NCBI GenBank assembly: GCA_020080175.1
Contig: JAGHQL010000032.1
Location: 104,285 to 168,284, forward strand
Direction: 5' to 3'
DNA length: 64,000 bases
Origin: Glutinoglossum americanum
Lineage: Eukaryota; Ascomycota; Geoglossomycetes; Geoglossales; Geoglossaceae
Every line of letters begins with the position of its first letter. The first letter of the stretch is position 1. Below, piece after piece: positions 1 through 64,000 of this stretch. A model generated the notes under the pieces. That model was not told the origin of the DNA and did no database searches. It saw only the letters and a list, made by a program, of their open reading frames with translations. Made by a program: the position numbers and the translations under genes.

Positions 1-4
1 TTCA

Positions 5-3000
5 TTAGGTTGCGGTGAAGGAAGTGGGGCTTTCCTTCCATATCCCCGTTCTCTTTTCCGGGTCTGTTAGCCAATCTAGCATGGCGTAGCGGACGCATTG
101 GACTTTGACATAGTTATTAAAGTTTTCGCTAGCACTATCTCTACCACTCGGTTCCACGCGACCAGGTTCATTGTAGTATGGCTTTGGGCAGAGGATCATG
201 GACTGAATAGAAATGAAGACCTGCAGTAGGGTAGAGAGGCGAGGCTGCCACATCTCAGAAGGAGCGCCAGACCAGGTACCTAGAATCGAAAGACAGACTA
301 AGGCCTGGGGTTAGTAGGTTTTCTAAATTGGAGATATTGGCCACGCACCTTTGCCGTCAGGATAGAGATTTGGGTTGAAACCAACGGTTCCGCCGCCAGT
401 AGTTTTGAGTTGGCATTTTGGGGGGCAGTTCGGATATGCCTCGGGACACCATACATCGAACTCAAATAACCCACCTTCGTATGGCGTGCCCTCAGGACCG
501 ATGATCAAGCATTTTATGACATCTGGCCTCCCATCGCTGACTCTAACGAAAATCCCTTCTGGGAGCGAGGTTGCCATGGTAGCAAGCTCTTTGGTGAGGT
601 GCATTATTCTGCCTTTAGGGGAGTGGCGTAATGACTGAATCTCAGTCATGTGATAGTGGCTGCTTGTGAAGTCATTAATATGTTCGAATGAGTGGTTCTG
701 ATGGAAACGCATTTGCCTCTGACGATAGGACTGCGCGCTTTCCTCCAGGGAGGACCCGGTGTTGCTGGGTTTCTTGAGGTCGTCGTCAGAAGCCTTCTGC
801 TTCCCCTTGCCGTTTCCACGGGGTCGGCTCTGCCCAACTTGTTCTCGTGCACGTTGTTTGCTCCATTCAACACTTGGCTGCATGCTTTCAAATACGCTAA
901 CAATCTCAACGCAGAGAGCGATGGTGCTCATGTCTTCGCCTTCGATATCCTGATAGTCTGATGTCCCTAAGCCCTTCATTATGACTCTCGCTTGCTTCAC
1001 AAGCTTCTCTAGCAGTTCCCAGAGTGTCGTGGATGTATCATTTTCAAGCTCCAGTTCGCCTTCACACCCAGCGATTTTGAGGAGTCCCGATGACATTCGC
1101 TTGATTTCACGTGGAAGACCGAGGAAGGAAGCAATCGGTGTACATTGGCCAATCCTCCTCGTTAGTCCGAGTAGAGCCACATACAAGTCGGATCGCTTAG
1201 AGATGTCTGTCATGCTATCGTTTCTTAGTAGTTCCTCCATCTTTTCGCCAAGCCACGAGGCGTTCAGCATTGTTAGAAGGATGTCGACATCCACCGGGTA
1301 TGTATGATGGCTTGGTAAATCGTACTCTTTAGGCATTGCTTCAGTCAGCATCTTGAACATGCTGCGCAGCACCTTATCTTGATGCTCCTGTCTTAGGTTC
1401 CTTCGCTCCACATGTATGCTGGCAACTCTAGCTACTCGTCGACTAGGTGGGGGCGGCACATGAGGGGATGTGTTTGAAGGCCAAGCCTGCGTCCAAGAGA
1501 TTTCTGAGCCATTTGAAGGTTTCATGTAGGGGGGAATTGGCGGTTCTGGTGGCGGGGGGATATTCAAAGCGTGAGCCCAATTAGACCCGAAGCTAGACGG
1601 AGGGCCATTCTTTGCGGTCATTTGAGTGAAGCCAGGTAACGGTCCATATGAGAGAGGGGATTGAAAAGGTAGATGCGGGATCGCACCACTATGTGTTTGT
1701 GCGTAGTTCTCGAGGGGATGGGTGTACATATCCCATCCGTGTCCTTGAGGTTTTGTCGAGCTGTTGAGATGCGCTGAAACTTTCGCATTACCTGAATGTA
1801 TGGATGATGGAGTGTGGAAAGAAGTATATGGGAGAAAGGTACCTGGTTGATGTAAGTGCGGCTGCGGTATGGGTCCGTCGCGAGGGTTTGGCGCGCCTGT
1901 GTTCATCTGATGCTGGCCAGTACTACTCCGGGTAACGGAAGATAGAATGGGCGGCAGTTGGAACGCGCTTTGGTTCTGCATCACTGGAGAGTGCAGAGGG
2001 CTTAGGGGAGCAGATCGGTGCTGAAAGTTTTGCTGCCCCTGTACGCCATTTGCTAGCTGAGGCTGCAGCGTTGTTTTCTTAGCAGCTCCTGTTGAAGCAG
2101 AGCGCTGGGCCAACCTAAAGGACTTCGAAGCAGACGAGCCTTCATCAGAGTCAGGATCAATGACGATAGAGTCATTCGCAGAACCTCCCATCTTTAGGCT
2201 GTTAGCTGCTGTTTGTTTATTGCTTTCTAGGGGTTTGCTTGCGGGCCTCTCCGATGCTCTACCATATTTAAGGCCTTTTGAGAATGACGAGTGCGACGCA
2301 TGCACTTGCTTGGCTTCGTCCCCTGAACTAAGGTCAATCAAGGGCGGCGCCTTCTTTTGTGAAGTTTCGCCATCACCGGAACCAAATTGCTGTATTCGCT
2401 CGACCGCTGAGGGCGTAAGTTTTGGGTTTGTCGAGTGATCCCGTGGATGTGGAAGAGAGTTGTAGACACTGGAAGGGTATTTGTGGTGGGGAAACAGCGA
2501 TTGGGTATCGTATCCAAAGACGATCGGCATTTTCTTATTCGCTGTCAGGCTGTCCACATATGCTTTGCTACCCTCATCCACCTGCAACAGCTGCTTTGTG
2601 AAAGGGTGATCAAACTGGTGATTACCCTCAACTGGGGGCCGCCATGCGAGATCAGAGAGCGATCCTGGAGAGGTAGGACACGCCCATTCCGCAGGCTTTG
2701 TCCCTTTTGTGGGGCTCGCTTCGAGAGTTAGGTCGTCTGGCTTGAAAGATGCTAATCCCGGCGTTTTTGCTTCCTCCACATATTCTGCCATAAAGTCGTG
2801 AAACGCCTCGACCATTGAGAGTTTGTGTGGTGGTGGCTTCGGCGTATCTGAAGCCTTCGGCTGTTTCGTGGTGGCATTTTGGTGGGTTGAGATTTCAGCG
2901 GCATCCGGCGATGCTCCCAGAACAGAATCTGTCGGCGATGCTAGAGAGTCTGCATACTCCTCCAGAGAATCATAATCTTCAAACTCTTCCATATCATGGT

Positions 3001-5029
3001 AACTGCTGTAGTAGGGTCCACCCCCATATCCAGTTCCATTTGGCTTCTTATACTTCGAACTCCAGCTTCCATGGCTACTCTTTGCTGAGCTCTTTGTATA
3101 AAGGACTCCATCAGAAAAACCGCCGCTGTTTGGATACTTGGGCGTCACGCCAAGTGGGGCTAAATTATCACTATTGGTCTTCTGTGCATGCCCGAATAGC
3201 GACTTCTTCTTCTCTTGCTTGGACGCTGCGGTGGAGGATTTTGATAAAATGCGATCTTTCAAACCCGCCATTTTCGCAGACATTGATCGAGTTGTCCGCA
3301 TTGTGTCCAAAGGCTTGACTAAGTGGTCATCATGGCGGTTATCTCCTGCGTGCTTGCGAATGCGTGAAAGCAATGTCGTAGATTGTGACTGCTTTTGCTT
3401 TACCAGAGTGTCCAAATCTGATATGAGGTGGGCCTTCGACGTTCCTAATTTGGTCTCCATAAGTTTAAGAGTGCCTTTGAGGCTCTCTTCATTCGCCCAA
3501 GTCTCTTTGAAGGTCATTTTGGAGTTGTCAAGGATCCTCTTTAGCTCGCAGATCCCGGACATTGTCCGCTTTATGCCCTCCATCTTTTGAACCCAGGCTC
3601 CGTAATCCGCTTCTGATTCAAGCAAGTCTCTCAACTTTGTTTCGTAGGGTCGGCGCACAGCATCGTAGGGGGGTTGAGGTATTCTGGAAGAAGCTGGACG
3701 CTTATCTGGGTTTAGCTCCCTGTTATAGCCGGCATATTCGCTCTTGCGACGCCTTACAGCATCTTCTTTTTTCCCCTTTAAAACCCATTCATCCAAGGCA
3801 CCGAGGATAACCAAGAGGCTTAGGGGGCGAGATGCCTCACAATGCCAAGTCGGGCTTTCCGTTGTAGTGCGCGCTTCGCAATGAGCACCACACTGTAAAC
3901 AGCTAACCTTTGTACAAGAACCTTTGCATTTAGCGGTGCCAAACAGATTGAGGTATGAAAGTTCCTTAGTGGCCTCTTCTCCCTTGCTGCCCATATCTGC
4001 CACAGTGGGAGCACTTTCGGAAACCGTTCTAGAGGGTGTGGGCCTAAGTCTACGACCAAAGTTGGCTCTGTTTGGTATTGGCGGGACAGTGTTTTCGGGC
4101 GTTTTCGCCATGAAGTTAGTACCCGTCCACAATCTAATAAGCTCAGCGGCGTTAGAGGCATCAATGGTGAGGTCACCATGACACGTGCGGCAATTGAGGT
4201 TCAATCGCTGAGAGGAGTACCACTGTTGCAACTTAGCCACGCTTGGGGACGGCTCGCAGGGAATGGTAAGGTCGATAACCTCTCTAGGCTTGCTATTAGT
4301 GCCGCTACCATGTGCTAGATCGGCTTTTGTAGATGTAGGGTCGCCTTGTGGTGCCATGGAAGAGCGCGATGCATTTAGGGAAGATCTCCGACGGTTCCCA
4401 TTCTCCCGTTGCTTTTCAGTCCCTTTCTCCGCATGTTCCAGGAGTTCCTTAAACATCTTCTCCGTTTCCTCTCTTTTGATGTCTTCCATGCCTGATATTG
4501 ACCTGAAAAGCTGGAAATTGCTTTTCCCGGATGATGGCAAGTCTCCAGACTTCCCTGCGGCAGCCTTCGCTAGCTCAGTCTTTATTGTTTTCTCCTCCTC
4601 CGTGTCGCTCGCGTAGTTCTCGACATCATTCCAGTCACCGGCAGCCCCGTCGTAGATGGAAGCATCATTGAATTCCTCGTCGGAATTATCAAACACATCT
4701 AGCTGCGAATCGTCAGTCATAACGACGTCACTATCGCTGGGATAATTCCCAGCTTCTCGCATTTCTTCTTCCATCAGAGCTCTCGCAAGATCCTCATCTA
4801 ATGCAAGCTGAGTTTGCCTCTTGGCTTCGGACTTTGGCGAGAGGGGAGCGGGCTCCTTTAATAGAGGCTTGTCAAGTTGATCTTGCAGCTTTCGGGCAAG
4901 AAAAGCATCGCGCTCTAGATCGCTGAGCTTCGACAGTTTTACTTGTGCTTCCGAGTCGAGACCGTTTACAAGCAGGGAACTCGACGATGCAGATGCTGGG
5001 GAGAAGCGTGATGATCTCTGTCGAACCAT
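5..5029 (-). CDS. Very large E2 (UBC-domain) ubiquitin-conjugating protein
   Basis: Two exons, 5029..349 and 297..5, separated by a 51-nt intron with a TACTAAC branch site; the frames close exactly to give 1,657 aa. The first ~1,470 residues are mostly low-complexity and acidic/Ser-rich, with a UIM-like helix near residues 73-90 (QLALDEDLARALMEEEM) and Cys pairs near residues 275 and 375-395 (CRTC, then CKGSC..CLQCGAHC) that suggest a zinc-binding module. The C-terminal ~170 residues are a UBC fold of the BIRC6/UBE2O type: NPNLYPDGK, then across the intron VCLSILGTWSG, then STLLQVFISIQSMIL and PYYNEPG. The active-site Cys is about residue 1562, the second codon after the splice. In this family the domain transfers ubiquitin to substrates; the long N-terminus probably selects them (inference). 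Start chosen as the first ATG of the open frame. Confidence 0.88.
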
Positions 5030-5120
5030 TACTTTTAGCCATAAGATATCTTACGTGCATTGACCGCAAGGGAGAAAAATGTAAGATAAAAAGTAAGTTG
5101 GAGTGCCTAGGCACTTCTTT

Positions 5121-5351
5121 CTAGAGCCCACGAACCTTGACTTTCTTCGTTGGACTACCTCCCCGGTCTCCTCGCTCTTGTTCCTGTTCATCGGACCGTT
5201 CGTCACCCCGCCCAATCAGCCCGGTTCGCACCATCGTATCGGCAGCCAGCGGAGATTCAGATTTCCGCTTCTCAGCTCGGCCGCGATTTCGTAGAAAGTG
5301 AGGGCTGGCTACATGCGCAGGATCGGGAGGTCTATCAGATGATGAGGACAT
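5121..5351 (-). CDS. Small basic hypothetical protein, possible gene
   Basis: This 76-aa ORF starts with ATG and lies about 90 bp upstream of the giant E2 gene on the same strand. It is rich in Arg, Glu, Ser and Asp and ends in a nuclear-localisation-like stretch (SPTKKVKVRGL). No domain is recognised. It could be a short nuclear protein, a 5' exon, or an upstream ORF in the leader of the E2 gene. Composition resembles coding fungal disordered sequence rather than random DNA, but nothing else supports it. Confidence 0.3.
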   Translation of the reverse strand: MSSSSDRPPDPAHVASPHFLRNRGRAEKRKSESPLAADTMVRTGLIGRGDERSDEQEQERGDRGGSPTKKVKVRGL

Positions 5352-6652
5352 TTATCAGAGGAAGGATACAAGGATTGTTTGCTAAGTTGCAAGAGAGCGT
5401 GTGTGTAGTGAATGGCCGATACGCGGGTGCGTTGGTCAAGTATCACCCTGTGGAATGTCGATAGGTGGGGTTCTGAAACGGGTTGGAAAGGTGTAATAGC
5501 TTGTGGTTATATTGTCGATTGGTAACTAAAGAATTTTGAGGATCTTGAGAGCCCTCTTGCATGTTCTAAAGAGAGAGGAAGCTTTGGCTGCAATGCAAGT
5601 TGAGTGTTATGTCATACGAGACAAGTTGTACATTAGCTGTTAGTGGGGCTCACAGCCTCAAGAGCATTCCACTACCTCTGTTTGCCTTGTGAAGTTTAGC
5701 TTCGGGCACAGGCGAATCCAAGGTGCAAGGTTATGCGGAGCCGCATTCCCACATTTTAACACTGATCGATCATCCTTCACACTCGCAATATAAAGCCTGG
5801 ATGATAGCATATATTCTGCGGGACACGATTCTACTATCGACTATTGATAGGGAAATGGTTTCTCAAGACCCATATATCCCAGTCATCGCCTCGGCATTGG
5901 AGGGAAAAGACGTCATTCATTTAGCAGGACCCGCTAGATTACCACTAATCTCAGAAGAGACCTGGAGTGCTCCACATCGCCAACAGAGAATCTCGTCATA
6001 AGAAAACCCACATAGTGAAAGCCAGGGTACAGTAAACTAGTCGGAATCCCCGGGAAAGAGAGGAAAAAAGAATACTTTTGTTTTGAAAGGAAAACCGAAG
6101 GAAATCGCGGAGACTGGGTAAGACGAAAAACTCGTGGAAAACCTTAGTGCTAGAATGCCATAAGAGATGTATCTAGACGTCTCTGAACGCCGCGAAATGG
6201 TAGGCCGATGATGAGTTCAAAAACACCCATCAATTCCATCACCCTTCATCGCCAGTCCCCTGTAATCGGCATTATCCAAGTCATACGGTTCGGCCATCTC
6301 TAACACAGCTGAAACCTCGAGGCTGGAATTCTCATCAACTTTTTAGCAAAGGACTTTTGAAGTTGTAACCTAACTGGTCATGAATATCGTCATTCATCAA
6401 ATGCAAATTTCTGGCCAGCAGTGTCATATCATAACGCGCGGAGCTGCCAGCGGAAACTAGAATCTAAAACTGCAGGACATTTTTTGCGATCCCCTTAAAT
6501 ACCGGCATTGCAGTTCGTCGCCAGCTACTAATCTCATCCCCTCGCCATGACATCAAATAGTGATAGGCCAACTGACAGCCTTACCACAGGATTTCTTAAT
6601 ATAGATCAACCTCATCATACCGCGCTGGCAGACGAGTATCCTGAGGTTGAAA
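5352..6652. other. Intergenic region
   Basis: About 1.3 kb between two minus-strand genes. It should contain the promoter of the E2 gene and the 3' UTR of the acidic protein gene. Short ORFs are present on both strands, but none has a recognisable motif or splice partner. Confidence 0.5.
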
Positions 6653-9081
6653 TCAAAATATGCTCTTGCTTCTCTTGTGGGCATTTAGCATTCTTCTTTT
6701 CGAGCCAGTGCCTGGTAAAGAGCTTCCACTTGGGCTTGGGCCGAAAGCATGTTCAGCCTTCCGTTTCCGCACCGGAGTTATGGGGCAATTCGCAGCTGCA
6801 TGTCGTCCACCTTTAATTGCAATTCCACGCAATACGGCAGACATGCTTGGAGTAAAGGCGCGCGGCTCATGACGGGTGAGAAATTGACGATGGCGTTGCT
6901 GGTTACGATGGAAGGCGCCAACGACACCCTTATCAAAGTGACTAATCATGCTCTGGGTAGTGTCTCTCCCTTTTATAAGGTTATCTGGCTTGGACGGTGA
7001 GTTATGTAGTGAGGACGGGGGGTTTGTGACCATAGACGTGGTTGGGGATATAGGCACTCCGGTATCTTGATCGTCGTCATTGTCACTGCAAGATGAACCG
7101 CCACCAAAATCGATGAAGTCCGAGACACTCCAGAGGTCCTCGTCCTCAAGATCATCCTCGTAATCCTCGATTATACCGTTGGAGCCGATACTAGTAAACG
7201 GATAGAAAGCTTCAGGAGGGCCTAGGACCTGGCCACCAAGAATAAACTCATTGCCCGGGGTGCCGTGTAGCAGACCGCCCATCATCAGGTTTCCGCCAGA
7301 AAACCCAACTGTTGCTCCAAAATCCTGGCTAGAGTACCCATCTCCGTCGCTGTCATCAATAAAATTAGAAAAAGCGGTTCGAGGACTATTTCCAATTATA
7401 CTGCTGTCACTACTTCCAGGAGGACCGAATTGATGGCTGCGCATGGTTGCCGGTTGAGATGCCGGGAGGATGAGCATACGCTTTCCGGTACTATCTATGA
7501 AAGCAATGGGTTTACTCGGATCTGCAATCCAAGAGCCCATTGAAGGACCGATTCGGCTGGCTTGATTTAGTGACCGCTGAAAGAAAGTCCGGGTGTTCTC
7601 GCCATCGCCGACAATTGACGAAGTAGATATTCGGCGGAGGACAGAACGAGTGGGCGTGATTGTAGGTGGAGGAGGTAAGTCTTCATCGGTTGTCTCGCCT
7701 TCGTCGGCTAGTTAAACCTTATGTTAGAACCTGTGCACAATTCCTTTCTACCAAAACACTCACACTCATAGCCACTTGAGCTGCCCATGGAGCTATCTAT
7801 GTCACTAGATTCGTCGCCACCATCAACCTCTTGGCCAAAATCATCGCTGCCCCTGAAGTCCCAATAGGACCCATCTTCACTCCCACCAAAACCAAAATTA
7901 TCGTCCCCATCATGATCATTCTCGATCATACGGAGGAAGGCAGGATCAAGACGATCTTGATCCAGAAATAAATCGGGGAAAGCTTCATCATCTTCGTCCG
8001 ACGTATTTGATCCAGTGCTGTCTGTGACGGGTGCGTCGTCCTCGAACCGGACGTGCCTTGACCCAGATGATCTCTCTGAGACACTGACCGAACTGTAAAC
8101 CCCATTGCATGTGGGGGCATCGAGGCTAAGACTGTGATCTAGATGAGTATATTGTTGGTTGAAGAGGGGTATATCATCGAGAAGGAGGCCATCATCGACG
8201 TCAAAGTCGCCCCAATCGCTTACTCGACCAGACAAGGCGGTACCGCTTCGATTGATCGAGAGTCCGGTTCGAGAGAGACAATCAGTCTCTTCTTCAGAAT
8301 CGATTATTACTCTGGCCTCGGCCTTTTCAACATCAGGCTCACCCTCTTCGGAATCACTAATAAGGTCAACCCCTTTATAGGACTCATCGTCGGAGCTTCC
8401 AACCACCTGGTCGTCCTTGTTTCGTGCTGAATTGTTTCCCCCCTGGTCACTGCCCACCACTGCTACCCCATAAGCCAGGAAGCCATTGTTATTACTCAAG
8501 CGTCTTACAGATTTCTTTCTCGGATAGTCCATTTCAAGGCTGCCACTCTCCATACCATCTCCACCATCCTCTTGCAGGATAGAATTTCTTGCGGCCGGCT
8601 TCTGAGGGCTGAAGCCGTTGCTGCTGAGCCCCATCTGATGAATCTTGCCCGTCTTATGGTCACCCGGAGCATTTGAGGCGCTATCAACCGTAGTTGTCTG
8701 CTGAATACCAGTGCTGCGCTTCATCTTCTTTTTGCTACCTGATTCACCAGATGGGGCAATCGCTTCCGACTCTTCCCCATTGTCATCGTCAACCTCTTCG
8801 CTGCTATCATCGTCTCCGTCACTTTCTCCATCGCCAGTGCTTGCGCTAGATTCAGCAATACCAGAATTTTCAGGTCCTCCACTATCGCTTGCACTCTGGC
8901 GGTTTATTTTTGCGCTTTTCGAGTACCGAGATGCGCGGTATCTCTGTTCGCCACTGTTGACAGATTCACAGTCGGCTTGTAGCATCGCATGAGATGTGTT
9001 CTTGGATGAGGTAGAACGTCGGGTTTGTCGGAGAGAATTTGTATCGCGAGGAGGCGGCATAGCCGCTCTCCGTCGAGGCAT
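6653..9081 (-). CDS. Conserved acidic fungal protein of unknown function
   Basis: Two exons join across a 56-nt intron (7708..7763, GTGAGT donor), reading YE-S-DEGETTDEDLPPPP over the junction. The open frame runs to an ATG at 9198 (829 aa), but the ATG at 9081 (MPRRRAAMPPPRDTNS) looks the better start, giving about 790 aa. The N-terminal half is very acidic and Ser-rich. The most ordered segment follows the junction: TPTRSVLRRIS, then MGSWIADPSKPIAFIDSTG and KRMLILPA. The tail is basic (VRKRKAEH, SKRRMLNAHKRSKSIF), suggesting nuclear location. From memory this resembles an uncharacterised ascomycete family with a similar GSW..DPSKP..IDSTGKRM core; no biochemical role can be assigned. A chromatin or transcription role would be speculation. 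Confidence 0.8.
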
Positions 9082-11714
9082 TCGATACGTTTGATGCTTT
9101 TGGCTCGTATTCAATCGAAGGTCCAGATCAGAAAAGTTAAGGAATGGCTTGTAGCCTGGGAAGGAGGTATGGTAGTGTGTGAGTACCGTCTCGTTCACGT
9201 CTGGGGAGATAAGAGGAGGCTGCGGCGAACAATTTTTTTTCGAGATTGTACTGTACTAAGGCCCGATTGTTGTGGACGCCGAGTCGAGTCGAGTCGTCGC
9301 CGTGACGATCACGGGTGGAACTATACTAGAAGGAACTTCTTGCCCGAAAATACTATGGATCGTCGGGTTGCCAGATTGCAAGCAGAAATGCTTCCGACAA
9401 TCTAAATCAGTATCGTCGTCGTAGTTGAAATACTCGTTGGCTGGCCGGACTGAGGGGTGTGCACGGAACACACACCCCTCAGTGGTGGATTTACAGCTCA
9501 GCGATAGCCTGCGGCATGATTATCGACGATGATACTGGAGTGAAATGTCTAATATATCCTGTGAATCTTAGTGGGTCTTCGTCGACGTTTGAGATGGTGT
9601 TTGGTGTGAGAAAAGAAACCGTGATGAGGCGGGCAACGGCTTGATTTTGTGGGTTTCCAGCCCGCACTAAGCGATTGACGCTTTAGGTCTAGCGATGTGA
9701 CAAGGACTTTTCTTTTTCACCACAACTCGTTCAAGCCACTGGTGGGTTTTACTCATTGACGAAGCAGCGAATTATGTGTCATATGTTGGCTGAAAATTAA
9801 TTGGCCAAAGATCACTAGGTGGTCGGACGCATGTGGGCATGCTTCCGCCGCCTGGTGACCACCTTCGAGATCTCCATTAGGCTCTTGCATTCGGAGAAGT
9901 TGTGTTGTCGGTCAAACCTTAACCCTCTCTTCCACGAGCCAAATGCTAGACATTGACGCCCTTATTCCAAAAGAGGTCATATGGATCTTCTGCTTAGCTT
10001 TGCATTTTCATGACGACAGAAGTTTCACCACGTTCAGTGCTATCTAATCGATACATGTATGTACTAGGAATTGCCCTCTCTTCTAGGATAGATCGTCTTA
10101 CGGGCAGGGTTTCGAAACTGCCACTCGCATTGCTCTGCATCTTTTGGCATCGGTTATTTCCAGCAATGAGCCGACAGGGATTTCGTCTGATGGGACAAAT
10201 GCCGAATCCTCTTACGAGGCCAATGAGAGGCTGCACTTTGCAGTAACCACGTCGATATCCCGCTGACCGCTTCTTCCAATTTGCGGGGGCAAACTTGGCC
10301 TCAGCATCGCAAGATTTAGGCAAGGCCTACACTCAACATTCAGGGCCAGAGAATCGAAGGTGTTTTACGGTAGGTATCGTAGCAAATGGCCACTTTTATA
10401 ATGTCTATCCTCACAAGTTCCAATCTTTCGAATTCTCACCGTTCTTTCGGGGTGGTGCTTGTACGCCCTAAAGAGCGATCAAAAAGGCAAAGCCTACACT
10501 GGCAGCGGAATGGTCCAAACGCCGGGTAGTGGGCTGAGAATGGTAAAGCTCATGGGTGATTGGATCGGATGATGCAACGCGGCTCGTGCAGTGACCCCCT
10601 TGCGTCGGCCCGTTGATGGTTTGTAGTGCAACATCATTCGAGCGGTGTGAATCAGCATGCAGTCGTATGGACAGGGACCACGTTGAATATTTCCTTTTCC
10701 AGTGCCTTTCACCAAGGATCCGAGTTTCCTCTGGCACAGAACTTCTACATATACATTTACAGTACATACGCATATATGTACTACGTATTTGTATCTTAGA
10801 GGCACCCGTTATTGAGCGACCTGAATTCTGGTTTGGTTTACGATCCATTCTGCATAGCCGGAAGATGACAAGAAAGTGGGCAGGGACTTTCACGTGATGG
10901 AGGATCGAATCTTTTGAGGGGATTTTTCTCCGAGCTTGGACACCTCGCCAAACCAAAAAATGGATGTTTCTCCAAAGATCAACCTCATCAGTTGGATTCG
11001 CGACACAGATCCACCGATTCGCGTGCAAGCAGGGGAAATCGTCAGGGAAACCATCATCTACCACCACGCAATACGATTTAGATAAGGGCTTAAATTTCTT
11101 ATCAGTGAGCTTTCTGTCCTTCATCACCCTTTTAGGGCTTTTTGTTTAGCGAGCGGCCAAGCAACAGCAATGAGATATGATTGGTTCTAAATAAAAAGCA
11201 ATTAATTACTACTCGCTGTGGCTGAGCAGTCGGGTTCTAAATCGCCCTATTACCGGAAATAGCCTTGCGGCTGAACGAGGCTCCGGCTTATGCTTTCTCC
11301 CGATCTAAGGAGTTGATACTCAGGCTTACAACAGCTCTACTACAATAAGAAATCTCTCCATAACACACAACGCCAGGAATATCTATCTAGCTTCATACAG
11401 AAATGGTAGCTGTGGATCTCCATGATTGATACCCGTCATACGTAAGTGCGTAGGACACGCTATTTACAGACGTTGCTAATGGGAATAGGCATCAAGCTTA
11501 CCTTAGGACCTTATAGTCCCGTAACTCACACCTATTTCCTGTTTCCTGAGAACCCTACTGAGAAGTTATACTCGGCTGGGGCACTGTGTTTGCGACAAGG
11601 CTACGGCCGTCCATTATCCAGAGTGTTCTCTATGCTGAAAGTCCATAACCTATATTGTTAGATTTGGGGATTGAGCAAGTGCCTAAGGGCTAGTACCGCC
11701 TGAAGAGGACCAGC
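9082..11714. other. Intergenic region with a perfect hairpin
   Basis: 2.6 kb between divergently transcribed genes (minus gene starting near 9081 and plus gene starting at 11715). It probably holds both promoters. The only clear structure is the inverted repeat at 9449-9483. Minus ORF 10468..11127 (219 codons) has low-complexity, non-conserved-looking sequence and is not called. Confidence 0.5.
9449..9483. repeat. Perfect 13-bp inverted repeat (hairpin)
   Basis: Left arm ACTGAGGGGTGTG (9449-9461) and right arm CACACCCCTCAGT (9471-9483) are exact reverse complements around a 9-nt spacer. It lies about 370 bp upstream of the acidic-protein start codon. It could be an operator-like binding site for a dimeric factor or a remnant of a transposon end. 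Confidence 0.7.
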
Positions 11715-14700
11715 ATGGCAGACCCCTGGCACTCCCATTCAAATTACTCATATGGATCCGGGCACCCGTCGACGCCAGCCCCTCCAACCCCCGGGCAAGC
11801 CACCCCCGTGTCATCCTCTTCGAATATCTCTACACCAGGCTCATCTGCTGATCATCTTGGGAGTCAACATGGAGGCTACCCATCTTCTGATCATCCTTCC
11901 GAAGTAACCAATTATCCTCCAATGCATACATACGAGATATCTCCCCCGACATCTCCTAGTAATGACCGCTTCCCATATTCGGCCGGTTCGGACCCACACC
12001 GTCTCGGATCCGGTCTCTTTCCTGGGTCAACAGCTCCAGATACCCCAAGAAACAGAGAACTGCACTTGGGTCCGGATTCCCGATCAGCATCGCAGTTCCT
12101 ACCTACTGATGGACAGCCTACGATGCTGGATGCACGCGCGCCAACCGATCGCCCCGCTAGAGGCCTTTCATATCCTCCCGTCCTTCTCCCAGCCGCAGCG
12201 CCGGCTTATCAGATACCTGCAGCGCCAGCCCCCCCACCACTACCTTTGGGTATGAGCTACGACCACGGCAGCATCAACGCAAAGTCGCAAAGTCCCTCTC
12301 CCTGGTCCCCCACTGGCGCTTCCGCCTCATCAGCGAGACGTTCACATACAGGAGGATTTTTGGCAGATAAAGTACTTGGCTCATTCCGGCAACAGAAGTC
12401 CTATCGGCAGCTATCATCGGGCGATGATGGGATTGTACTAGAAGACCTTCCAGAGGGCGACCTTTCTAACCCCCGTGCGCCGCCACGTCTCAAGAAGCGG
12501 GGCGCTTATCACTCAGCGAAAGATGTTGACTCGGACGATGAGCACGGATCTATCGGCTTTGACATCACCTCCTTCGGGGGAGGGCCAATACTTGAATCGC
12601 AGCGATCACTATCGCCAACGGAGCTTAGGGACGAAAGTGAAAGAAACCTCCGGCGCGAACAAGGGAACTATGCTGCCGAGTTCCATCAACTAGAACAGCT
12701 AGAGGCCCAAGGCATCACCAACGGGTTAGGCGGTGGTATGTTTGGCATCAGAAAGGAATTCAACGCCCCATCGGATGGACCAATAGCTCCACACTCATTC
12801 GTGCCTTCGGGGGAAGTAAATAATATACGTTCTCGAGTTGGCCTCACCAGAGGCAGGTCTATAAGAGATATTGCCCAAAGGGAGGCAAAACAAACCCAAC
12901 AAATGGTAGTTGTAAATGGTGAGCATCTACCTCTAATCAAGGCTGTTCGTTCTAATAGAATATAGAATATCCTGGCGTTGATTTGGGTGTTCTTGACGGC
13001 GGCAGTGCGAGAGACTTTAGCACTAGTCAGCGAGAGGCTAATGAGAGAGGAGATATCAGCGGGACATCCAAGTCAAGTTACTATTTTCCCCCAGGTAAAA
13101 AGAGCCTATCACTTTCAACCTCCAGTGAAATTCTAATCTTTCTATAGATCCTGAAATGCCAAATTGGAGACCTTTTTCCATGCGCTGGCCATACATAAGC
13201 ATCCTCATTATTCTAGCGTCGGCAATGGCCGCTCTCCAAGAATTCTTATTCAGGTTGTCTAACGCACGGTCCAAACGTGATCCCCCAGAAGGCCTGTTGA
13301 CGTTCAAAAGTCCGAAAGAGTTGAGCGTGTGGCAATACTTCTGCTGGAAATATATGCCGACTCTCGTAGCTGTAACCTACGGGATCATGTGGCAAGTTGT
13401 AGACTTCGAGGTCAAGCGACTTGAGCCGTATTACCAGCTCTCCAGGAAAGGTGGTGCTCTTGCAGAGGAGTCGCTCAGTATCGACTACCTAACTTTCTGG
13501 CATTACCTCACGCCATTGAAAGCTATCAGATATAGGCATTGGGCTGTTGTGTACTGCTCCGTGGCAACGCTTCTAGCCGGTTCGATAGCGCCTACTTTGC
13601 AGTCAGCATCTGTTGTCCTTTCCCCCACTCAGAGACTAAGGAAACCTGGCGAACCAAAGTATGTCAATATGCATCACATTTGGTCTAGGGTTCTGAGTGC
13701 AACATTTTTTGTTGTGGCTCTCTTTGGTTTGCTGCTGTTATGGCAACTACGTCGCAAATCTGGTCTCCTGAGTGACCCAAAAGGCATTGCCGGCATCGCA
13801 GCCATGGCTACCAAAAGCCACATTCTAATGGACTTTCAGGGGTTAGATATAGAAAAGGAAGGTAAGATACACAAGACCCTGAGACATCGGCGGTATGTCC
13901 TGCACAAGTCCTCTCTCTGGCAGGGTGAATATGTTCGGAACCGCGGCCAAAGATCCCTGCAGAGTAAAAAGCAAAACCCGCACCCACTCATGCTTCGCAA
14001 GAAGGCCGGGATACCGTATATTATTTCTATCGCCTTATTCATGGGAGTCGTGCCTGTCCTCGTTTTCAATACTAAAGCAAACATAGTTACTGAAAAGGCG
14101 CCTTGGTTGTTGACGGCTGGAGCAGTCATTATCAAGCTCATGTGGAATACACTCGAGTGCGGTATTAGAATGATAGAGCCTTTCTATATTCTCTCAAAAC
14201 GCCATGCACCGAGCAAGACGCTTACATTGGATTATACCGGAACAATCCCTGGCTTTATGCCCATCGTCGCATTCCTGAACGGTCATTACCTTGTTGCACT
14301 TGTGGGAACGAACGCGGTGCTTGCGGAGGTTCTCACCGTCTGTGTCTCCTCATTCGGTGTGAAAGGCAGCGACTTCCTCGGTATCGACACGGGTCAACGG
14401 GATGGTGAGGAGACGTTCAGATCCTTTTGGGTGTCGCTCGTTCTTGCTCTGTCAATTCTCCTCTCACTAGCCGTCAGTGCTTGTTTAGTTTACCATTATC
14501 GTGGACATGCATTCCTCCCAAGGCAGCCTGGAACCATTGCGTCGGTCTTGGCGTTTATTCATCAGAGCAAAATGCTATGGGATTTTGTTGACACGGAAAC
14601 GCTGAATGCGAAGCAGATGACTGTGCATCTTGGGAAGAAGGGAAAGAAATATGGAATTGGATGGTTCACCGGCAGAGATAAAAAGAGGCATTGTGGAGTT

Positions 14701-14787
14701 GATGAAGAAGAGCTTACTTCAAATTATACGCACGGGATCGACCTCAAAGATGCCCTAAACCCTTGGGAGGACTGGGGTCGCTTGTAG
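11715..14787 (+). CDS. DUF3433-type multi-pass membrane protein
   Basis: Three exons, 11715..12918, 12966..13094 and 13148..14787, joined by 47-nt and 53-nt introns; frames close to 990 aa. The first ~400 residues are Pro/Ser-rich and cytosolic-looking. Exon 3 carries a tandem duplication of a membrane module: WRPFSMRWPYISILIILASA, then FCWKYMPTLVAVTYGIMWQV, RLEPYYQLS and LTFWHYLTPLKAIRYRHWAV in copy 1; IPYIISIALFMGVVPVLVF, RMIEPFYILS and LTLDYTGTIPGFMPI in copy 2. Several hydrophobic segments follow each. This two-copy pattern defines the fungal DUF3433 family, whose molecular role is not settled. Start is the first ATG of the open frame, just after an upstream stop-rich leader. Confidence 0.88.
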
Positions 14788-15713
14788 ACCAATATATTCT
14801 GCATGTATAGGGTTAGCGGGCCTACTATGGAGTTCCGTTGTGCCTTTTCGATCTCCGGTTTACGCTGTATGAACAGAAGAGAGGAGTAAATGTTCGTGGC
14901 ATGAGAGGGAGACTTTCTTGAGGTTCACCCGGACTCAATTTACAGTCCGAGTGCCCTAGGGGTCGTGCTCATTTCTCGCATCATGTCTGTAGATATACAT
15001 TTAATACTAGCGCTTGTTTGGACAACAGATACTTGGTCGCTATTGTTCCGGTTGTATGGAGCCTAGGAGGATTTCTAAAACCCAAATTAAATCGCTCTGC
15101 CCAAAATCTCGAGATAGTTTTGTTACTATAAAGGATGAGGTCCTTTGGGGGAGAAGTTATTATTGAATCAGGTGTCGGCCAAGGAGTGCCAAGCCTACAG
15201 CTTCGTCCACCCCAAATTACTTGTCCTTACAAACTCCCACATTCACATCAACCCAACAGAAAATCCACCATACGCTCGTCTTCCCAAGGAGACGATTATT
15301 ATTGCAAAGGGTCATCCTTAGATTATATTCCCCTATGGGCTACGCCTCAGTTCAAGACTACTCCGCTTCGTTCATTTCTTTCGTCCCAGCCGTAGGCGGC
15401 TGCGGAATTGTTCTTCCACTGGTGAACCCACACTTGGGCACTGGAATTTCCAAGACTGCAGCCAGCTTTGTGTCGCTACTGTGGCTAGTGGCGGTTAGTC
15501 CGTCCTGATCTGGGCGGACGGTAAACTCATTAGGAGATTCGTAAAAAAGAAAGACAAATTGTAGGTTCTAGCTACCTGCAAGCCCGTGTGCCAAGGGTTC
15601 ACTGACGATTGGGCAATAGACCGGCCACGCTTGGGTCGTTTCAAGACATTTCGACTTTCACGCAGCAGACTAGGTGACGAGCTTCACCCGTTTCAAACCT
15701 ATCTATCGTAGCC
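14788..15713. other. Intergenic / leader region
   Basis: 0.9 kb between two co-directional genes. Expected to hold the 3' UTR of the DUF3433 gene and the promoter and 5' UTR of the kinase. Two short overlapping ORFs (15135-15508) show no motif. Confidence 0.5.
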
Positions 15714-17678
15714 ATGTTCGCCTTCGATGCAGCAGACAAGCACTTTTCGTCCCCTTTGGCTTCTCCACCTCATTCCCAGGACAGTTCTACAGCTACTGCA
15801 TCCCAGGGTAGACCAAGAAATGGAACGCACTCTTCGATGGATGAGAACTGGATTTCACCAGGCTTTGCAGGAGGGAGCCCCATTCGCACGACAACAAACC
15901 CACTAGGGCTGTTGCGCGACGAGAGCCATGAAGGCTGCACGATTGATAAGATAGGCCAACTCACTCTAAAGAGCCGGGTCGAGGTCCAGGCAGACGAGGT
16001 CATCCCACTCCCGCCTGTCCAAATGCCAAGTACAAGTCATAAACTTCCTTCCAATAATATACTCCCAGCACTTAATACGGACGATAGTGTTAGTAGTTCT
16101 AATAACAACCTTACACATATCCACGCGCCCCGGCCCTTGACCGGATTTATCCCTGCAATTATGGGCCAGAAAGCCTCCAAGAAGAAAAAGAAGAGGGGCT
16201 CGAAGAAGGCGCCGCCGGCAATGGTAACTGTCAGAGGGTTTACACCAGCGGCTTCTTGTGACGAGGATTCAGACTATTCAGTTACTAGCGCACCGAGTGG
16301 GGTGAGTGGAAGGTTCCACGATGCGCTGAGTGTCACCGGAAGCCCACTATTAAGGCCAGCTTCATCCTGTTCTCAGGGAGGCATCAGTGCGTTAAGACTA
16401 AAGCTTGACACCCTTAACCTGGGTTCTGGACCTGAAAGGACTATGCTTGGCCGATCAAAGACATGTTTAGTATCAAAAACTGCTAGCGAGGCAGGAAGCA
16501 CCTCAGAATCGATCAGCGACGGTGACAATAACGAAATGGATAGTTACCAGGTTCCTCTTGAATCAGACTTCGTCAGTCCCTCGGTCAGTCAGAAAGCTTT
16601 GTTTGGCGCCGTGGAGGGTGGGCTCGTTCAGGATTCGGTCAAACGCAAGATGATCGCCTCAGACTTTGAGCCACTTCGCTGCTTAGGCAAGGGTACATAT
16701 GGCACTGTCCTGCTAGTCAGACACCTCGCTACGGGGAGACTATATGCTCAAAAGCAATTTCGCAAGGCATTCCTAACAGTCCATAAAAAGCTTGTCGAGC
16801 AGACCAAGGCAGAACGGGTCATTTTAGAGAGTGTCAATCGGCACCCGTTTGTGGTCAAATTATATTACGCGTTCCAGGACCTTGAGAAGCTCTACCTTAT
16901 CCTTGAGTACGCACAGGGAGGAGAGCTTTTTACGCATTTAGCTATGGAGCGCATGTTTAGTGAGGATGTCGCATCGTTCTACATGGCAGAAATGGTTCTA
17001 GCGTTGGAGCACCTTCATCGCAATGTCGGCGTTGTTTACCGCGACCTCAAGCCGGAAAACTGCCTCCTAGACTCTGAAGGTCATCTTCTCTTAACCGATT
17101 TTGGCCTCAGTAAAGTCGCCGTTGATGGTGAGGACCACTGCAACTCCCTTCTCGGAACCATCGAGTACATGGCGCCTGAAGTCATCCTAGGCAACAACTA
17201 CGGCATGGCAGTTGATTGGTGGTCTCTCGGAGCTCTTGGTTTTGACCTTTTAACTGGTTCCCCGCCCTTTCAGGCTAACAATCATGCCAAAATTCAAGAG
17301 AAGATCCTAAAGCAGAAGCTCTCCCTACCCTACTTCCTCAGTCTCGACGCAAAAGACCTACTCACACGCTTGCTTAGGAAGGAACCAAATAAAAGGCTTG
17401 GGGGGAACATGCCGAAGGACCTACAGACGATCAAGAAACACCGCTTTTTCCGCAAGGTTGACTGGAAAGCCCTGGAGAGGAGAGAGGTGGAGCCGCCCAT
17501 TAAACCGCTGATTACGGACCCAGAGCTTGCGGAGAATTTCTCTAAGGACTTTACCGACCTAGCGGTTAGCCCGGTGGCTATGCATCGCCCAAATAATTCT
17601 ACAGGAGAGACTGATCCGTTCGGTGGGTTTAGCTACGTAGCAAGCAGCAGTCTACTAGAATGGAGTTTAGATTATTGA
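15714..17678 (+). CDS. AGC-family Ser/Thr kinase, S6K/Psk1-like
   Basis: Single-exon gene, 654 aa. A disordered N-terminus of ~310 residues with a Lys-rich run (KASKKKKKRGSKKAPP) precedes a complete kinase domain: glycine loop GKGTYGTV (~325), catalytic Lys in YAQKQF, YRDLKPEN (~441), DFG (~463), activation segment SLLGTIEYMAPE with a Ser at the usual PDK1 site, and DWWSLGALGFDLLTG. The C-terminal AGC tail has a turn-motif candidate (LAVSPV) and a hydrophobic motif FGGFSY near residue 636. This FxxFSY form matches S6 kinases and fission yeast Psk1. By family knowledge it is activated by PDK1 and TORC1 and acts in nutrient signalling and translation; the direct TORC1 link here is inference. 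No PH, C2 or PX domain is visible. Confidence 0.9.
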   Translation: MFAFDAADKHFSSPLASPPHSQDSSTATASQGRPRNGTHSSMDENWISPGFAGGSPIRTTTNPLGLLRDESHEGCTIDKIGQLTLKSRVEVQADEVIPLPPVQMPSTSHKLPSNNILPALNTDDSVSSSNNNLTHIHAPRPLTGFIPAIMGQKASKKKKKRGSKKAPPAMVTVRGFTPAASCDEDSDYSVTSAPSGVSGRFHDALSVTGSPLLRPASSCSQGGISALRLKLDTLNLGSGPERTMLGRSKTCLVSKTASEAGSTSESISDGDNNEMDSYQVPLESDFVSPSVSQKALFGAVEGGLVQDSVKRKMIASDFEPLRCLGKGTYGTVLLVRHLATGRLYAQKQFRKAFLTVHKKLVEQTKAERVILESVNRHPFVVKLYYAFQDLEKLYLILEYAQGGELFTHLAMERMFSEDVASFYMAEMVLALEHLHRNVGVVYRDLKPENCLLDSEGHLLLTDFGLSKVAVDGEDHCNSLLGTIEYMAPEVILGNNYGMAVDWWSLGALGFDLLTGSPPFQANNHAKIQEKILKQKLSLPYFLSLDAKDLLTRLLRKEPNKRLGGNMPKDLQTIKKHRFFRKVDWKALERREVEPPIKPLITDPELAENFSKDFTDLAVSPVAMHRPNNSTGETDPFGGFSYVASSSLLEWSLDY

Positions 17679-18756
17679 TTTCATCTCCCTTATCGGTGAG
17701 AGTGTCTGCTCATTATTAAAAAAAAAAATTTGGGGGGGGCGTTTCTCACTTGCCTTTTTACTCATCCTGTCCCACTATCGATTTCTGGAGAGGTGCGATA
17801 GTAGAGCGAAGATCCTTATCGTCCTACTTAGAAATTTAGGAATAAAGCTATGCTTTTCTTTTTAGGAAATCTACGCGCGTGGCGAAATGGTCTTATTTTC
17901 CTATCCCAATACTGATTCTTCCCGCGAATTGCTCGACACACAGAATTGAACTGCAGGCCTGATGTGAGGCCGGGCTTTGACTTCCGTTCCTTTGAGTTGG
18001 AGGACCTGAGTGACTTTTCGTTGGGGCTTCAACGCCATAAATATCAAGAGACTAGGCCTGCATTATTACGGGATTCCCAATGCAACACATTTGTTATCCC
18101 ACAGAACCAGAGGCTATGGTGCCCTCTTCAAACGAGCCGCAGAGTCTCAGCTTTCGGGGAGTCTAAGGTACACCTCGTCTGATGGGATGAACTACACCAG
18201 TAGGGAATTCTGCTTTTTATCAAGCAATCAGCTATTCCTACCTCATATCCTACAGGTCTTTAGGTATACGCACAAGTGTTATCCCTTAGCTAGAGGGGCA
18301 GAGATCCACGTAGGTTATGGACTGGTTTCCGTGTACCCGTGATGTGATCTCATAATGGGATCATATCGCAATTTAGCAGTGCCTGCTCGCTTTCACTACT
18401 GGCATGTTTTATTTGCGGCCGAACTCACCGGTCACCGTTGAGATGGCGACCCTGACAACACTAACACCATGATTAGATATCTGCTTGTTTTACGAAATCG
18501 ATTTAACGTTATTCTCAAAAAAGTCGATTAAACCCCATGGAGATTCACCCATGATCGGCCTTCTTATGTACATTTCACATGTGGATTTGGTCCAAATCAC
18601 GATGCATTACCCTTGGTTAGCGTATTTTCAGATCCGGTAATTCACTTCTACTTGGTATGAGGGCCTTCTTACACCACTCTCTCTTAGTCACTCGCAATTT
18701 TTCGTCTAATTAACACCAATTTGAACCATCACGAGTACCCATCAAGAGCAGAGACG
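17679..18756. other. Intergenic region
   Basis: 1.1 kb between two plus-strand genes. It includes an A9/G7 tract near 17720-17740. Small ORFs at 17946-18342 have no motif. Nothing else is recognised. Confidence 0.5.
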
Positions 18757-21214
18757 ATGTCTTCCAATATCAGTTCAAAAGGAAAGGATGTTGTGCAAAA
18801 TAGGCCTCCCTACCCTATCCCAGGCCAGTTGAGTTCACATAGCTTTTCCTTTGGTAAGTGCATCGTAACTCCATAGAAGGCCCCCCAAATGTCTACTGTT
18901 CTTCTCAGAGACGAACGATGCAATAACACTAACATTCCAACCTCACCAATGCAGATGCTAGCGATCCGATTAGGAATCCATTACCCCCTCCTACAGCTCG
19001 CGAAGCCTACCATGGCCAGGCATCTCAGAGCAACAATGAGATGGAAATTGATGTAACTGACGATGGTGTAAGTGGTTATTTAATGTCCACCCAACTGGAG
19101 CCACCATGAAAACATTTCATTAAATTTCGCCCCAAGGGTTCTTGCGTTATCTAGTTGGGCCGCCATGTATGGTCGTTGTTATAGTTGTGCATTTGCATTC
19201 TTTTGTTAGTATAGTTTATTCATGTTTATTTGGCTCTACCCCTTTATTCCTAAGGAGACTACTAGAGACTTGCTTAAATTCACTCCGTATACCCCTATTT
19301 CTTCGCTGGGGATAACCCCAGGGCATTCCTCGTGTTTCGGTGAACCACCCTCACATACAGTGGTTCCTGCCAGACTTGATCCTGCAGTTGCCGCACCGAT
19401 CGGTCATTTTAATTCTCTCTTTCGGGGCCACTGTGTACTTTCCGTGTTGGTCTGCAAGAGGAGAGTCTAAAGGCTAACATATCAGGTACTATAGATTACA
19501 TTTGAAAGACCTAAGAGGACGAGTGAAACCCCCCAAAAGATGATTGAAATACCTACAAAGCGAAATGCATCCGTTCCGCAATCCCTTTATCGACCTCACA
19601 AGAGAGCACGAATTCCAGGTGGTCGTGCTCCCATCCCAAAGCGTGTTACAGCTGAACTCGATTCTGATGACGAGATTATCGTATCGATGAAGAAAGCTGG
19701 AAAGTCTTGCACTGAAATCGCCAAACGCCTCAGAGATGAGGGGAGAATAAACTACAGAGACAAGACTATAACGTCGCGTTACGTCCGCATCATAAGAGCT
19801 CAAGAAACACAGATGGAGAAAAACGCGGCTCTAGAACAAATAGAGTGGGAGGAAGAAGATGTACGTCCTCCTTTCACTGCTGGTTCGCTCCAAGCTAACG
19901 CCAAATATCGGTGTTCAGTTAGAAGCACTTACTCATGCCGTAGAGGCCGTAGATTACCAAATTCAAGCAGAATTAGATAAGCTTACCAGACGCAAGTGGC
20001 AGATGGTGGTCAGTCAGCTAAGGGATTCGCGCCCAGGGGGCATCTTCTCGCAGGCAGAATGTCAACGTAGATACAGCCAACTAATGAAGGGGGGCGAACT
20101 GAATGCCAGCGGTCCGGAAGTCCAGTCCCATGGCATTCAGGCCAGTGCCCCTCAGGGTAGCGCCCCTCAGGGTAGCGCTTCTGAGGCTAGAGTTCCTGGG
20201 GCCAGAGCCTCAAACCCCAGCGCCCCTCGACCCAGTACTCCCGCTCAACTGGACATCCCCGAGGCCGACCTGGATGAGTCCAATGATGGCCTATCCTTTA
20301 TACCTGATTCCCACGAATCTAGCAATGACACTTTAGAGGGGGGTGATGACAGCGAATACAAAGACGAGGAGTCGCCCAGCGTGGAGAGCAGTGACACCGG
20401 ATACAACCCCAAGGTTAGAAGGGGAACAACATTAGGAACTGGCCAAAGTCCTGCCAAGAACGTTGCTAAGCTAACAACACCCAAGGAATCTCCTTCTTGG
20501 GCTACACCGCAGAAGAGCCAGGGAAATGCGACCGGTGACTTCAGCTCCAAGGACCACGATGGGTCTGTGGCCTCGGCTGCTAATACTGAGGGAATTGGCG
20601 AGCCCGGTATACCTACCAGCAGTGCCATCAGTTCTGGAAATCGTGTCCTCGAAGCAGCAGCTTCTATTGACCTCCCTATTGAACCTACCCTGGCAGTAGC
20701 TAGTGGTACTACCATAGCTAACTATGAAACAACTGAGCGCGGTAACCGCGTCGCCGCAAAAATGCTCGTCTGTGGCCGAGAGATCCCCGAGCCAGCAGCT
20801 ACAGGTAGGAGACTCATTGTCCAAGGCCTCCCAGTCTGGGTCGGAATAGCTGAGCTACAATTCATCTTCCAAGACTTCAGATTGTGGGTTCTCCGCCCTA
20901 GTACCTATAAAAGCATAAAAGCACCGCGTTGTTATATGACTCCCGCTGACGCTCTTTTTTCACGGTACAGCTGTGGACACGCCAGTTGCGATGAAGAAGA
21001 TGGATGGTTCGTCGACGTAGCCACTGCCAACGATGCCACGCGCGCAGTGGCAACTCTCAACAGGCAGCTCATCATGAACGAGATTATCTCTGTGGTCGTC
21101 TACCGTCATCGCGACATGCTCGGTTACAGCTTTGGTTGGTGGCCATTGGTCCACCATGCGGATGACTCTGAAGCTTCCCAATCCGGCGCAAACGGGGTTA
21201 CGGGTAGCGACTGA
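18757..21214 (+). CDS. Myb/HTH-like DNA-binding protein with C-terminal RRM-like domain
   Basis: Four exons, 18757..18853, 18955..19067, 19495..19860 and 19919..21214; all phases close to 623 aa. The third intron (19861..19918) is well supported; the second, 427 nt, is unusually long and could hide an extra exon. Residues ~125-190 form a helix-turn-helix pattern (DDEIIVSMKKAGKSCTEIAK, then YRDKTITSRYVRI), followed by a Myb/SANT-like block (RKWQMVVSQLRD, AECQRRYSQLM). A disordered middle has short repeats (SAPQGSAPQGSA). Residues ~489-590 read like an RRM: RRLIVQGLPVW as RNP2, WFVDVATANDATRAVATLN as RNP1. A DNA-binding and RNA-binding combination suggests a nuclear regulator. The RRM call is weaker than the HTH call. 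Confidence 0.75.
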
Positions 21215-22901
21215 AGCAGAGCGGCTTTGGATGGCTCAAACGTGGCAAATAGTATCTGTGAAAGAGATTGTTTTTTCCTCTAGGATCAGGAGGGCGGTGG
21301 AAAAATGACAAGACGAGAGAGGCTGGCTAGTTCCGAGGTCAATAAAATGGGGACTGAGAAGATCATGGTTCGCTTTACTTTTATTTTTCTAGAGACTTGA
21401 TTCTTTACATCATATTTTCTCGATGACGAAGGCTACGAAGAGCAGGATCATTTTATCCACGATCCCGGTGACACAGCGAGACCTGTAATGCGGAGGGGGG
21501 AGGAGGCAGCAGTTCAGCGGTCGCAACGTCAATCTCAGACGATATATTTCCTTTTTCTCATTATTCCACCGATAATGCGGGGAGCGAGCAAACTCTGTAT
21601 GTAGGAAAATCGCAAGGGTTTGCCCCTCACGTCTAGCATAATATTCAACGTAGATGAAGATGAGTCTATCTACGGCTCGCTGTAGTAGGGTGAGACTTCC
21701 CTTAGGATTTTAACATCCGGTAGTTGATGGATGAGGGTTCTGTCGGGCTCCCTGTTTCCGTATACTCTTATTTTTCCGTGTTACATGTATCTGATCTGTG
21801 GGCCTATATCCCGCCACTAAATATGCCTGATTCCGGGCAGGGGCCCGTGCATACTGGGGTTGCTGCAGAATGTATGTAGTCTGTACAGGCAAGGGACGGT
21901 CGTGCAGCGGAGATATGTATGTGCATGCGTTTAAGACACGGATGTATGTACAGAGCGCCAGGCGTGTGGGAAGGGATATTACTTTGCCGGAGCTAGCTTA
22001 TGTCTGTACATACATACAAGTAGATGTCCTGCCGACGCACCCACGGTTCCAGTCGCTCCGACCAGGAAGACTTACCTAAACGTTCGCTGGCAGCTATCCT
22101 CTGGGATAATTGGACTCTCCTCCACTTAGTTGGCTTGAGGACATTGCCATTTGCATCACAATCACTCAGCAAGTCGGACAAGCATTTGAGGTGGCCAAGG
22201 TCTCATTAGACTACCTCCTTTGATGATCAGCTCTTCGAGCAGTGACCCCAATCTCGCGCTTCAAAAGAGTGTTGGATGTAGCAGTATCAGAAATCATGCA
22301 GCATGTTACCAGAACTAGCCGGCTCGCCAGCGCGAAAACTCTCCACCGCTAGTCATCACAGATTATCAGCGACAGCTGGAAGACAAAGGAGATTTGTGCG
22401 AGGATGTCGCACGCAGTGTTATGCTCCCCCCGATCTTTCCCCCTGGGTTAAATGATGGATTTATGGCTGAGTATTGCGTTCAGATCATAGCCCCAATTAA
22501 GGAGTAAATCAAATTGCATCCCCAAATTAGATCAGCATCATCGCCCCGGTAGAGGGTAAGAGTACAGAGATCGCAAAGCAAAAACGCCCTTCAACACGAC
22601 GTCCCCTGAAAACGAGTGGGTGGAGATTTGCGCAATCAACAAAATTATGCCGATGTTCAATACTAGGGAGAGTGGAGAATCGGTCCAAGAGCCGTTTCTC
22701 GAGGGCTCGATGTAGACGAACGAATTCCTGCACAATCTGTTGTTCGTTCCCAAACGAGTTATTTCTGAGTTTCGCGCGCACCCGATGCCGTGCCGCGCAG
22801 TCAATTTAGATGGTCTTGGGAGACCGACTGTTACTGTAGGCGGGTAGTAGTAAGCTGGGATAGTCCTTTCACGGACAGAACACCCTTAAGACACAAGAGA
22901 G
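21215..22901. other. Intergenic region
   Basis: 1.7 kb between convergent genes. Contains a short inverted repeat (21944-21954 with 22003-22013, arms GTATGTACAGA) inside a stretch rich in TGTATGTAC words. Minus ORFs 22527-22804 have no recognisable motif and are not called. Confidence 0.5.
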
Positions 22902-23819
22902 TTAGGGGACTTGCGTGATATCCACAATGTCATCCATATGATTGCACATTGCGACAAACAGGTCGAAGAACATTCTGCCACCAATCTCCATCTCCATCTG
23001 CATGGTGCCACTCCTCTTGAACGTCTTGCGTGATCTGATAATCAAAGCAAGGTAATGCGCTCGGAGCTTTGAATCCGTGTCCGGGGTGTTATCGTAAGCG
23101 TAACGCATGCTGCGTAGAATTGTCGCGACCTCGATTCCACTCTGCAAGCCCTGCTTGCGCAGAGCAAGTCTTTTGAGCTCCTCAAGGCCAAACTTTTCTG
23201 CCGTGCAGTAGATAACGGTGTCTTTCAGAACCGCACCGCCCACGTCCGAATGATAGATTGTAGATTCGATAGCACCACGACCATAGTTTTGTGTGTGTTG
23301 TAGGACTTGAGAATCCTCGAGCTCCCAACAGTTTCGGCGCTTGTTGTGGAGTAAACGAGGGTAGTAGTCGCCCTTGTATAGGTACTCGAGGACGGACGAG
23401 AAGACTTCAGGATCTTCATCAGGCAGATCGACTAAAGGATGTGAGTCAGCGCAAGAGCTCTATGAGCTTTTCACCGGAGATGGGTCGCGCACTCCGCTTG
23501 GCATGCGCCTCGAGGAACTTCCCTCTGCAAGCTGCCATGAAGAATGGAGACAAGCAAAGGACGTCCTCGTGGGCTGCGAAAAGCCGCTGCTCCTTCCCAA
23601 CAGTCAGTGTGATGATGGGAGAGGTGAGGGTGCTTTTAGCGTATTAGTTATTATCTACCCTCATGCGTTTTCACAAGAGGCAACAAACCTTCCAAGCGGT
23701 GGACTATCAGCCATGGCGAGCTTCTGTCTGGCATGCTCTCTGAAGGGTCTCTTCGTGGGTTTTGTAGCCTTGCCCGCGCGGTTCTTAGAACCGTCGGTTC
23801 CAAAAGAACGTTTGAACAT
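22902..23819 (-). CDS. BTB/POZ domain protein
   Basis: Three exons, 23819..23689, 23632..23475 and 23431..22902, with introns of 56 and 43 nt; frames close to 272 aa. The start (MFKRSFGTDG) is the ATG just before the basic N-terminus. The BTB fold spans about residues 45-160: LTVGKEQRLFAAHEDVLCLS, PFFMAACRGKF, then VDLPDEDPEVFSSVLEYLYK and GDYYPRLL. The tail has the helical YCTAEKFGLEELKRLALRK pattern typical of fungal BTB proteins. No Kelch, MATH or zinc-finger partner is present, so this is a stand-alone BTB protein. Family members dimerise or act as adaptors, some for Cullin-3 ligases; the partner here is unknown. Confidence 0.88.
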
Positions 23820-25038
23820 GGTGGGGCGAAGAGATCCGTGTCTTGTCAGGCAAAAGAGCGAACGAGCGAAGGAGCGAAGGGATAGGCAAAGAGTGAAGCG
23901 CCCGGGTGATCGTTGGCTTATAAAGGAATGTTGACGCACGTTGCATGTGAGAGCTCCGGCGAAGTTTCAGGATCGGAGGAAACCTGAAGACTTCTCGAGA
24001 ATCTGGGGTAGATTCTCTCTAGTTCGGCGGCCACAAAGAAGCGTGGGGAGGAAAGAGGGTGTTGGGCGAGGATTGGTTTTAACCATAGAATTAGGCTTCC
24101 ACGTGACTCAGTCGCTTGTAGTTTTGTGGAGTCGCTGCCTAAACAAAACACAAGCACAGCCCCAAAGCTAAATGCATCCTGATTGGCCAGATCAGCAACG
24201 ATGTTTGATTGGTTTAGAACACCTCTCCTCACTGGACACGGAGACAGATTCCGACAGGTACTTAATGGAGGAAGGGACTGAGAACAAGGCTGCGTCCAGT
24301 GCCAGGTTAGCTTGGCCGAGTAGGAGAACAGGTCTGTGGGATAGACGTACTCAATTGGATAATTTAAAAACCAATTAAATTCATGGTTAAAGATAGACTG
24401 GCCTAATGACCCAATGACCGAGCCCTTTCGGTGAGACCGCACTTGTACCCGGATTGGTGTACCACACATCGGCCAAAGAGCCCACGTGAGCGCCTATAAG
24501 TCATCCACTTCACAATTAGGTCTGAAGGGTAGCTTGAGATAGGACGTGGGCCTCTTTGGACCCAACCTTTGGAGGAAAAAAGCTGTTGGGCAAGCAGCGC
24601 TCTATAGAAGTCTTAATAATCGGATCACTATATCAAAGCAACCGGGGTGCAATAGAGTACCCATATAGAATGTGGTGTGAGCATTGAGATGGCAAACCGG
24701 GAATGTGGATATTCCATTGACTTTAAAGGAAACACTAGGGATAAAAATATCCGCACCTTGAATAATACAAAGGAATACCAATTACCGATGGCAGTGTCCG
24801 ACTGCAGCCCGAAAAAATGACCCGGTGAAAGAGCTCGGTTCTGTAAAGTAGCCCACTGCGACCTTAACAAACGAACCAAAGACGCGGGCACGACTACTTA
24901 ATCGCACTTTGCACGGAATAGCAATAAGTTCAGAGTCCTCCACCGCGTGAAACAGAACACGTTATGCCATTTGCTCCTCGATGCAATTCAGCTTGGGTAT
25001 TACACCCCAGAATCAACCAGATCGATCAGAGGGGCATT
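23820..25038. other. Intergenic region
   Basis: 1.2 kb upstream of the BTB gene and downstream of the FAR-17a-like gene. Short ORFs on both strands show no motif. Nothing else recognised. Confidence 0.5.
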
Positions 25039-26174
25039 TCAAAGCCGGGAGTAGCCTTGTCGTCTCCTCGCCGCGAGCTTCTCCCGAAGCCCATGTAGGC
25101 CGTACTGCACGGCAAACATACACACCGATATGGAAATGGCTGCCGCGATAGCGATGACGGCATGCTCCCATCCTTGGTATGACGGATCAATCCACTTATA
25201 GGCATAACTTCCGGTTATAAGCCTCCCTAGATACAGCCAACCAACGTAGGCAGCGCATATAGCAACTAGGCCGGCAACGTGGGCCCAGACAGGCTTGAGT
25301 TTTGTCAGCTTCGACTTAGAGCAGACTAATAGGGTGGAAATATGCATACCCATTGACGCTTAATGCTGCTCAAAACCACAATTTCGATCAGGGCAATCAC
25401 GGAATTAATCAGATACAGGCCCACGAGCACAAAAGCTCTCAGCCATCCATCGCAGAATGGCTTAAGCCACCCCTTCGAACAAAATTCCGGGAGGCTGACT
25501 TCGAGATCGTTGGCCGGGCTCGAAGGCACCAGGATCAACCAGAAAATTGTTGTGACAGTAAAAGGGATGGAGACAGCAGCCGTATAGAAAATGGAGAACG
25601 AAAGCCTATTGCAGTATCTAGAGGACTCCCGAGGGATTTCAAAGCGAGGTTTGAACCTGTTCCAAAGCGAGCAGTCGCTCTGGCAGTTGGAAGTCGCTGT
25701 AGATGGCTCCTTGAAGTGCAGATACGTCCAGTACTAATTGTTTAGAGAAAGCATTAGCAAATGGTACCTAAGAGCAAGCATTATTCTAACTAAAGAGTCT
25801 GTAGATTAATAAATAACTTGTTACGTAGCCATGAGAGCCAGGCCGACAAACGAACGAGGGAATAGGCGTGCTAGAGAAAGAAGACCGGAGGATGAACTAA
25901 AACCTACAGCAGTAATGCAGTAATACACGAGCTGTATGACGAGGCTGATGTTGCCCATGAAAAAGACGAACATCGATCCTCTACCAGCAATGCCGATTTC
26001 AAGGAACAAGTCCATGCCGAGAACAACCATAAGGTATGCGGCAATCAGAACTCGGATAATGACAAGACATTTCTGAGAGAGAAATAACCATGGAGAGTGG
26101 CAGGCAAGAAGAAAGATTGTCTGGTCTTTCGGAGGCGGACTGCTCCGCGGCAGGAGGGCGGATATTTCAGACAT
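25039..26174 (-). CDS. FAR-17a/AIG1-like multi-pass membrane protein
   Basis: Three exons, 26174..25908, 25733..25350 and 25293..25039, close to 301 aa. The second intron's acceptor is less certain (an alternative at 25315 also keeps frame). Hydrophobic segments include CLVIIRVLIAAYLMVVLGMD, FFMGNISLVIQLVYYCITA, FYTAAVSIPFTVTTIFWLIL, AFVLVGLYLINSVIALIEIV, HVAGLVAICAAYVGWLYLG and AVIAIAAAISISVCMFAVQY. The spacing, WTYLHF after the third segment, and the 300-aa size fit the FAR-17a/AIG1 family. Animal members hydrolyse fatty-acid esters of hydroxy fatty acids; whether the fungal protein does so is not shown by the sequence. It is divergent from SEC11, with a 660-bp shared upstream region. Confidence 0.72.
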
Positions 26175-26833
26175 CAGGACTGATATGGTGGGAAGAAAGC
26201 TAGAGCTTCTCGAGCGAGTGTGATATTAAAATCCTAGGGCGACTGAACACTCGAAAGTTGAAGAGCAAGCGATGGGTGATGTTGGTGAAAGGAAGATGAA
26301 AGGAGGGGATAACGAAAACATGTTATACATAGAGAAAATTAGATAAAGGAAAGAACATCATAGCCCATGTCACAATTCTGGGGGAGCTGTAAGGCAAAAA
26401 GCAAGAGCTTCTGAGCCTAATCCATGACAGATGCCCGGTTTGGTAGTCAACAAGATGAAGGTTCCTTCCCCGACAAAAAAAGTTCACGAAGAGTAGTTCC
26501 AGCTCTGGTCCTTCTAGGTACGTTTAAACTTAACATGGCTCGAGCCATCTTAAAAAGCATAACCATCAATTGGGGCGAAATGCAGATACTAAAGCTGCTA
26601 GTTGGTTTGGGGGTTTTTACCGCTCTCTTTGTGCTGAGGTCAAGTATTGTGGGAGTGCCGGGTAACTTTTCCGCCAAATCTCCAAAGCAAACATCTGGCC
26701 GGATCAAAGTATATTCCTAACCCACAAACCAAATATCTCTAGTGAAATCTGAAGACCGAAAACCCCCATGGTGCCGACACTAGCACGCCGTTAATAGTCT
26801 TAGAATTCTCACCAAGTCCACCTGCCACCCACA
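26175..26833. other. Divergent intergenic region
   Basis: 660 bp between two divergent genes, likely a bidirectional promoter. Plus ORF 26424..26720 is hydrophobic but has no motif and is probably not a gene. Confidence 0.5.
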
Positions 26834-27456
26834 ATGTTTTCCTCGCTCTCCTACCTAAAGCCTCGGCAGCTTGCCGCACAAATTCTCAATTTTGGCCTCA
26901 TTCTCTCTACAGCTTTCATGCTATGGAAAGGCCTTTCCATCGCCTCCGATTCGCCCTCGCCAATAGTCGTTGTGCTGTCTGGGTCCATGGAACCGGCATT
27001 CCAGAGGGGAGATTTGCTGTTTCTGTGGAACAGGGGGCTGAAAACAGAGGTTGGTGAGATTGTGGTATATAATGTTCGAGGGAAAGATATCCCTATCGTG
27101 CATCGAGTGGTCAGGCGGTTTAGCAAAGAGTAAGTCAACACTTTGGTTTATCAATAGCACAGCTCTAGTTGTATTTTAAATTTCCGCGTTTTCAGATCAG
27201 CCCAGACTGACACTAGGAATCTTCTAGAGGCGAACCACTGCAGCTCCTGACAAAGGGCGACAATAATCTAGCGGATGACACTGAGCTCTACGCACACGGG
27301 CAAGACTACTTGAACCGGGAAAAGGATATTATAGGTAGCGTGGTGGGATACATGCCCTATGTCGGCTATGTCACGATCCTGCTCAGCGAGCATCCTTGGC
27401 TGAAGACGGTTATGTTGGGTCTGATGGGGTTGATGGTCATCATGCAGAGGGAATGA
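26834..27456 (+). CDS. SEC11: Signal peptidase complex catalytic subunit Sec11
   Basis: Two exons, 26834..27129 and 27228..27456, joined over a 98-nt intron ([13 protein letters not shown] at the junction), giving 174 aa, the usual size for Sec11. It cleaves signal peptides from secretory proteins at the ER membrane. One N-terminal transmembrane segment ([20 protein letters not shown]) is followed by the catalytic serine motif [16 protein letters not shown] (Ser 51), the catalytic histidine in IPIVHRVV (His 90) and LLTKGDNN with the third catalytic residue, an Asp (~110). The C-terminal hydrophobic helix is present. Eukaryotic Sec11 uses Ser-His-Asp instead of the bacterial Ser-Lys dyad, as seen here. 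All hallmark residues are intact. Confidence 0.95.
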
Positions 27457-28912
27457 ATGTTGCTACCGGAATTATGGTTCATATCGGGTTTGGCAGAGGC
27501 AAGACTTGACGCTCTCTCCAAAAACTCAGTTAAAATCAATTTCCAAAGACTATGTCGCATCCTCAGTACCATATACGCATACACAAAAGCCAAATCCCCC
27601 GAAAGTATAAATACCCACCACAGAAACCCATAGTACACACTAAGCAGTAGCTCCTCGCAAAGTCCATTAAGCCTATTAAGCCCATTCAGAGTTTCGAAAG
27701 AATCTCCGCAACACCAAGAAGCTTCACGAGCGGTAGCGGTAGCTCTGGCCTAATCTGGAAGACCCCACTGCCCACTCGGACTATGCTCGCTACATAGGCC
27801 AGGACCAAATATAGGAAAGTATATACGAGTGGCCAAGCTTTCGGCCCCAATGGAGCGCCAGCCTAGTAGCAAGATGACATTTTGAACAGGGACCTTCCCG
27901 AAATCGGCACATACCCGTGATACTGCCAAGGTGAAGTGGTGAGCCTACAATAGGGATTTACAATGTTGGGAGGAACACTCTGCGTATAACCTCGAGGCAC
28001 CCTTGTGGAAGACTCCTTATCTCCTTATCTAGAACCTCATTACGCCAAAGCAGTGGCTAGTAGTCAAGAGAACTGCAAAACAACCCGGAGAACTCCCAGA
28101 AAGGCGGTTAACAAGCTCCCTGGGGGCTAGGTTAATATATTTGGCAATCTAAGCGCCCTCATCCATTCTTGCAGACATAGAAATAGGCCGATGACGTTAT
28201 CCTTTAAAGGGCTCCAAATCCCTCTTAGAAGATTACTGCATGGCCTTTTATTAGCATTTAGCCGGGACCGTCGAGTAAAGGTAGTCCTACAGACACGTTT
28301 CTAACACCAGGAGCCCAATTGAAGACTCTAGGAACGCCCAATCCAAGACTAATTCTTTATCGTAAACCCAAGTAGCGAAAGTCGCGCCCGCAGAAGTTAC
28401 GGTAGGTTAATGCATCCATAGCTTCGACAAAGGCTAGGCGATACAGTAGAACATGAACAGCAAAACTAAGATGATATCTCCTGTTGTCCGCCGCAGAAAA
28501 AGATGCAGATACGGAGGGTTGCATACCCCCAATACCGACCAAGTGAAGTGATTTTAGGGCGACAAAATTCATTTAGAATAGCCAAATATGGTCATGTGCA
28601 TATTGGTTATCTTTTAGCCGCCGTATTTGAAAGTTGTGCGCTGGTGAATTTGGTGTTTGTTTGCATGTCGGTTAAACAAAACTACCAAGCTTTTGATTTG
28701 GTAAGGATAGCCGTTGCTCCACTTGTTGTCAGCCTATCTACTCAGCTTCGTACTTCGTCCGTTGACACCTTTATAAACCAGTCTCGCTCATAGAGGTAGT
28801 GCCTGTTTCCACTCGTTTGCACTCTCAGTTGATTGGGCTCCAGTTGTACTGAACCACTTTGATAGCTTTCTGCAGTCTTCTATTTTAGACTCCCTCGAAG
28901 GTAACAGGCCTC
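27457..28912. other. Intergenic region
   Basis: 1.45 kb between two plus-strand genes. Rich in stop codons in all frames. No domain, tRNA or transposon signature was recognised. Confidence 0.5.
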
Positions 28913-29515
28913 ATGGCTGGCGGGCAAAAGCGGATCGGCAAGGTATGGATAGCAGGATCTCGTACAATCTGTAGAGACGCTTGTGCATCTTGACTAACGA
29001 GAAGCCTAATGTGAACTTTATAGGAGCTTGCAGAAGTTACCAAAGACCCTCCAGAGGGTATTACTGTCAGCCTCGTCAGTGAGGCCGACATCTACAACTG
29101 GGACATCCAGCTTGAAGGCCCTGAAGATTCTCCATATGCGGTACTGTTGACCCCATATCTTGTTCCAAACTTCTAAGCTAATTCGCTTCGTTCATAGGGT
29201 GGAACGTTCAAACTCCTCCTAGCTCTTCCAACCGACTATCCGTTCAAGCCACCGACTCTCAATTTCAAAACCAAGGTCTACCACCCAAATGTCAGCAATG
29301 ACGACAAGGGATCCATGTGTCTCGGCATGCTGAGGAGTGAAGAGTGGAAGCCCTCGAGCAAAATCTCGGGAGTGCTGCGAACAGCACGGAATCTCTTGAT
29401 AGAGCCTAATCCGGATGATGCGGTCGAGACGCAGATCGCGGAACAATACAAGAGCAGTCGAAAGGACTTTGATAAGATCGCAAGGGATTGGACTAAGAAG
29501 TATGCAAAGGCATGA
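28913..29515 (+). CDS. E2 ubiquitin-conjugating enzyme, Ubc4/5-like group
   Basis: Three exons, 28913..28942, 29024..29140 and 29198..29515, all phase 0, giving 154 aa: a bare UBC domain. It accepts ubiquitin from E1 and passes it to E3s or substrates. Visible features are YNWDIQLEGPEDSPYAGGTF, the PTDYPFKPPTLNFKTK segment, the HPN motif in VYHPNV, and the catalytic Cys in GSMCLGMLRSEEWKP. The C-terminal EPNPDDAVETQIAEQYKSSR then IARDWTKKYA resembles the Ubc4/UBE2D tail, though the sequence is divergent, so the exact E2 class is uncertain. The 10-codon first exon matches the short first exons seen in fungal E2 genes. Confidence 0.9.
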
Positions 29516-30993
29516 ATGCGAATGCAGCTATGTTGCAGGCGGACGCGAGGGTGAGGATGTTTCGCGGGGCCTGTCATGCTCGGTGATTGCGCTATAGCGC
29601 TTGATATGCATTGCGTTCGTAGATGTCGCTCTTTCTTTCGATCTCTTTCGAAAACTCTCATTGAAACCGGCGCTCGAGTGTTGGGGGCGAAGAATAATAT
29701 AATGCCGTCTGTGTTCTTGGTTATGTCGTGCGCGCGCACCATACAACCAACTCAAGGCCATAGGTATCGCAAGGACCTCACCAAGAACTCGCTGAATTAC
29801 ACGCCTGATAAGAACTTACCAATCTGCAGTTTAGTGGTCCCACTGGAACCAGATCCTGAGATTCACGTTTGTTTTTGCGTTTTTGGAACCAGCCCGGGAA
29901 CCGGGTTTTCGCAAGAGGAGATTGCAACGCAGATATGCCCCAGATAAAAGAGGCAAAGGCGTGCTAGCTGAGATATCAGTAGGCGAACCTAGCACAGTGT
30001 CGGGCGTAATATGGTCGCAAGACTTATGTATTATAGGCTTAGGGGTCGCCCGACACTTGCCTGAGCACCGTTTAATTTCAGAGTACCGACGTTTCACTAC
30101 AGCTGAACTAGATAAAAAACAGGGTAATCGTCGATCAGCCCTATGGACGCGATGAAGTACCCAATTCCTCGTGTCCCTAATGTTCTTGTGTGACTGTTGT
30201 ATTACGTGAGAATGCCCAAAGCAGGATGGCAATTTAGTGTAATTGACTTCATTTCCTCGCGTTGCCCGAAACAGTGAAGGGCAATAAATTTCGCTGAAAA
30301 TATTTGAGCAGCCTTTAAAGTTACTCATGCGTACCTTGTATCCTGGTAATTAAGAAACATTTCAGGCATTTCCGGGCCCAATAACCTTACGCAGCACGGT
30401 CCACTCTGCTTGAGAAATTTACCGACCAACTGCGTCTCGAGACACCCACGCGACGTTTTTCTTCCTCCCTCTCCCCAGGCCTTCATGCACTCCAAAATAA
30501 GTGCAAAGTAGCCCTCTGGCCCAATCGTCAAGCGTATGGACTGGCTGGTTGCGTATGCAAATCTCCTCCTTATACTGCACCCTGCATGCAGAAACAGCGA
30601 TTCCCTACTACCGCAAGGAGAGCCGTAGGAAGTATTTTGGAGTACGTACTCGCACTCGCCGACTCGAAGAAAGAAAGACATACTAGACACGCGCTCAAGA
30701 CCTCAATTATCTCGAGGAGCCTGTCATTTCCGCTTGGACACATTGGAATTGAAACAACCCCATCCCAAGGAGTAGAAACTATCGACTTTACCCGCTCAAG
30801 GTCTCGCGTTCGCCGTCTAGAATTAGTGCAATTTTGGGCGAGCTTTTGCACTCCGCGGTCCCCTCGAGCCGTTAGTACCTACTCGCATGTCACCATCACC
30901 ACCGATGAAAACCCGACAACGTCAAGCAACGCGTTATACCTACTCGAAGTAGGCTTAGGTGTACTCCACGCGTAAGCAGCGCCCGGATAAATC
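29516..30993. other. Intergenic region
   Basis: 1.5 kb, presumed 3' UTR of the E2 gene and promoter of the TBC gene. Short overlapping ORFs have no motif. Confidence 0.5.
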
Positions 30994-33597
30994 TTGGACG
31001 GAGAAGCCGAAATTGGGCTGCATTTGCTAGCGCCTTTTTGCCCTATCCGAGAGGAAAAACCCTTAGACATGGTTTTTGCAAACGCCGGAAGCTATGATTA
31101 TGCACATGAGAATGGGATAACCTGGGGCAGAACAGGCGAGGGCATGGGTGGGGGCATGGGTGGGGACATGGAAGGGCAGGCAAAAGGCCGCGAAGACTTA
31201 TATCACCTTCGCCCCAAGCTGTCTCCGACTACTTCTCCCCTACCGTCACCAACAATGATCTACCCTATGGAGTTGCAGAGGCTACCACAGCCGTCGACAA
31301 TGGAAATACAGCGGCCGAGGACAGGAGACCGCCAGAATTCGGCATCCACACGGTCGAACCCAAATCTCACACAACATTCATCCCTTCGAAAGAAATTGTC
31401 GGTGCCGTCAAGACTAGGGCAGCAGAAACTATATGATTCACCTGCAACACCCGGTACTAATCCTCCTACCGAGCGTGTGCTCTATTCGGAGTCTGCGACT
31501 CAACCCCCAAGATTGTGGCCAAGCAGGACAAGATCCGGAAGCACTGAAAGTCGGAAGCCATTGCCACCACCGAAGTCAGCACCTCTTCCCGATGAACGAA
31601 CACCAGTCGGCCCACAGATGCCCATAGCCTTTGCTAGATTAACTAGAGACCGAGGGTCATCATTTACCTCCCAGAAACCTTCCCCATCGCAGGCGAAGGC
31701 CCAGATACCGCTTCGACCAGCAAATTCCGCCTCTGACCTAGGTTCCGGCGGCCTTGCACAACATCGATATCGAGCTCAGTTCCCACAGTCTAACTATAGA
31801 CCTGAGCGCGGTCAGAGTCCCCGGGATGGTGGTTTCTCGGCACACCGCCGAGAGCCCCTACAACGACAGCGGCACGATGGGCGTAATGATGAGGAACTGC
31901 GAGCAAGCTTCCGGTCCGCCCTGACAACAAGCTCGAGCTATTTGGGTAGCGGGACGGAGCGGAGTAGTGTATTAACTAAAAGTAGCTCTACCAGTGAATT
32001 TTACGCCAACGGGAGTAGTATGCATGGTCTTGAGGCGGATACTACAGACGAGGGAATGAGTGTGGATGATGCGATTGGTATGTATGTCGGGGGTTTCAAT
32101 GATGACTCGGACGGTGAGGGTGGTGAGGGTGGCGAGGGAGGTGAGACCAATGAACAAGATACACATAGCCAGCGACCAGCAGAGGCAATGAGCGGTACAA
32201 TTGGGGATTCGCCCAAGGTGGAGCCATCGGTCCCACTGGGTAGGCCCTCTACAGCCGTTAGACCATCAACGGGCTTCATAGTGGATGTCCCGCCGAGGAA
32301 CCCCCCACGGTCCGTACCATCGATTGCAGAACCACGCGATCGATATGGCTTTCGCAAAGTAACTCAATATGTCACCCTTGAACAATATGAGGCCTGGAAT
32401 GCTCAATATACGGAGAATCTCCAACGCCGCAAAAAGAAATGGGTAGCGCTCCTTAAAGAATCCGGCCTATCCATTGAAAATCCGCATCGGTTTCCCCTTA
32501 AATCAGCAAAGACAAAACGCTATGTCCGAAAAGGCGTCCCGCCAGAGTGGCGAGGTGCAGCTTGGTTCTGGTATGCGGGTGGACACACTCGGATGGTGAA
32601 ACATCCAGGGTTGTATAAAGAGTTGGTGGGGAAAGCGGAGCGAGGAGAGATAAACGAAGGGGACGTGGAGTTGATCGAACGGGATCTCAACCGAACATTT
32701 CCCGATAACATCAGGTTCAAGCCTGATCCCCTCCCCGCGAAAGACGATAGCTTCGGTGGGATGCGGAATGAGGAAGAACACCAAGAGACTGAAATTGTCA
32801 AAGCTCTTCGCCGCGTTTTACAAGCCTTTTCCATCCACGTTCCACGCATCGGCTACTGCCAATCTCTCAACTTCCTCGCAGGTCTCCTACTCCTCTTCAT
32901 GGAGGAAGAAAAGGCCTTCTGGATGCTGAATATCATAACCCAGGTCTATCTTCCCGGCACCCATGAGGTCAATCTCGAAGGTGCCAATGTTGACCTAGGC
33001 GTCCTCATGACATCTGTGCGCGAGTCCTTGCCTGCGGTGTGGGCGAAAATTGGAGGCGAACTTGATGGCGGCACAAGCCCAGACAATCAAGGTAGTGGCA
33101 ATGGCGCGCCACTCAGTACGCGCTTGCCACCTATCACGCTCTGCACAACGGCATGGTTTATGAGCTGTTTCATTGGAACACTTCCCATAGAAACTGTTCT
33201 GAGGGTATGGGACTCTTTCTTCTTCGAAGGAAGCAAGACCCTCTTCCGTGTCGCACTCGCAATCTTCAAAGTTGGTGAATCACAGATTCGCGCCGTGAGT
33301 GATCCGATGGAGATCTTTCAGGTTGTCCAGACCATCCCTCGGCGCCTGGTAGATGCAAGTGCATTAATAGAGGCATGTTTCAAACGCAGGAACGGCTTTG
33401 GACATCTTAGCCAAGAGACAATTGATGCGAGGAGACGGGAGAGGAGAGAACTATATGCTGAAGAGAGGAGAAGAGTGGCGGCCGCTGCGGCGGGCGACAC
33501 TCGAGCCCCCGATCCACCAGAAAAAGATGTGGGGGTAAGAGGCATGTTGAGGAGGGCGGATAGCAAGGTTTTCCGGAGGACTCAGGGGAAAAGATAA
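30994..33597 (+). CDS. TBC-domain Rab GTPase-activating protein
   Basis: Single exon, up to 867 aa. A disordered N-terminal half (~450 residues, Ser/Pro/Arg-rich, Gly/Met repeats near residue 50) precedes a complete TBC domain. It begins at RKGVPPEWRGAAWFWYAGG (~510), has the catalytic arginine motif IERDLNRTFPDN (~560) and the catalytic glutamine in IGYCQSLNFLAGLLLLF (~620), and continues to TAWFMSCFIGTLPIETVLRV and WDSFFFEGSKTLFRVALAI. The dual Arg and Gln fingers indicate an active GAP that speeds GTP hydrolysis by a Rab in membrane trafficking. Similarity in style to Msb3/Gyp-type GAPs is an impression. The start is ambiguous: a later Met (MVFANAGSYDY, ~26) may be used. Confidence 0.9.
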   Translation: MDGEAEIGLHLLAPFCPIREEKPLDMVFANAGSYDYAHENGITWGRTGEGMGGGMGGDMEGQAKGREDLYHLRPKLSPTTSPLPSPTMIYPMELQRLPQPSTMEIQRPRTGDRQNSASTRSNPNLTQHSSLRKKLSVPSRLGQQKLYDSPATPGTNPPTERVLYSESATQPPRLWPSRTRSGSTESRKPLPPPKSAPLPDERTPVGPQMPIAFARLTRDRGSSFTSQKPSPSQAKAQIPLRPANSASDLGSGGLAQHRYRAQFPQSNYRPERGQSPRDGGFSAHRREPLQRQRHDGRNDEELRASFRSALTTSSSYLGSGTERSSVLTKSSSTSEFYANGSSMHGLEADTTDEGMSVDDAIGMYVGGFNDDSDGEGGEGGEGGETNEQDTHSQRPAEAMSGTIGDSPKVEPSVPLGRPSTAVRPSTGFIVDVPPRNPPRSVPSIAEPRDRYGFRKVTQYVTLEQYEAWNAQYTENLQRRKKKWVALLKESGLSIENPHRFPLKSAKTKRYVRKGVPPEWRGAAWFWYAGGHTRMVKHPGLYKELVGKAERGEINEGDVELIERDLNRTFPDNIRFKPDPLPAKDDSFGGMRNEEEHQETEIVKALRRVLQAFSIHVPRIGYCQSLNFLAGLLLLFMEEEKAFWMLNIITQVYLPGTHEVNLEGANVDLGVLMTSVRESLPAVWAKIGGELDGGTSPDNQGSGNGAPLSTRLPPITLCTTAWFMSCFIGTLPIETVLRVWDSFFFEGSKTLFRVALAIFKVGESQIRAVSDPMEIFQVVQTIPRRLVDASALIEACFKRRNGFGHLSQETIDARRRERRELYAEERRRVAAAAAGDTRAPDPPEKDVGVRGMLRRADSKVFRRTQGKR

Positions 33598-34142
33598 CCC
33601 CGGGTGACACGAGAGTGGGAAAAGTTAGGGCAAAGGATAAAAAAAGTATTTCTGAACTGTATATTTCTTGGATGGTGTTAGACGGCTTGGATGTATATTC
33701 TATCATGACCGTTGCCACCACTACCCTCGCGATAGGGAGACGGCATGAATTTCAGGCGCATATGGGGTTAGAAGATCTTTTACCCTGGCACCCCCATATG
33801 GTCGGGGCTGTTGGGAGGCAAACGATTAATGTAAATCTCTGGTGTTTGTAGATAGCCGGAACCACGATACTCTTCACTGTCAGATGGCTGTCGCATAACA
33901 AATTCGATGCATAGAGTGCGGGCGTTTGACCCAAGTCCCGGCCGTCCCTTCAAATGAAGTAGAGAACTATACGTGATGGAAACACTGGTCTTAAGTAGTC
34001 CCGGGGGGTCTATCATTATATCCATAACGGAAAGGATGAATACCAGGGCGCCCTCTCTTAGCACAGATGAGATAAATGGAACACCAAGAAATCAGAGCGA
34101 GGGGAGGACCATAGACAGGTAGTTTGGTTGGCTTAGCCTGGT
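33598..34142. other. Intergenic region
   Basis: 0.55 kb with no recognisable feature; presumed 3' UTR of the TBC gene. Confidence 0.5.
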
Positions 34143-34397
34143 ATGGAAAGCGGTGGGTTATTTAGTCTTGGCCTTGAGAAGTTAGGGCTAAGCAACGCAC
34201 CTACTCCCGGCCAAGCTAGCACACAAGACTGCCCTGCAAGTCCCGAGGCACAGGGCATGGGCCGCCGCATGTCACACTCCGCCGCGCACGCAGATCGAAA
34301 CAATCGGAACAATTCAAGTCACCTTTACAGTCATGAAGAGGAAGAACTCCAGCGTATATTTTCCCACGCCACTTCGAAAGGCACCTACGTGAGCTAG
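34143..34397 (+). CDS. Small hypothetical protein, uncertain
   Basis: 84-codon ORF starting with ATG: MESGGLFSLGLEKLGLSNAP, later HEEEELQRIFSHATSKGTYVS. Composition looks like disordered fungal coding sequence, and the EEEELQRIFSHA helix is plausible. It may continue by splicing near 34386 into an open stretch reading RDSVEEPGEIKENVLKQQR, but the intron that would need is only ~33 nt. No family recognised. Confidence 0.25.
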   Translation: MESGGLFSLGLEKLGLSNAPTPGQASTQDCPASPEAQGMGRRMSHSAAHADRNNRNNSSHLYSHEEEELQRIFSHATSKGTYVS

Positions 34398-34609
34398 AGC
34401 GAGGTGAAGGACTGCGAACAGCGAGATTCAGTAGAGGAGCCAGGCGAGATAAAAGAGAACGTTCTAAAACAGCAAAGACCCCCAAGTGAAATGATCCCGT
34501 CCGGATGTATGCTCCGACACCACAGAAATGGCGAGGCTAGGAAAAAAACTCCGGAAATCTCAACGCCTTCGTAGTTGGAAAGAAGGGAAGAAAAAAAGGT
34601 GTCTTGGGC

Positions 34610-36014
34610 TTAGTATTCTACGCAATGCACGCACTCCCGATGCCCGCAAACTGAACAGTCCACCAAGTAACTCCCGGGATGCGGTCCGCCGCCGCAGAGA
34701 CAGCACGTCCAGTAGCTCGGGTAGAAGTAGTTGCTATTGCTGTCTCTGTCCGTAGATACGGAGAGACGCCAGTTGGAGGGAGTGGGGAGGGTTAAGGGGG
34801 AGATGTTGGATGCTGTGATCGTTGTTGTTGTTGTTGGGTGAGGGGGATCTGTTGGCGGTGGGAGGGGAGATGGGGGGGACTGGAGGGTTTTGTGGTTGAG
34901 CGGGGGGTCGAGGTCTGAAGGGGATTCGGGGTTTGAGGAGGGAGGAGGGGGTGGCGGTGGAGGAGGAGGTGGTGGTGGTGGTGGCGGTGGTAGCGGTGGG
35001 GATGGTGGGGGAGAAGGGGGTGGGAGTGGTGAAGGGGACGCCGATGGGAAGCATTGTAGTGTTTCCTTCTCCACAAGGAGCTCGGAAGCACCGCGATCAG
35101 CATAGCCATTTTCATCTCCCTCTTCTTCCCTATCGCCATCCTCCCTACCACTTTCCTCCTCAGGTTTGTCAAAGACAACAACGCCTTCTTCTTCTTCCAG
35201 CACGGCACACACACCCGAATCCTTCAGGCTCTGCTCATCCACCCCGCCCTTCACAGAAGACTTGACGGAACGAGCCTCCGCATCTGGGCCCCCACCCAAA
35301 TGGCTGCTCTTCCTCGTCACCTCATCATCTGACACATATCCGTGATCAGGCAGAGACAGCTGTGCTTGCTGAGACTTAGCTTTCCGGTCTGTGAGCGCAG
35401 CAATACGGGATTCAATCGCTTGGAGAGAGCGCTGGTTTTTAATATCTCTATTATTATTTTCAACGCGTCGCGGTTAGCGAAAGAAAACGGGCTTTTTGTT
35501 GACATTTTGGGTATTTCGCTTTCGCTTACCGGCAGACTATCACCAACGCCAGTTGAAGCGACGCCCGCTGTGTTTCCAACTTCCTGACGGCTTCCGCGAT
35601 ATTCTTCCGGTTAAAGTACAACCGCGCCCGTTGTCCAAAGCAACACCCGGGGATGTGGCAGGAGACACCATTGATCTTCTCCACGACCTGTTGGAGGCTT
35701 TCCAGGTCCGTCTTGCAGCCGTTCAACATGGCGACGAACTCTAGGAACATGCCGTCATCGTTATCACCACCATGAACCTCGGCCGGCTGACCACCACTGC
35801 TGCTGAGCGACAGTGATTCAGAGGCATGGACTTCAAGTTTGCGAGATATCGTAGTCAAGTTTTCGAGGATATGCTTTAGTCGTCTGAGATCTTTGTGCCG
35901 TGAGGACGACGACTCTGTGACGCCTTCAAGAAACGCTTGCAGCTCCTCCGCTACGTTGCATACCGCAGCTGTCAGTAGCTTGATCCTCACTTCAGTCGTG
36001 GGTATCGCGGCCAT
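34610..36014 (-). CDS. STAND-type fungal N-terminal domain protein with polyproline and zinc-binding tail
   Basis: Two exons, 36014..35530 and 35447..34610, joined over an 82-nt intron (VCR-DIKNQRSLQAIESR across the junction); frames close to 440 aa. Residues 1-~165 are helical (EVRIKLLTAAVCNVAEELQA, LTTISRKLEVHASESL, LQQVVEKINGVSCHIPGCC) and resemble the 'fungal N-terminal domain of STAND proteins'. No NACHT or NB-ARC domain follows. Instead there is a Glu-rich segment, a long polyproline run, a Pro/Thr/Ser region, and a C-terminal Cys-rich motif WTCCLCGGGPHPGS..CSVCGHRECVHC that should bind zinc. The architecture suggests an adaptor rather than an NTPase receptor (inference). It is divergent from the kinesin gene. 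Confidence 0.7.
34935..35030. repeat. GGT/GGA/GGC-rich microsatellite encoding polyproline
   Basis: Imperfect GGN triplet repeats on the plus strand encode more than 20 consecutive prolines on the minus strand inside the STAND N-terminal-domain protein. Such tracts are length-unstable and also bind SH3/WW/profilin-type partners. Confidence 0.75.
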
Positions 36015-37475
36015 TGAAGCATCGGGTTAAGATTTCTTGAATTTTTGCAATGGTCTTCTGAAATGCTCACTGCTTCGTGAATAAATACTTGTTTGTTTCC
36101 GGTGGGGAATTGGGTGTTAAAACGCTTTTAAACGTGGCTGGCTGGAGTTAGGTGCAACCACGATTTTCTAGCCGCATAACATGCTGTTCGGCCCATGGGA
36201 CGAATCACGCAGCGGTAGTGCTGGCTTACGCCATTTCATTGGTGCAGGTATGCTGCTGCGTTCGTGGCTCTGGTCCCCTTCGCCAACCATTGCCGAGACT
36301 ATTTTGATGGTAAATGCTTTGTTGTGGGCAAAACTGGTGGCGAGCTGCTGAAGCCAAAACAAACGTATTTGTATTCAAAGGCCTCGCAAAACAATACACA
36401 AGTCCTTCAACATCCCACATGAGATAGCTATTTGACTATTACAAGGGCTGCGTCCATCCAGGGTATGCATATATTTTGCAGCGAAACATAACAGCCGAAC
36501 GCCCGCTTCCACAATCCCGATGTAACAGAAGGTTCCAACCTTCACCCTAAGAGACCGTAGCCGTTTGTTATGCTCCAAGACGAAATGCCCCGGGATGTGG
36601 GGATTTCAGGGTAGTAGGGTCACTCCTTAAATTCTTCAACACTACAGCGATTGACATTCATTAAGAACATGGCGAAGATTCTTTTGAACATTAATAGTTG
36701 CAGATGAACAGGAAACTTCGGGAGGGTCGGGGAATGCTCCAGGTAGCGGGCAGAGGAAGCGAGCATGAATCCCACAGCCCACTTAAGGTCAAACGGCCAC
36801 GCCCCAGAATCAGACAGGATCCCGCCATTTCCACCGGCATACTGTTCAAAGCCTCTCGAGCACGCAGATCTCTTGAGGGTCAGACAGGCGAGTTATATAG
36901 ATTGTCGTAGGTGCATTTGGAAGATTGGGCTTCAGGTTCCCAGATTCGGCGATATAAAGATTGCTATGCAGATGGTAAAAAGAACCGAAGCCGTGGATAT
37001 GAATGAGTGCGGTACTATTTTGAATGTATGGAGAGCATGGAACAAAGCGAAGGCCGCACATCATCAAAGATGGCGGTCAATAAGCCTCTGGGCTCTCGTC
37101 ATAGAGGCTTTTCAGGTAAGTCATGAAAACAGTCTCAGGTAGACATAGCCAGGCTAAAAGTAGGCTGCCAGAGCGGATTATCTGCCAGCCTCTTATCTGC
37201 GATTGTCGGTGGCCTTCGTATACTAATATACGCGTAAACCTCAAGGGAAGAAGTGGTGATGCGGCTATCCCGAGAGATTGTCGTATCTTGGTGTTGAAGG
37301 AGGCCTGTTCACGTGACTTCTTTGGATCCGTTGCCCTGCCAACGGACCAAAACAAATGACGACAGACCAGACAGTTCCTTCGTCCTAAATCTTCCAGAGG
37401 TTCCAAAACGGACACAAAATTCAGAAGAAGAAATCTAAAGAATTGAAAGCTTTATTGCCCTTTATTCGAAAATAA
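36015..37475. other. Divergent intergenic region
   Basis: 1.46 kb between the STAND-domain gene and the kinesin gene, presumably both promoters. Several short ORFs, none with a motif. Confidence 0.5.
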
Positions 37476-40084
37476 ATGGACCCACCACCAAAACAATCTT
37501 CGACATCTCTGTTCCAGGTCTATCTTCGTCTGAGGCCGCCACCAGCACCTACAACATCGCATACATCACCTCAATCCCTTTACCCTACCCTGCCATCCTC
37601 AGAAAGGTATTTGACAGTTGAGACACTAGAGGAAGGCGAAAATGGCATGCCAACACACATCACCATTACTCCACCAACGGAGTCGAGGCGACGAGCAGTC
37701 GAGAAATTCGCTTTTACAAAAGTATTTGAGGAAGACTCAACACAGCTCGACATATTCAAGGGAACTGGGGTCTTGCCGCTTATCGAAGCTGTTCTTGGGC
37801 CAGATAGTACGCATGGGCGAGATGGGCTCATCGCAACTCTCGGAGTGACCGGGTCTGGGAAGGTCAGTCTACCCCTTGCGAGAGTAAAATATCTAGGCAA
37901 GAAATTGACGCAGAGTTAGAGCCACACCATCTTAGGATCTCGTTCACAGCGAGGCCTTACACAGTTATCCCTAGACGTAATCTTCAACTCTCTAGGGCCT
38001 AATCTACTTCACCCGTCCGCAAATTTGTCACTCTGTTCCTCTCTCTCGGCGAGTGACGTATCAGAAGCTCAGCTTCTGCCGGCCAATATATTTCTCGAGA
38101 GTCTCTATGGCGAATCTGAAACTAGCATATTGTCACACGCAAGTTCTCGTGCGCAGACGCCGATGACAATGGTAGGCGACGAAGTTCCCTTACTTCCACG
38201 TCCTCCCGGCTCCTACCCATCACTGTTAAGCCTGGGCCCTTGGGGCCCTACCCCAAGGGAAGACCAGAGCAAAGAGTCTACTATTTCTTTCAATATTTCC
38301 AGAGTCACACGCAGTCGAGCTAAGATGAGAAATGAACTCGCAAAGGATGGCTATCATGTGCCTGCGTATCGTCGTCGTCAGCCTCCTTGCACATCAATGC
38401 TCCCACAACTTCCGGACGTCTCAGACGTCGAGATGGATTTGGACGGTAATTCCGATTATGCGATTGTGATTTCAATGTATGAAGTCTACAACGACCGAAT
38501 CTTTGATCTCCTAACTCCGCAATCATCAGCACACTCCGGCTCATCCAAGTCGGGTCAGCAGAAGGATAAACGTCGTGCGTTACTCTTCAAGTCAACGGAG
38601 AAATCTCCCGACCGAAAAGTGGTTGCGGGCTTGAGGAAAATTATTTGCGGCGACCTGAACGAGGCACTTATGGTGCTCGAGACGGGGTTGTATGAGCGAA
38701 GAGTTGCAGGGACAGGAAGTAATTCTGTGAGCTCGCGGAGTCACGGCTTCTTTTGCGTCGAGGTGAAGAAAAGAAATAGGGCGTCACATAGAGCCTGGAA
38801 CGGAAGTACTTTGACGATTGTTGATTTGGCCGGTAAGTGAAAGAGACTTCCTAGCATATACGCCTTGTGGTTTTGGAGCTGAGGGGTGGGCTATTCAGGT
38901 TCTGAGAGGGCAAGAAATGCAAATACTGCAGGAGCAACGCTTGCGGAGGCTGGGAAAATTAACGAGAGTTTGATGTACTTGGGTCAATGCTTGCAAATGC
39001 AGAGCGATAACAGCACAATTTCCAATAAGGTACCGAAATTCCGAGGATCTCCTTTTCTCCCCCTGAAATACTCTTATTGACGTCACCCATATAGCCTGCG
39101 CTTGTCCCCTTCAGACAATGCAAGCTGACGGAGCTCTTGTTCTCAAATTCATTTCCTTCTGCGTCCGTAACTTCTTACAATCATACATCAAGCTCTCGGA
39201 ATCCCCAGAAAGCCATCATGATCGTCACAGCCGACCCTCTCGGGGACTTCAATGCTACATCTCAAATTTTACGCTACTCTGCTCTAGCCCGAGAGGTCAC
39301 GGTTCCCCGAGTCCCTTCCGTCACGAGTACCATATTATCAGGTACTACTGCAAACAAGAGCAATTTAACTAGTGGACGCACGACACCATCGTCTTGCTCT
39401 CCCGAGGAACTCGAATATGCCGCACAGGAAATTGCAAGACTTACAGAGGAACTTGATGTCATGGGTCTACGTCTCACTGATGAGGAGCTGCGACGGAAGG
39501 AGATGGAGAATGCGTGGAAGTCGGCAGAGGAACGATGTGCGCTGATGGAACAAGATGTGCGAGAAGAGTGCTGGGTTGAAATGGAGAGGCGGATCGAGGA
39601 AGAGAGGCGGAGATGGAAGGGAGCGTGGGGGGAAGAAGCTGATCGCAACGACGAGCACCTGGACAAGAAACTGGAGATTTTAACGCGCACGATACAGATC
39701 CACGAGGATCCCGAGCCATCCTCCGGAGAGCGCATCGAGGAATTGGAAGACGAGAACGAGGCGTTGAGACGGAAGGTCGACCTTCTAGAGCGCGAGCTGC
39801 GGAACCGTTCCCCGACGAAGAAGCAGAGGACGTTTCCGGCTCCAAGAAGCTTAGCGGGGGACGAGGACCTTGAAAATGCCGTACGGGGATTCGGTGAGAT
39901 GAAGCTCGACGAGGCGCCCGGAGTTCCGTTGAAGTCGAAGACGCCTGCGAAGAAGCAGAGGTAAGTCTACTCTCTTCCGTCGCTCGAAAATGAATAGCCC
40001 ATCTCTGATGAGTAGTTGTCACACGTTTTTAGGAAATTGACGACGCGAAAGTGGGATGCCGGAATGGACATGTCGAGTCCATGA
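37476..40084 (+). CDS. Kinesin motor protein, possibly kinesin-6-like
   Basis: Five exons, 37476..37862, 37920..38832, 38899..39029, 39095..39960 and 40033..40084; every junction keeps phase, giving 782 aa. The N-terminal motor has the P-loop GVTGSGKS (123-130, completed across intron 1 as GSGK-SHTILGS), switch I NSVSSRSH (~397), switch II DLAG-SE (~431, across intron 2), INESLMYLGQCL and PFRQCKLTELL. The tail is a coiled coil (ARLTEELDVMGLRLTDEELR; ERIEELEDENEALRRKVDLL) followed by a basic end (SPTKKQR, TPAKKQRK). The motor is unusually long because of an insertion of ~150 residues between the P-loop and NDRIFDLL. Such insertions are typical of kinesin-6 and related mitotic motors; the class is not certain. 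Confidence 0.88.
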
Positions 40085-41059
40085 AATTTTGCCTAGCAGG
40101 GTGTGTTGTTTGTGCATGTGCGTGCGCGTGCGTGTTGTGTTTACGATGATTATCATCCCCGGCGCGATCCTTTCAGGGTCAAGCCCTCATCCAAAGTTTT
40201 TTTTTTTTTCCTATAAGAGTGTACGTAGGCCGACACCAAAAGTCTTAATACCACTTTTTAGCCTTCGTTTTGGCTTACCTCACTAAAACCTAGTTAAAGC
40301 AGCGCCTAAAGAGGCACCTATAGCCTTGGGCGGGAGGTTTCTGATGGGGTAAAGTTTTACCGAGACTTAGGCAAGAGTCTGAAGACTTTTGGGGTCGGCC
40401 TACGTCTATATATATATTTCGTGTAGCACAGCTCCGCGCTAGTTAGCTAGCTAGTGCGTTTTTCTCCATCTACTACCTACTACCTTTGCATCCGACCAAG
40501 TTCAAAAGAGCGCCCAAAAAGAAAAAAAAAAGAAAAAACCCCGAATGAGATGTCTAGCAAGACTTTGTTTGAACCAAACTCTTTTTTTTTTTTTATGGTA
40601 ATGTAGAAGTGAAAAAAAAAAAAAAAAGTGAGCAATCTCATTGACGCTGAAAGCCATCGATCCTGAGTACTGTACTGTAGAGATAGTTCGGATGCTGGCG
40701 GGATAGGGTGGTTGTGGAATTTGCCAGGAGACGGCTAGCTGGAAATAGACGTGCTTCTGCTAAAGCAATAACAGATACATACGATCTCAACCACAACGAA
40801 ATGTCGCAATTAGAGCATGGGGGCCACCTTCACGGTACCAAACGCCTTGCCTGCTGTGGCGTTCCGTACCGCAGACACAACTACTTGCATGCAGCCTTGC
40901 AAGGCACGTTAATTTCTCGGCAAAAACTTTTATTTTTATTTTTCATTTTCTTTTGGCGGATTGAAGAGTTCCCCCCCCCTTTTTTTCTTCTCTTTATATA
41001 AAAGTTGTGTGAATGAATCGTTTGTGGTTGGTGGTCGTTCATATCCGTGGCTTTCCAGA
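40085..41059. other. Repeat-rich intergenic region
   Basis: 1 kb with T13 (near 40198), A-rich (40520-40540), T11 (40583) and A16 (40612) tracts, a TATATATA stretch (40409) and the inverted-repeat element at 40222-40404. Gene-free as far as can be seen. Confidence 0.6.
40222..40404. mobile_element. MITE-like element with ~25-bp terminal inverted repeats (copy 1)
   Basis: The left end reads ACGTAGGCCGACACCAAAAG (from 40223) and the right end, reverse-complemented, reads ACGTAGGCCGACCCCAAAAG (to 40404), continuing into GTCTT on both sides. The ~180-bp interior has no ORF. The ends are similar to those of the element at 47964-48116, so both belong to one or two related families of non-autonomous DNA transposons. 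A matching TA is present on the left flank only. Confidence 0.7.
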
Positions 41060-42157
41060 ATGCGAGTCGGTAGAATTTGCCTGGTTTTCGTGGCTGTTGC
41101 CGCTGCTCAGTCGTTAGATTCCTTGGGTTCGAGCGAGTCTGCTCCCCAACGCCCGCCTGCGCCGTTCTTTATTCATTGTGCGGATATCTGCAATACGGCG
41201 GACGTTCGAAGCTTATCGTTGTCAGTATCCGGAGGTGAATTGGGCGAATGTCAATGGGCTAGCGGGGAAATAGTTCCGGGGTGAGTTTATGAAATGTCAG
41301 GATGTTTGTTTGCTTCCGTTTGGATCCGGGAATGCTAATATCTCCGGGATTGGAGTGAGATATTCCTTGGTAGCGGAATGGGCGTTGGAATCGCTGTTGA
41401 GGGTTTTACCTCATACGTGGTGCAATTTATAATAGCTACAGTGCTATGTCCAATCTACCCCTCGGCTGTCTGGATGAAGAAATCGTTGGAATCCCCAGCA
41501 TCCTCGGATCTGCCGCCCTAAACTACTTCAGGATATTTTCACTGCTTTCTACAATCTTGCTAACTAGATAGTTCTGAATAATTCGCATGATTCCAGCATC
41601 CACCGTTATTGCCCCAAACCACTTGAATCCGTTTTCAATAGTTTCTACGGTACTTGTCTAATTATCGGCACTTCAATCGGAATTGCGAGTTTGGTCTGGA
41701 ATCGCAATGACGAAGTGCAGGTTTTCCGGAACGTTTTTCTCAACTTCCTATCCGAACTGAGCTTTGCAAGTCTTATGATGGCATACGACATGGTTGGAAA
41801 GTCCACTCGACAATCTACAGAGCGCTTTTTGCTATACTACCAGCAATGACGTTCTTCATAGTATTAAAGGCACGCTCAGTCCCGCATGGGGAGAAGATGA
41901 TCGCGCGGTCCACATGCCCATTTTACGACACTCTTGGGGTGGACTGCCGCAAAACAGGTTCGCTGGAAGAATTCCAACGCACAGTCTTGCAACGGGATAT
42001 ATGGCATAAATTTGGCATGGCAGCATTTTTCACATTCCTGGGCTATTTACTTCTAGAATTGGGGATCTATTTGATATGGTCGCCGCGGCGCCCCGGCTGG
42101 CCCAATCACGAAACTGGAATACCACGCAGGAACGCGGGAAAAGAGAGGAAGACGTAG
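41060..42157 (+). CDS. Multi-pass membrane protein with signal peptide, exon structure unresolved
   Basis: An ATG at 41060 opens a frame with a signal-peptide-like start (MRVGRICLVFVAVAAAQS) and Cys residues (HCADICNTADV, GECQWASG) up to a GTGAGT donor at 41281. Further on, segments read as parts of one membrane protein: NISGIGVRYSL, then GFTSYVVQFIIATVLCPIYP, then HSTIYRALFAILPAMTFFIV, and FGMAAFFTFLGYLLLELGIY before a stop at 42157. GIGVR followed by transmembrane helices is a pattern I associate with uncharacterised ascomycete membrane proteins. I could not join all exons with good splice sites, and one junction would need a 32-nt intron, so frameshift decay is possible. Confidence 0.45.
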
Positions 42158-42211
42158 AAGAAGACGTGGCGCAACATCTACACTGTAATTGTACTAATCA
42201 TCTACCTCTTA

Positions 42212-42645
42212 TTGTTTCTTGTCCAGTTTGAGGAAATTGAGATCCCGAGTGATGATGTTCTTGTTGTTGTTGTTGGAACACCTGACGTTCTAGAGGAGCA
42301 TGCATTCTAGGGTGAGTGAGTGGGCGGGAGGGCATACATATAAGCACCAGAGGGACGGGAATACCTTATGATAGTCACTCGTCGTGGGCGTCTCGGTATT
42401 TTAAATCAACTCTACCAAGATCTTAAAGTCCGCCAACACCCTTTGACACATTACGCCTTAGGACAGTGCCAACCCCCCCAAAACCCGAAAACTATAATCC
42501 TAAACCTCTTCCTTTAAAATGTCATACCCCTCGCCCTCATCAAACATGCTCCTCATAGTCAGAAGCATGAGCCAGACAAACCACTTGCGGAACTTGAACG
42601 CAAGCCAGGAGATATCCTTTACATTCTCCCATTATTGAATAGCGT
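42212..42645. repeat. Duplicated segment, truncated copy (partner 48238-48670)
   Basis: Base-by-base reading shows the same order of sequence as 48238-48670, in the same orientation, from the (GTT)n stretch through CATTCTAGGGTGAGTGA and TAAGCACCAGAGGGA to CTTTACATTCTCCCATT. The last ~110 bp correspond to the C-terminal codons of the FAD monooxygenase (LLTMGGMFDEG region), but here the gene stops at 42645 and repeats take over. Differences are mainly transitions. Confidence 0.85.
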
Positions 42646-42930
42646 TTATGGGAGTCCCTAAGGAAAATTTCCCCTGCGGTATTCTTTACCGGCACCTATA
42701 GGAGCCCTTAGGGGATTTCCCCCCGGGGACAGACACACTTCCCGGCGCTTATAGAAGCCCTCAGGGAATTTTCCCCTGTGGGCAGACGCTTCCTGGCACT
42801 TATGGAAGCCCTCGGGGAATTTTTCCCTCACGGGACTCTTCCCCTGGGGGGAACGCTTTCTGGCGCTTATAGAAGTCCTCAGGGGATTTTCCCCCTACGG
42901 GATTCTTCCTCTGGAGACGGACACTTCCAC
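42641..42930. repeat. Degenerate tandem array with palindromic GGGGAATTTTCCCC core
   Basis: An anchor like GGCGCTTATAGAAGCCCTC occurs at 42641, 42691, 42744, 42795 and 42862, spaced 50-67 bp. Each anchor is followed by a near-palindrome of the form AGGGGATTTTCCCC. The array starts exactly where the duplicated segment ends. Confidence 0.75.
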
Positions 42931-43944
42931 GCTAGAGTGATATCCTTAGGGGAGAAACCCTGGAGGCTCTGCAAATGCTTCGTGTGTGTATTCTAGAAAG
43001 GCATTCCCTATGGGAAGCCCCCCTAAGGGCATGAAACACGTTCCAGAAGCGCCCTCCCTAGGGCTGGTTATCCCTAAGTATGGTTAGGGCTAGAGAATGA
43101 TTGGGGTTGGAGCACGAATGGGGAGCTAGAAATGGCTTCCTCCTTCATGGCGGGGATGGAGCACAAAGGCGGGTAGAGTATGATAGTGGGGAGATGCTAG
43201 AATTAGCTCCCCCTCCCAAATATAACTCCTTCGAAAATGACTCTTTTGGGAACAACCAACTCCAGTACTGGCTCTTGACCTTCAGCATAACTTCCCCCTC
43301 CAAAAATGGCCCCAGCTTCAGTAACAGCTCTCCTGAAAATAAAACTAGGATCTCATTTTGGCAACTCTAGGGTTGCCCTACCTAAAAGTATGACAGATGT
43401 TCGAGAAGTTTCCCAAGCCCAACGCTTACTTTTTGCGAATACCCTCTCCCGTTCTACAGCCGCTTGCAAATCGGCTTCCCCTCTAACCACCCCATTGAGA
43501 TTTTACCCCGCCATGGAAGCGGATCTCTTGGCGTCTACCTTACTGAGCTAAGTTAAGCGTCAAACTATGGTACATTCCCGGGGCAGCATAATCATATGGC
43601 GTTCTCCGGAGCCTATGTTCCGCCACATGTGGCTCGGTCATCAACCATTTTCTCCCACTCACATTGAATTCAGTATATCTCGACAACCCTATGGCTAGAG
43701 CGGGTCGGCCACCCTCCCTACTAGCGGTGACGATATCGAGTGGCAAAGCATTTCAATTATCGTTCGACGTCATTCTCGAGCCTGCCCTCGCAGCCCAACT
43801 GTTCCGTATTGGCACTACCCCCAGCCTGCCGCTTTAAACAAAAAAATCCGATTTTCTAGTCTTCACTAGCTCTATTAGCAGAGTGATCTTTTCCAGGAAA
43901 CGCCTAGAACACTTATGGGTGTACAACATACAAATAGAGTTCTT

Positions 43945-46478
43945 TTAAACCTCAATCTCTATATTCTCCAACTGCCACTTATTTAGAGCTTCAAGCGATG
44001 ATATTGTATATGGATGTTGAGGGCCAAGGACTTGTTTCCGCAGCTGGAGGCATTTCTCCAACGATAAAATAGCCTCCTTGTTGCGGCCTTGAGACTTGAG
44101 CGTAAATGCAAGGTTGGCCATGCTGGTTAGCGTGGAAGGATGCTCCTCCCCAAGCACCCTCTTTCTCGTCTCCATCACTTGCACCCCCAGCTCTTCGGCC
44201 TCCTTCCACCGCCCTTGATTCCTGTATGTCGATGCCAGGTTGGCCATGCTGGTTAGCGTGTCTGGATGCTCCTCCCCAAGCACCCTCGCACTCGTCTCCA
44301 TCACTTGCACCTCCAGCTCTTCGGCCTCCTTCCACCGCCCTTGATTCCTGTATGTCGATGCCAGGTTGGCCATGCTGGTCAGCGTGGAAGGATGCTCCGG
44401 CCCAAGTTCCCTCTCTTTTGTTTCTAGCGCTCGCCGGTGCATTGCTTCAGCCTCGATATACTTGCCTTGCCAGCTCAAGACTAACCCAACACTGTTGATG
44501 CTATTCAGCGTTTTTGGGTGCTCCGCTCCTAAAGTAACCTCCCTTGCTTCTAAAGCACTGAGGCCCATCTCCTGCGCTGCCCGATAGTTTCCCATCTCGC
44601 TGGCATACCACGCAGCCTTGAAAAGAACCGACGCCCACGCTTCCAGCGGCTTTATATCAGTTGGCCGATACGCTACGGCTGTTTGAGCGTGAGGAAACAG
44701 TGCTTGGCACACCGCCCAATTCTCATACAGTCCCACCGGGTAATTGTCATCCATGAGCATCATGTACGTCCCCTTCCATCCATCTAGCTCGTCATACAGC
44801 TCCAGCCATTTCTTCATCGAGAACTGCACCAGTCGATGCATTTCAAATTCGTTCCCGTCCACATTCATCTCAACTAGGGAATAGCTGATCAACGTGTGGA
44901 TATCCTCTTCGAAATCGACATCCTTATCCTCGTCTCGCTGGTATCGATTATGGAGAAGCGATTCCGGGATCCCCTGCCTGTCGAAAAGACTCATCAACGA
45001 GAGCAGCCGAGCAGCTGTCGGTAAGTCTTTCCGGATATGTTCGAACGAGATCTGCCAGGTCGTGATAATCGAGTTGGATACCCTGCCGTCCCTGCGACTG
45101 TCTCCTACGTCCTTCTTAAGCAGACGAGCTCGGTCATGGTCGCTTCTGCGAATCTCATCTAGGTATCGCGAGATGGTCATACGCGGTGCTCTCTGCTCGA
45201 TGTAAGCCGCCGCCTGCGTGATAGCGAGGGGCATGTAGTCAAGAGCTTGTAGAAGTTCGATCGCGTTATGCTCATCAGCATCAAAGCTGAGCTTCTTCCA
45301 GAGGAGAGAGAGCGCATCACCCTCATCCATTGGCTTGACCTCCCTGATGTAAGTGTGGCTTCCCGTCAGCCTGTAAGCTACATCTCGGCTCCGAGAGGTG
45401 ATGAGGATCGACCCATTTGGCGATTGAGGTAGGAATTCTGACAGCGACTCTACTGCTTGACCCGATTTATCGGATCCGATAGCTTGCGTTCTATCAAGTG
45501 GAGGGAAGACGACGCCCGAGTCATCAACATTGTCAACGATCATCACCCATCGCCCGTTCGACTCGTCGCATAACCAGTTGCGAACAAGCCGGAGAACATC
45601 CGCCTTAGGATTGTCCCACCCTTCCATCCTCGTCATTTCAGCGACTCTCCAGTACCCCTCCTCGAATCTCGCTTGCGTGCCTGCGTGCACCCAGAACACC
45701 CACGTTGTCGGCGACTCGTCCCGCACCCGGTAGGCATATTCGATGGCAATCTGGGATTTCCTGTTCAGAGGGTCAGCCACTGATCAATGCAAGCTCGTAA
45801 TGCCTGGTGTCTACCCGACGCCTCCAAGGCCAACAAGTGCTACCCTAGACGCAGACTGCTGGCTGATGCATTTAATTTCGGTAAAAATCTTACGATCTAT
45901 AAAGTGTGGGTCACGCCGGAACGGAACGGTGGAGGAAGGGGCCGGACGAGGCAGTGTTTGGACTAATAACAATAGACTGTTAGAATGTAGATATATGACC
46001 TAGACCACGCGAGCGCCATACCTGACAAGGGGTCTTTGAGAAGTGACGATGAAGCGGCGGCGTGGAATGTTAGTGTCTGGATATACCCTCGGACAACTGC
46101 TGTTATCTTCCCCACCTTTGCGTCACGCCGAAGGCTCCGGAATGCCTTCCTCCTTCTTCTAGCCCAAGAGTCATCCGATACAGGTAGCACCTCCGCAATC
46201 ACATTATCTAGCGCCTTTATCTGTACCCCACACCCTTCGACAGCAGGAAGGAGCGCCTTTTTAGTTTCATCTTGCATACATCCGGTATCGATCGCCGTTT
46301 TCGTCTGGCGGAGGGCATCCAGCAGTACGGGCAGCTCAGTTTTAATGTGGAGGAACACTTCCGGGATCTCTCCTAGGTCGGACTGATATTCTTCAAGACG
46401 TTTCAGAACCCGGGAGCCGAGGTCAACGAGCTGGATTATGTTGGCGACGATGCCGACTACGGCTAGAGCTTCCGCCAT
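43945..46478 (-). CDS. NLR-type receptor: SesA - NB-ARC - TPR
   Basis: Three exons, 46478..46022, 45962..45815 and 45760..43945, giving 806 aa. The N-terminus (MAEALAVVGIVANIIQLVDL, EIPEVFLHIKTELPVLLDAL, GCGVQIKALDNVIAEVL) matches the SesA domain of fungal STAND receptors. The NB-ARC P-loop GLGGVGKS (197-204) is rebuilt across the second intron. Walker B is WVMIVDNVDD (~273), followed by GSILITSRSRDVA, MPLAITQAAAYIEQ and MHRLVQFSMKKWL. The C-terminus holds about five 42-residue TPRs of the kinesin-light-chain type (HPSTLTSMANLASTYRNQGR), two of them almost identical. Family knowledge places such proteins in non-self recognition and programmed cell death, with TPRs as ligand sensor. Exon joins and motifs are intact, so the gene looks functional. 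Confidence 0.92.
44191..44442. repeat. 126-bp tandem repeats inside the TPR-coding region
   Basis: The segment beginning CTCTTCGGCCTCCTTCCACC at 44191 recurs at 44317, exactly 126 bp (42 codons) later, with very few differences. A third, slightly diverged unit lies before it (44106-44190). The period equals one TPR. Confidence 0.85.
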
Positions 46479-46899
46479 CTCATCGTAATAATTCTCGAAG
46501 CATGACGCGGACTACATTTGTAGGGTGTTGAGAATGCGAACGGCATTTGGCAGAGCTCTTCGGGTGGGGCATAGCTGCGCAAAGGGACGCCAAGGCAAGT
46601 GGAAGGCAGGGTGCGACGGAAACTAACGGCGGCATACCAAGCAGGGGCTGTATTGTACAGCCAGTCAGGTATTATAAAGTGCGGCGAATAATAGAAGACA
46701 AGTAGGAGGATTACAAGTGTATGGTATACAAAAAGCCGGCGGCAAACTCAGTCTGCCAGCAGACGCTGACGGCGCTTGCTGAGAGCCTGCGGGAGCTACA
46801 GTAGCAGGGAGGGCGGCCGAGCCGCACCGACCAGACCCCTGTTGAGATATACACCACAAGGGTGCATAGCCATAATAGAATATACATACATACGTTGAG
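46479..46899. other. Intergenic region upstream of the NLR
   Basis: 0.4 kb, presumed NLR promoter running into the retroelement relic. No motif noted. Confidence 0.4.
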
Positions 46900-47455
46900 A
46901 TATACGAGATCGCATTGCTCTCCACTGGATCACTCGAGATAGGAAAGGTGCCGCAAGAATGGAAGGTAGCGAAGAGTGTGCCGCTGCAGAGGCCGAAGCG
47001 GAAAGACTACACGGTAGCAAATAACTACAGGCCGATCTCCCTCTTTCCGACACTGGGGAAAGCACTGGAGTCGCTGGTGGCGGAGAGAATAGCATGCCTA
47101 GTTGAGAAATACAGCCTACTGCCTAAGACACACTTTGGGGAGGTCGACGACGCACGCGCTGTCGTATCTATACGAGGGAAGAAGACGTTGTCCCTCGTGT
47201 CATTTGATGTCAAAGGCGCGTACAACAACGCGGCCACAGAGCCAGAAATCAAGAGGCTACGGCAACGCCAGATCCCCGAGACGATAGCAAGATGGGTGCA
47301 GGACTTTTTGCACGAACCGCCGAGCGAGTATCCTTATGAACGGGTTTATATCAGAAGTGCAGGAACTCCCGCAGGCTGGCATCCCGCAAGGATCAGCACT
47401 TGCCCCAATCCCCCTTCCATTCTTCAACGCGGATCTCGCGCGGAGCGCGAATCAT
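46900..47455 (+). pseudogene. Non-LTR (LINE) reverse transcriptase relic
   Basis: The frame reads LEIGKVPQEWKVAKSVPLQR, NNYRPISLFPTLGKALES, VAERIACLVEKYSLLPKTHFG, then LSLVSFDVKGAYNN and RRLRQRQIPE-like sequence, all hallmarks of LINE reverse transcriptase fingers and palm. After 47340 the homologous frame shifts: the ISEVQELPQAGIPQGSALAP block is in another frame. A stretch between HFG and the SFDVKGAYNN block seems deleted, and the catalytic F/YxDD block is missing. It is a 5'- and 3'-truncated, frameshifted, inactive fragment. Confidence 0.85.
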
Positions 47456-48237
47456 ATGGGCTCCCCCTTCCAGCCGAAAGCGGGTTCGCGCAACATGCTG
47501 CCATAAACCCCACCAGCTCCTAGTTGGCCTATCAACGTAGCCTAAGCTGCGCCGAACTCCCAACTGCAGTACATATGCTGCGTGAAATTTTCACGTTGAT
47601 CCAGCCTAGTTTTGCATGCATGTAAATACTATTGCTATCCAAATTCTTATTTTTAGGGTAACCGGTGCCGATTGTGCAGATGCGATCTCGGATAAGTCAG
47701 CCTGCCAGCTAAACTCTGTTTGTTGGACATGGCCGCTCTAAAATTTTGGCTTGGTATGGATCCATAGCTTATCCTGTTCCGGTTAAGAGGGGTTGTGTCC
47801 GAATAGTTCGCGTCGAGGAGTCAGTTTTTTTTTCCTCTCGGCGATGCGCTTCTTGATACTTGTAGAGCCAGTTTCTCAGCAGGAGCGAGCTTAACCTGCT
47901 GCCGGCCTCTATTCCCAATCGATCATCCTTCTACCCACCAACATGCATATAACCTCCACAATACGTAGGACGGCACCATAAATTTTTAAGACTCTTCGCT
48001 TAGGTGCCACTCCACTAAATTCCAGTCACTACTGCTCCCGACCATGCTGTAGTTGGCAGGTACTCGCTTAACTGGGATTTAGTTAAGAGTCTTAAAACTT
48101 ATGGTGCCGTCCTCCGTACTTGCAGTGAATTTTTTTTATTTTTGGGGGGGGGAATGTAATTATCGTTATTGGTTCGGTAAGGACGCGGGCTGGAATCTGG
48201 AATGCTAGGCTCTCACTACATGGTAATAGCGCCTTTC
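47456..48237. other. Intergenic region
   Basis: 0.8 kb between the retroelement relic and the duplicated segment; contains the inverted-repeat element at 47964-48116. No gene recognised. Confidence 0.5.
47964..48116. mobile_element. MITE-like element with ~33-bp terminal inverted repeats and TA flanks (copy 2)
   Basis: The left arm (from 47964) reads CGTAGGACGGCACCATAA and continues to AAGACTCTT. The right arm, reverse-complemented from 48116, reads CGGAGGACGGCACCATAA and continues to AAGACTCTT. Both ends are flanked by TA (47962-47963 and 48117-48118), the target site typical of Tc1/mariner transposition. The ~150-bp element has no ORF. Confidence 0.78.
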
Positions 48238-48670
48238 TTGTTTTTTGTCCGGTTTGGGGAGATCGAGATCCTGAACGATGATGATGTTGTTGTTGTTATT
48301 ATTGAAACGCCTGACATTCTAGAGGAGCATGCATTCTAGGGTGAGTGAATGGGCGGGAGGGCACACATATAAGCACCAGAGGGATGGGAATGCCTTATGA
48401 TAGTCACTCGTGAGGGTCTCGGTATTTTAAATCAAGTCTACCAAGATCTTCTTAAAGTTCGCCAACACCCTTTGACACATTGCGCCTTAGGACAGTGCCA
48501 ACCCCCCCTCGAAAACTATAACCCTAAACCTCTTCCTTTAAAATATCATACCCCTCGCCCTCATCAAACATGCCGCCCATAGTCAGAAGCATGAGCCAGA
48601 CAAACCACTCGCGGAACTTGAACGCAAGCCAGGAAATATCCTTTACATTCTCCCATTGTTGAATAGCTTT
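48238..48670. repeat. Duplicated segment, gene-associated copy (partner 42212-42645)
   Basis: This copy covers the 3' flank and the last ~49 codons of the FAD monooxygenase gene. It is the likely source of the truncated copy about 6 kb upstream, since here the sequence continues into an intact coding frame. Confidence 0.85.
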
Positions 48671-49897
48671 CTTGTGAGCTTTGTCGACGATGGGACGGCG
48701 GAGAGTGTCGTACCGAGAGAAAGCCGCGGAGAGATCCGCTGAGGTCCAGGATGGGGAATCGGAGGGCGATGAGGAGGCGGAAGAACTGGAGTGTTTTGCG
48801 AGAAGGCGGGAGAGTAGGATCACGTCGTCGAGGCAGATACCCACGGATTGGCCTTGGGGAGGCATCTGTGAACGGAAGAGAGGTGTCAGCGGGTGGAAGG
48901 TCACGTCCAAAGCAATTGAAGGGGGAAAAAGTAATAAAGACGGTTGAACACTACATACCGCATGCGCCGCATCCCCCACCAAAATCGCCCTCCCTCTCCA
49001 CCACGTTCCCTCCATCCCCAGAGCGAACACCGGAAAAAGAAACCATTCTTCCACTCTACTAACCACCTCCCTCACAGTCTCAATCCTACTCTCCCCAAAC
49101 CGTCTATCAACTTCCCTCTTCACGGCCTCCTCATCCTCGCCTCTCACCCTCCACCCATTCACCTCCTTGCTGACCTTCTCGATGTCCGGAAACCCCATTA
49201 CGGCCGCGACATAAATCTCGTCTTTGTCGTCCCCGGAACAGAAACTCGTCAGCAAGCTACCGCTTCGCGAGATGTTCATGGCTGTCCCGCCGCCTTCTCT
49301 GCAGAAATGCAGTCTGGACGGCTCTATCCGGGCGTACCCATATGCCCCTACCACACCCGTATACTCCGCCCTCCGCTCTGGATCCACCCACCCCTTGCGA
49401 ATAGTAGAATGGATCCCGTCTGCACCAACTACCAACGCTCCCCGAGCTTCACTCCCATCTGCAAAGTGGACAACCATCTCTTCGCCAACCTCAGCTATCT
49501 CTAGAGCTTTCTTCCCGTGCTGGACCTGAACCCCCGCCTCCCGTACCGCCTCTAGGAGCGTTTGATGGACCTCTCTCCGCCGCAATCTTAATCCTCCTGT
49601 CTTTGTCCCTTTACCGAAATTAAACTCCCCGAGCCTCGTCCTACTAGGACTACTCCATATTTCCATAGTCTCAATCTTCGCGCCCCTTGGCCGGAGCCGG
49701 TCGAGGACACCGAGATGGTCCAGGGCTCGGAGACAAGAAGGAGGGAGGTGGATTGCGCCGCCGATGGTGGAGGGGGTAGGTGAGGCCTCATAAACGGTAG
49801 AAGGTATACCGTGGTGGGAGAGGGAGAGGGAAAGGGCAAGGCCGGCGATACCGCCGCCAATGACGAGCACGCTAGTAGCGGGTGGTTGGGATGGCAT
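48524..49897 (-). CDS. FAD-dependent monooxygenase (salicylate hydroxylase-like)
   Basis: Two exons, 49897..48959 and 48865..48524, with a 93-nt intron that has no stop codon and is a multiple of three, giving 426 aa when spliced. It would hydroxylate an aromatic or polyketide-like substrate using FAD and NAD(P)H. Visible motifs are the Rossmann fingerprint VLVIGGGIAGLALSLSLSHH (10-29), the DG motif region GALVVGADGIHSTIRK (~160), and the second FAD motif RAILVGDAAHA (~303-313), right before the intron, completed by MPPQGQSVGICLDDVILLSR. The C-terminus (WLAFKFREWFVWLMLLTMGG) is typical of this fungal family. Substrate cannot be deduced; no biosynthetic partners adjoin. The 3' end is copied at 42212-42645. 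Confidence 0.92.
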   Translation of the reverse strand: MPSQPPATSVLVIGGGIAGLALSLSLSHHGIPSTVYEASPTPSTIGGAIHLPPSCLRALDHLGVLDRLRPRGAKIETMEIWSSPSRTRLGEFNFGKGTKTGGLRLRRREVHQTLLEAVREAGVQVQHGKKALEIAEVGEEMVVHFADGSEARGALVVGADGIHSTIRKGWVDPERRAEYTGVVGAYGYARIEPSRLHFCREGGGTAMNISRSGSLLTSFCSGDDKDEIYVAAVMGFPDIEKVSKEVNGWRVRGEDEEAVKREVDRRFGESRIETVREVVSRVEEWFLFPVFALGMEGTWWRGRAILVGDAAHAVCSVQPSLLLFPPSIALDVTFHPLTPLFRSQMPPQGQSVGICLDDVILLSRLLAKHSSSSASSSPSDSPSWTSADLSAAFSRYDTLRRPIVDKAHKKAIQQWENVKDISWLAFKFREWFVWLMLLTMGGMFDEGEGYDILKEEV

Positions 49898-50538
49898 GTG
49901 GTGTACGTGTGATTGTTGGGGTTAGGTGTGTGTTCCTTAGGAGAGAGGCTGGAGAGCCTTTATACCAGGGCCTGGTCGTGTTGTAATCTAGCCCTTTCCT
50001 CTTGGTAGCAACGGGTGCGTGGACATCGTATCTGCATGCTTAGCGTGTGTAACCCTACGCGCAATCAGCTCCGGCATCCAGTAAAGGAGAAAGGCAGAAA
50101 AATACGAAAAGATCAACACCGAATTTACCCTATTTGTGCCATGAATAGATCCCCTCTCTCCACTTTAATTCGTCTAGGCGTGAGACTGATCGTCTATCCC
50201 ATGCATCACCGTTCCTTGTTCCTCAAGACTTATATCTGATGTATATTGTTGATACCCGCGGACTATACTTGCTTTGGGGAAAAATCCCGGAATCGCGAAA
50301 GTGATATCGCGCGTGGTGTAATTACAGGCGGCCGCTGTGCCCCTTTGACTATTTCTAATTTGGGAAAGGAAAGGCTCAATTGCGATTTCCATTGTCGTAT
50401 ATACTGTAGCTTTGTGGATCACGTGGGCGCCACAGCAAACCAAACACGCATATATCAGACAGACAGCCATAGTACAAGGACTGGTATGTGGCGTATCGGG
50501 TTTGCAGTGATGACTCCCTTTAGATACAATTCATATAA
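49898..50538. other. Intergenic region
   Basis: 0.64 kb between two minus-strand genes; no motif seen beyond short unsupported ORFs. Confidence 0.5.
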
Positions 50539-51440
50539 CTAGAGGACTTCCCAACGAATTCCGATATAGGGTGCCCGCCAAGTTTCCACTTCCCTAACCC
50601 AGAGCCTCCACGCCTGTTCGACATAACCACGATTTGCAATCTCACAATCCGCCTTCTGTTTAGAAGTCAAATACTTGATTCCACCTCGTCCCCCTAATAC
50701 GGTAGTCCCACCTAAAGCCGCAAGATTGATCGCCGCGGTTTGAATTCGTGCGTTTGCCTGTGTGTAGACAGCTCGGTAAACCGCTTCTTCAATAGTGGAC
50801 CCGATGGTCACGAAGCCGTGGTTGCCCATAAGGACGACCGCGTGTTTCGGGTCGCTGCTGCCCTTGGTGGAAGTGTTGGTTGGACCGAAGTAAGAGGCAG
50901 CGATGTCATCGAGGCGTATGTTTTTTGACCAACATGTCCGCGGTGTCGGTGGAGTTGTAATATTTCCCAATGTCGAATATGGGAACTTGGTCGCCTAATG
51001 GAGACAAAATCAGGCGGGTTTAGCAAAAGACGTAGTAGTACAGAGGTATTTACCAAACTAACCTAGAAAACCTGCTATATGAAATACAGCGTCCAACCCT
51101 CCATCTACCACAGAATGCGGGACCACATCCTCCGAATGGCTATGCACCAAGCTTACCACCCCAAGAAACATCTTTAAAATCCCGCTATAAATAAACCGCT
51201 CATGTACCCCTGCAACACCCGAATTCACAGGCTCCCATTGTCAACGTAGTATTCACCGATGCCGCGAGAAGAGCCAACCAGCGCGGGCGGGACAGCTGCG
51301 GAGAGGAAGAACGTGTTATTTGCGGTGTTGAGGGGGTTGCGCACGGAAACATAGCCAAAGGAACCAACGAGCTTGCGGTAATGGAGGACATGGTTGGCAG
51401 TTATGAGAGTGGAGGGGGTTTGGTTGAGGAGAGAGAGCTG
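50539..51440 (-). pseudogene. Class II aldolase/adducin-like gene with two apparent frameshifts
   Basis: Reading down the minus strand gives LITANHVLHYRKLVGSFGYV, VRNPLNTANNTFFLSAAVPP, GIGEYYVDNG, then (frame change near 51228-51233) VNSGVAGVHERFIYSGILKM, VSLVHSHSEDVVPHSV, an intron at 50995..51062, DQVPIFDIGKYYNSTDTADM, then (frame change at the T6 run 50921-50926) KNIRLDDIAASYFG, AVVLMGNHGFVTIG and a stop at 50539. The HSHSED and MGNHG motifs are the zinc-binding/active-site blocks of class II aldolases. The frame loss equals one missing C and one extra A, so either a recent pseudogene or two homopolymer sequencing errors. The 5' end and start codon were not found with confidence. Confidence 0.7.
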
Positions 51441-51940
51441 CGTTGTGATTTTTTTTGATAGAGACTTAGGTAGTTGGGATTAAGTAGGATGGCTCAGGAT
51501 ACCGATTGGAACCTTCCTCCGGGAAAAGGGAGACTGCGAGAGAGCGTCCCCTCAACGTTACGTCGTCATCGTCTGGGATGCGTTGGAGTTGCATGTGAGG
51601 TAAACGATTCCATGGCGGTTGGAATGGGCGGAAACCCCGGACAGCAATTGACTGAATTCGTGTGCTTGCAACATAGCTTGAGTAGTGGCATTGTATGGTA
51701 GCAGGCCTCCTCACATAACCACCAATTCGGGCTCCTTACCGTATCCCGTGACCCGCTTCTCACTGCTGCGAGGCGATGGAACCGAAGGTTTTATGCAGCG
51801 AATTGTTTCTCTCGCTCTGCTGCTCAGCCTGAATTTGAAGCCAACCAATAGCATGCATACAACGAATAAGTTGAAGAGGGGTGGAATCGCCTGGTCGAAG
51901 TGGATCGGCCAAACGTTCTATATCAACCCATCTCAGCAAC
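51441..51940. other. Divergent intergenic region
   Basis: 0.5 kb between the aldolase-like gene and the WSC gene; probable promoters. Short ORFs only. Confidence 0.4.
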
Positions 51941-52997
51941 ATGGCTAAACTCTATGACCTCCACGCATCAGGTTCCAACGTTCAGTTCAACGAATCTTAC
52001 CATAGCGGCCTTGAAACCTCCTCGTATGGCAGAGACCAACAAATCTCTCCACCTCCAGTAATTCAGGCTTTCACTGAATATATCCCTCATCCGCAGTCAC
52101 CGCTTCCTACGGGGATACAGCAAAATTCTGATGTAGATACCCGACAGGGACGGTGGACGAGGACAACCCGGTGTCGAATAGCAGTTGTAGTGGCGATCCT
52201 GTTGCTGCTGGCTGTGATACTTGGAGGATCGCTGGGTGGAACTCTCCCAAAAAGAAAGACAGGTACGGGTGTTTTGAAGGCCATTTTGCATCTTCTCTGC
52301 TTTATGGATATTTCTTTTTGGTTTAAATTCTAACAATGCTATTACTGATGTTCCAAAAATCTCGGGAGCCTCAGCAAAGTCAGTAACCCCAGTAACATCT
52401 GCCGCACCTACTCCCACCACCAAGCCCTCCAACTACCTAGGTTGCTACTTCGACGACTCGCTTCGCGCCCTCCGTGACCAGGCTTTGACTAACAGTTCTA
52501 TGTCACCAATTATCTGTAACTCCTACTGTCACAACTTTTCTTATTATGGCCTCGAATTTGGTAGTCAGTGCTTCTGTGGCAATGAATTTCATGATGGTTA
52601 CCCAAAGGTTGGTGAACGTGAATGTAACACCAACTGTGGGGGAAACATCGCTGCAACGTGTGGTGGAAGCGATCGTCTTAGTCTTTACTCTTTTACGGCA
52701 AAACAAGGGCCTCCTGCGATTAACTTCACCTCTTTGGGCTGCTTTACTGATAAGCCTATACGTGCACTCGCCGACGCCTACCATTCCGACCAGCACATGA
52801 CGCGGCAGCTATGCGCAGGTTTGTGCAACAAGTACCACTATGCAGGTCTCGAAGCTGGTTCTCAGTGTTTTTGCGGGGGTCTACTGCCAGTAGACTATCC
52901 CAAGCTTAACGACTCGGATTGTGACACGATTTGTACAGGTGATCCATCAGCAGTCTGTGGAGGTCGATGGAAGTTGAGTGTGCTTTTAGTTGGTTGA
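51941..52997 (+). CDS. Membrane protein with two WSC domains
   Basis: Two exons, 51941..52262 and 52369..52997, 316 aa. Start chosen at MAKLYDLHAS because the upstream in-frame Met precedes a sequence without similarity. A cytosolic N-terminal segment precedes a single transmembrane helix (CRIAVVVAILLLLAVILGGS, 78-97), making a type II topology, and a Ser/Thr/Pro linker (KSVTPVTSAAPTPTTKPS). Two WSC domains follow: YLGCYFDDSLRAL with C..YCHNFSYYGLEFGSQCFCG, and LGCFTDKPIRAL with LCNKYHYAGLEAGSQCFCGG. WSC modules bind cell-wall polysaccharides in wall sensors or occur on secreted enzymes. The inverted topology and lack of a signal peptide differ from yeast Wsc sensors. The acceptor may be 6 nt later. 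Confidence 0.85.
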
Positions 52998-53172
52998 AAA
53001 GGGTTGATAGGACAATGTATACAGAGAATCGTGCCAAGTGTTTTTTGTTCTCCCTTGCTGAGCAAGTCCAGGGGCTTAGCGGACCCTTGGCCGTAAAATC
53101 TACTGACTTGTGAGGGTTAATGTCGGCGATTTCAAGTCGCCTTTGCTTGTAGTTCTAGTGGTAGTCTTGATA
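52998..53172. other. Short intergenic gap
   Basis: Convergent gap after the WSC gene; nothing recognised. Confidence 0.4.
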
Positions 53173-53520
53173 CTATCTGCTACCGCTTGTAGGTACCTTG
53201 CTGATAGCACCGGGAATGGCTGTAGAGGCAATGTTTGCAGCGGTCCAAGCTTCGCTTTGAATGTCTCCTAGAATATCGCACGGCATGACCAAAGGAGAGA
53301 TGCTGGTGAAGCTGAACCAATAATTCAGAATTTGTGAGTTAAAGCAGTTTAAAAAACAAACTAGAAGAGGGTAAGTCTTTACGCTTAAGGTTGTGATGCC
53401 TGCCTTTGTATTGCTTTTGTTGCGTAGCATTTGAAATGCTAGGACGGCACAGCAGACACTAGCGATCAAGAAAGCGGCCGAACCAACAGCCTTCACCCAC
53501 ATTTTCCCTTTTATCATCAC
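53173..53520 (-). CDS. Small hypothetical membrane protein
   Basis: 115-codon frame with a strong transmembrane helix near the N-terminus (VKAVGSAAFLIASVCCAVLA) and a hydrophobic second segment (LLVCFLNCFNSQILNYWFSF) that may be intronic. The end reads CDILGDIQSEAWTAANIAST. Codon composition looks coding, but no family is recognised and the middle could hide an intron. It could also be the remnant of a larger membrane protein. Confidence 0.35.
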   Translation of the reverse strand: MMIKGKMWVKAVGSAAFLIASVCCAVLAFQMLRNKSNTKAGITTLSVKTYPLLVCFLNCFNSQILNYWFSFTSISPLVMPCDILGDIQSEAWTAANIASTAIPGAISKVPTSGSR

Positions 53521-54126
53521 GATGTTTAAGATGGCTTTTTAGGCCGTCGGTCAACAGTAAAAAAAAGTACCGTATAATGGCGGAGACAAACTACTTTTCA
53601 AAAGTATGTGAACTAGAATAGTTGTAAGAGCTGTCCTTCAGAACTAGGTTCCGGGAATCGATCCCCCTGGAGCAAGAACTGGCCCATTTTGGCTCCCTAT
53701 CAATATTATTTTTGATAAACCCCCCGTTCGGGCCCCAAAAATACCCGAGTCCTCTCGAAGGACCTGTCAAACCGCCCCAATAGAGTAGAAGAAACCGGGA
53801 GCTGAAAACTACATGAATATAGGGACTATCTTATCAGGGCATTCTTTATTAGTTAACGGTAAAAAACAGCTTTGCCGCTCGCCGCTTGCCGCCCGCCACC
53901 TTCCAGCTCCTAGATTCCAATTCCGCCGAAGTTTCTTTGGCGCAGAACTTGTTGAACGGCTCCACCTCGATCAAATAACCTCGAGCGCGCCAAACGGAGA
54001 GAGTAAGTGTCGACGAAAGCCATCTGAGCATATTAGTAAGACATAATTCCTCTTATCTATGCCACCAGCAGGAACCGAAGAAAAATAATCTTGGAATCTC
54101 AATCGAGCCGACACAAGTTCATCTCC
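53521..54126. other. Intergenic region
   Basis: 0.6 kb with no recognisable gene or repeat. Confidence 0.4.
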
Positions 54127-55735
54127 TTATGCCTGGAAAGTACTACCGGAAAAGAAAGCATCTTTTGTGAAGCGTGTAAGCGAGCAGAGAACTTGGAGCT
54201 TATATGAAACTCGTAGTAATATCTTAGGTGGCAGCTTAGGTGGATTCAATCGAAGCTTAATGCTAGATTCCCTAGGTTTGATTTGGACGTTTTTACCAGT
54301 TTCTATCTCAGGAGGCAGGCAAGGCTTGTCGGAAACTAAGTTAAGTAATCCCTTATCGCTGTCACCACTGCTAGCTCTCCTTATAGAGAAACAAGTTGAA
54401 GAGGGTATTGTTGTGTACTTAGAAAGTAAGTCATCGTATCCGAAGGACTTATTTTCCGTAAGATCTACCACCGCAATGTCTGCAGATTCCTTAGAATTGA
54501 CTCGTGGCTCTGTCTAGAAGCCCAGTAGGCTTGGGGAGCCGTCTCGGTCGTAATTGCCTCTTGTGGAGCCATAACTTTCGGTTGAACAAGGTGTTGAGCT
54601 GTCCGGGGGAGAATTGCCAATGTAGGTCAAACCAGGTACCGTAGAACGCTCAGTGTCACGATCGTGATCCTTTACAGTAAGACTAATAGAAGAGAGTGAT
54701 ATTAATAGCAGGGATATGGCAGGATCCATAGAGGTGACGAGCTGCTGTCGAGGACCACGGCTCCGCTTCTCGCGTGGGGAATTTCTATTTGCCGAGGTAG
54801 GCGATGACTTGAAGGAATATAAAGTTGAGTATTCGATGACTTCAATCCCGTCCGTCTCCTCCAGTCTTATTATTTTTAGCTCCCCTCCAAACCGGTGAGG
54901 TGTCCCTGGTTGTAAATCATCATTGTTCCCAGAGGTAACAGCCTCCCAACGGCGCTTTTGCCCTTTCTCGCCGGCTCCACGGAGGCTGTGCCAACACGAT
55001 GTCCCATCATTCGCCTCGGCATCACAGAGAGGGCGTGGACAAGGAGATGGCCAATGGACTTGGCTGATGTATTTCTCGAGACGAACCGTCAAATCAGAAT
55101 CTCGTGTCCATGCCTGCAGCTTCTTTTCGGCAGAAAAGGTTTCATTGCTCAAGCAAAATTGACAGTATACTGGACGAATGAGGGTATGACGGTAAGTGAC
55201 CGACCCACATCTTTTCGAACTAGCTGGATCGAGATGCTGTGCGAAATGGGTATTCCATTCTTCTTTAACGGACCAAGCAAAACATTGAAAGCAATAAGCC
55301 AGGTCGGACGGTGGACGGATGAGAGCTTTTTCAAGTCTTTTTTGTTGTCAACAGTATATATATGAATCGCTCTCTGGTCCTCATGTAGGCTGTAGACTAT
55401 TAGACTTGATTGGTTTGACAGAGGTTAATTTCTTACCCTTCCATCTTCATCCAGCAGCCCTCTACATGACAAGTGCCATCAATTGGTTCTTCGCCAGGGC
55501 GATACAAAACTGCATGATCTCTAGTTATGAATGAATATAGATCTAGAATAGCTTGTTTCCCTCCCCGTTCGGAGACGACCTTTTCAGAGACCATCATTTT
55601 AATAAGGCGACCACGTTCGGGCATTATCAGAGAGAGTTTTGACGAGTTCGGTAGGGGTGGAATCATCGGCTTGCTCTCTTCCTCCTGTCCTGATTTTCCA
55701 GTCTCTTCGACCCTGAACTCACCAAATTTGATACT
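54127..55735 (-). CDS. Probable multi-exon zinc-finger-like protein, possibly decaying
   Basis: Open blocks on the minus strand can be chained: an exon ending near 55435 (KFGEFRVEETGKSGQEEESK, PERGRLIKMMVSEKVVSERG, GTCHVEGCWMKMEG), a phase-consistent intron, a second block (ERSS-type sequence ending in LIAFNVLLGPLKKNGIP), then YCQFCLSNETFSAEKKLQAW and SQVHWPSPCPRPLCDAEAN, which has the CxxC...CPRPLC spacing of fungal C2H2-like fingers. The frame continues to a TAG at 54514 and resumes in the same frame to 54127 with SSIKLRLNPPKLPPKILLRV, a basic tail common in such proteins. One junction would need a ~35-nt intron, so decay is possible. Function unknown; DNA binding is inferred only from the Cys pattern. 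Confidence 0.4.
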
Positions 55736-55890
55736 CCCGTAGACTTGCTCTTAGCAGGCTCTCACGATAGCTGCGAACCTTGTTACTCGCCTCTCTAATA
55801 TCGCTGGAGCTATCACCTTCGTTCCTAAGTCACTGCACCCCCTTCTGATGCTCGATAAGTCCTTCGTTCTTTTCTAGGGCAGCTTCTCTC

Positions 55891-56509
55891 TTGCCTAATA
55901 TCACCGCTGAGCCGATTCGCACACGTATTCATACTTATCTGACGCAAGACAAACGACTGCTATATGTTCCCAATGCCTTCTTCTATGCTGACGGTCGCTT
56001 CTCCACTGCTCTGTCAACAGACGACACTCTGGAGATCAACATCCAGGCGCTGAGTTTGATGAGGTATATCGGGCCACATAGCCTACCTGGCTTTAGCTGA
56101 CCTGTTCAGACACCTAGGTGACGTAGACGACTTCGACGAGTACCGCCAGCACTTACCAGAACAATGGTGCCCCACGGTGACCGTCATCGGCTCCGTGCTG
56201 TCGCGAAACGACAACTCACTTGACCCTTCTGAGCTCCGCCACTTCGCAGTCGAGACGTCCGTCTGTGACATCTCGAAAGGCGCTCCCGTCCAGTTCTCAG
56301 GGGTCTGCTTCTTGGAAAGCACGAACCGTTGGAAGAAAGTCAAGACACCATCATCGGGGGCTTTTCTTAGTGTCACTGCAAAGGCGGCCGGCCGCACAGC
56401 TGACACGAACCAACTGGCCCTTCGGGTTCTTGATCTGGCATTCCTTCGCGAAGCACAGCAATTACCCGGTCAATCGTGGCTCCCATGTCAAACTCCATGT
56501 CATCCGTGA
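55891..56509 (+). CDS. Conserved fungal protein with OB-fold-like pattern
   Basis: Two blocks, 55891..56063 and 56110..56509, join over a 46-nt intron (GTATAT donor, GCTGAC branch, CAG acceptor) with exact phase, giving about 190 aa. It reads ITAEPIRTRIHTYLTQDKRL, VPNAFFYADGRFSTAL, then TVTVIGSVLSRNDNSL, FAVETSVCDISKGAPVQFSG, NRWKKVKTPSSGAFLSVTAK and ALRVLDLAFLREAQQ. Alternating hydrophobic strands around TVTVIGSV and SVTAKAAG look like an OB-fold. I recall similar short proteins scattered in fungal genomes without known function. No ATG begins the open frame, so the true start (upstream exon) is not seen or is lost. Confidence 0.5.
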
Positions 56510-56554
56510 CATCCACGATATCCGCTTCCGCATCGCTAATAATCTGCCTAGCCA

Positions 56555-57168
56555 AGCGTGACGGCCTTACAAACCCCCATGTCTTGGCTCCAGAATGTGG
56601 AGGATCCTTTTGTTGCTATATGGGTCAATCCCATATGTGAGGAGGACGAATGCGAAACCCAGATGCGACAGCAAGTTCAAGAGATAATTGCCGAAGCTGT
56701 AGCGGAAGGGCAGGGTCGAAGAGCGTCGGGGCCTAGTACTGTAGAGAGGGGATGTAGGACAGTCGGTAGCAAAGAGTATATTAAAAAATGAGTGTGTATC
56801 CTATCGAGGTCGGCCTGGTTCTCCAAGAGCGGAGCTGACCAGAATCCATATACATGAAGTGCATCGACCTGCTATGGCCCCCTATGACCGCAATCGCCAC
56901 CCCAACCATTCAAAAAATTCAACCGTCAAACACTTCCGAATTAGGACTGGATACCCGGTCCACAGTACGAGTGTGGGAGATTATGGCTTGCGGAATATGT
57001 GGGAAGACGGAAGGGACGATAAGATGTGGGCGGTGCAAAGTAGCGGCATATTGTGGGAGAGCGCATCAGAGGGCGGGACTGAAAGGTGCACAAAAAAGAG
57101 TTGTATGCCCAAGGATAGGGGAAACTGTAGAAAATATGTTGTACGATAGATCAATTGATTGCTCGTAG
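56555..57168 (+). CDS. MYND zinc-finger protein, fragmented
   Basis: Two open blocks. The first (VEDPFVAIWVNPICEEDECE, QQVQEIIAEAVAEGQG) resembles the region that precedes MYND fingers in small fungal MYND proteins, and ends in a degraded CRTVGSKE. The second, starting at 56854, contains a full MYND finger, CGICGKTEGTIRCGRCKVAA, YCGRAHQRAGLKGAQKRVVC, before a stop at 57168. MYND fingers mediate protein-protein contacts. I could not connect the blocks with a convincing intron, so the locus may be a broken or partly duplicated MYND gene. Confidence 0.5.
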
Positions 57169-57881
57169 AGTTCCAAGTGACAAGAAGATTTATGCGCGAG
57201 ATAAAGGTTTCGCCCCGCCAAGATTCCAAAACAAGGAAATAGGGGCGGTGTAAAACTGTGCGGCTCCTATTTTCCACCAGGGGATACGTCACGGAGCGCC
57301 ACCATAATTACATCTGAAATCCAACAGAAACAGCGGAGAGAGGCATGTCTCTTAGAATGGAAGGTCACGGCTGGTTAGCGTGAAGAACTGGGGCAGGTTT
57401 AGAGTTGCAGCGTTTAGTTTGAAGGTGAGGAAGAGAACTCGATTGGATATCTACGTCTTGTCAAACTCAATTTGCTCTCCTTTTGCGGTGCGGCCGAGTT
57501 GCGCTGTCCGAAGTCAGGGATGGGACTGAGGTAAGTGAGGATTCTTCAGCATCAGCATTGGTTGATGGAGAAGGGCGGACGGAGGGCGAGTCGGTATTAT
57601 GCTCCGTATGGAGATCATGTCCGCCTCGCCTTGGCTCTGGCGGAGTTGTATCCATTTTCTGATGGGTCTGCTGCCTCATTGGCAGGTTCCAAGACTCGCG
57701 GTCTCTTCGAAGGGGTAGACGGAGTCGCCCAGCCCTCCCAACGAGTTGATCGTTTCGAAGGCGGGGTAGCGGTCGGAGTCAGTGGTGCCACGGCAGAGGC
57801 AGGTCTGGAAGGCGTTTATCTGCGCGGCGAAGCAGGCGATCCTGGCCTAATCGGCGCTGTTGGTCAGGCCGTCACTGCCTA
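57169..57881. other. Boundary region left of the bacterial-type operon
   Basis: 0.7 kb. The minus strand has an open Pro/Ser/Thr/Arg-rich frame (57467-57679; EESSLTSVPSLTSDSATRPH) that looks like disordered fungal coding sequence, possibly a truncated gene. GC content rises from about 57,660 toward the operon. The exact fungal-to-bacterial junction cannot be placed by eye. Confidence 0.4.
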
Positions 57882-59315
57882 TCAGTTATCTGCCAATATT
57901 TGCGCCAGGCTGCGCAGGCCGGGCAGGAAGAGATAGGCGCCGCCGCGCACGGTGACGAATTGCGGGAGGCCGCTGATAGTACGGGGATAGGCGCCGGTAT
58001 CGGTGTAGCTGAAGGCATCGCTCGGCTGCGCGCCGGCGAGTGGCAGACGGTTGCCGAGCAGCGGGTCCTGCTCGGCGGCGAGGCCGGCGAATTTGGCGCT
58101 GGCGGCCCAGGCGCCCTGGACGAATTCGAACTGGCGGGCGAGATTGGCGTTGAGGCAGACGAAATGTAGGCCAGCTTCCTGGTCGGCGCCCGTACCCTGC
58201 ATCGCGGCTTGCAGCACGATCACCGGGCCGTAGGGGCGGCCGCGGCGGGACAGGCGGTGGAAGCGGGCGGAGGCGACGGCATCGTGCATCGTGGTGCCGC
58301 TGAGGCCGACCGAGGAGATGAGATCGCGTAGGAAGCCGTGGCGGCCCTGCGGATCGTCGCTGCTGCGCGGATTGACGCGGCGGATATGCGCGCCGATCGG
58401 GCAGACGCGGCCATCAGGATCTTCGGCGAACAGGAAGGCGTTGCGCGGATCGTCGGTGCCCATGATCGTGGCGGACTCGAGCCCGGGTAGGGGAGCGCCG
58501 TCGAGTTCACGGCCGACCATGCGTTCGGCCAGCGCGATGGCGCCGTCGCCGGCTTGACGCGCCAGCCATTGCCAGAAGCCGGCGACATCCTGCGCTAGCT
58601 GGCGGTAGACCAGATAGGAGCCGTTGCGGCCCAGCTCGTTGGTGTGGGGGTAATCGCCGATGAAGCCGTATTCGTTAGGATAGCCGAGCAGCAACTCGCC
58701 CATCGCCAGCAGATTGCGATAATCGCGGTCGCGGGCGCCGCCGGGGGTGAGCGTGCCGCCCCAATCGTAGTCGGGCTGCGAGACGCCGTCGGCAAAGCCG
58801 AAAGGTTCGCGGCCGAGCGGGGTGGTGGTGGTGGTCGGGGTATTGCCGCTGATGACCGCGCAGCCGGCGGCGTGGGCGGCGCTGCATGTAGCTTGCGCCA
58901 GGCTGTCGATCGCGGTGTTTGCGGCAAGCAGGAGCAGCAGGATATGCGGCTCTTGTTCACCGACGCCCCAGTGCCAGTGGGCGGGGGCATTGGCGCCTTC
59001 GTCTCCCAGCAGATGCGAGCGGCGTTCGTCGCCGGCTATGCCGTCGATGAATTGCGGGTCGAAGCCCGCTCTGGGGGTGACCTCGGTGCCCAGCGCGCGC
59101 AGGCCAGCGGCGGTGAAGGCAATCTGGCAAACTTGCGACAGATGCTGCGTGCGGGCTTGCGCCAGCGAGGCGATGTCGAGGGTGCGCAGCCAGGGTTTGG
59201 CGAGCGCGGGATTTTCGATGCGCAGCAGCAGGTAGCAAGCGCCGGTGAGCGAACTGAAGCCGCGATCAGCTAGCGCCTGAATGTCGGCGGCTTCGTCGTT
59301 GGCGGCCATTCTCAT
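57882..59315 (-). CDS. DyP-type heme peroxidase of bacterial character
   Basis: Intronless 477-aa ORF. DyP peroxidases use hydrogen peroxide and heme to oxidise dyes, phenols and related compounds. The family motifs are all present: GFADG (173-177, the GxxDG motif) in PFGFADGVSQPDYDWGG, the proximal heme-ligand histidine in CPIGAHIRRVNPR (His 310), and the distal arginine region RFHRLSRRGRPYGPV (351-365). No signal peptide is visible. The start ATG overlaps the stop of the upstream ORF as ATGA; a second ATG two codons later sits 8 nt after GGAG, a standard ribosome-binding spacing. GC-rich codon use, absence of introns and the overlap are bacterial, unlike every neighbouring gene. Either horizontally acquired or a chimeric assembly. 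Confidence 0.9.
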   Translation of the reverse strand: MRMAANDEAADIQALADRGFSSLTGACYLLLRIENPALAKPWLRTLDIASLAQARTQHLSQVCQIAFTAAGLRALGTEVTPRAGFDPQFIDGIAGDERRSHLLGDEGANAPAHWHWGVGEQEPHILLLLLAANTAIDSLAQATCSAAHAAGCAVISGNTPTTTTTPLGREPFGFADGVSQPDYDWGGTLTPGGARDRDYRNLLAMGELLLGYPNEYGFIGDYPHTNELGRNGSYLVYRQLAQDVAGFWQWLARQAGDGAIALAERMVGRELDGAPLPGLESATIMGTDDPRNAFLFAEDPDGRVCPIGAHIRRVNPRSSDDPQGRHGFLRDLISSVGLSGTTMHDAVASARFHRLSRRGRPYGPVIVLQAAMQGTGADQEAGLHFVCLNANLARQFEFVQGAWAASAKFAGLAAEQDPLLGNRLPLAGAQPSDAFSYTDTGAYPRTISGLPQFVTVRGGAYLFLPGLRSLAQILADN

Positions 59316-59325
59316 ATCTCCGCGA
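59305..59325 (-). promoter_or_regulatory. Shine-Dalgarno-like site and ATGA translational coupling
   Basis: On the minus strand the junction reads GCGGAGATATGAGAATGG. TGA (59314..59312) ends the upstream ORF inside the ATG (59315..59313) of the peroxidase ORF, and GGAG precedes the second ATG by 8 nt. This arrangement is functional only in prokaryotic translation. Confidence 0.75.
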
Positions 59326-60613
59326 TCCAGGCTTGTAGCGCGGAGCCAGTCAGGTTTGCGGTGAGCCCTTGGCGGATGCGGGTGTTGCGGGCGAAATCAT
59401 AAGTGGTGAGGCCGGGCATGGCTTTGTACCAGACTTGCGTTGGGATCTGGTGGTGGAACAGGTAGCGCTTGAAATCCTGCTCGTGGCGGGCGCCGTCGAG
59501 GATCAGCCAGTTGGTTTGCGGGTAGCCGAGGCCGTTCGAGAAGGAGACGTTGAGCCCGAAGGCAACCTTGTTGATGAAATCGTCGTTATAGGCCTCGCGG
59601 CTGCCGTCGTAATTGCTGCCGAAGAACAGCCGCCGCTTGTCGTCGAGGAAGGTCCAGCTGGCGAAATGGATGGTGTTGACGCGACCTAGCCGACCGGTGT
59701 TGAAGAGGTGGCGGCCGCTCCAGTTGATGATCCAGAGGATGGCGACGGTCAGCCAGCGGCGGAAAAGGCCGGGTTTGAGCGAGCCGATGGCGCTGTACTG
59801 GTTAGTAACGTCACGGTCCTCGATCGAGGACAGCAGCTTGTTGCGCGCAATCGAGGGGACCGGGGCGAGCACGGGATCGTGGGTTTCGCGCCAGCGCAGC
59901 AGGAGGATGAGGAAAGGCAGGGCGGGGATGAGGAGCGGCGACAGCAGCAGCGCATATAGTGGCAGCAGCAGGAAATCGCCGATTTCCGCCAGTTTCTCGG
60001 CGAAGGTGGGGACGGGGAGCGGGGTAAGCGGTACGCTGCGCGCGGCGGTGAGCAAGATACCGCGCAATTGCTCGGGCGAGGCTTCAGGATGGGCGAGACG
60101 GGTTTGGCGCAGCGCAGTGTGGAGCGTGGCTTCTTCGCGGACTTGGGTCATGCTGCGGCCCGGCCAGTTGGCGTAGGTCGCGGCGGAGACGATGCGGTGG
60201 GCGCGGAGCCAGGCGAGCAAATCAGTGTGGGCGTCGAAATCGCTGCAGTGGCTGAAGATTTGTTGCAGGCCGGGGGTGGCGAGATGGACGAGCGTGCGCA
60301 GCAGATCGTCTGCGGTGCCGTCGCAATCGGCGATGAAGGCGAGGCGCAGCGGCTCGGTGGCCGGCAATTGCGGGGCGATTTGCTGCCGGTCGGGCAGCGA
60401 GGGGTCGTCGAGGATGACGAAGCGGGCGACGTGGATCGTGGGGATGTGGCCGAAGGGCAGCAGGGCATTGGCAGGGTCAGCGGTTCCTGGGGCGGCGTTC
60501 ATAGTTTCGAGCAAGGCGGCCAGTGCTTCCGCCGCGCCGGTGCGCACCGGCGCGGCGATGAAGATCTGGGACTGGCCTGCCACGGCTGACTTGGCCCGGG
60601 AATTCGAGTGCAA
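59312..60613 (-). CDS. Membrane-anchored partner protein of the DyP peroxidase, bacterial-type
   Basis: Intronless 433-codon frame. The frame opens with TTG at 60613; a GTG at 60583 (reading AGQSQIFIAAPVRTGAAEAL) is another candidate start, and no ATG lies near. The N-terminal part reads IPTIHVARFVILDDPSLPD and FSHCSDFDAHTDLLAWLRAH. A hydrophobic membrane segment follows (FLLLPLYALLLSPLLIPALP). The C-terminal part reads IHFASWTFLDDKRRLFFGSN, YDGSREAYNDDFINKV and TQVWYKAMPGLTTYDFARN. The repeated 'ARFV.LDD / ASWTFLDD' plus 'NYDGS..Y.DDF' looks like a duplicated ferredoxin-like sensor or dimeric alpha-beta module. Bacterial genomes carry such proteins next to DyP peroxidases (from memory, not checked). 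It would be co-translated with the peroxidase and could tether it to the membrane (inference). Confidence 0.75.
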   Translation of the reverse strand: MHSNSRAKSAVAGQSQIFIAAPVRTGAAEALAALLETMNAAPGTADPANALLPFGHIPTIHVARFVILDDPSLPDRQQIAPQLPATEPLRLAFIADCDGTADDLLRTLVHLATPGLQQIFSHCSDFDAHTDLLAWLRAHRIVSAATYANWPGRSMTQVREEATLHTALRQTRLAHPEASPEQLRGILLTAARSVPLTPLPVPTFAEKLAEIGDFLLLPLYALLLSPLLIPALPFLILLLRWRETHDPVLAPVPSIARNKLLSSIEDRDVTNQYSAIGSLKPGLFRRWLTVAILWIINWSGRHLFNTGRLGRVNTIHFASWTFLDDKRRLFFGSNYDGSREAYNDDFINKVAFGLNVSFSNGLGYPQTNWLILDGARHEQDFKRYLFHHQIPTQVWYKAMPGLTTYDFARNTRIRQGLTANLTGSALQAWIAEI

Positions 60614-61357
60614 AATCGAACAGTGTCTCAGAAGACGTTGTTGAGATGGAATTGGGCGCGATCAGGCGGATTTTGTCGCGGATGCGCGAGGCGAGGATCG
60701 AGGTTTTGGAATAGTCGAGTACGATGCAGGGCCTCTGGTCGAACCAGCTGGTGCTTTTATAGGCTTTCGCCCAACGGCAGGATATGGTTGAGCAGGAAGC
60801 TAGGCGAATGGATTGATGGCGCCGGCGGTTCCCAAGGAGAACAGCGTGTCCAGTTCGGGTGTCAGAGGGCGACGGCAGTCGTCCTCTTGGGTTCTATTTG
60901 GATAAGTATGTCACGTGGAGGTGAAGGGACCAAGATATCGCCAACAACACGACTTGTTAGCTGTGCAAATAGCCTTCAAGTCGATACGCCTTGATTGTAT
61001 AATCCAAGGACGTCCAACAACCCAAAGAGTAACAGCTGAGGGAGGAGGAGATATAAAACCCCTGAGGGTGGCTGGAGAGGGGCTGGCGACGCCACATGGT
61101 CACATGGCATCGCCCAGTTGATCTCACCAGCCCCCTGGGCCAATATCTATCTCAGAGAGGGATCACGTCGAGTTGCATGCCAATAGCGAGCGACTCGCCC
61201 ACGATCCAGGTGCAATAGGAGTTCCCTTTTACAATAAGGCCCCCGCTTCTGAGAGAGTTGGGAGACACTGGACTCCATTGGCGCTCTCTACGGCTATACA
61301 ATCCATCAAACACGATAACGACGCTGCATAACCAGTGCCCAAGCAGAGCAGATCTGT
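60614..61357. other. Right boundary of bacterial-type DNA and intergenic region
   Basis: About 60,614-60,880 is still GC-rich. Its minus strand contains WFDQRPCIVLDYSKTSILAS and RIRDKIRLIAPN, in a frame that is not open to a start, resembling the tail of a bacterial protein and suggesting a third, degraded or partial operon gene. From about 60,900 composition returns to that of the host. No fungal gene was recognised before the heme-thiolate peroxidase. Confidence 0.45.
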
Positions 61358-62374
61358 TTACATGATAACGCAGCAACTTGGAAGAAGGCTGGTGACTGCA
61401 TTCTGTACTGCATGCACCGTTCCAAGTCCGACCTCTAAAGCCTCCGCCGAGTTATGCTCATTTGCTTGAATCAGATTGGAGATGGAATGGCCCAAATCTT
61501 TTAGAGTAATTGGGTGTGCAGCTGGTCTCCAGCCTTCTTCGTACGGAAGACGCTCCTCCTCTATGGAAAATTGTTTAGCATATAGCAGCCGTGCACACAA
61601 GTCTTCTCTTACCGACAACAATTTTGAGATATTCCACTGGAATCTTTCCATTCTTTGGATCGCCTAACAAACTCATCAATATCGCGGTTTCCTACGCAGG
61701 ATATGGTTTAGCCGCTGATGGAGTCAACCACAAGACATGAACTTACACCGTAGCTGAGAATAACCTCCTTGATCCCATATATAAACTCCTTATTGGCGGC
61801 TTCATGGGCCTTTTTACAAGCAATTACACGGTTATACCTAGCCTCACTGGCCAGTGCAAAGTTGGTCTCTTTACTATCACCATAAGTACCCAGGACGCTC
61901 TTCCAAATGTCTGGATTGAAGGTATGGTTGTCGCCAAACGCAATGTCGTCTCGAGTTAGTGATACATCATGTTCAATAAGTCCATGCTTGCTGACATGGT
62001 TCAAATCAAACGAGTGTGCATGTGCGTCTGGGTTGGTGGTGAGGGCGACGCTAGCAAAGATTTTGGCAATGTCCGCATCAAGGTTGATGGCATTGGTCAT
62101 GGCTTTTACGGCCATTTCCTTGGTGACTCCCTTGCCATCGCGCGGTAGCACGCCGTGATTTGCAAGGCTGTGCAGTCAAAAGCTTAGAATCCCAGAACAT
62201 TATTTGGACGTTTTGGACAATACCTGTTTAACACTGGGCACGGTGAGCGAACTAAAGTATATTAGTGAGCTAGACCGCAAATCGGCATAAACATCAAATA
62301 CCTTCACCCGATTCGGGGGTTCTCCATTTGGTCCAATCGATCTCTGGGTGATTTGGTGGTGACTTGGCCGCCAT
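61358..62374 (-). CDS. Heme-thiolate peroxidase (chloroperoxidase / unspecific peroxygenase family)
   Basis: Five exons, 62374..62302, 62251..62224, 62167..61747, 61691..61613 and 61560..61358; every phase closes, giving 267 aa, a short intracellular-type member. The family uses peroxide and a Cys-ligated heme for halogenation or oxygenation. The heme-ligand motif is PCPVLN (Cys 29), encoded by a 28-nt exon. Then LANHGVLPRDGKGVTKEM, HSFDLNHVSKHGLIEHDVSL with the EHD acid-base triad (Glu 99), DIWKSVL, ARYNRVIACKKAHEAANKEF, YGE-TAILMSLLGDP and EEERLPYEEGW. All catalytic residues are present. No signal peptide precedes MAAKSPPNHPEIDWTKWRTP; the start could be further upstream. It lies ~0.75 kb from the bacterial-type peroxidase operon. 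Confidence 0.92.
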
Positions 62375-62621
62375 ATTTGCACACGAATATGCAGACCATA
62401 GTTTGTGAAAGAATGATAACAAGTATCCCTGTCAACGGTATTTAAATAGTCGGCCTGCTTCCCTTGGACGGCTGAGCTGCATGTTGTTGGGCGCATAAGC
62501 ATGCGAGAGCGCAAGAGATGATTGGAAGAAGACTCTTAGCTGCCTGCGCGACGCCCGCAGGCTGTCCAACCAGAGTTGGGCGCTGCGCGTCGAACCCTGA
62601 GCCATGGCTAGTTCGTATGTA
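62375..62621. other. Short intergenic gap
   Basis: Promoter region of the heme-thiolate peroxidase up to the edge of the transposon end at 62622. No other feature recognised. Confidence 0.4.
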
Positions 62622-63483
62622 CAGTAGTGTCAAAAAAGTGTTCGTACACCCACAAAAATGCGACACGCAACTAAAACTGCTCGAACACAATGAATTCTTA
62701 TCGGATTAAGGTAAAAAGTGAATCAAAAAAAAGAGAATAGGCTATATAATCTTTTTAGTACTTAATAGGACCTCCTTTATTAAGTAAAACCATGTCAATT
62801 TGCTTCCTCATACTGCGCGTACATGCCAACACCTCCACACTTGATAGCTTAGCCCATTCCTCCTGAGCAGCCTGCTGCATCTCCTCAATACTTTGAATTC
62901 TATGCCTTCTAGCATTTATTTTTCGCTTGAGAATAGCCCAAAGGTTCTCAATAGGATTGAGATCTGGTGATTGGGCTGGCCACCACATGCGAGGAACTCG
63001 ATTTTTTGTCCTCCATCCGATTGCCAATTTTGCTGTATGCCATTTTGCATTATCATCCATAGTCTGAAATCGTTTCTCCTTAGCTGCTTTTTGCATTTTT
63101 GTCAAAAATGGCTTTAGATGCTGTTTTAGGATGTCGTTGGTATAGGTAGTCGCATTCATTCGTCGACCTTCAGGTGAAAATACCAATGGTCCAACTGTAC
63201 CACCACATACTGCACCCCAAGCACTAGTTGACACCCGACCACTTTTAAAAGAAGGTTTGAGATTTTTTTCAAGGTATTCCTCTCCTGGTCGCCTAGTTAC
63301 CCATATTGTCTTACTGTCCTTGCCAATTTCAAAAGTGACTTCATCTGTCCAAATAACACTGTCCCAATCTTCTTGACTCCAGTTCTTATGTTCTTTACAC
63401 CATTTAACTCTTGCTTTTTTATGTGCAGCTGACATAAAAGGCTTCTTTCTTGCTTTTCTTTTATTTAATCCTGCCTTTTTTGT
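62622..63483 (-). mobile_element. Tc1/mariner element, truncated, with transposase catalytic domain
   Basis: The right end starts at 62622 with CAGTAGTGTCAAAAAAGTGT, preceded by TA, the target dinucleotide of Tc1/mariner elements. Inside, on the minus strand, the transposase runs to a stop at 62755. The opposite end of the element was not found: similarity stops near 63,483, where GC-rich unrelated DNA begins. Confidence 0.8.
62755..63483 (-). pseudogene. Tc1-like DDE transposase lacking its N-terminal DNA-binding part
   Basis: The frame reads SAAHKKARVKWCKEHKNWSQ, then SVIWTDEVTFEIGKDSKTIW (first catalytic Asp), GRRMNATTYTNDIL, TMDDNAKWHTAKLA (second Asp), and AQSPDLNPIENLWAILKRKI with the final Glu; the last two catalytic residues are 34 apart in Tc1-like style. 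The open frame extends upstream (KKAGLNKRKARKKPF) to about 63,483 and then ends abruptly. The helix-turn-helix paired-type N-terminus (normally ~110 residues) is absent, so the copy cannot move by itself. The catalytic domain has no internal stop, which suggests a rather recent truncation. Confidence 0.88.
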
Positions 63484-64000
63484 GACGGCTGCTTATATAA
63501 GCTGGGCCGCGAAGGTTGGGTGCCGCGGGCGTCAAGGCCGAGCTAGCCCTAAGAGGCCGGTCACGACGGAGCAAGGGGGGGCCGGTTGTGTGGCACGACG
63601 GAAGGGTAGGCCTAATGGTCCTTGATAGTCTATCTAATGTGATTATGGTATTGACCGATGAGGTTCCCTTCCGGACCCTCCTCGGCCTTCTATATATACT
63701 AATGGCCCTGAGGGGCCCACGGGTAGGGACCTGCCCGGTTCCCTCCATGGACGTGTACGGACCCCTTGCCTCCGGCCGTGCTTCCGTTGGGAAGTCCTTA
63801 TGATGCCCATGTGGTTCCTTCGCCACCGGCCGTGCTCCTATGTGGAGTTCCTACGATGCCGTGCGGTTCCTTCGCCGCCGGCCGTGCTCCCATATGGAGT
63901 TCCCACGACGCCCGTGCGGTTCCTTCGCCGGCCGTGCTCCCATGTGGAGTTCCTATGATGACGTCATTGGTGGGGCCTTGCGGGCCCCCCTCGTATGTCA
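63484..64000. other. GC-rich window end with minisatellite
   Basis: About 0.5 kb of GC-rich DNA with repeated CCGGCCGTGCT and GGTTCC words. The 95-codon plus ORF at 63516-63803 and the minus ORF at 63461-63826 have repeat-derived sequence and are not called. Confidence 0.5.
63770..63960. repeat. 52-53 bp minisatellite
   Basis: The anchor GGTTCCTTCGCC recurs at 63813, 63865 and 63918, followed each time by CCGGCCGTGCTCC..ATGTGGAGTTCC. A degenerate earlier unit lies at about 63,770. The array runs to near the window end. Confidence 0.8.

Follow-up and report, generated by a model that had tools for sequence, protein, structure and literature searches.

Background

Operons are known to have passed horizontally from bacteria to fungi in few cases. 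Those reported for the Wickerhamiella/Starmerella yeasts concern thiamine salvage and enterobactin (Kominek 2019; PMC13376923, in its available portion), and in the accessible part of PMC11952965 none of the cases cited retains the original operon structure. According to the accessible parts of PMC10352335 and PMC11952965, reinitiation of translation on bicistronic messages is possible in fungi. No report of a sphingomonad operon in a fungus is present among the literature matches listed (most subscription papers lie outside that search). We describe here an island of bacterial DNA in a Glutinoglossum americanum contig. "The window" below is the whole stretch analysed, 64,000 nucleotides of contig JAGHQL010000032.1 (positions 104,285 to 168,284), and all coordinates are counted from its first letter.

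Location, extent and composition of the island

Two intact, overlapping ORFs lie on the minus strand within the fungal contig. The first, ORF A (59312..60583), encodes a 423 aa protein from a GTG at 60583 that aligns with the starts of its bacterial relatives (its longest frame, 60613–59312, has 433 codons from a TTG), and the second (57882..59315, minus strand) encodes a 477 aa DyP-type peroxidase; the stop of A and the start of DyP overlap as ATGA at 59312..59315 on the same strand. GC content is 62–69% across the island's three kb bins, compared with 44–57% in the remaining bins, and the original prediction of two GC-rich ORFs that overlap by ATGA is thus borne out. Its use of "intronless" as a distinguishing mark fails, since the window contains 14 other ORFs of at least 220 codons, one of them of 1568 aa.

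The island had been given the extent 57882-60613. Homology with the bacterial loci does end at the DyP stop codon, but at the other end it continues through a damaged third gene (gene 1, see below) to about 60839. By local alignment the sequence 57600–57881 scores under the shuffled maximum with all nine of the kin loci compared (the score with L010, 95, is marginal, the shuffled mean being 78 and the maximum 107), and a bacterial origin of this 3' flank is rejected. Homology upstream of 60840 is below the shuffled maximum for 9/9 kin loci, and 60771–60839 is above it in six of the nine (the exceptions are L004, L011 and L010).

A k-mer comparison with the flanks, suggested with the original prediction, finds the tetranucleotides of the island to be Novosphingobium-like: the correlation is 0.93–0.94 with the Novosphingobium loci L003, L004 and L006, 0.925 with L005 and 0.73 with L010, and only 0.03 with the flank (2.7-kb flank pieces compared with the flank itself, as a control, give a median of 0.65 and a minimum of 0.12). 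The island has a GC3 of 0.82, its bacterial kin 0.57–0.91 and the fungal ORFs 0.52. Neutral synonymous change of 13% is expected to lower GC3 by only 0.03–0.06; amelioration is uninformative as a clock. Sigma-70 promoters and terminators show no excess over shuffles, and no RNA families or tRNAs were found in the window.

Relationship to a sphingomonad gene cluster

ORF A reaches the cut-off of no family in Pfam or NCBIfam; it has nine relatives of 54–69% identity and is therefore not a chance ORF. Full-length A of 59–69% identity is present in 9 of 195 Novosphingobium genomes (these nine overlap with the L003–L011 set), and a sample of 397 genomes from the family of genome G003 has A of 55–69% identity in four. 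The order gene1–A–DyP is common to Novosphingobium, Sphingobium and Sphingomonas, and the fungal locus is collinear with it, the gene 1 remnant, A and DyP all being in the bacterial order. Gene 1 accompanies A at every one of 16 kin loci, directly upstream in 15 and about 1.7–1.9 kb upstream in L090, and DyP comes next after A in all 16 (in L092 as a partial match only). A catalase-like gene is nearby in 14/16 loci and a GMC oxidoreductase gene in 10/16, counts that are limited by the ends of the loci; only nine of the 16 have the catalase-like gene on the downstream side of DyP. Neither gene was found at the fungal locus. Two other sphingomonad-group genomes encode fused A-DyP ORFs of 1035 and 1517 aa, which indicates that the functions of A and DyP are tied together (L093–L095 were used solely for this comparison).

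In a tree of A the island sequence falls within a 100/100 group with 14 Sphingomonadales, with no resolved place inside it, and the DyP tree (L092, a partial match, was omitted from alignment and tree) gives no supported group. The end branches of the island sequences are 0.40 and 0.48, compared with 0.04–0.38 in the four nearest kin. A plasmid was rejected as the nearest donor: of 42 records, the best plasmid match to A is 40% and spans 40% of the query. The homologues, the gene order and the tree of A support the bacterial origin proposed earlier, and the donor group can now be named as the sphingomonads, which are soil bacteria.

The island DyP is up to 64% identical to sphingomonad DyP, with a score of 633 bits. 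D176 in GFADG, H310 in GAHIRR and R357 in RRGRPYGP align with known DyPs, and we take them to be the catalytic distal Asp, proximal His and distal Arg. The protein thus shares the GxxDG, His and Arg motifs of the DyP-type peroxidases of TIGR01413, its best family match, but scores below the curated cut-off (74.1 versus 100.5); in Pfam it reaches 17.9 (cut-off 27.5) and 17.1 (cut-off 20). An intact Sphingobium homologue is also below the cut-off of PF20628 (19.1 versus 20), so these models fit this DyP subfamily poorly. DyPs also occur in fungi, the island protein scores highest in the PDB, at 135 bits, with a "Peroxidase, putative", and gene 1 and catalase-like homologues exist elsewhere in the same genome (see below), all of which would suit an old fungal gene family that merely resembles a bacterial one. 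Against 633 bits to the sphingomonad protein, and an operon order, stop/start overlap and gene 1 remnant in common with bacteria, this explanation is very hard to credit; a search of the fungal genome for further DyPs found the one copy only.

Gene 1 and differential decay

Beside A, and new to the original prediction, is the damaged 3' part of gene 1 (60591–60839, minus strand, 249 bp), which has four non-triplet gaps (29, 17, 1 and 8 bp) and a TGG-to-TGA change. Because the last two gaps together restore the reading frame, and the TGA is a stop in the ancestral frame alone, an open frame of 138 codons contains the remnant. All 16 of the kin loci examined have gene 1 as an open frame; in bacteria it encodes a protein of about 146 aa that is predicted to form a calycin/FABP-like barrel. 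Comparison with the PDB by sequence gave weak matches only, chiefly L9 (best E 0.067), and a structure search gave 4mve (E 5e-5), with FABP-like barrels next, none better than E 0.06.

The three genes have decayed to different degrees. Against the four non-triplet gaps of the 249-bp remnant there are none in the 2702 bp of A and DyP (uniform chance 5e-5). Residues that are invariant in 14 of the 16 kin (L091 and L092, which are more distant, with 46% in A, were omitted) are changed at 9 of 35 positions in the remnant, 3 of 141 in A and 7 of 152 in DyP (Fisher test, remnant versus A 3e-5, remnant versus DyP 5e-4), although the 4.6% of DyP is the second highest of 15. At codon positions 1+2 the remnant is 0.197 from its nearest kin, compared with gene 1 distances of 0.068 and 0.076 in two kin pairs similarly divergent in A; larger gene 1 distances are found in other kin (L005/L008 0.144 and L005/L090 0.114, with A distances of 0.257 and 0.280).

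Our favoured explanation, to which we give somewhat better than even credence, is that a horizontal transfer of an operon really took place. Part of an oxidative cluster of a sphingomonad, consisting of the 3' part of gene 1 and all of A and DyP, would have entered the fungus and integrated at a site near the repeat-bearing contig end; gene 1 would then have decayed in place, and A and DyP would have been kept by selection, which probably continues. The island is perhaps still in use by the fungus. Gene 1 may on the other hand have decayed in the donor, and this, with the GTG start and the unameliorated composition, makes a recent silent insertion a possibility that we hold tentatively. Gene 1 would then have been broken in the donor or at integration, with little time passed since, in keeping with the retained GTG start, ATGA overlap, GGAG motif and bacterial codon, tetranucleotide and GC3 usage, and with the lack of any fungal start or intron found for A. 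However, the kin give no example of decay on the donor side, gene 1 being open in 16/16 of the loci examined, and four gaps with scattered substitutions over 249 bp resemble prolonged neutral decay more than a single event.

Fungal flanks

The DNA on either side of the island is fungal. On one side is a MYND zinc-finger ORF (56854..57165, plus strand), and on the other are a Peroxidase_2 (Peroxidase, family 2) exon (61708..62151, minus strand), a transposase-like ORF, probably of the Tc1/mariner type (62755..63435, minus strand; segments of it are found again on C23 and C53), and, at the contig end, a dispersed repeat (63481..64000, plus strand) with copies on many contigs of the assembly. Just past the island a 56-codon open frame (57679..57846, minus strand), preceded by a splice-acceptor-like stretch (CTGAC...TTAG), is possibly a fungal terminal exon; a search of the genome with it found only itself.

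The original prediction left the choice between transfer and a chimeric assembly, and transfer is now much better supported. Misjoining of contaminating bacterial DNA into a fungal contig would agree with the fully bacterial composition and with the position of the island, 3.2 kb short of the contig end, where the sequence breaks off in a repeat. Fungal assemblies may be screened for whole bacterial contigs, so an absence of such contigs is no proof to the contrary. Nevertheless, we consider a chimera improbable: two false joins about 3 kb apart would be required, with fungal DNA on both sides, there is no N within 56–62 kb, only one DyP copy was found in the genome, and a bacterial SSU model finds one gene in the assembly, in 13–36% GC DNA and evidently mitochondrial (5 of 454 candidates scored). 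The bacterial piece does not carry intact genes right up to its breakpoint, the gene 1 remnant being frame-broken and unconstrained, and the decay of a gene that is open in all the kin, next to A and DyP without a frame break, argues against a plain chimera or contaminant.

The A/DyP junction and expression

The ATGA overlap is present in 10 of the 16 bacterial kin loci, and the other six have an ATG a few bases past the stop. The GGAG that had been noted at the junction is there (59318..59321, minus strand), but it belongs to codons of the conserved A-E-I ending of A and is only 2 nt before the overlapping ATG. A second ATG, two codons into DyP, lies 8 nt downstream of it and is probably the likelier bacterial start.

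The earlier statement that the second ORF could not be translated as in a bacterium needs softening in view of fungal reinitiation on bicistronic messages (PMC10352335; PMC11952965, in their accessible parts). The first ORF, with its GTG start, is the harder expression problem. Its 27 codons from the GTG are without an ATG, the first in-frame ATG being codon 28 counted from the GTG (60500..60502, minus strand), and a start at codon 28 is predicted to remove the first beta strand; by inspection, GTG is likewise the first start that could be used ahead of codon 28 in 6/16 kin loci. A fungal 5' exon for A and an intron that fuses A to DyP were both sought and neither was found, in a scan that for the exon is without power, as 100 shuffles also gave none, and that for the intron had no control. 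For the genes to be expressed, the fungus would have to make a minus-strand transcript, on which A would start at codon 28 or in an undetected upstream exon, and DyP would start by reinitiation at the ATGA/AGAATGG junction or be translated from its own transcript.

Proposed functions

ORF A is predicted to fold as two alpha+beta barrel domains with a long helix (hydrophobic by eye) between them; the best model has a pLDDT of 80.6, the five models spanning 62–81. The top Foldseek matches of this model are 9lmn (WhiE-ORFI) and 9ltx (Abx(+)O), with E about 2e-5. The predicted fold may correspond to the tandem ferredoxin-like alpha+beta barrel of these SchA/ABM-like proteins (TM 0.38 with 9lmn; TM 0.34–0.39 by query and 8–11% identity across such matches), from which A differs in the extra long helix between the domains.

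In the bacterial cluster the GMC oxidase would supply H2O2, the calycin-like barrel of gene 1 would bind a hydrophobic substrate, and A, as a membrane-anchored SchA/ABM-like protein, would hold the substrate beside DyP, which would oxidise it; a peroxide would be the substrate of the catalase-like haemoprotein. In the fungus, A and DyP would come from the island; intact homologues of gene 1 (contig C47, 62% identity, open frame of 149) and of the catalase-like gene (contig C251, 52% identity, open frame of 461) are present in other parts of the genome. It is conceivable, but we think unlikely, that the sphingomonad pathway was rebuilt in such pieces, with A and DyP made from an unremodelled bicistron by stop/start reinitiation; gene 1 would then be free to decay at its original site because a working copy is present elsewhere. 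Such a bicistron would be a natural fungal message translated by stop/start reinitiation. The C47 and C251 homologues have diverged further than would be expected from one donor.

Comparison with known systems

If real and still in use, the transfer would be a rare case of a fungus that keeps a bacterial operon in its original layout. An intact overlapping pair beside a decayed operon neighbour has its own built-in neutral clock, and makes the question of how a eukaryote first comes to use a bacterial operon testable in nature; if silent, the island still captures a multi-gene fragment at a stage that follows arrival and precedes decay.

The locus is most like the sphingomonad gene1–A–DyP cluster (L003–L011 and L085–L090) in its gene order, stop/start overlap and 54–69% identity in A, and differs from it in having gene 1 only as a remnant. 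It would resemble the Wickerhamiella/Starmerella cases, as the available portion of PMC13376923 presents them, as a bacterial metabolic operon in a fungal nuclear genome, which in those yeasts was then adapted; the donor group and the chemistry are different, and the island keeps its stop/start overlap and GTG start. In the IGG6 system (PMC10352335) two cistrons share a fungal message, and it shows how the second is translated; the polycistronic transcripts of Agaricomycetes (PMC4503453) offer another route for two cistrons on one fungal message. In the accessible parts of these sources the fungal bicistronic systems are native or engineered and have spacer sequences, whereas the island has the bacterial ATGA overlap.

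Locus layout and surroundings

The GC-rich bacterial-like island is on the minus strand and carries the remnant of gene 1 (the ORF that lies upstream of A in the bacterial kin cluster), ORF A and a DyP-type peroxidase ORF. ORF A starts with a GTG at 60583 that aligns with the bacterial starts (the mechanical ORF begins further out, at a TTG at 60613) and stops at 59312–59314; the DyP ORF (59315–57882) encodes 477 amino acids. Both the GC richness and the ATGA overlap of the original prediction are borne out, as the three kb bins of the island have 62–69% GC versus 44–57% in the other 61 bins, and the A stop codon and first DyP ATG share the bases ATGA. The contig has 168,284 bases, of which the window is the final 64 kb, and belongs to a 25.8 Mb genome in 317 contigs. 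At the contig end, beyond a transposase-like ORF, is a dispersed repeat; at least 77 pieces in the assembly match the last 3.15 kb, counting that stretch itself (40 of 105 candidates scored), and the repeat at 63481–64000 has dozens of copies, the longer matches being 76–98% alike. A Peroxidase_2 exon (61708–62151) is 0.9 kb away from the island, which places two unrelated peroxidase types side by side. An open frame of 56 codons, its start resembling a splice acceptor, follows directly downstream of the island (57679–57846, minus strand); the insertion site may be in or beside a fungal gene.

Relationship to sphingomonad genes

The suggested bacterial origin is supported by a search through contigs of bacterial and archaeal genomes, in which A as query matched nine loci at 54–69% identity, all in sphingomonads or close kin (Novosphingobium, Sphingobium, Sphingomonas and Pontixanthobacter). 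DyP is 56–63% identical to its homologues in the eight genomes tested, and to that of bacterial genome G455 by 63% over 476 columns, or 64% in a second alignment. A is a sporadic gene even among bacteria: it is full-length in 9 of 195 Novosphingobium genomes (59–69% identity; any match in 37), and among 397 sampled genomes of the family of bacterial genome G003 four have it full-length at 55% or more and 39 have any match, two of these full-length at 47%. In a midpoint-rooted tree of A the window falls in a group with 14 Sphingomonadales supported at 100/100, its inner placement being without support, and in a DyP tree, likewise midpoint-rooted, it sits with the same rows at an unsupported fork. 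Tetranucleotide correlation of the island is 0.93–0.94 with Novosphingobium loci L003, L004 and L006, 0.925 with kin locus L005 and 0.73 with L010; for the fungal flank it is 0.03. Its GC3 is 0.82 (kin 0.57–0.91, fungal ORFs 0.52), a value that cannot date the transfer because 13% neutral synonymous change would shift it by only 0.03–0.06.

Sixteen kin loci were examined (L003–L011, L085–L087 and L089–L092). Gene 1, of about 146 amino acids, is near A in all of them, directly upstream in 15 and ~1.7–1.9 kb away in L090, and DyP follows A in all (in L092 as a partial match only, 39%). A catalase-like gene is present in 14, downstream of DyP in nine and on the gene 1 side in five (L008, L009, L011, L089, L090), and a GMC oxidoreductase gene in at least ten, within the locus DNA examined; in L003 and L005 both are convergent to DyP. 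Ten of the 16 A/DyP junctions have ATGA, and in the other six the ATG is a few bases past the stop; the GGAG of the window lies within A-E-I codons of A. When the starts are read by eye, six kin loci (L006, L008, L010, L086, L087, L089) share with the window a GTG as the first usable start ahead of codon 28 of A. Two more distant sphingomonad-group genomes have A-like and DyP-like regions fused in one ORF (L093:2315-5419 and L095:2664-7214, minus strand; 1035 and 1517 amino acids); the longer ORF also includes a P450 domain. In several plasmid records A-like regions carry the label 'cytochrome P450'.

A decayed gene in the island

The 3' piece of gene 1, recognized by homology to kin gene 1, lies upstream of A at 60591–60839. 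Relative to kin it has four gaps, of 29, 17, 1 and 8 bp, each of a length that shifts the frame (probability of all four falling in the remnant by chance 5e-5, if gaps are uniform and independent), and in the ancestral frame a TGG has become TGA; the last two gaps jointly restore the frame, so the TGA is confined to the ancestral one, and the remnant sits inside an open 138-codon frame. A frame-aware comparison finds the remnant changed at 9 of 35 codons that do not vary among 14 kin, with no bacterial row above 2 of 37; in A and DyP the window departs from such invariant residues at 3 of 141 and 7 of 152 positions (Fisher 2.7e-5 and 4.7e-4, respectively). The distance of the remnant to the nearest kin at codon positions 1 and 2 is 0.197. 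Kin pairs about equally distant in A (L005 with L006 and L011) are 0.068 and 0.076 apart in gene 1, about 0.12 less, a difference that shrinks against the wider pairs of L005 with L008 and L090 (0.144 and 0.114). Gaps, changed invariant codons and distances together indicate that constraint on gene 1 has been far weaker than on A and DyP. The decay occurred either in the fungus, where selection would then have kept A and DyP, or in a donor outside the sampled genomes; we lean slightly towards the island being maintained by selection inside the fungus.

The original prediction left a choice between recent transfer and chimeric assembly of bacterial DNA into a fungal contig, and of these transfer is by far the better supported. 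A chimera predicts that the bacterial genes enclosed by two false joins are intact, whereas the bacterial piece here holds a decayed gene and has fungal DNA on both sides (a MYND finger ORF and a Peroxidase_2 ORF). Moreover, flank repeat copies occur on many contigs of the assembly, 56–62 kb of the window is free of N, and a single DyP copy was found in the genome. A bacterial SSU model, with 5 of 454 candidates scored, found one gene only, located in a 13–36% GC region taken as mitochondrial. A chimera is thus highly improbable, and the island is very probably a real bacterial-derived operon fragment.

Elsewhere, the fungal genome has an intact gene 1 homologue additional to the remnant (contig C47, 31947-32363; 62% identity, open frame of 149 codons) and, as its sole catalase-like match, an uninterrupted homologue on contig C251 (14817-15977; 52%, 461 codons); a GMC query gave five matches there, all partial. 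Where kin are 66–70% identical to L005 in A, their identity to it is 76–84% for gene 1 and 57–78% for the catalase-like protein. Had all come from a single donor, the C47 homologue should thus be clearly closer, and the C251 homologue slightly closer, than they are. They may be older acquisitions, separate acquisitions or fungal families.

Expression and putative function

The A start is problematic in a fungus, being GTG with the first ATG only at codon 28, where initiation would drop the first predicted strand. DyP has ATGs at the A/DyP junction, the second in an apparently good context (AGAATGG). Reinitiation on bicistrons is documented in fungi with a 9-bp spacer (PMC10352335) and in selected yeast (PMC11952965), and in Agaricomycetes as many as 8% of transcribed genes are reported to have polycistronic transcripts (PMC4503453). 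Expression of A and DyP as an unremodelled bicistron is unlikely.

The gene 1 model is a calycin/FABP-like barrel (pLDDT 79.7; top match 4mve, E 5e-5). For A, modelled five times (pLDDT 80.6 at best, 62.3 at worst), the prediction is a long helix that looks hydrophobic by eye, flanked by two alpha+beta barrel domains, a fold nearest to SchA/ABM-like proteins (9lmn, E 2e-5, TM 0.38). DyP retains D176, H310 and R357, and the sole PDB match of the catalase-like protein is a weak one to allene oxide synthase-lipoxygenase (E 0.02). From these folds, residues and match we infer that the cluster might use H2O2 to oxidize a hydrophobic substrate at a membrane, and that GMC could be the peroxide source.

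Two horizontal operon transfers into yeasts have been described (PMC13376923). Unlike the cases cited in PMC11952965, none of which reportedly kept the original operon structure, the present locus keeps it for two cistrons and, if functional, would be a new form of horizontal operon transfer.
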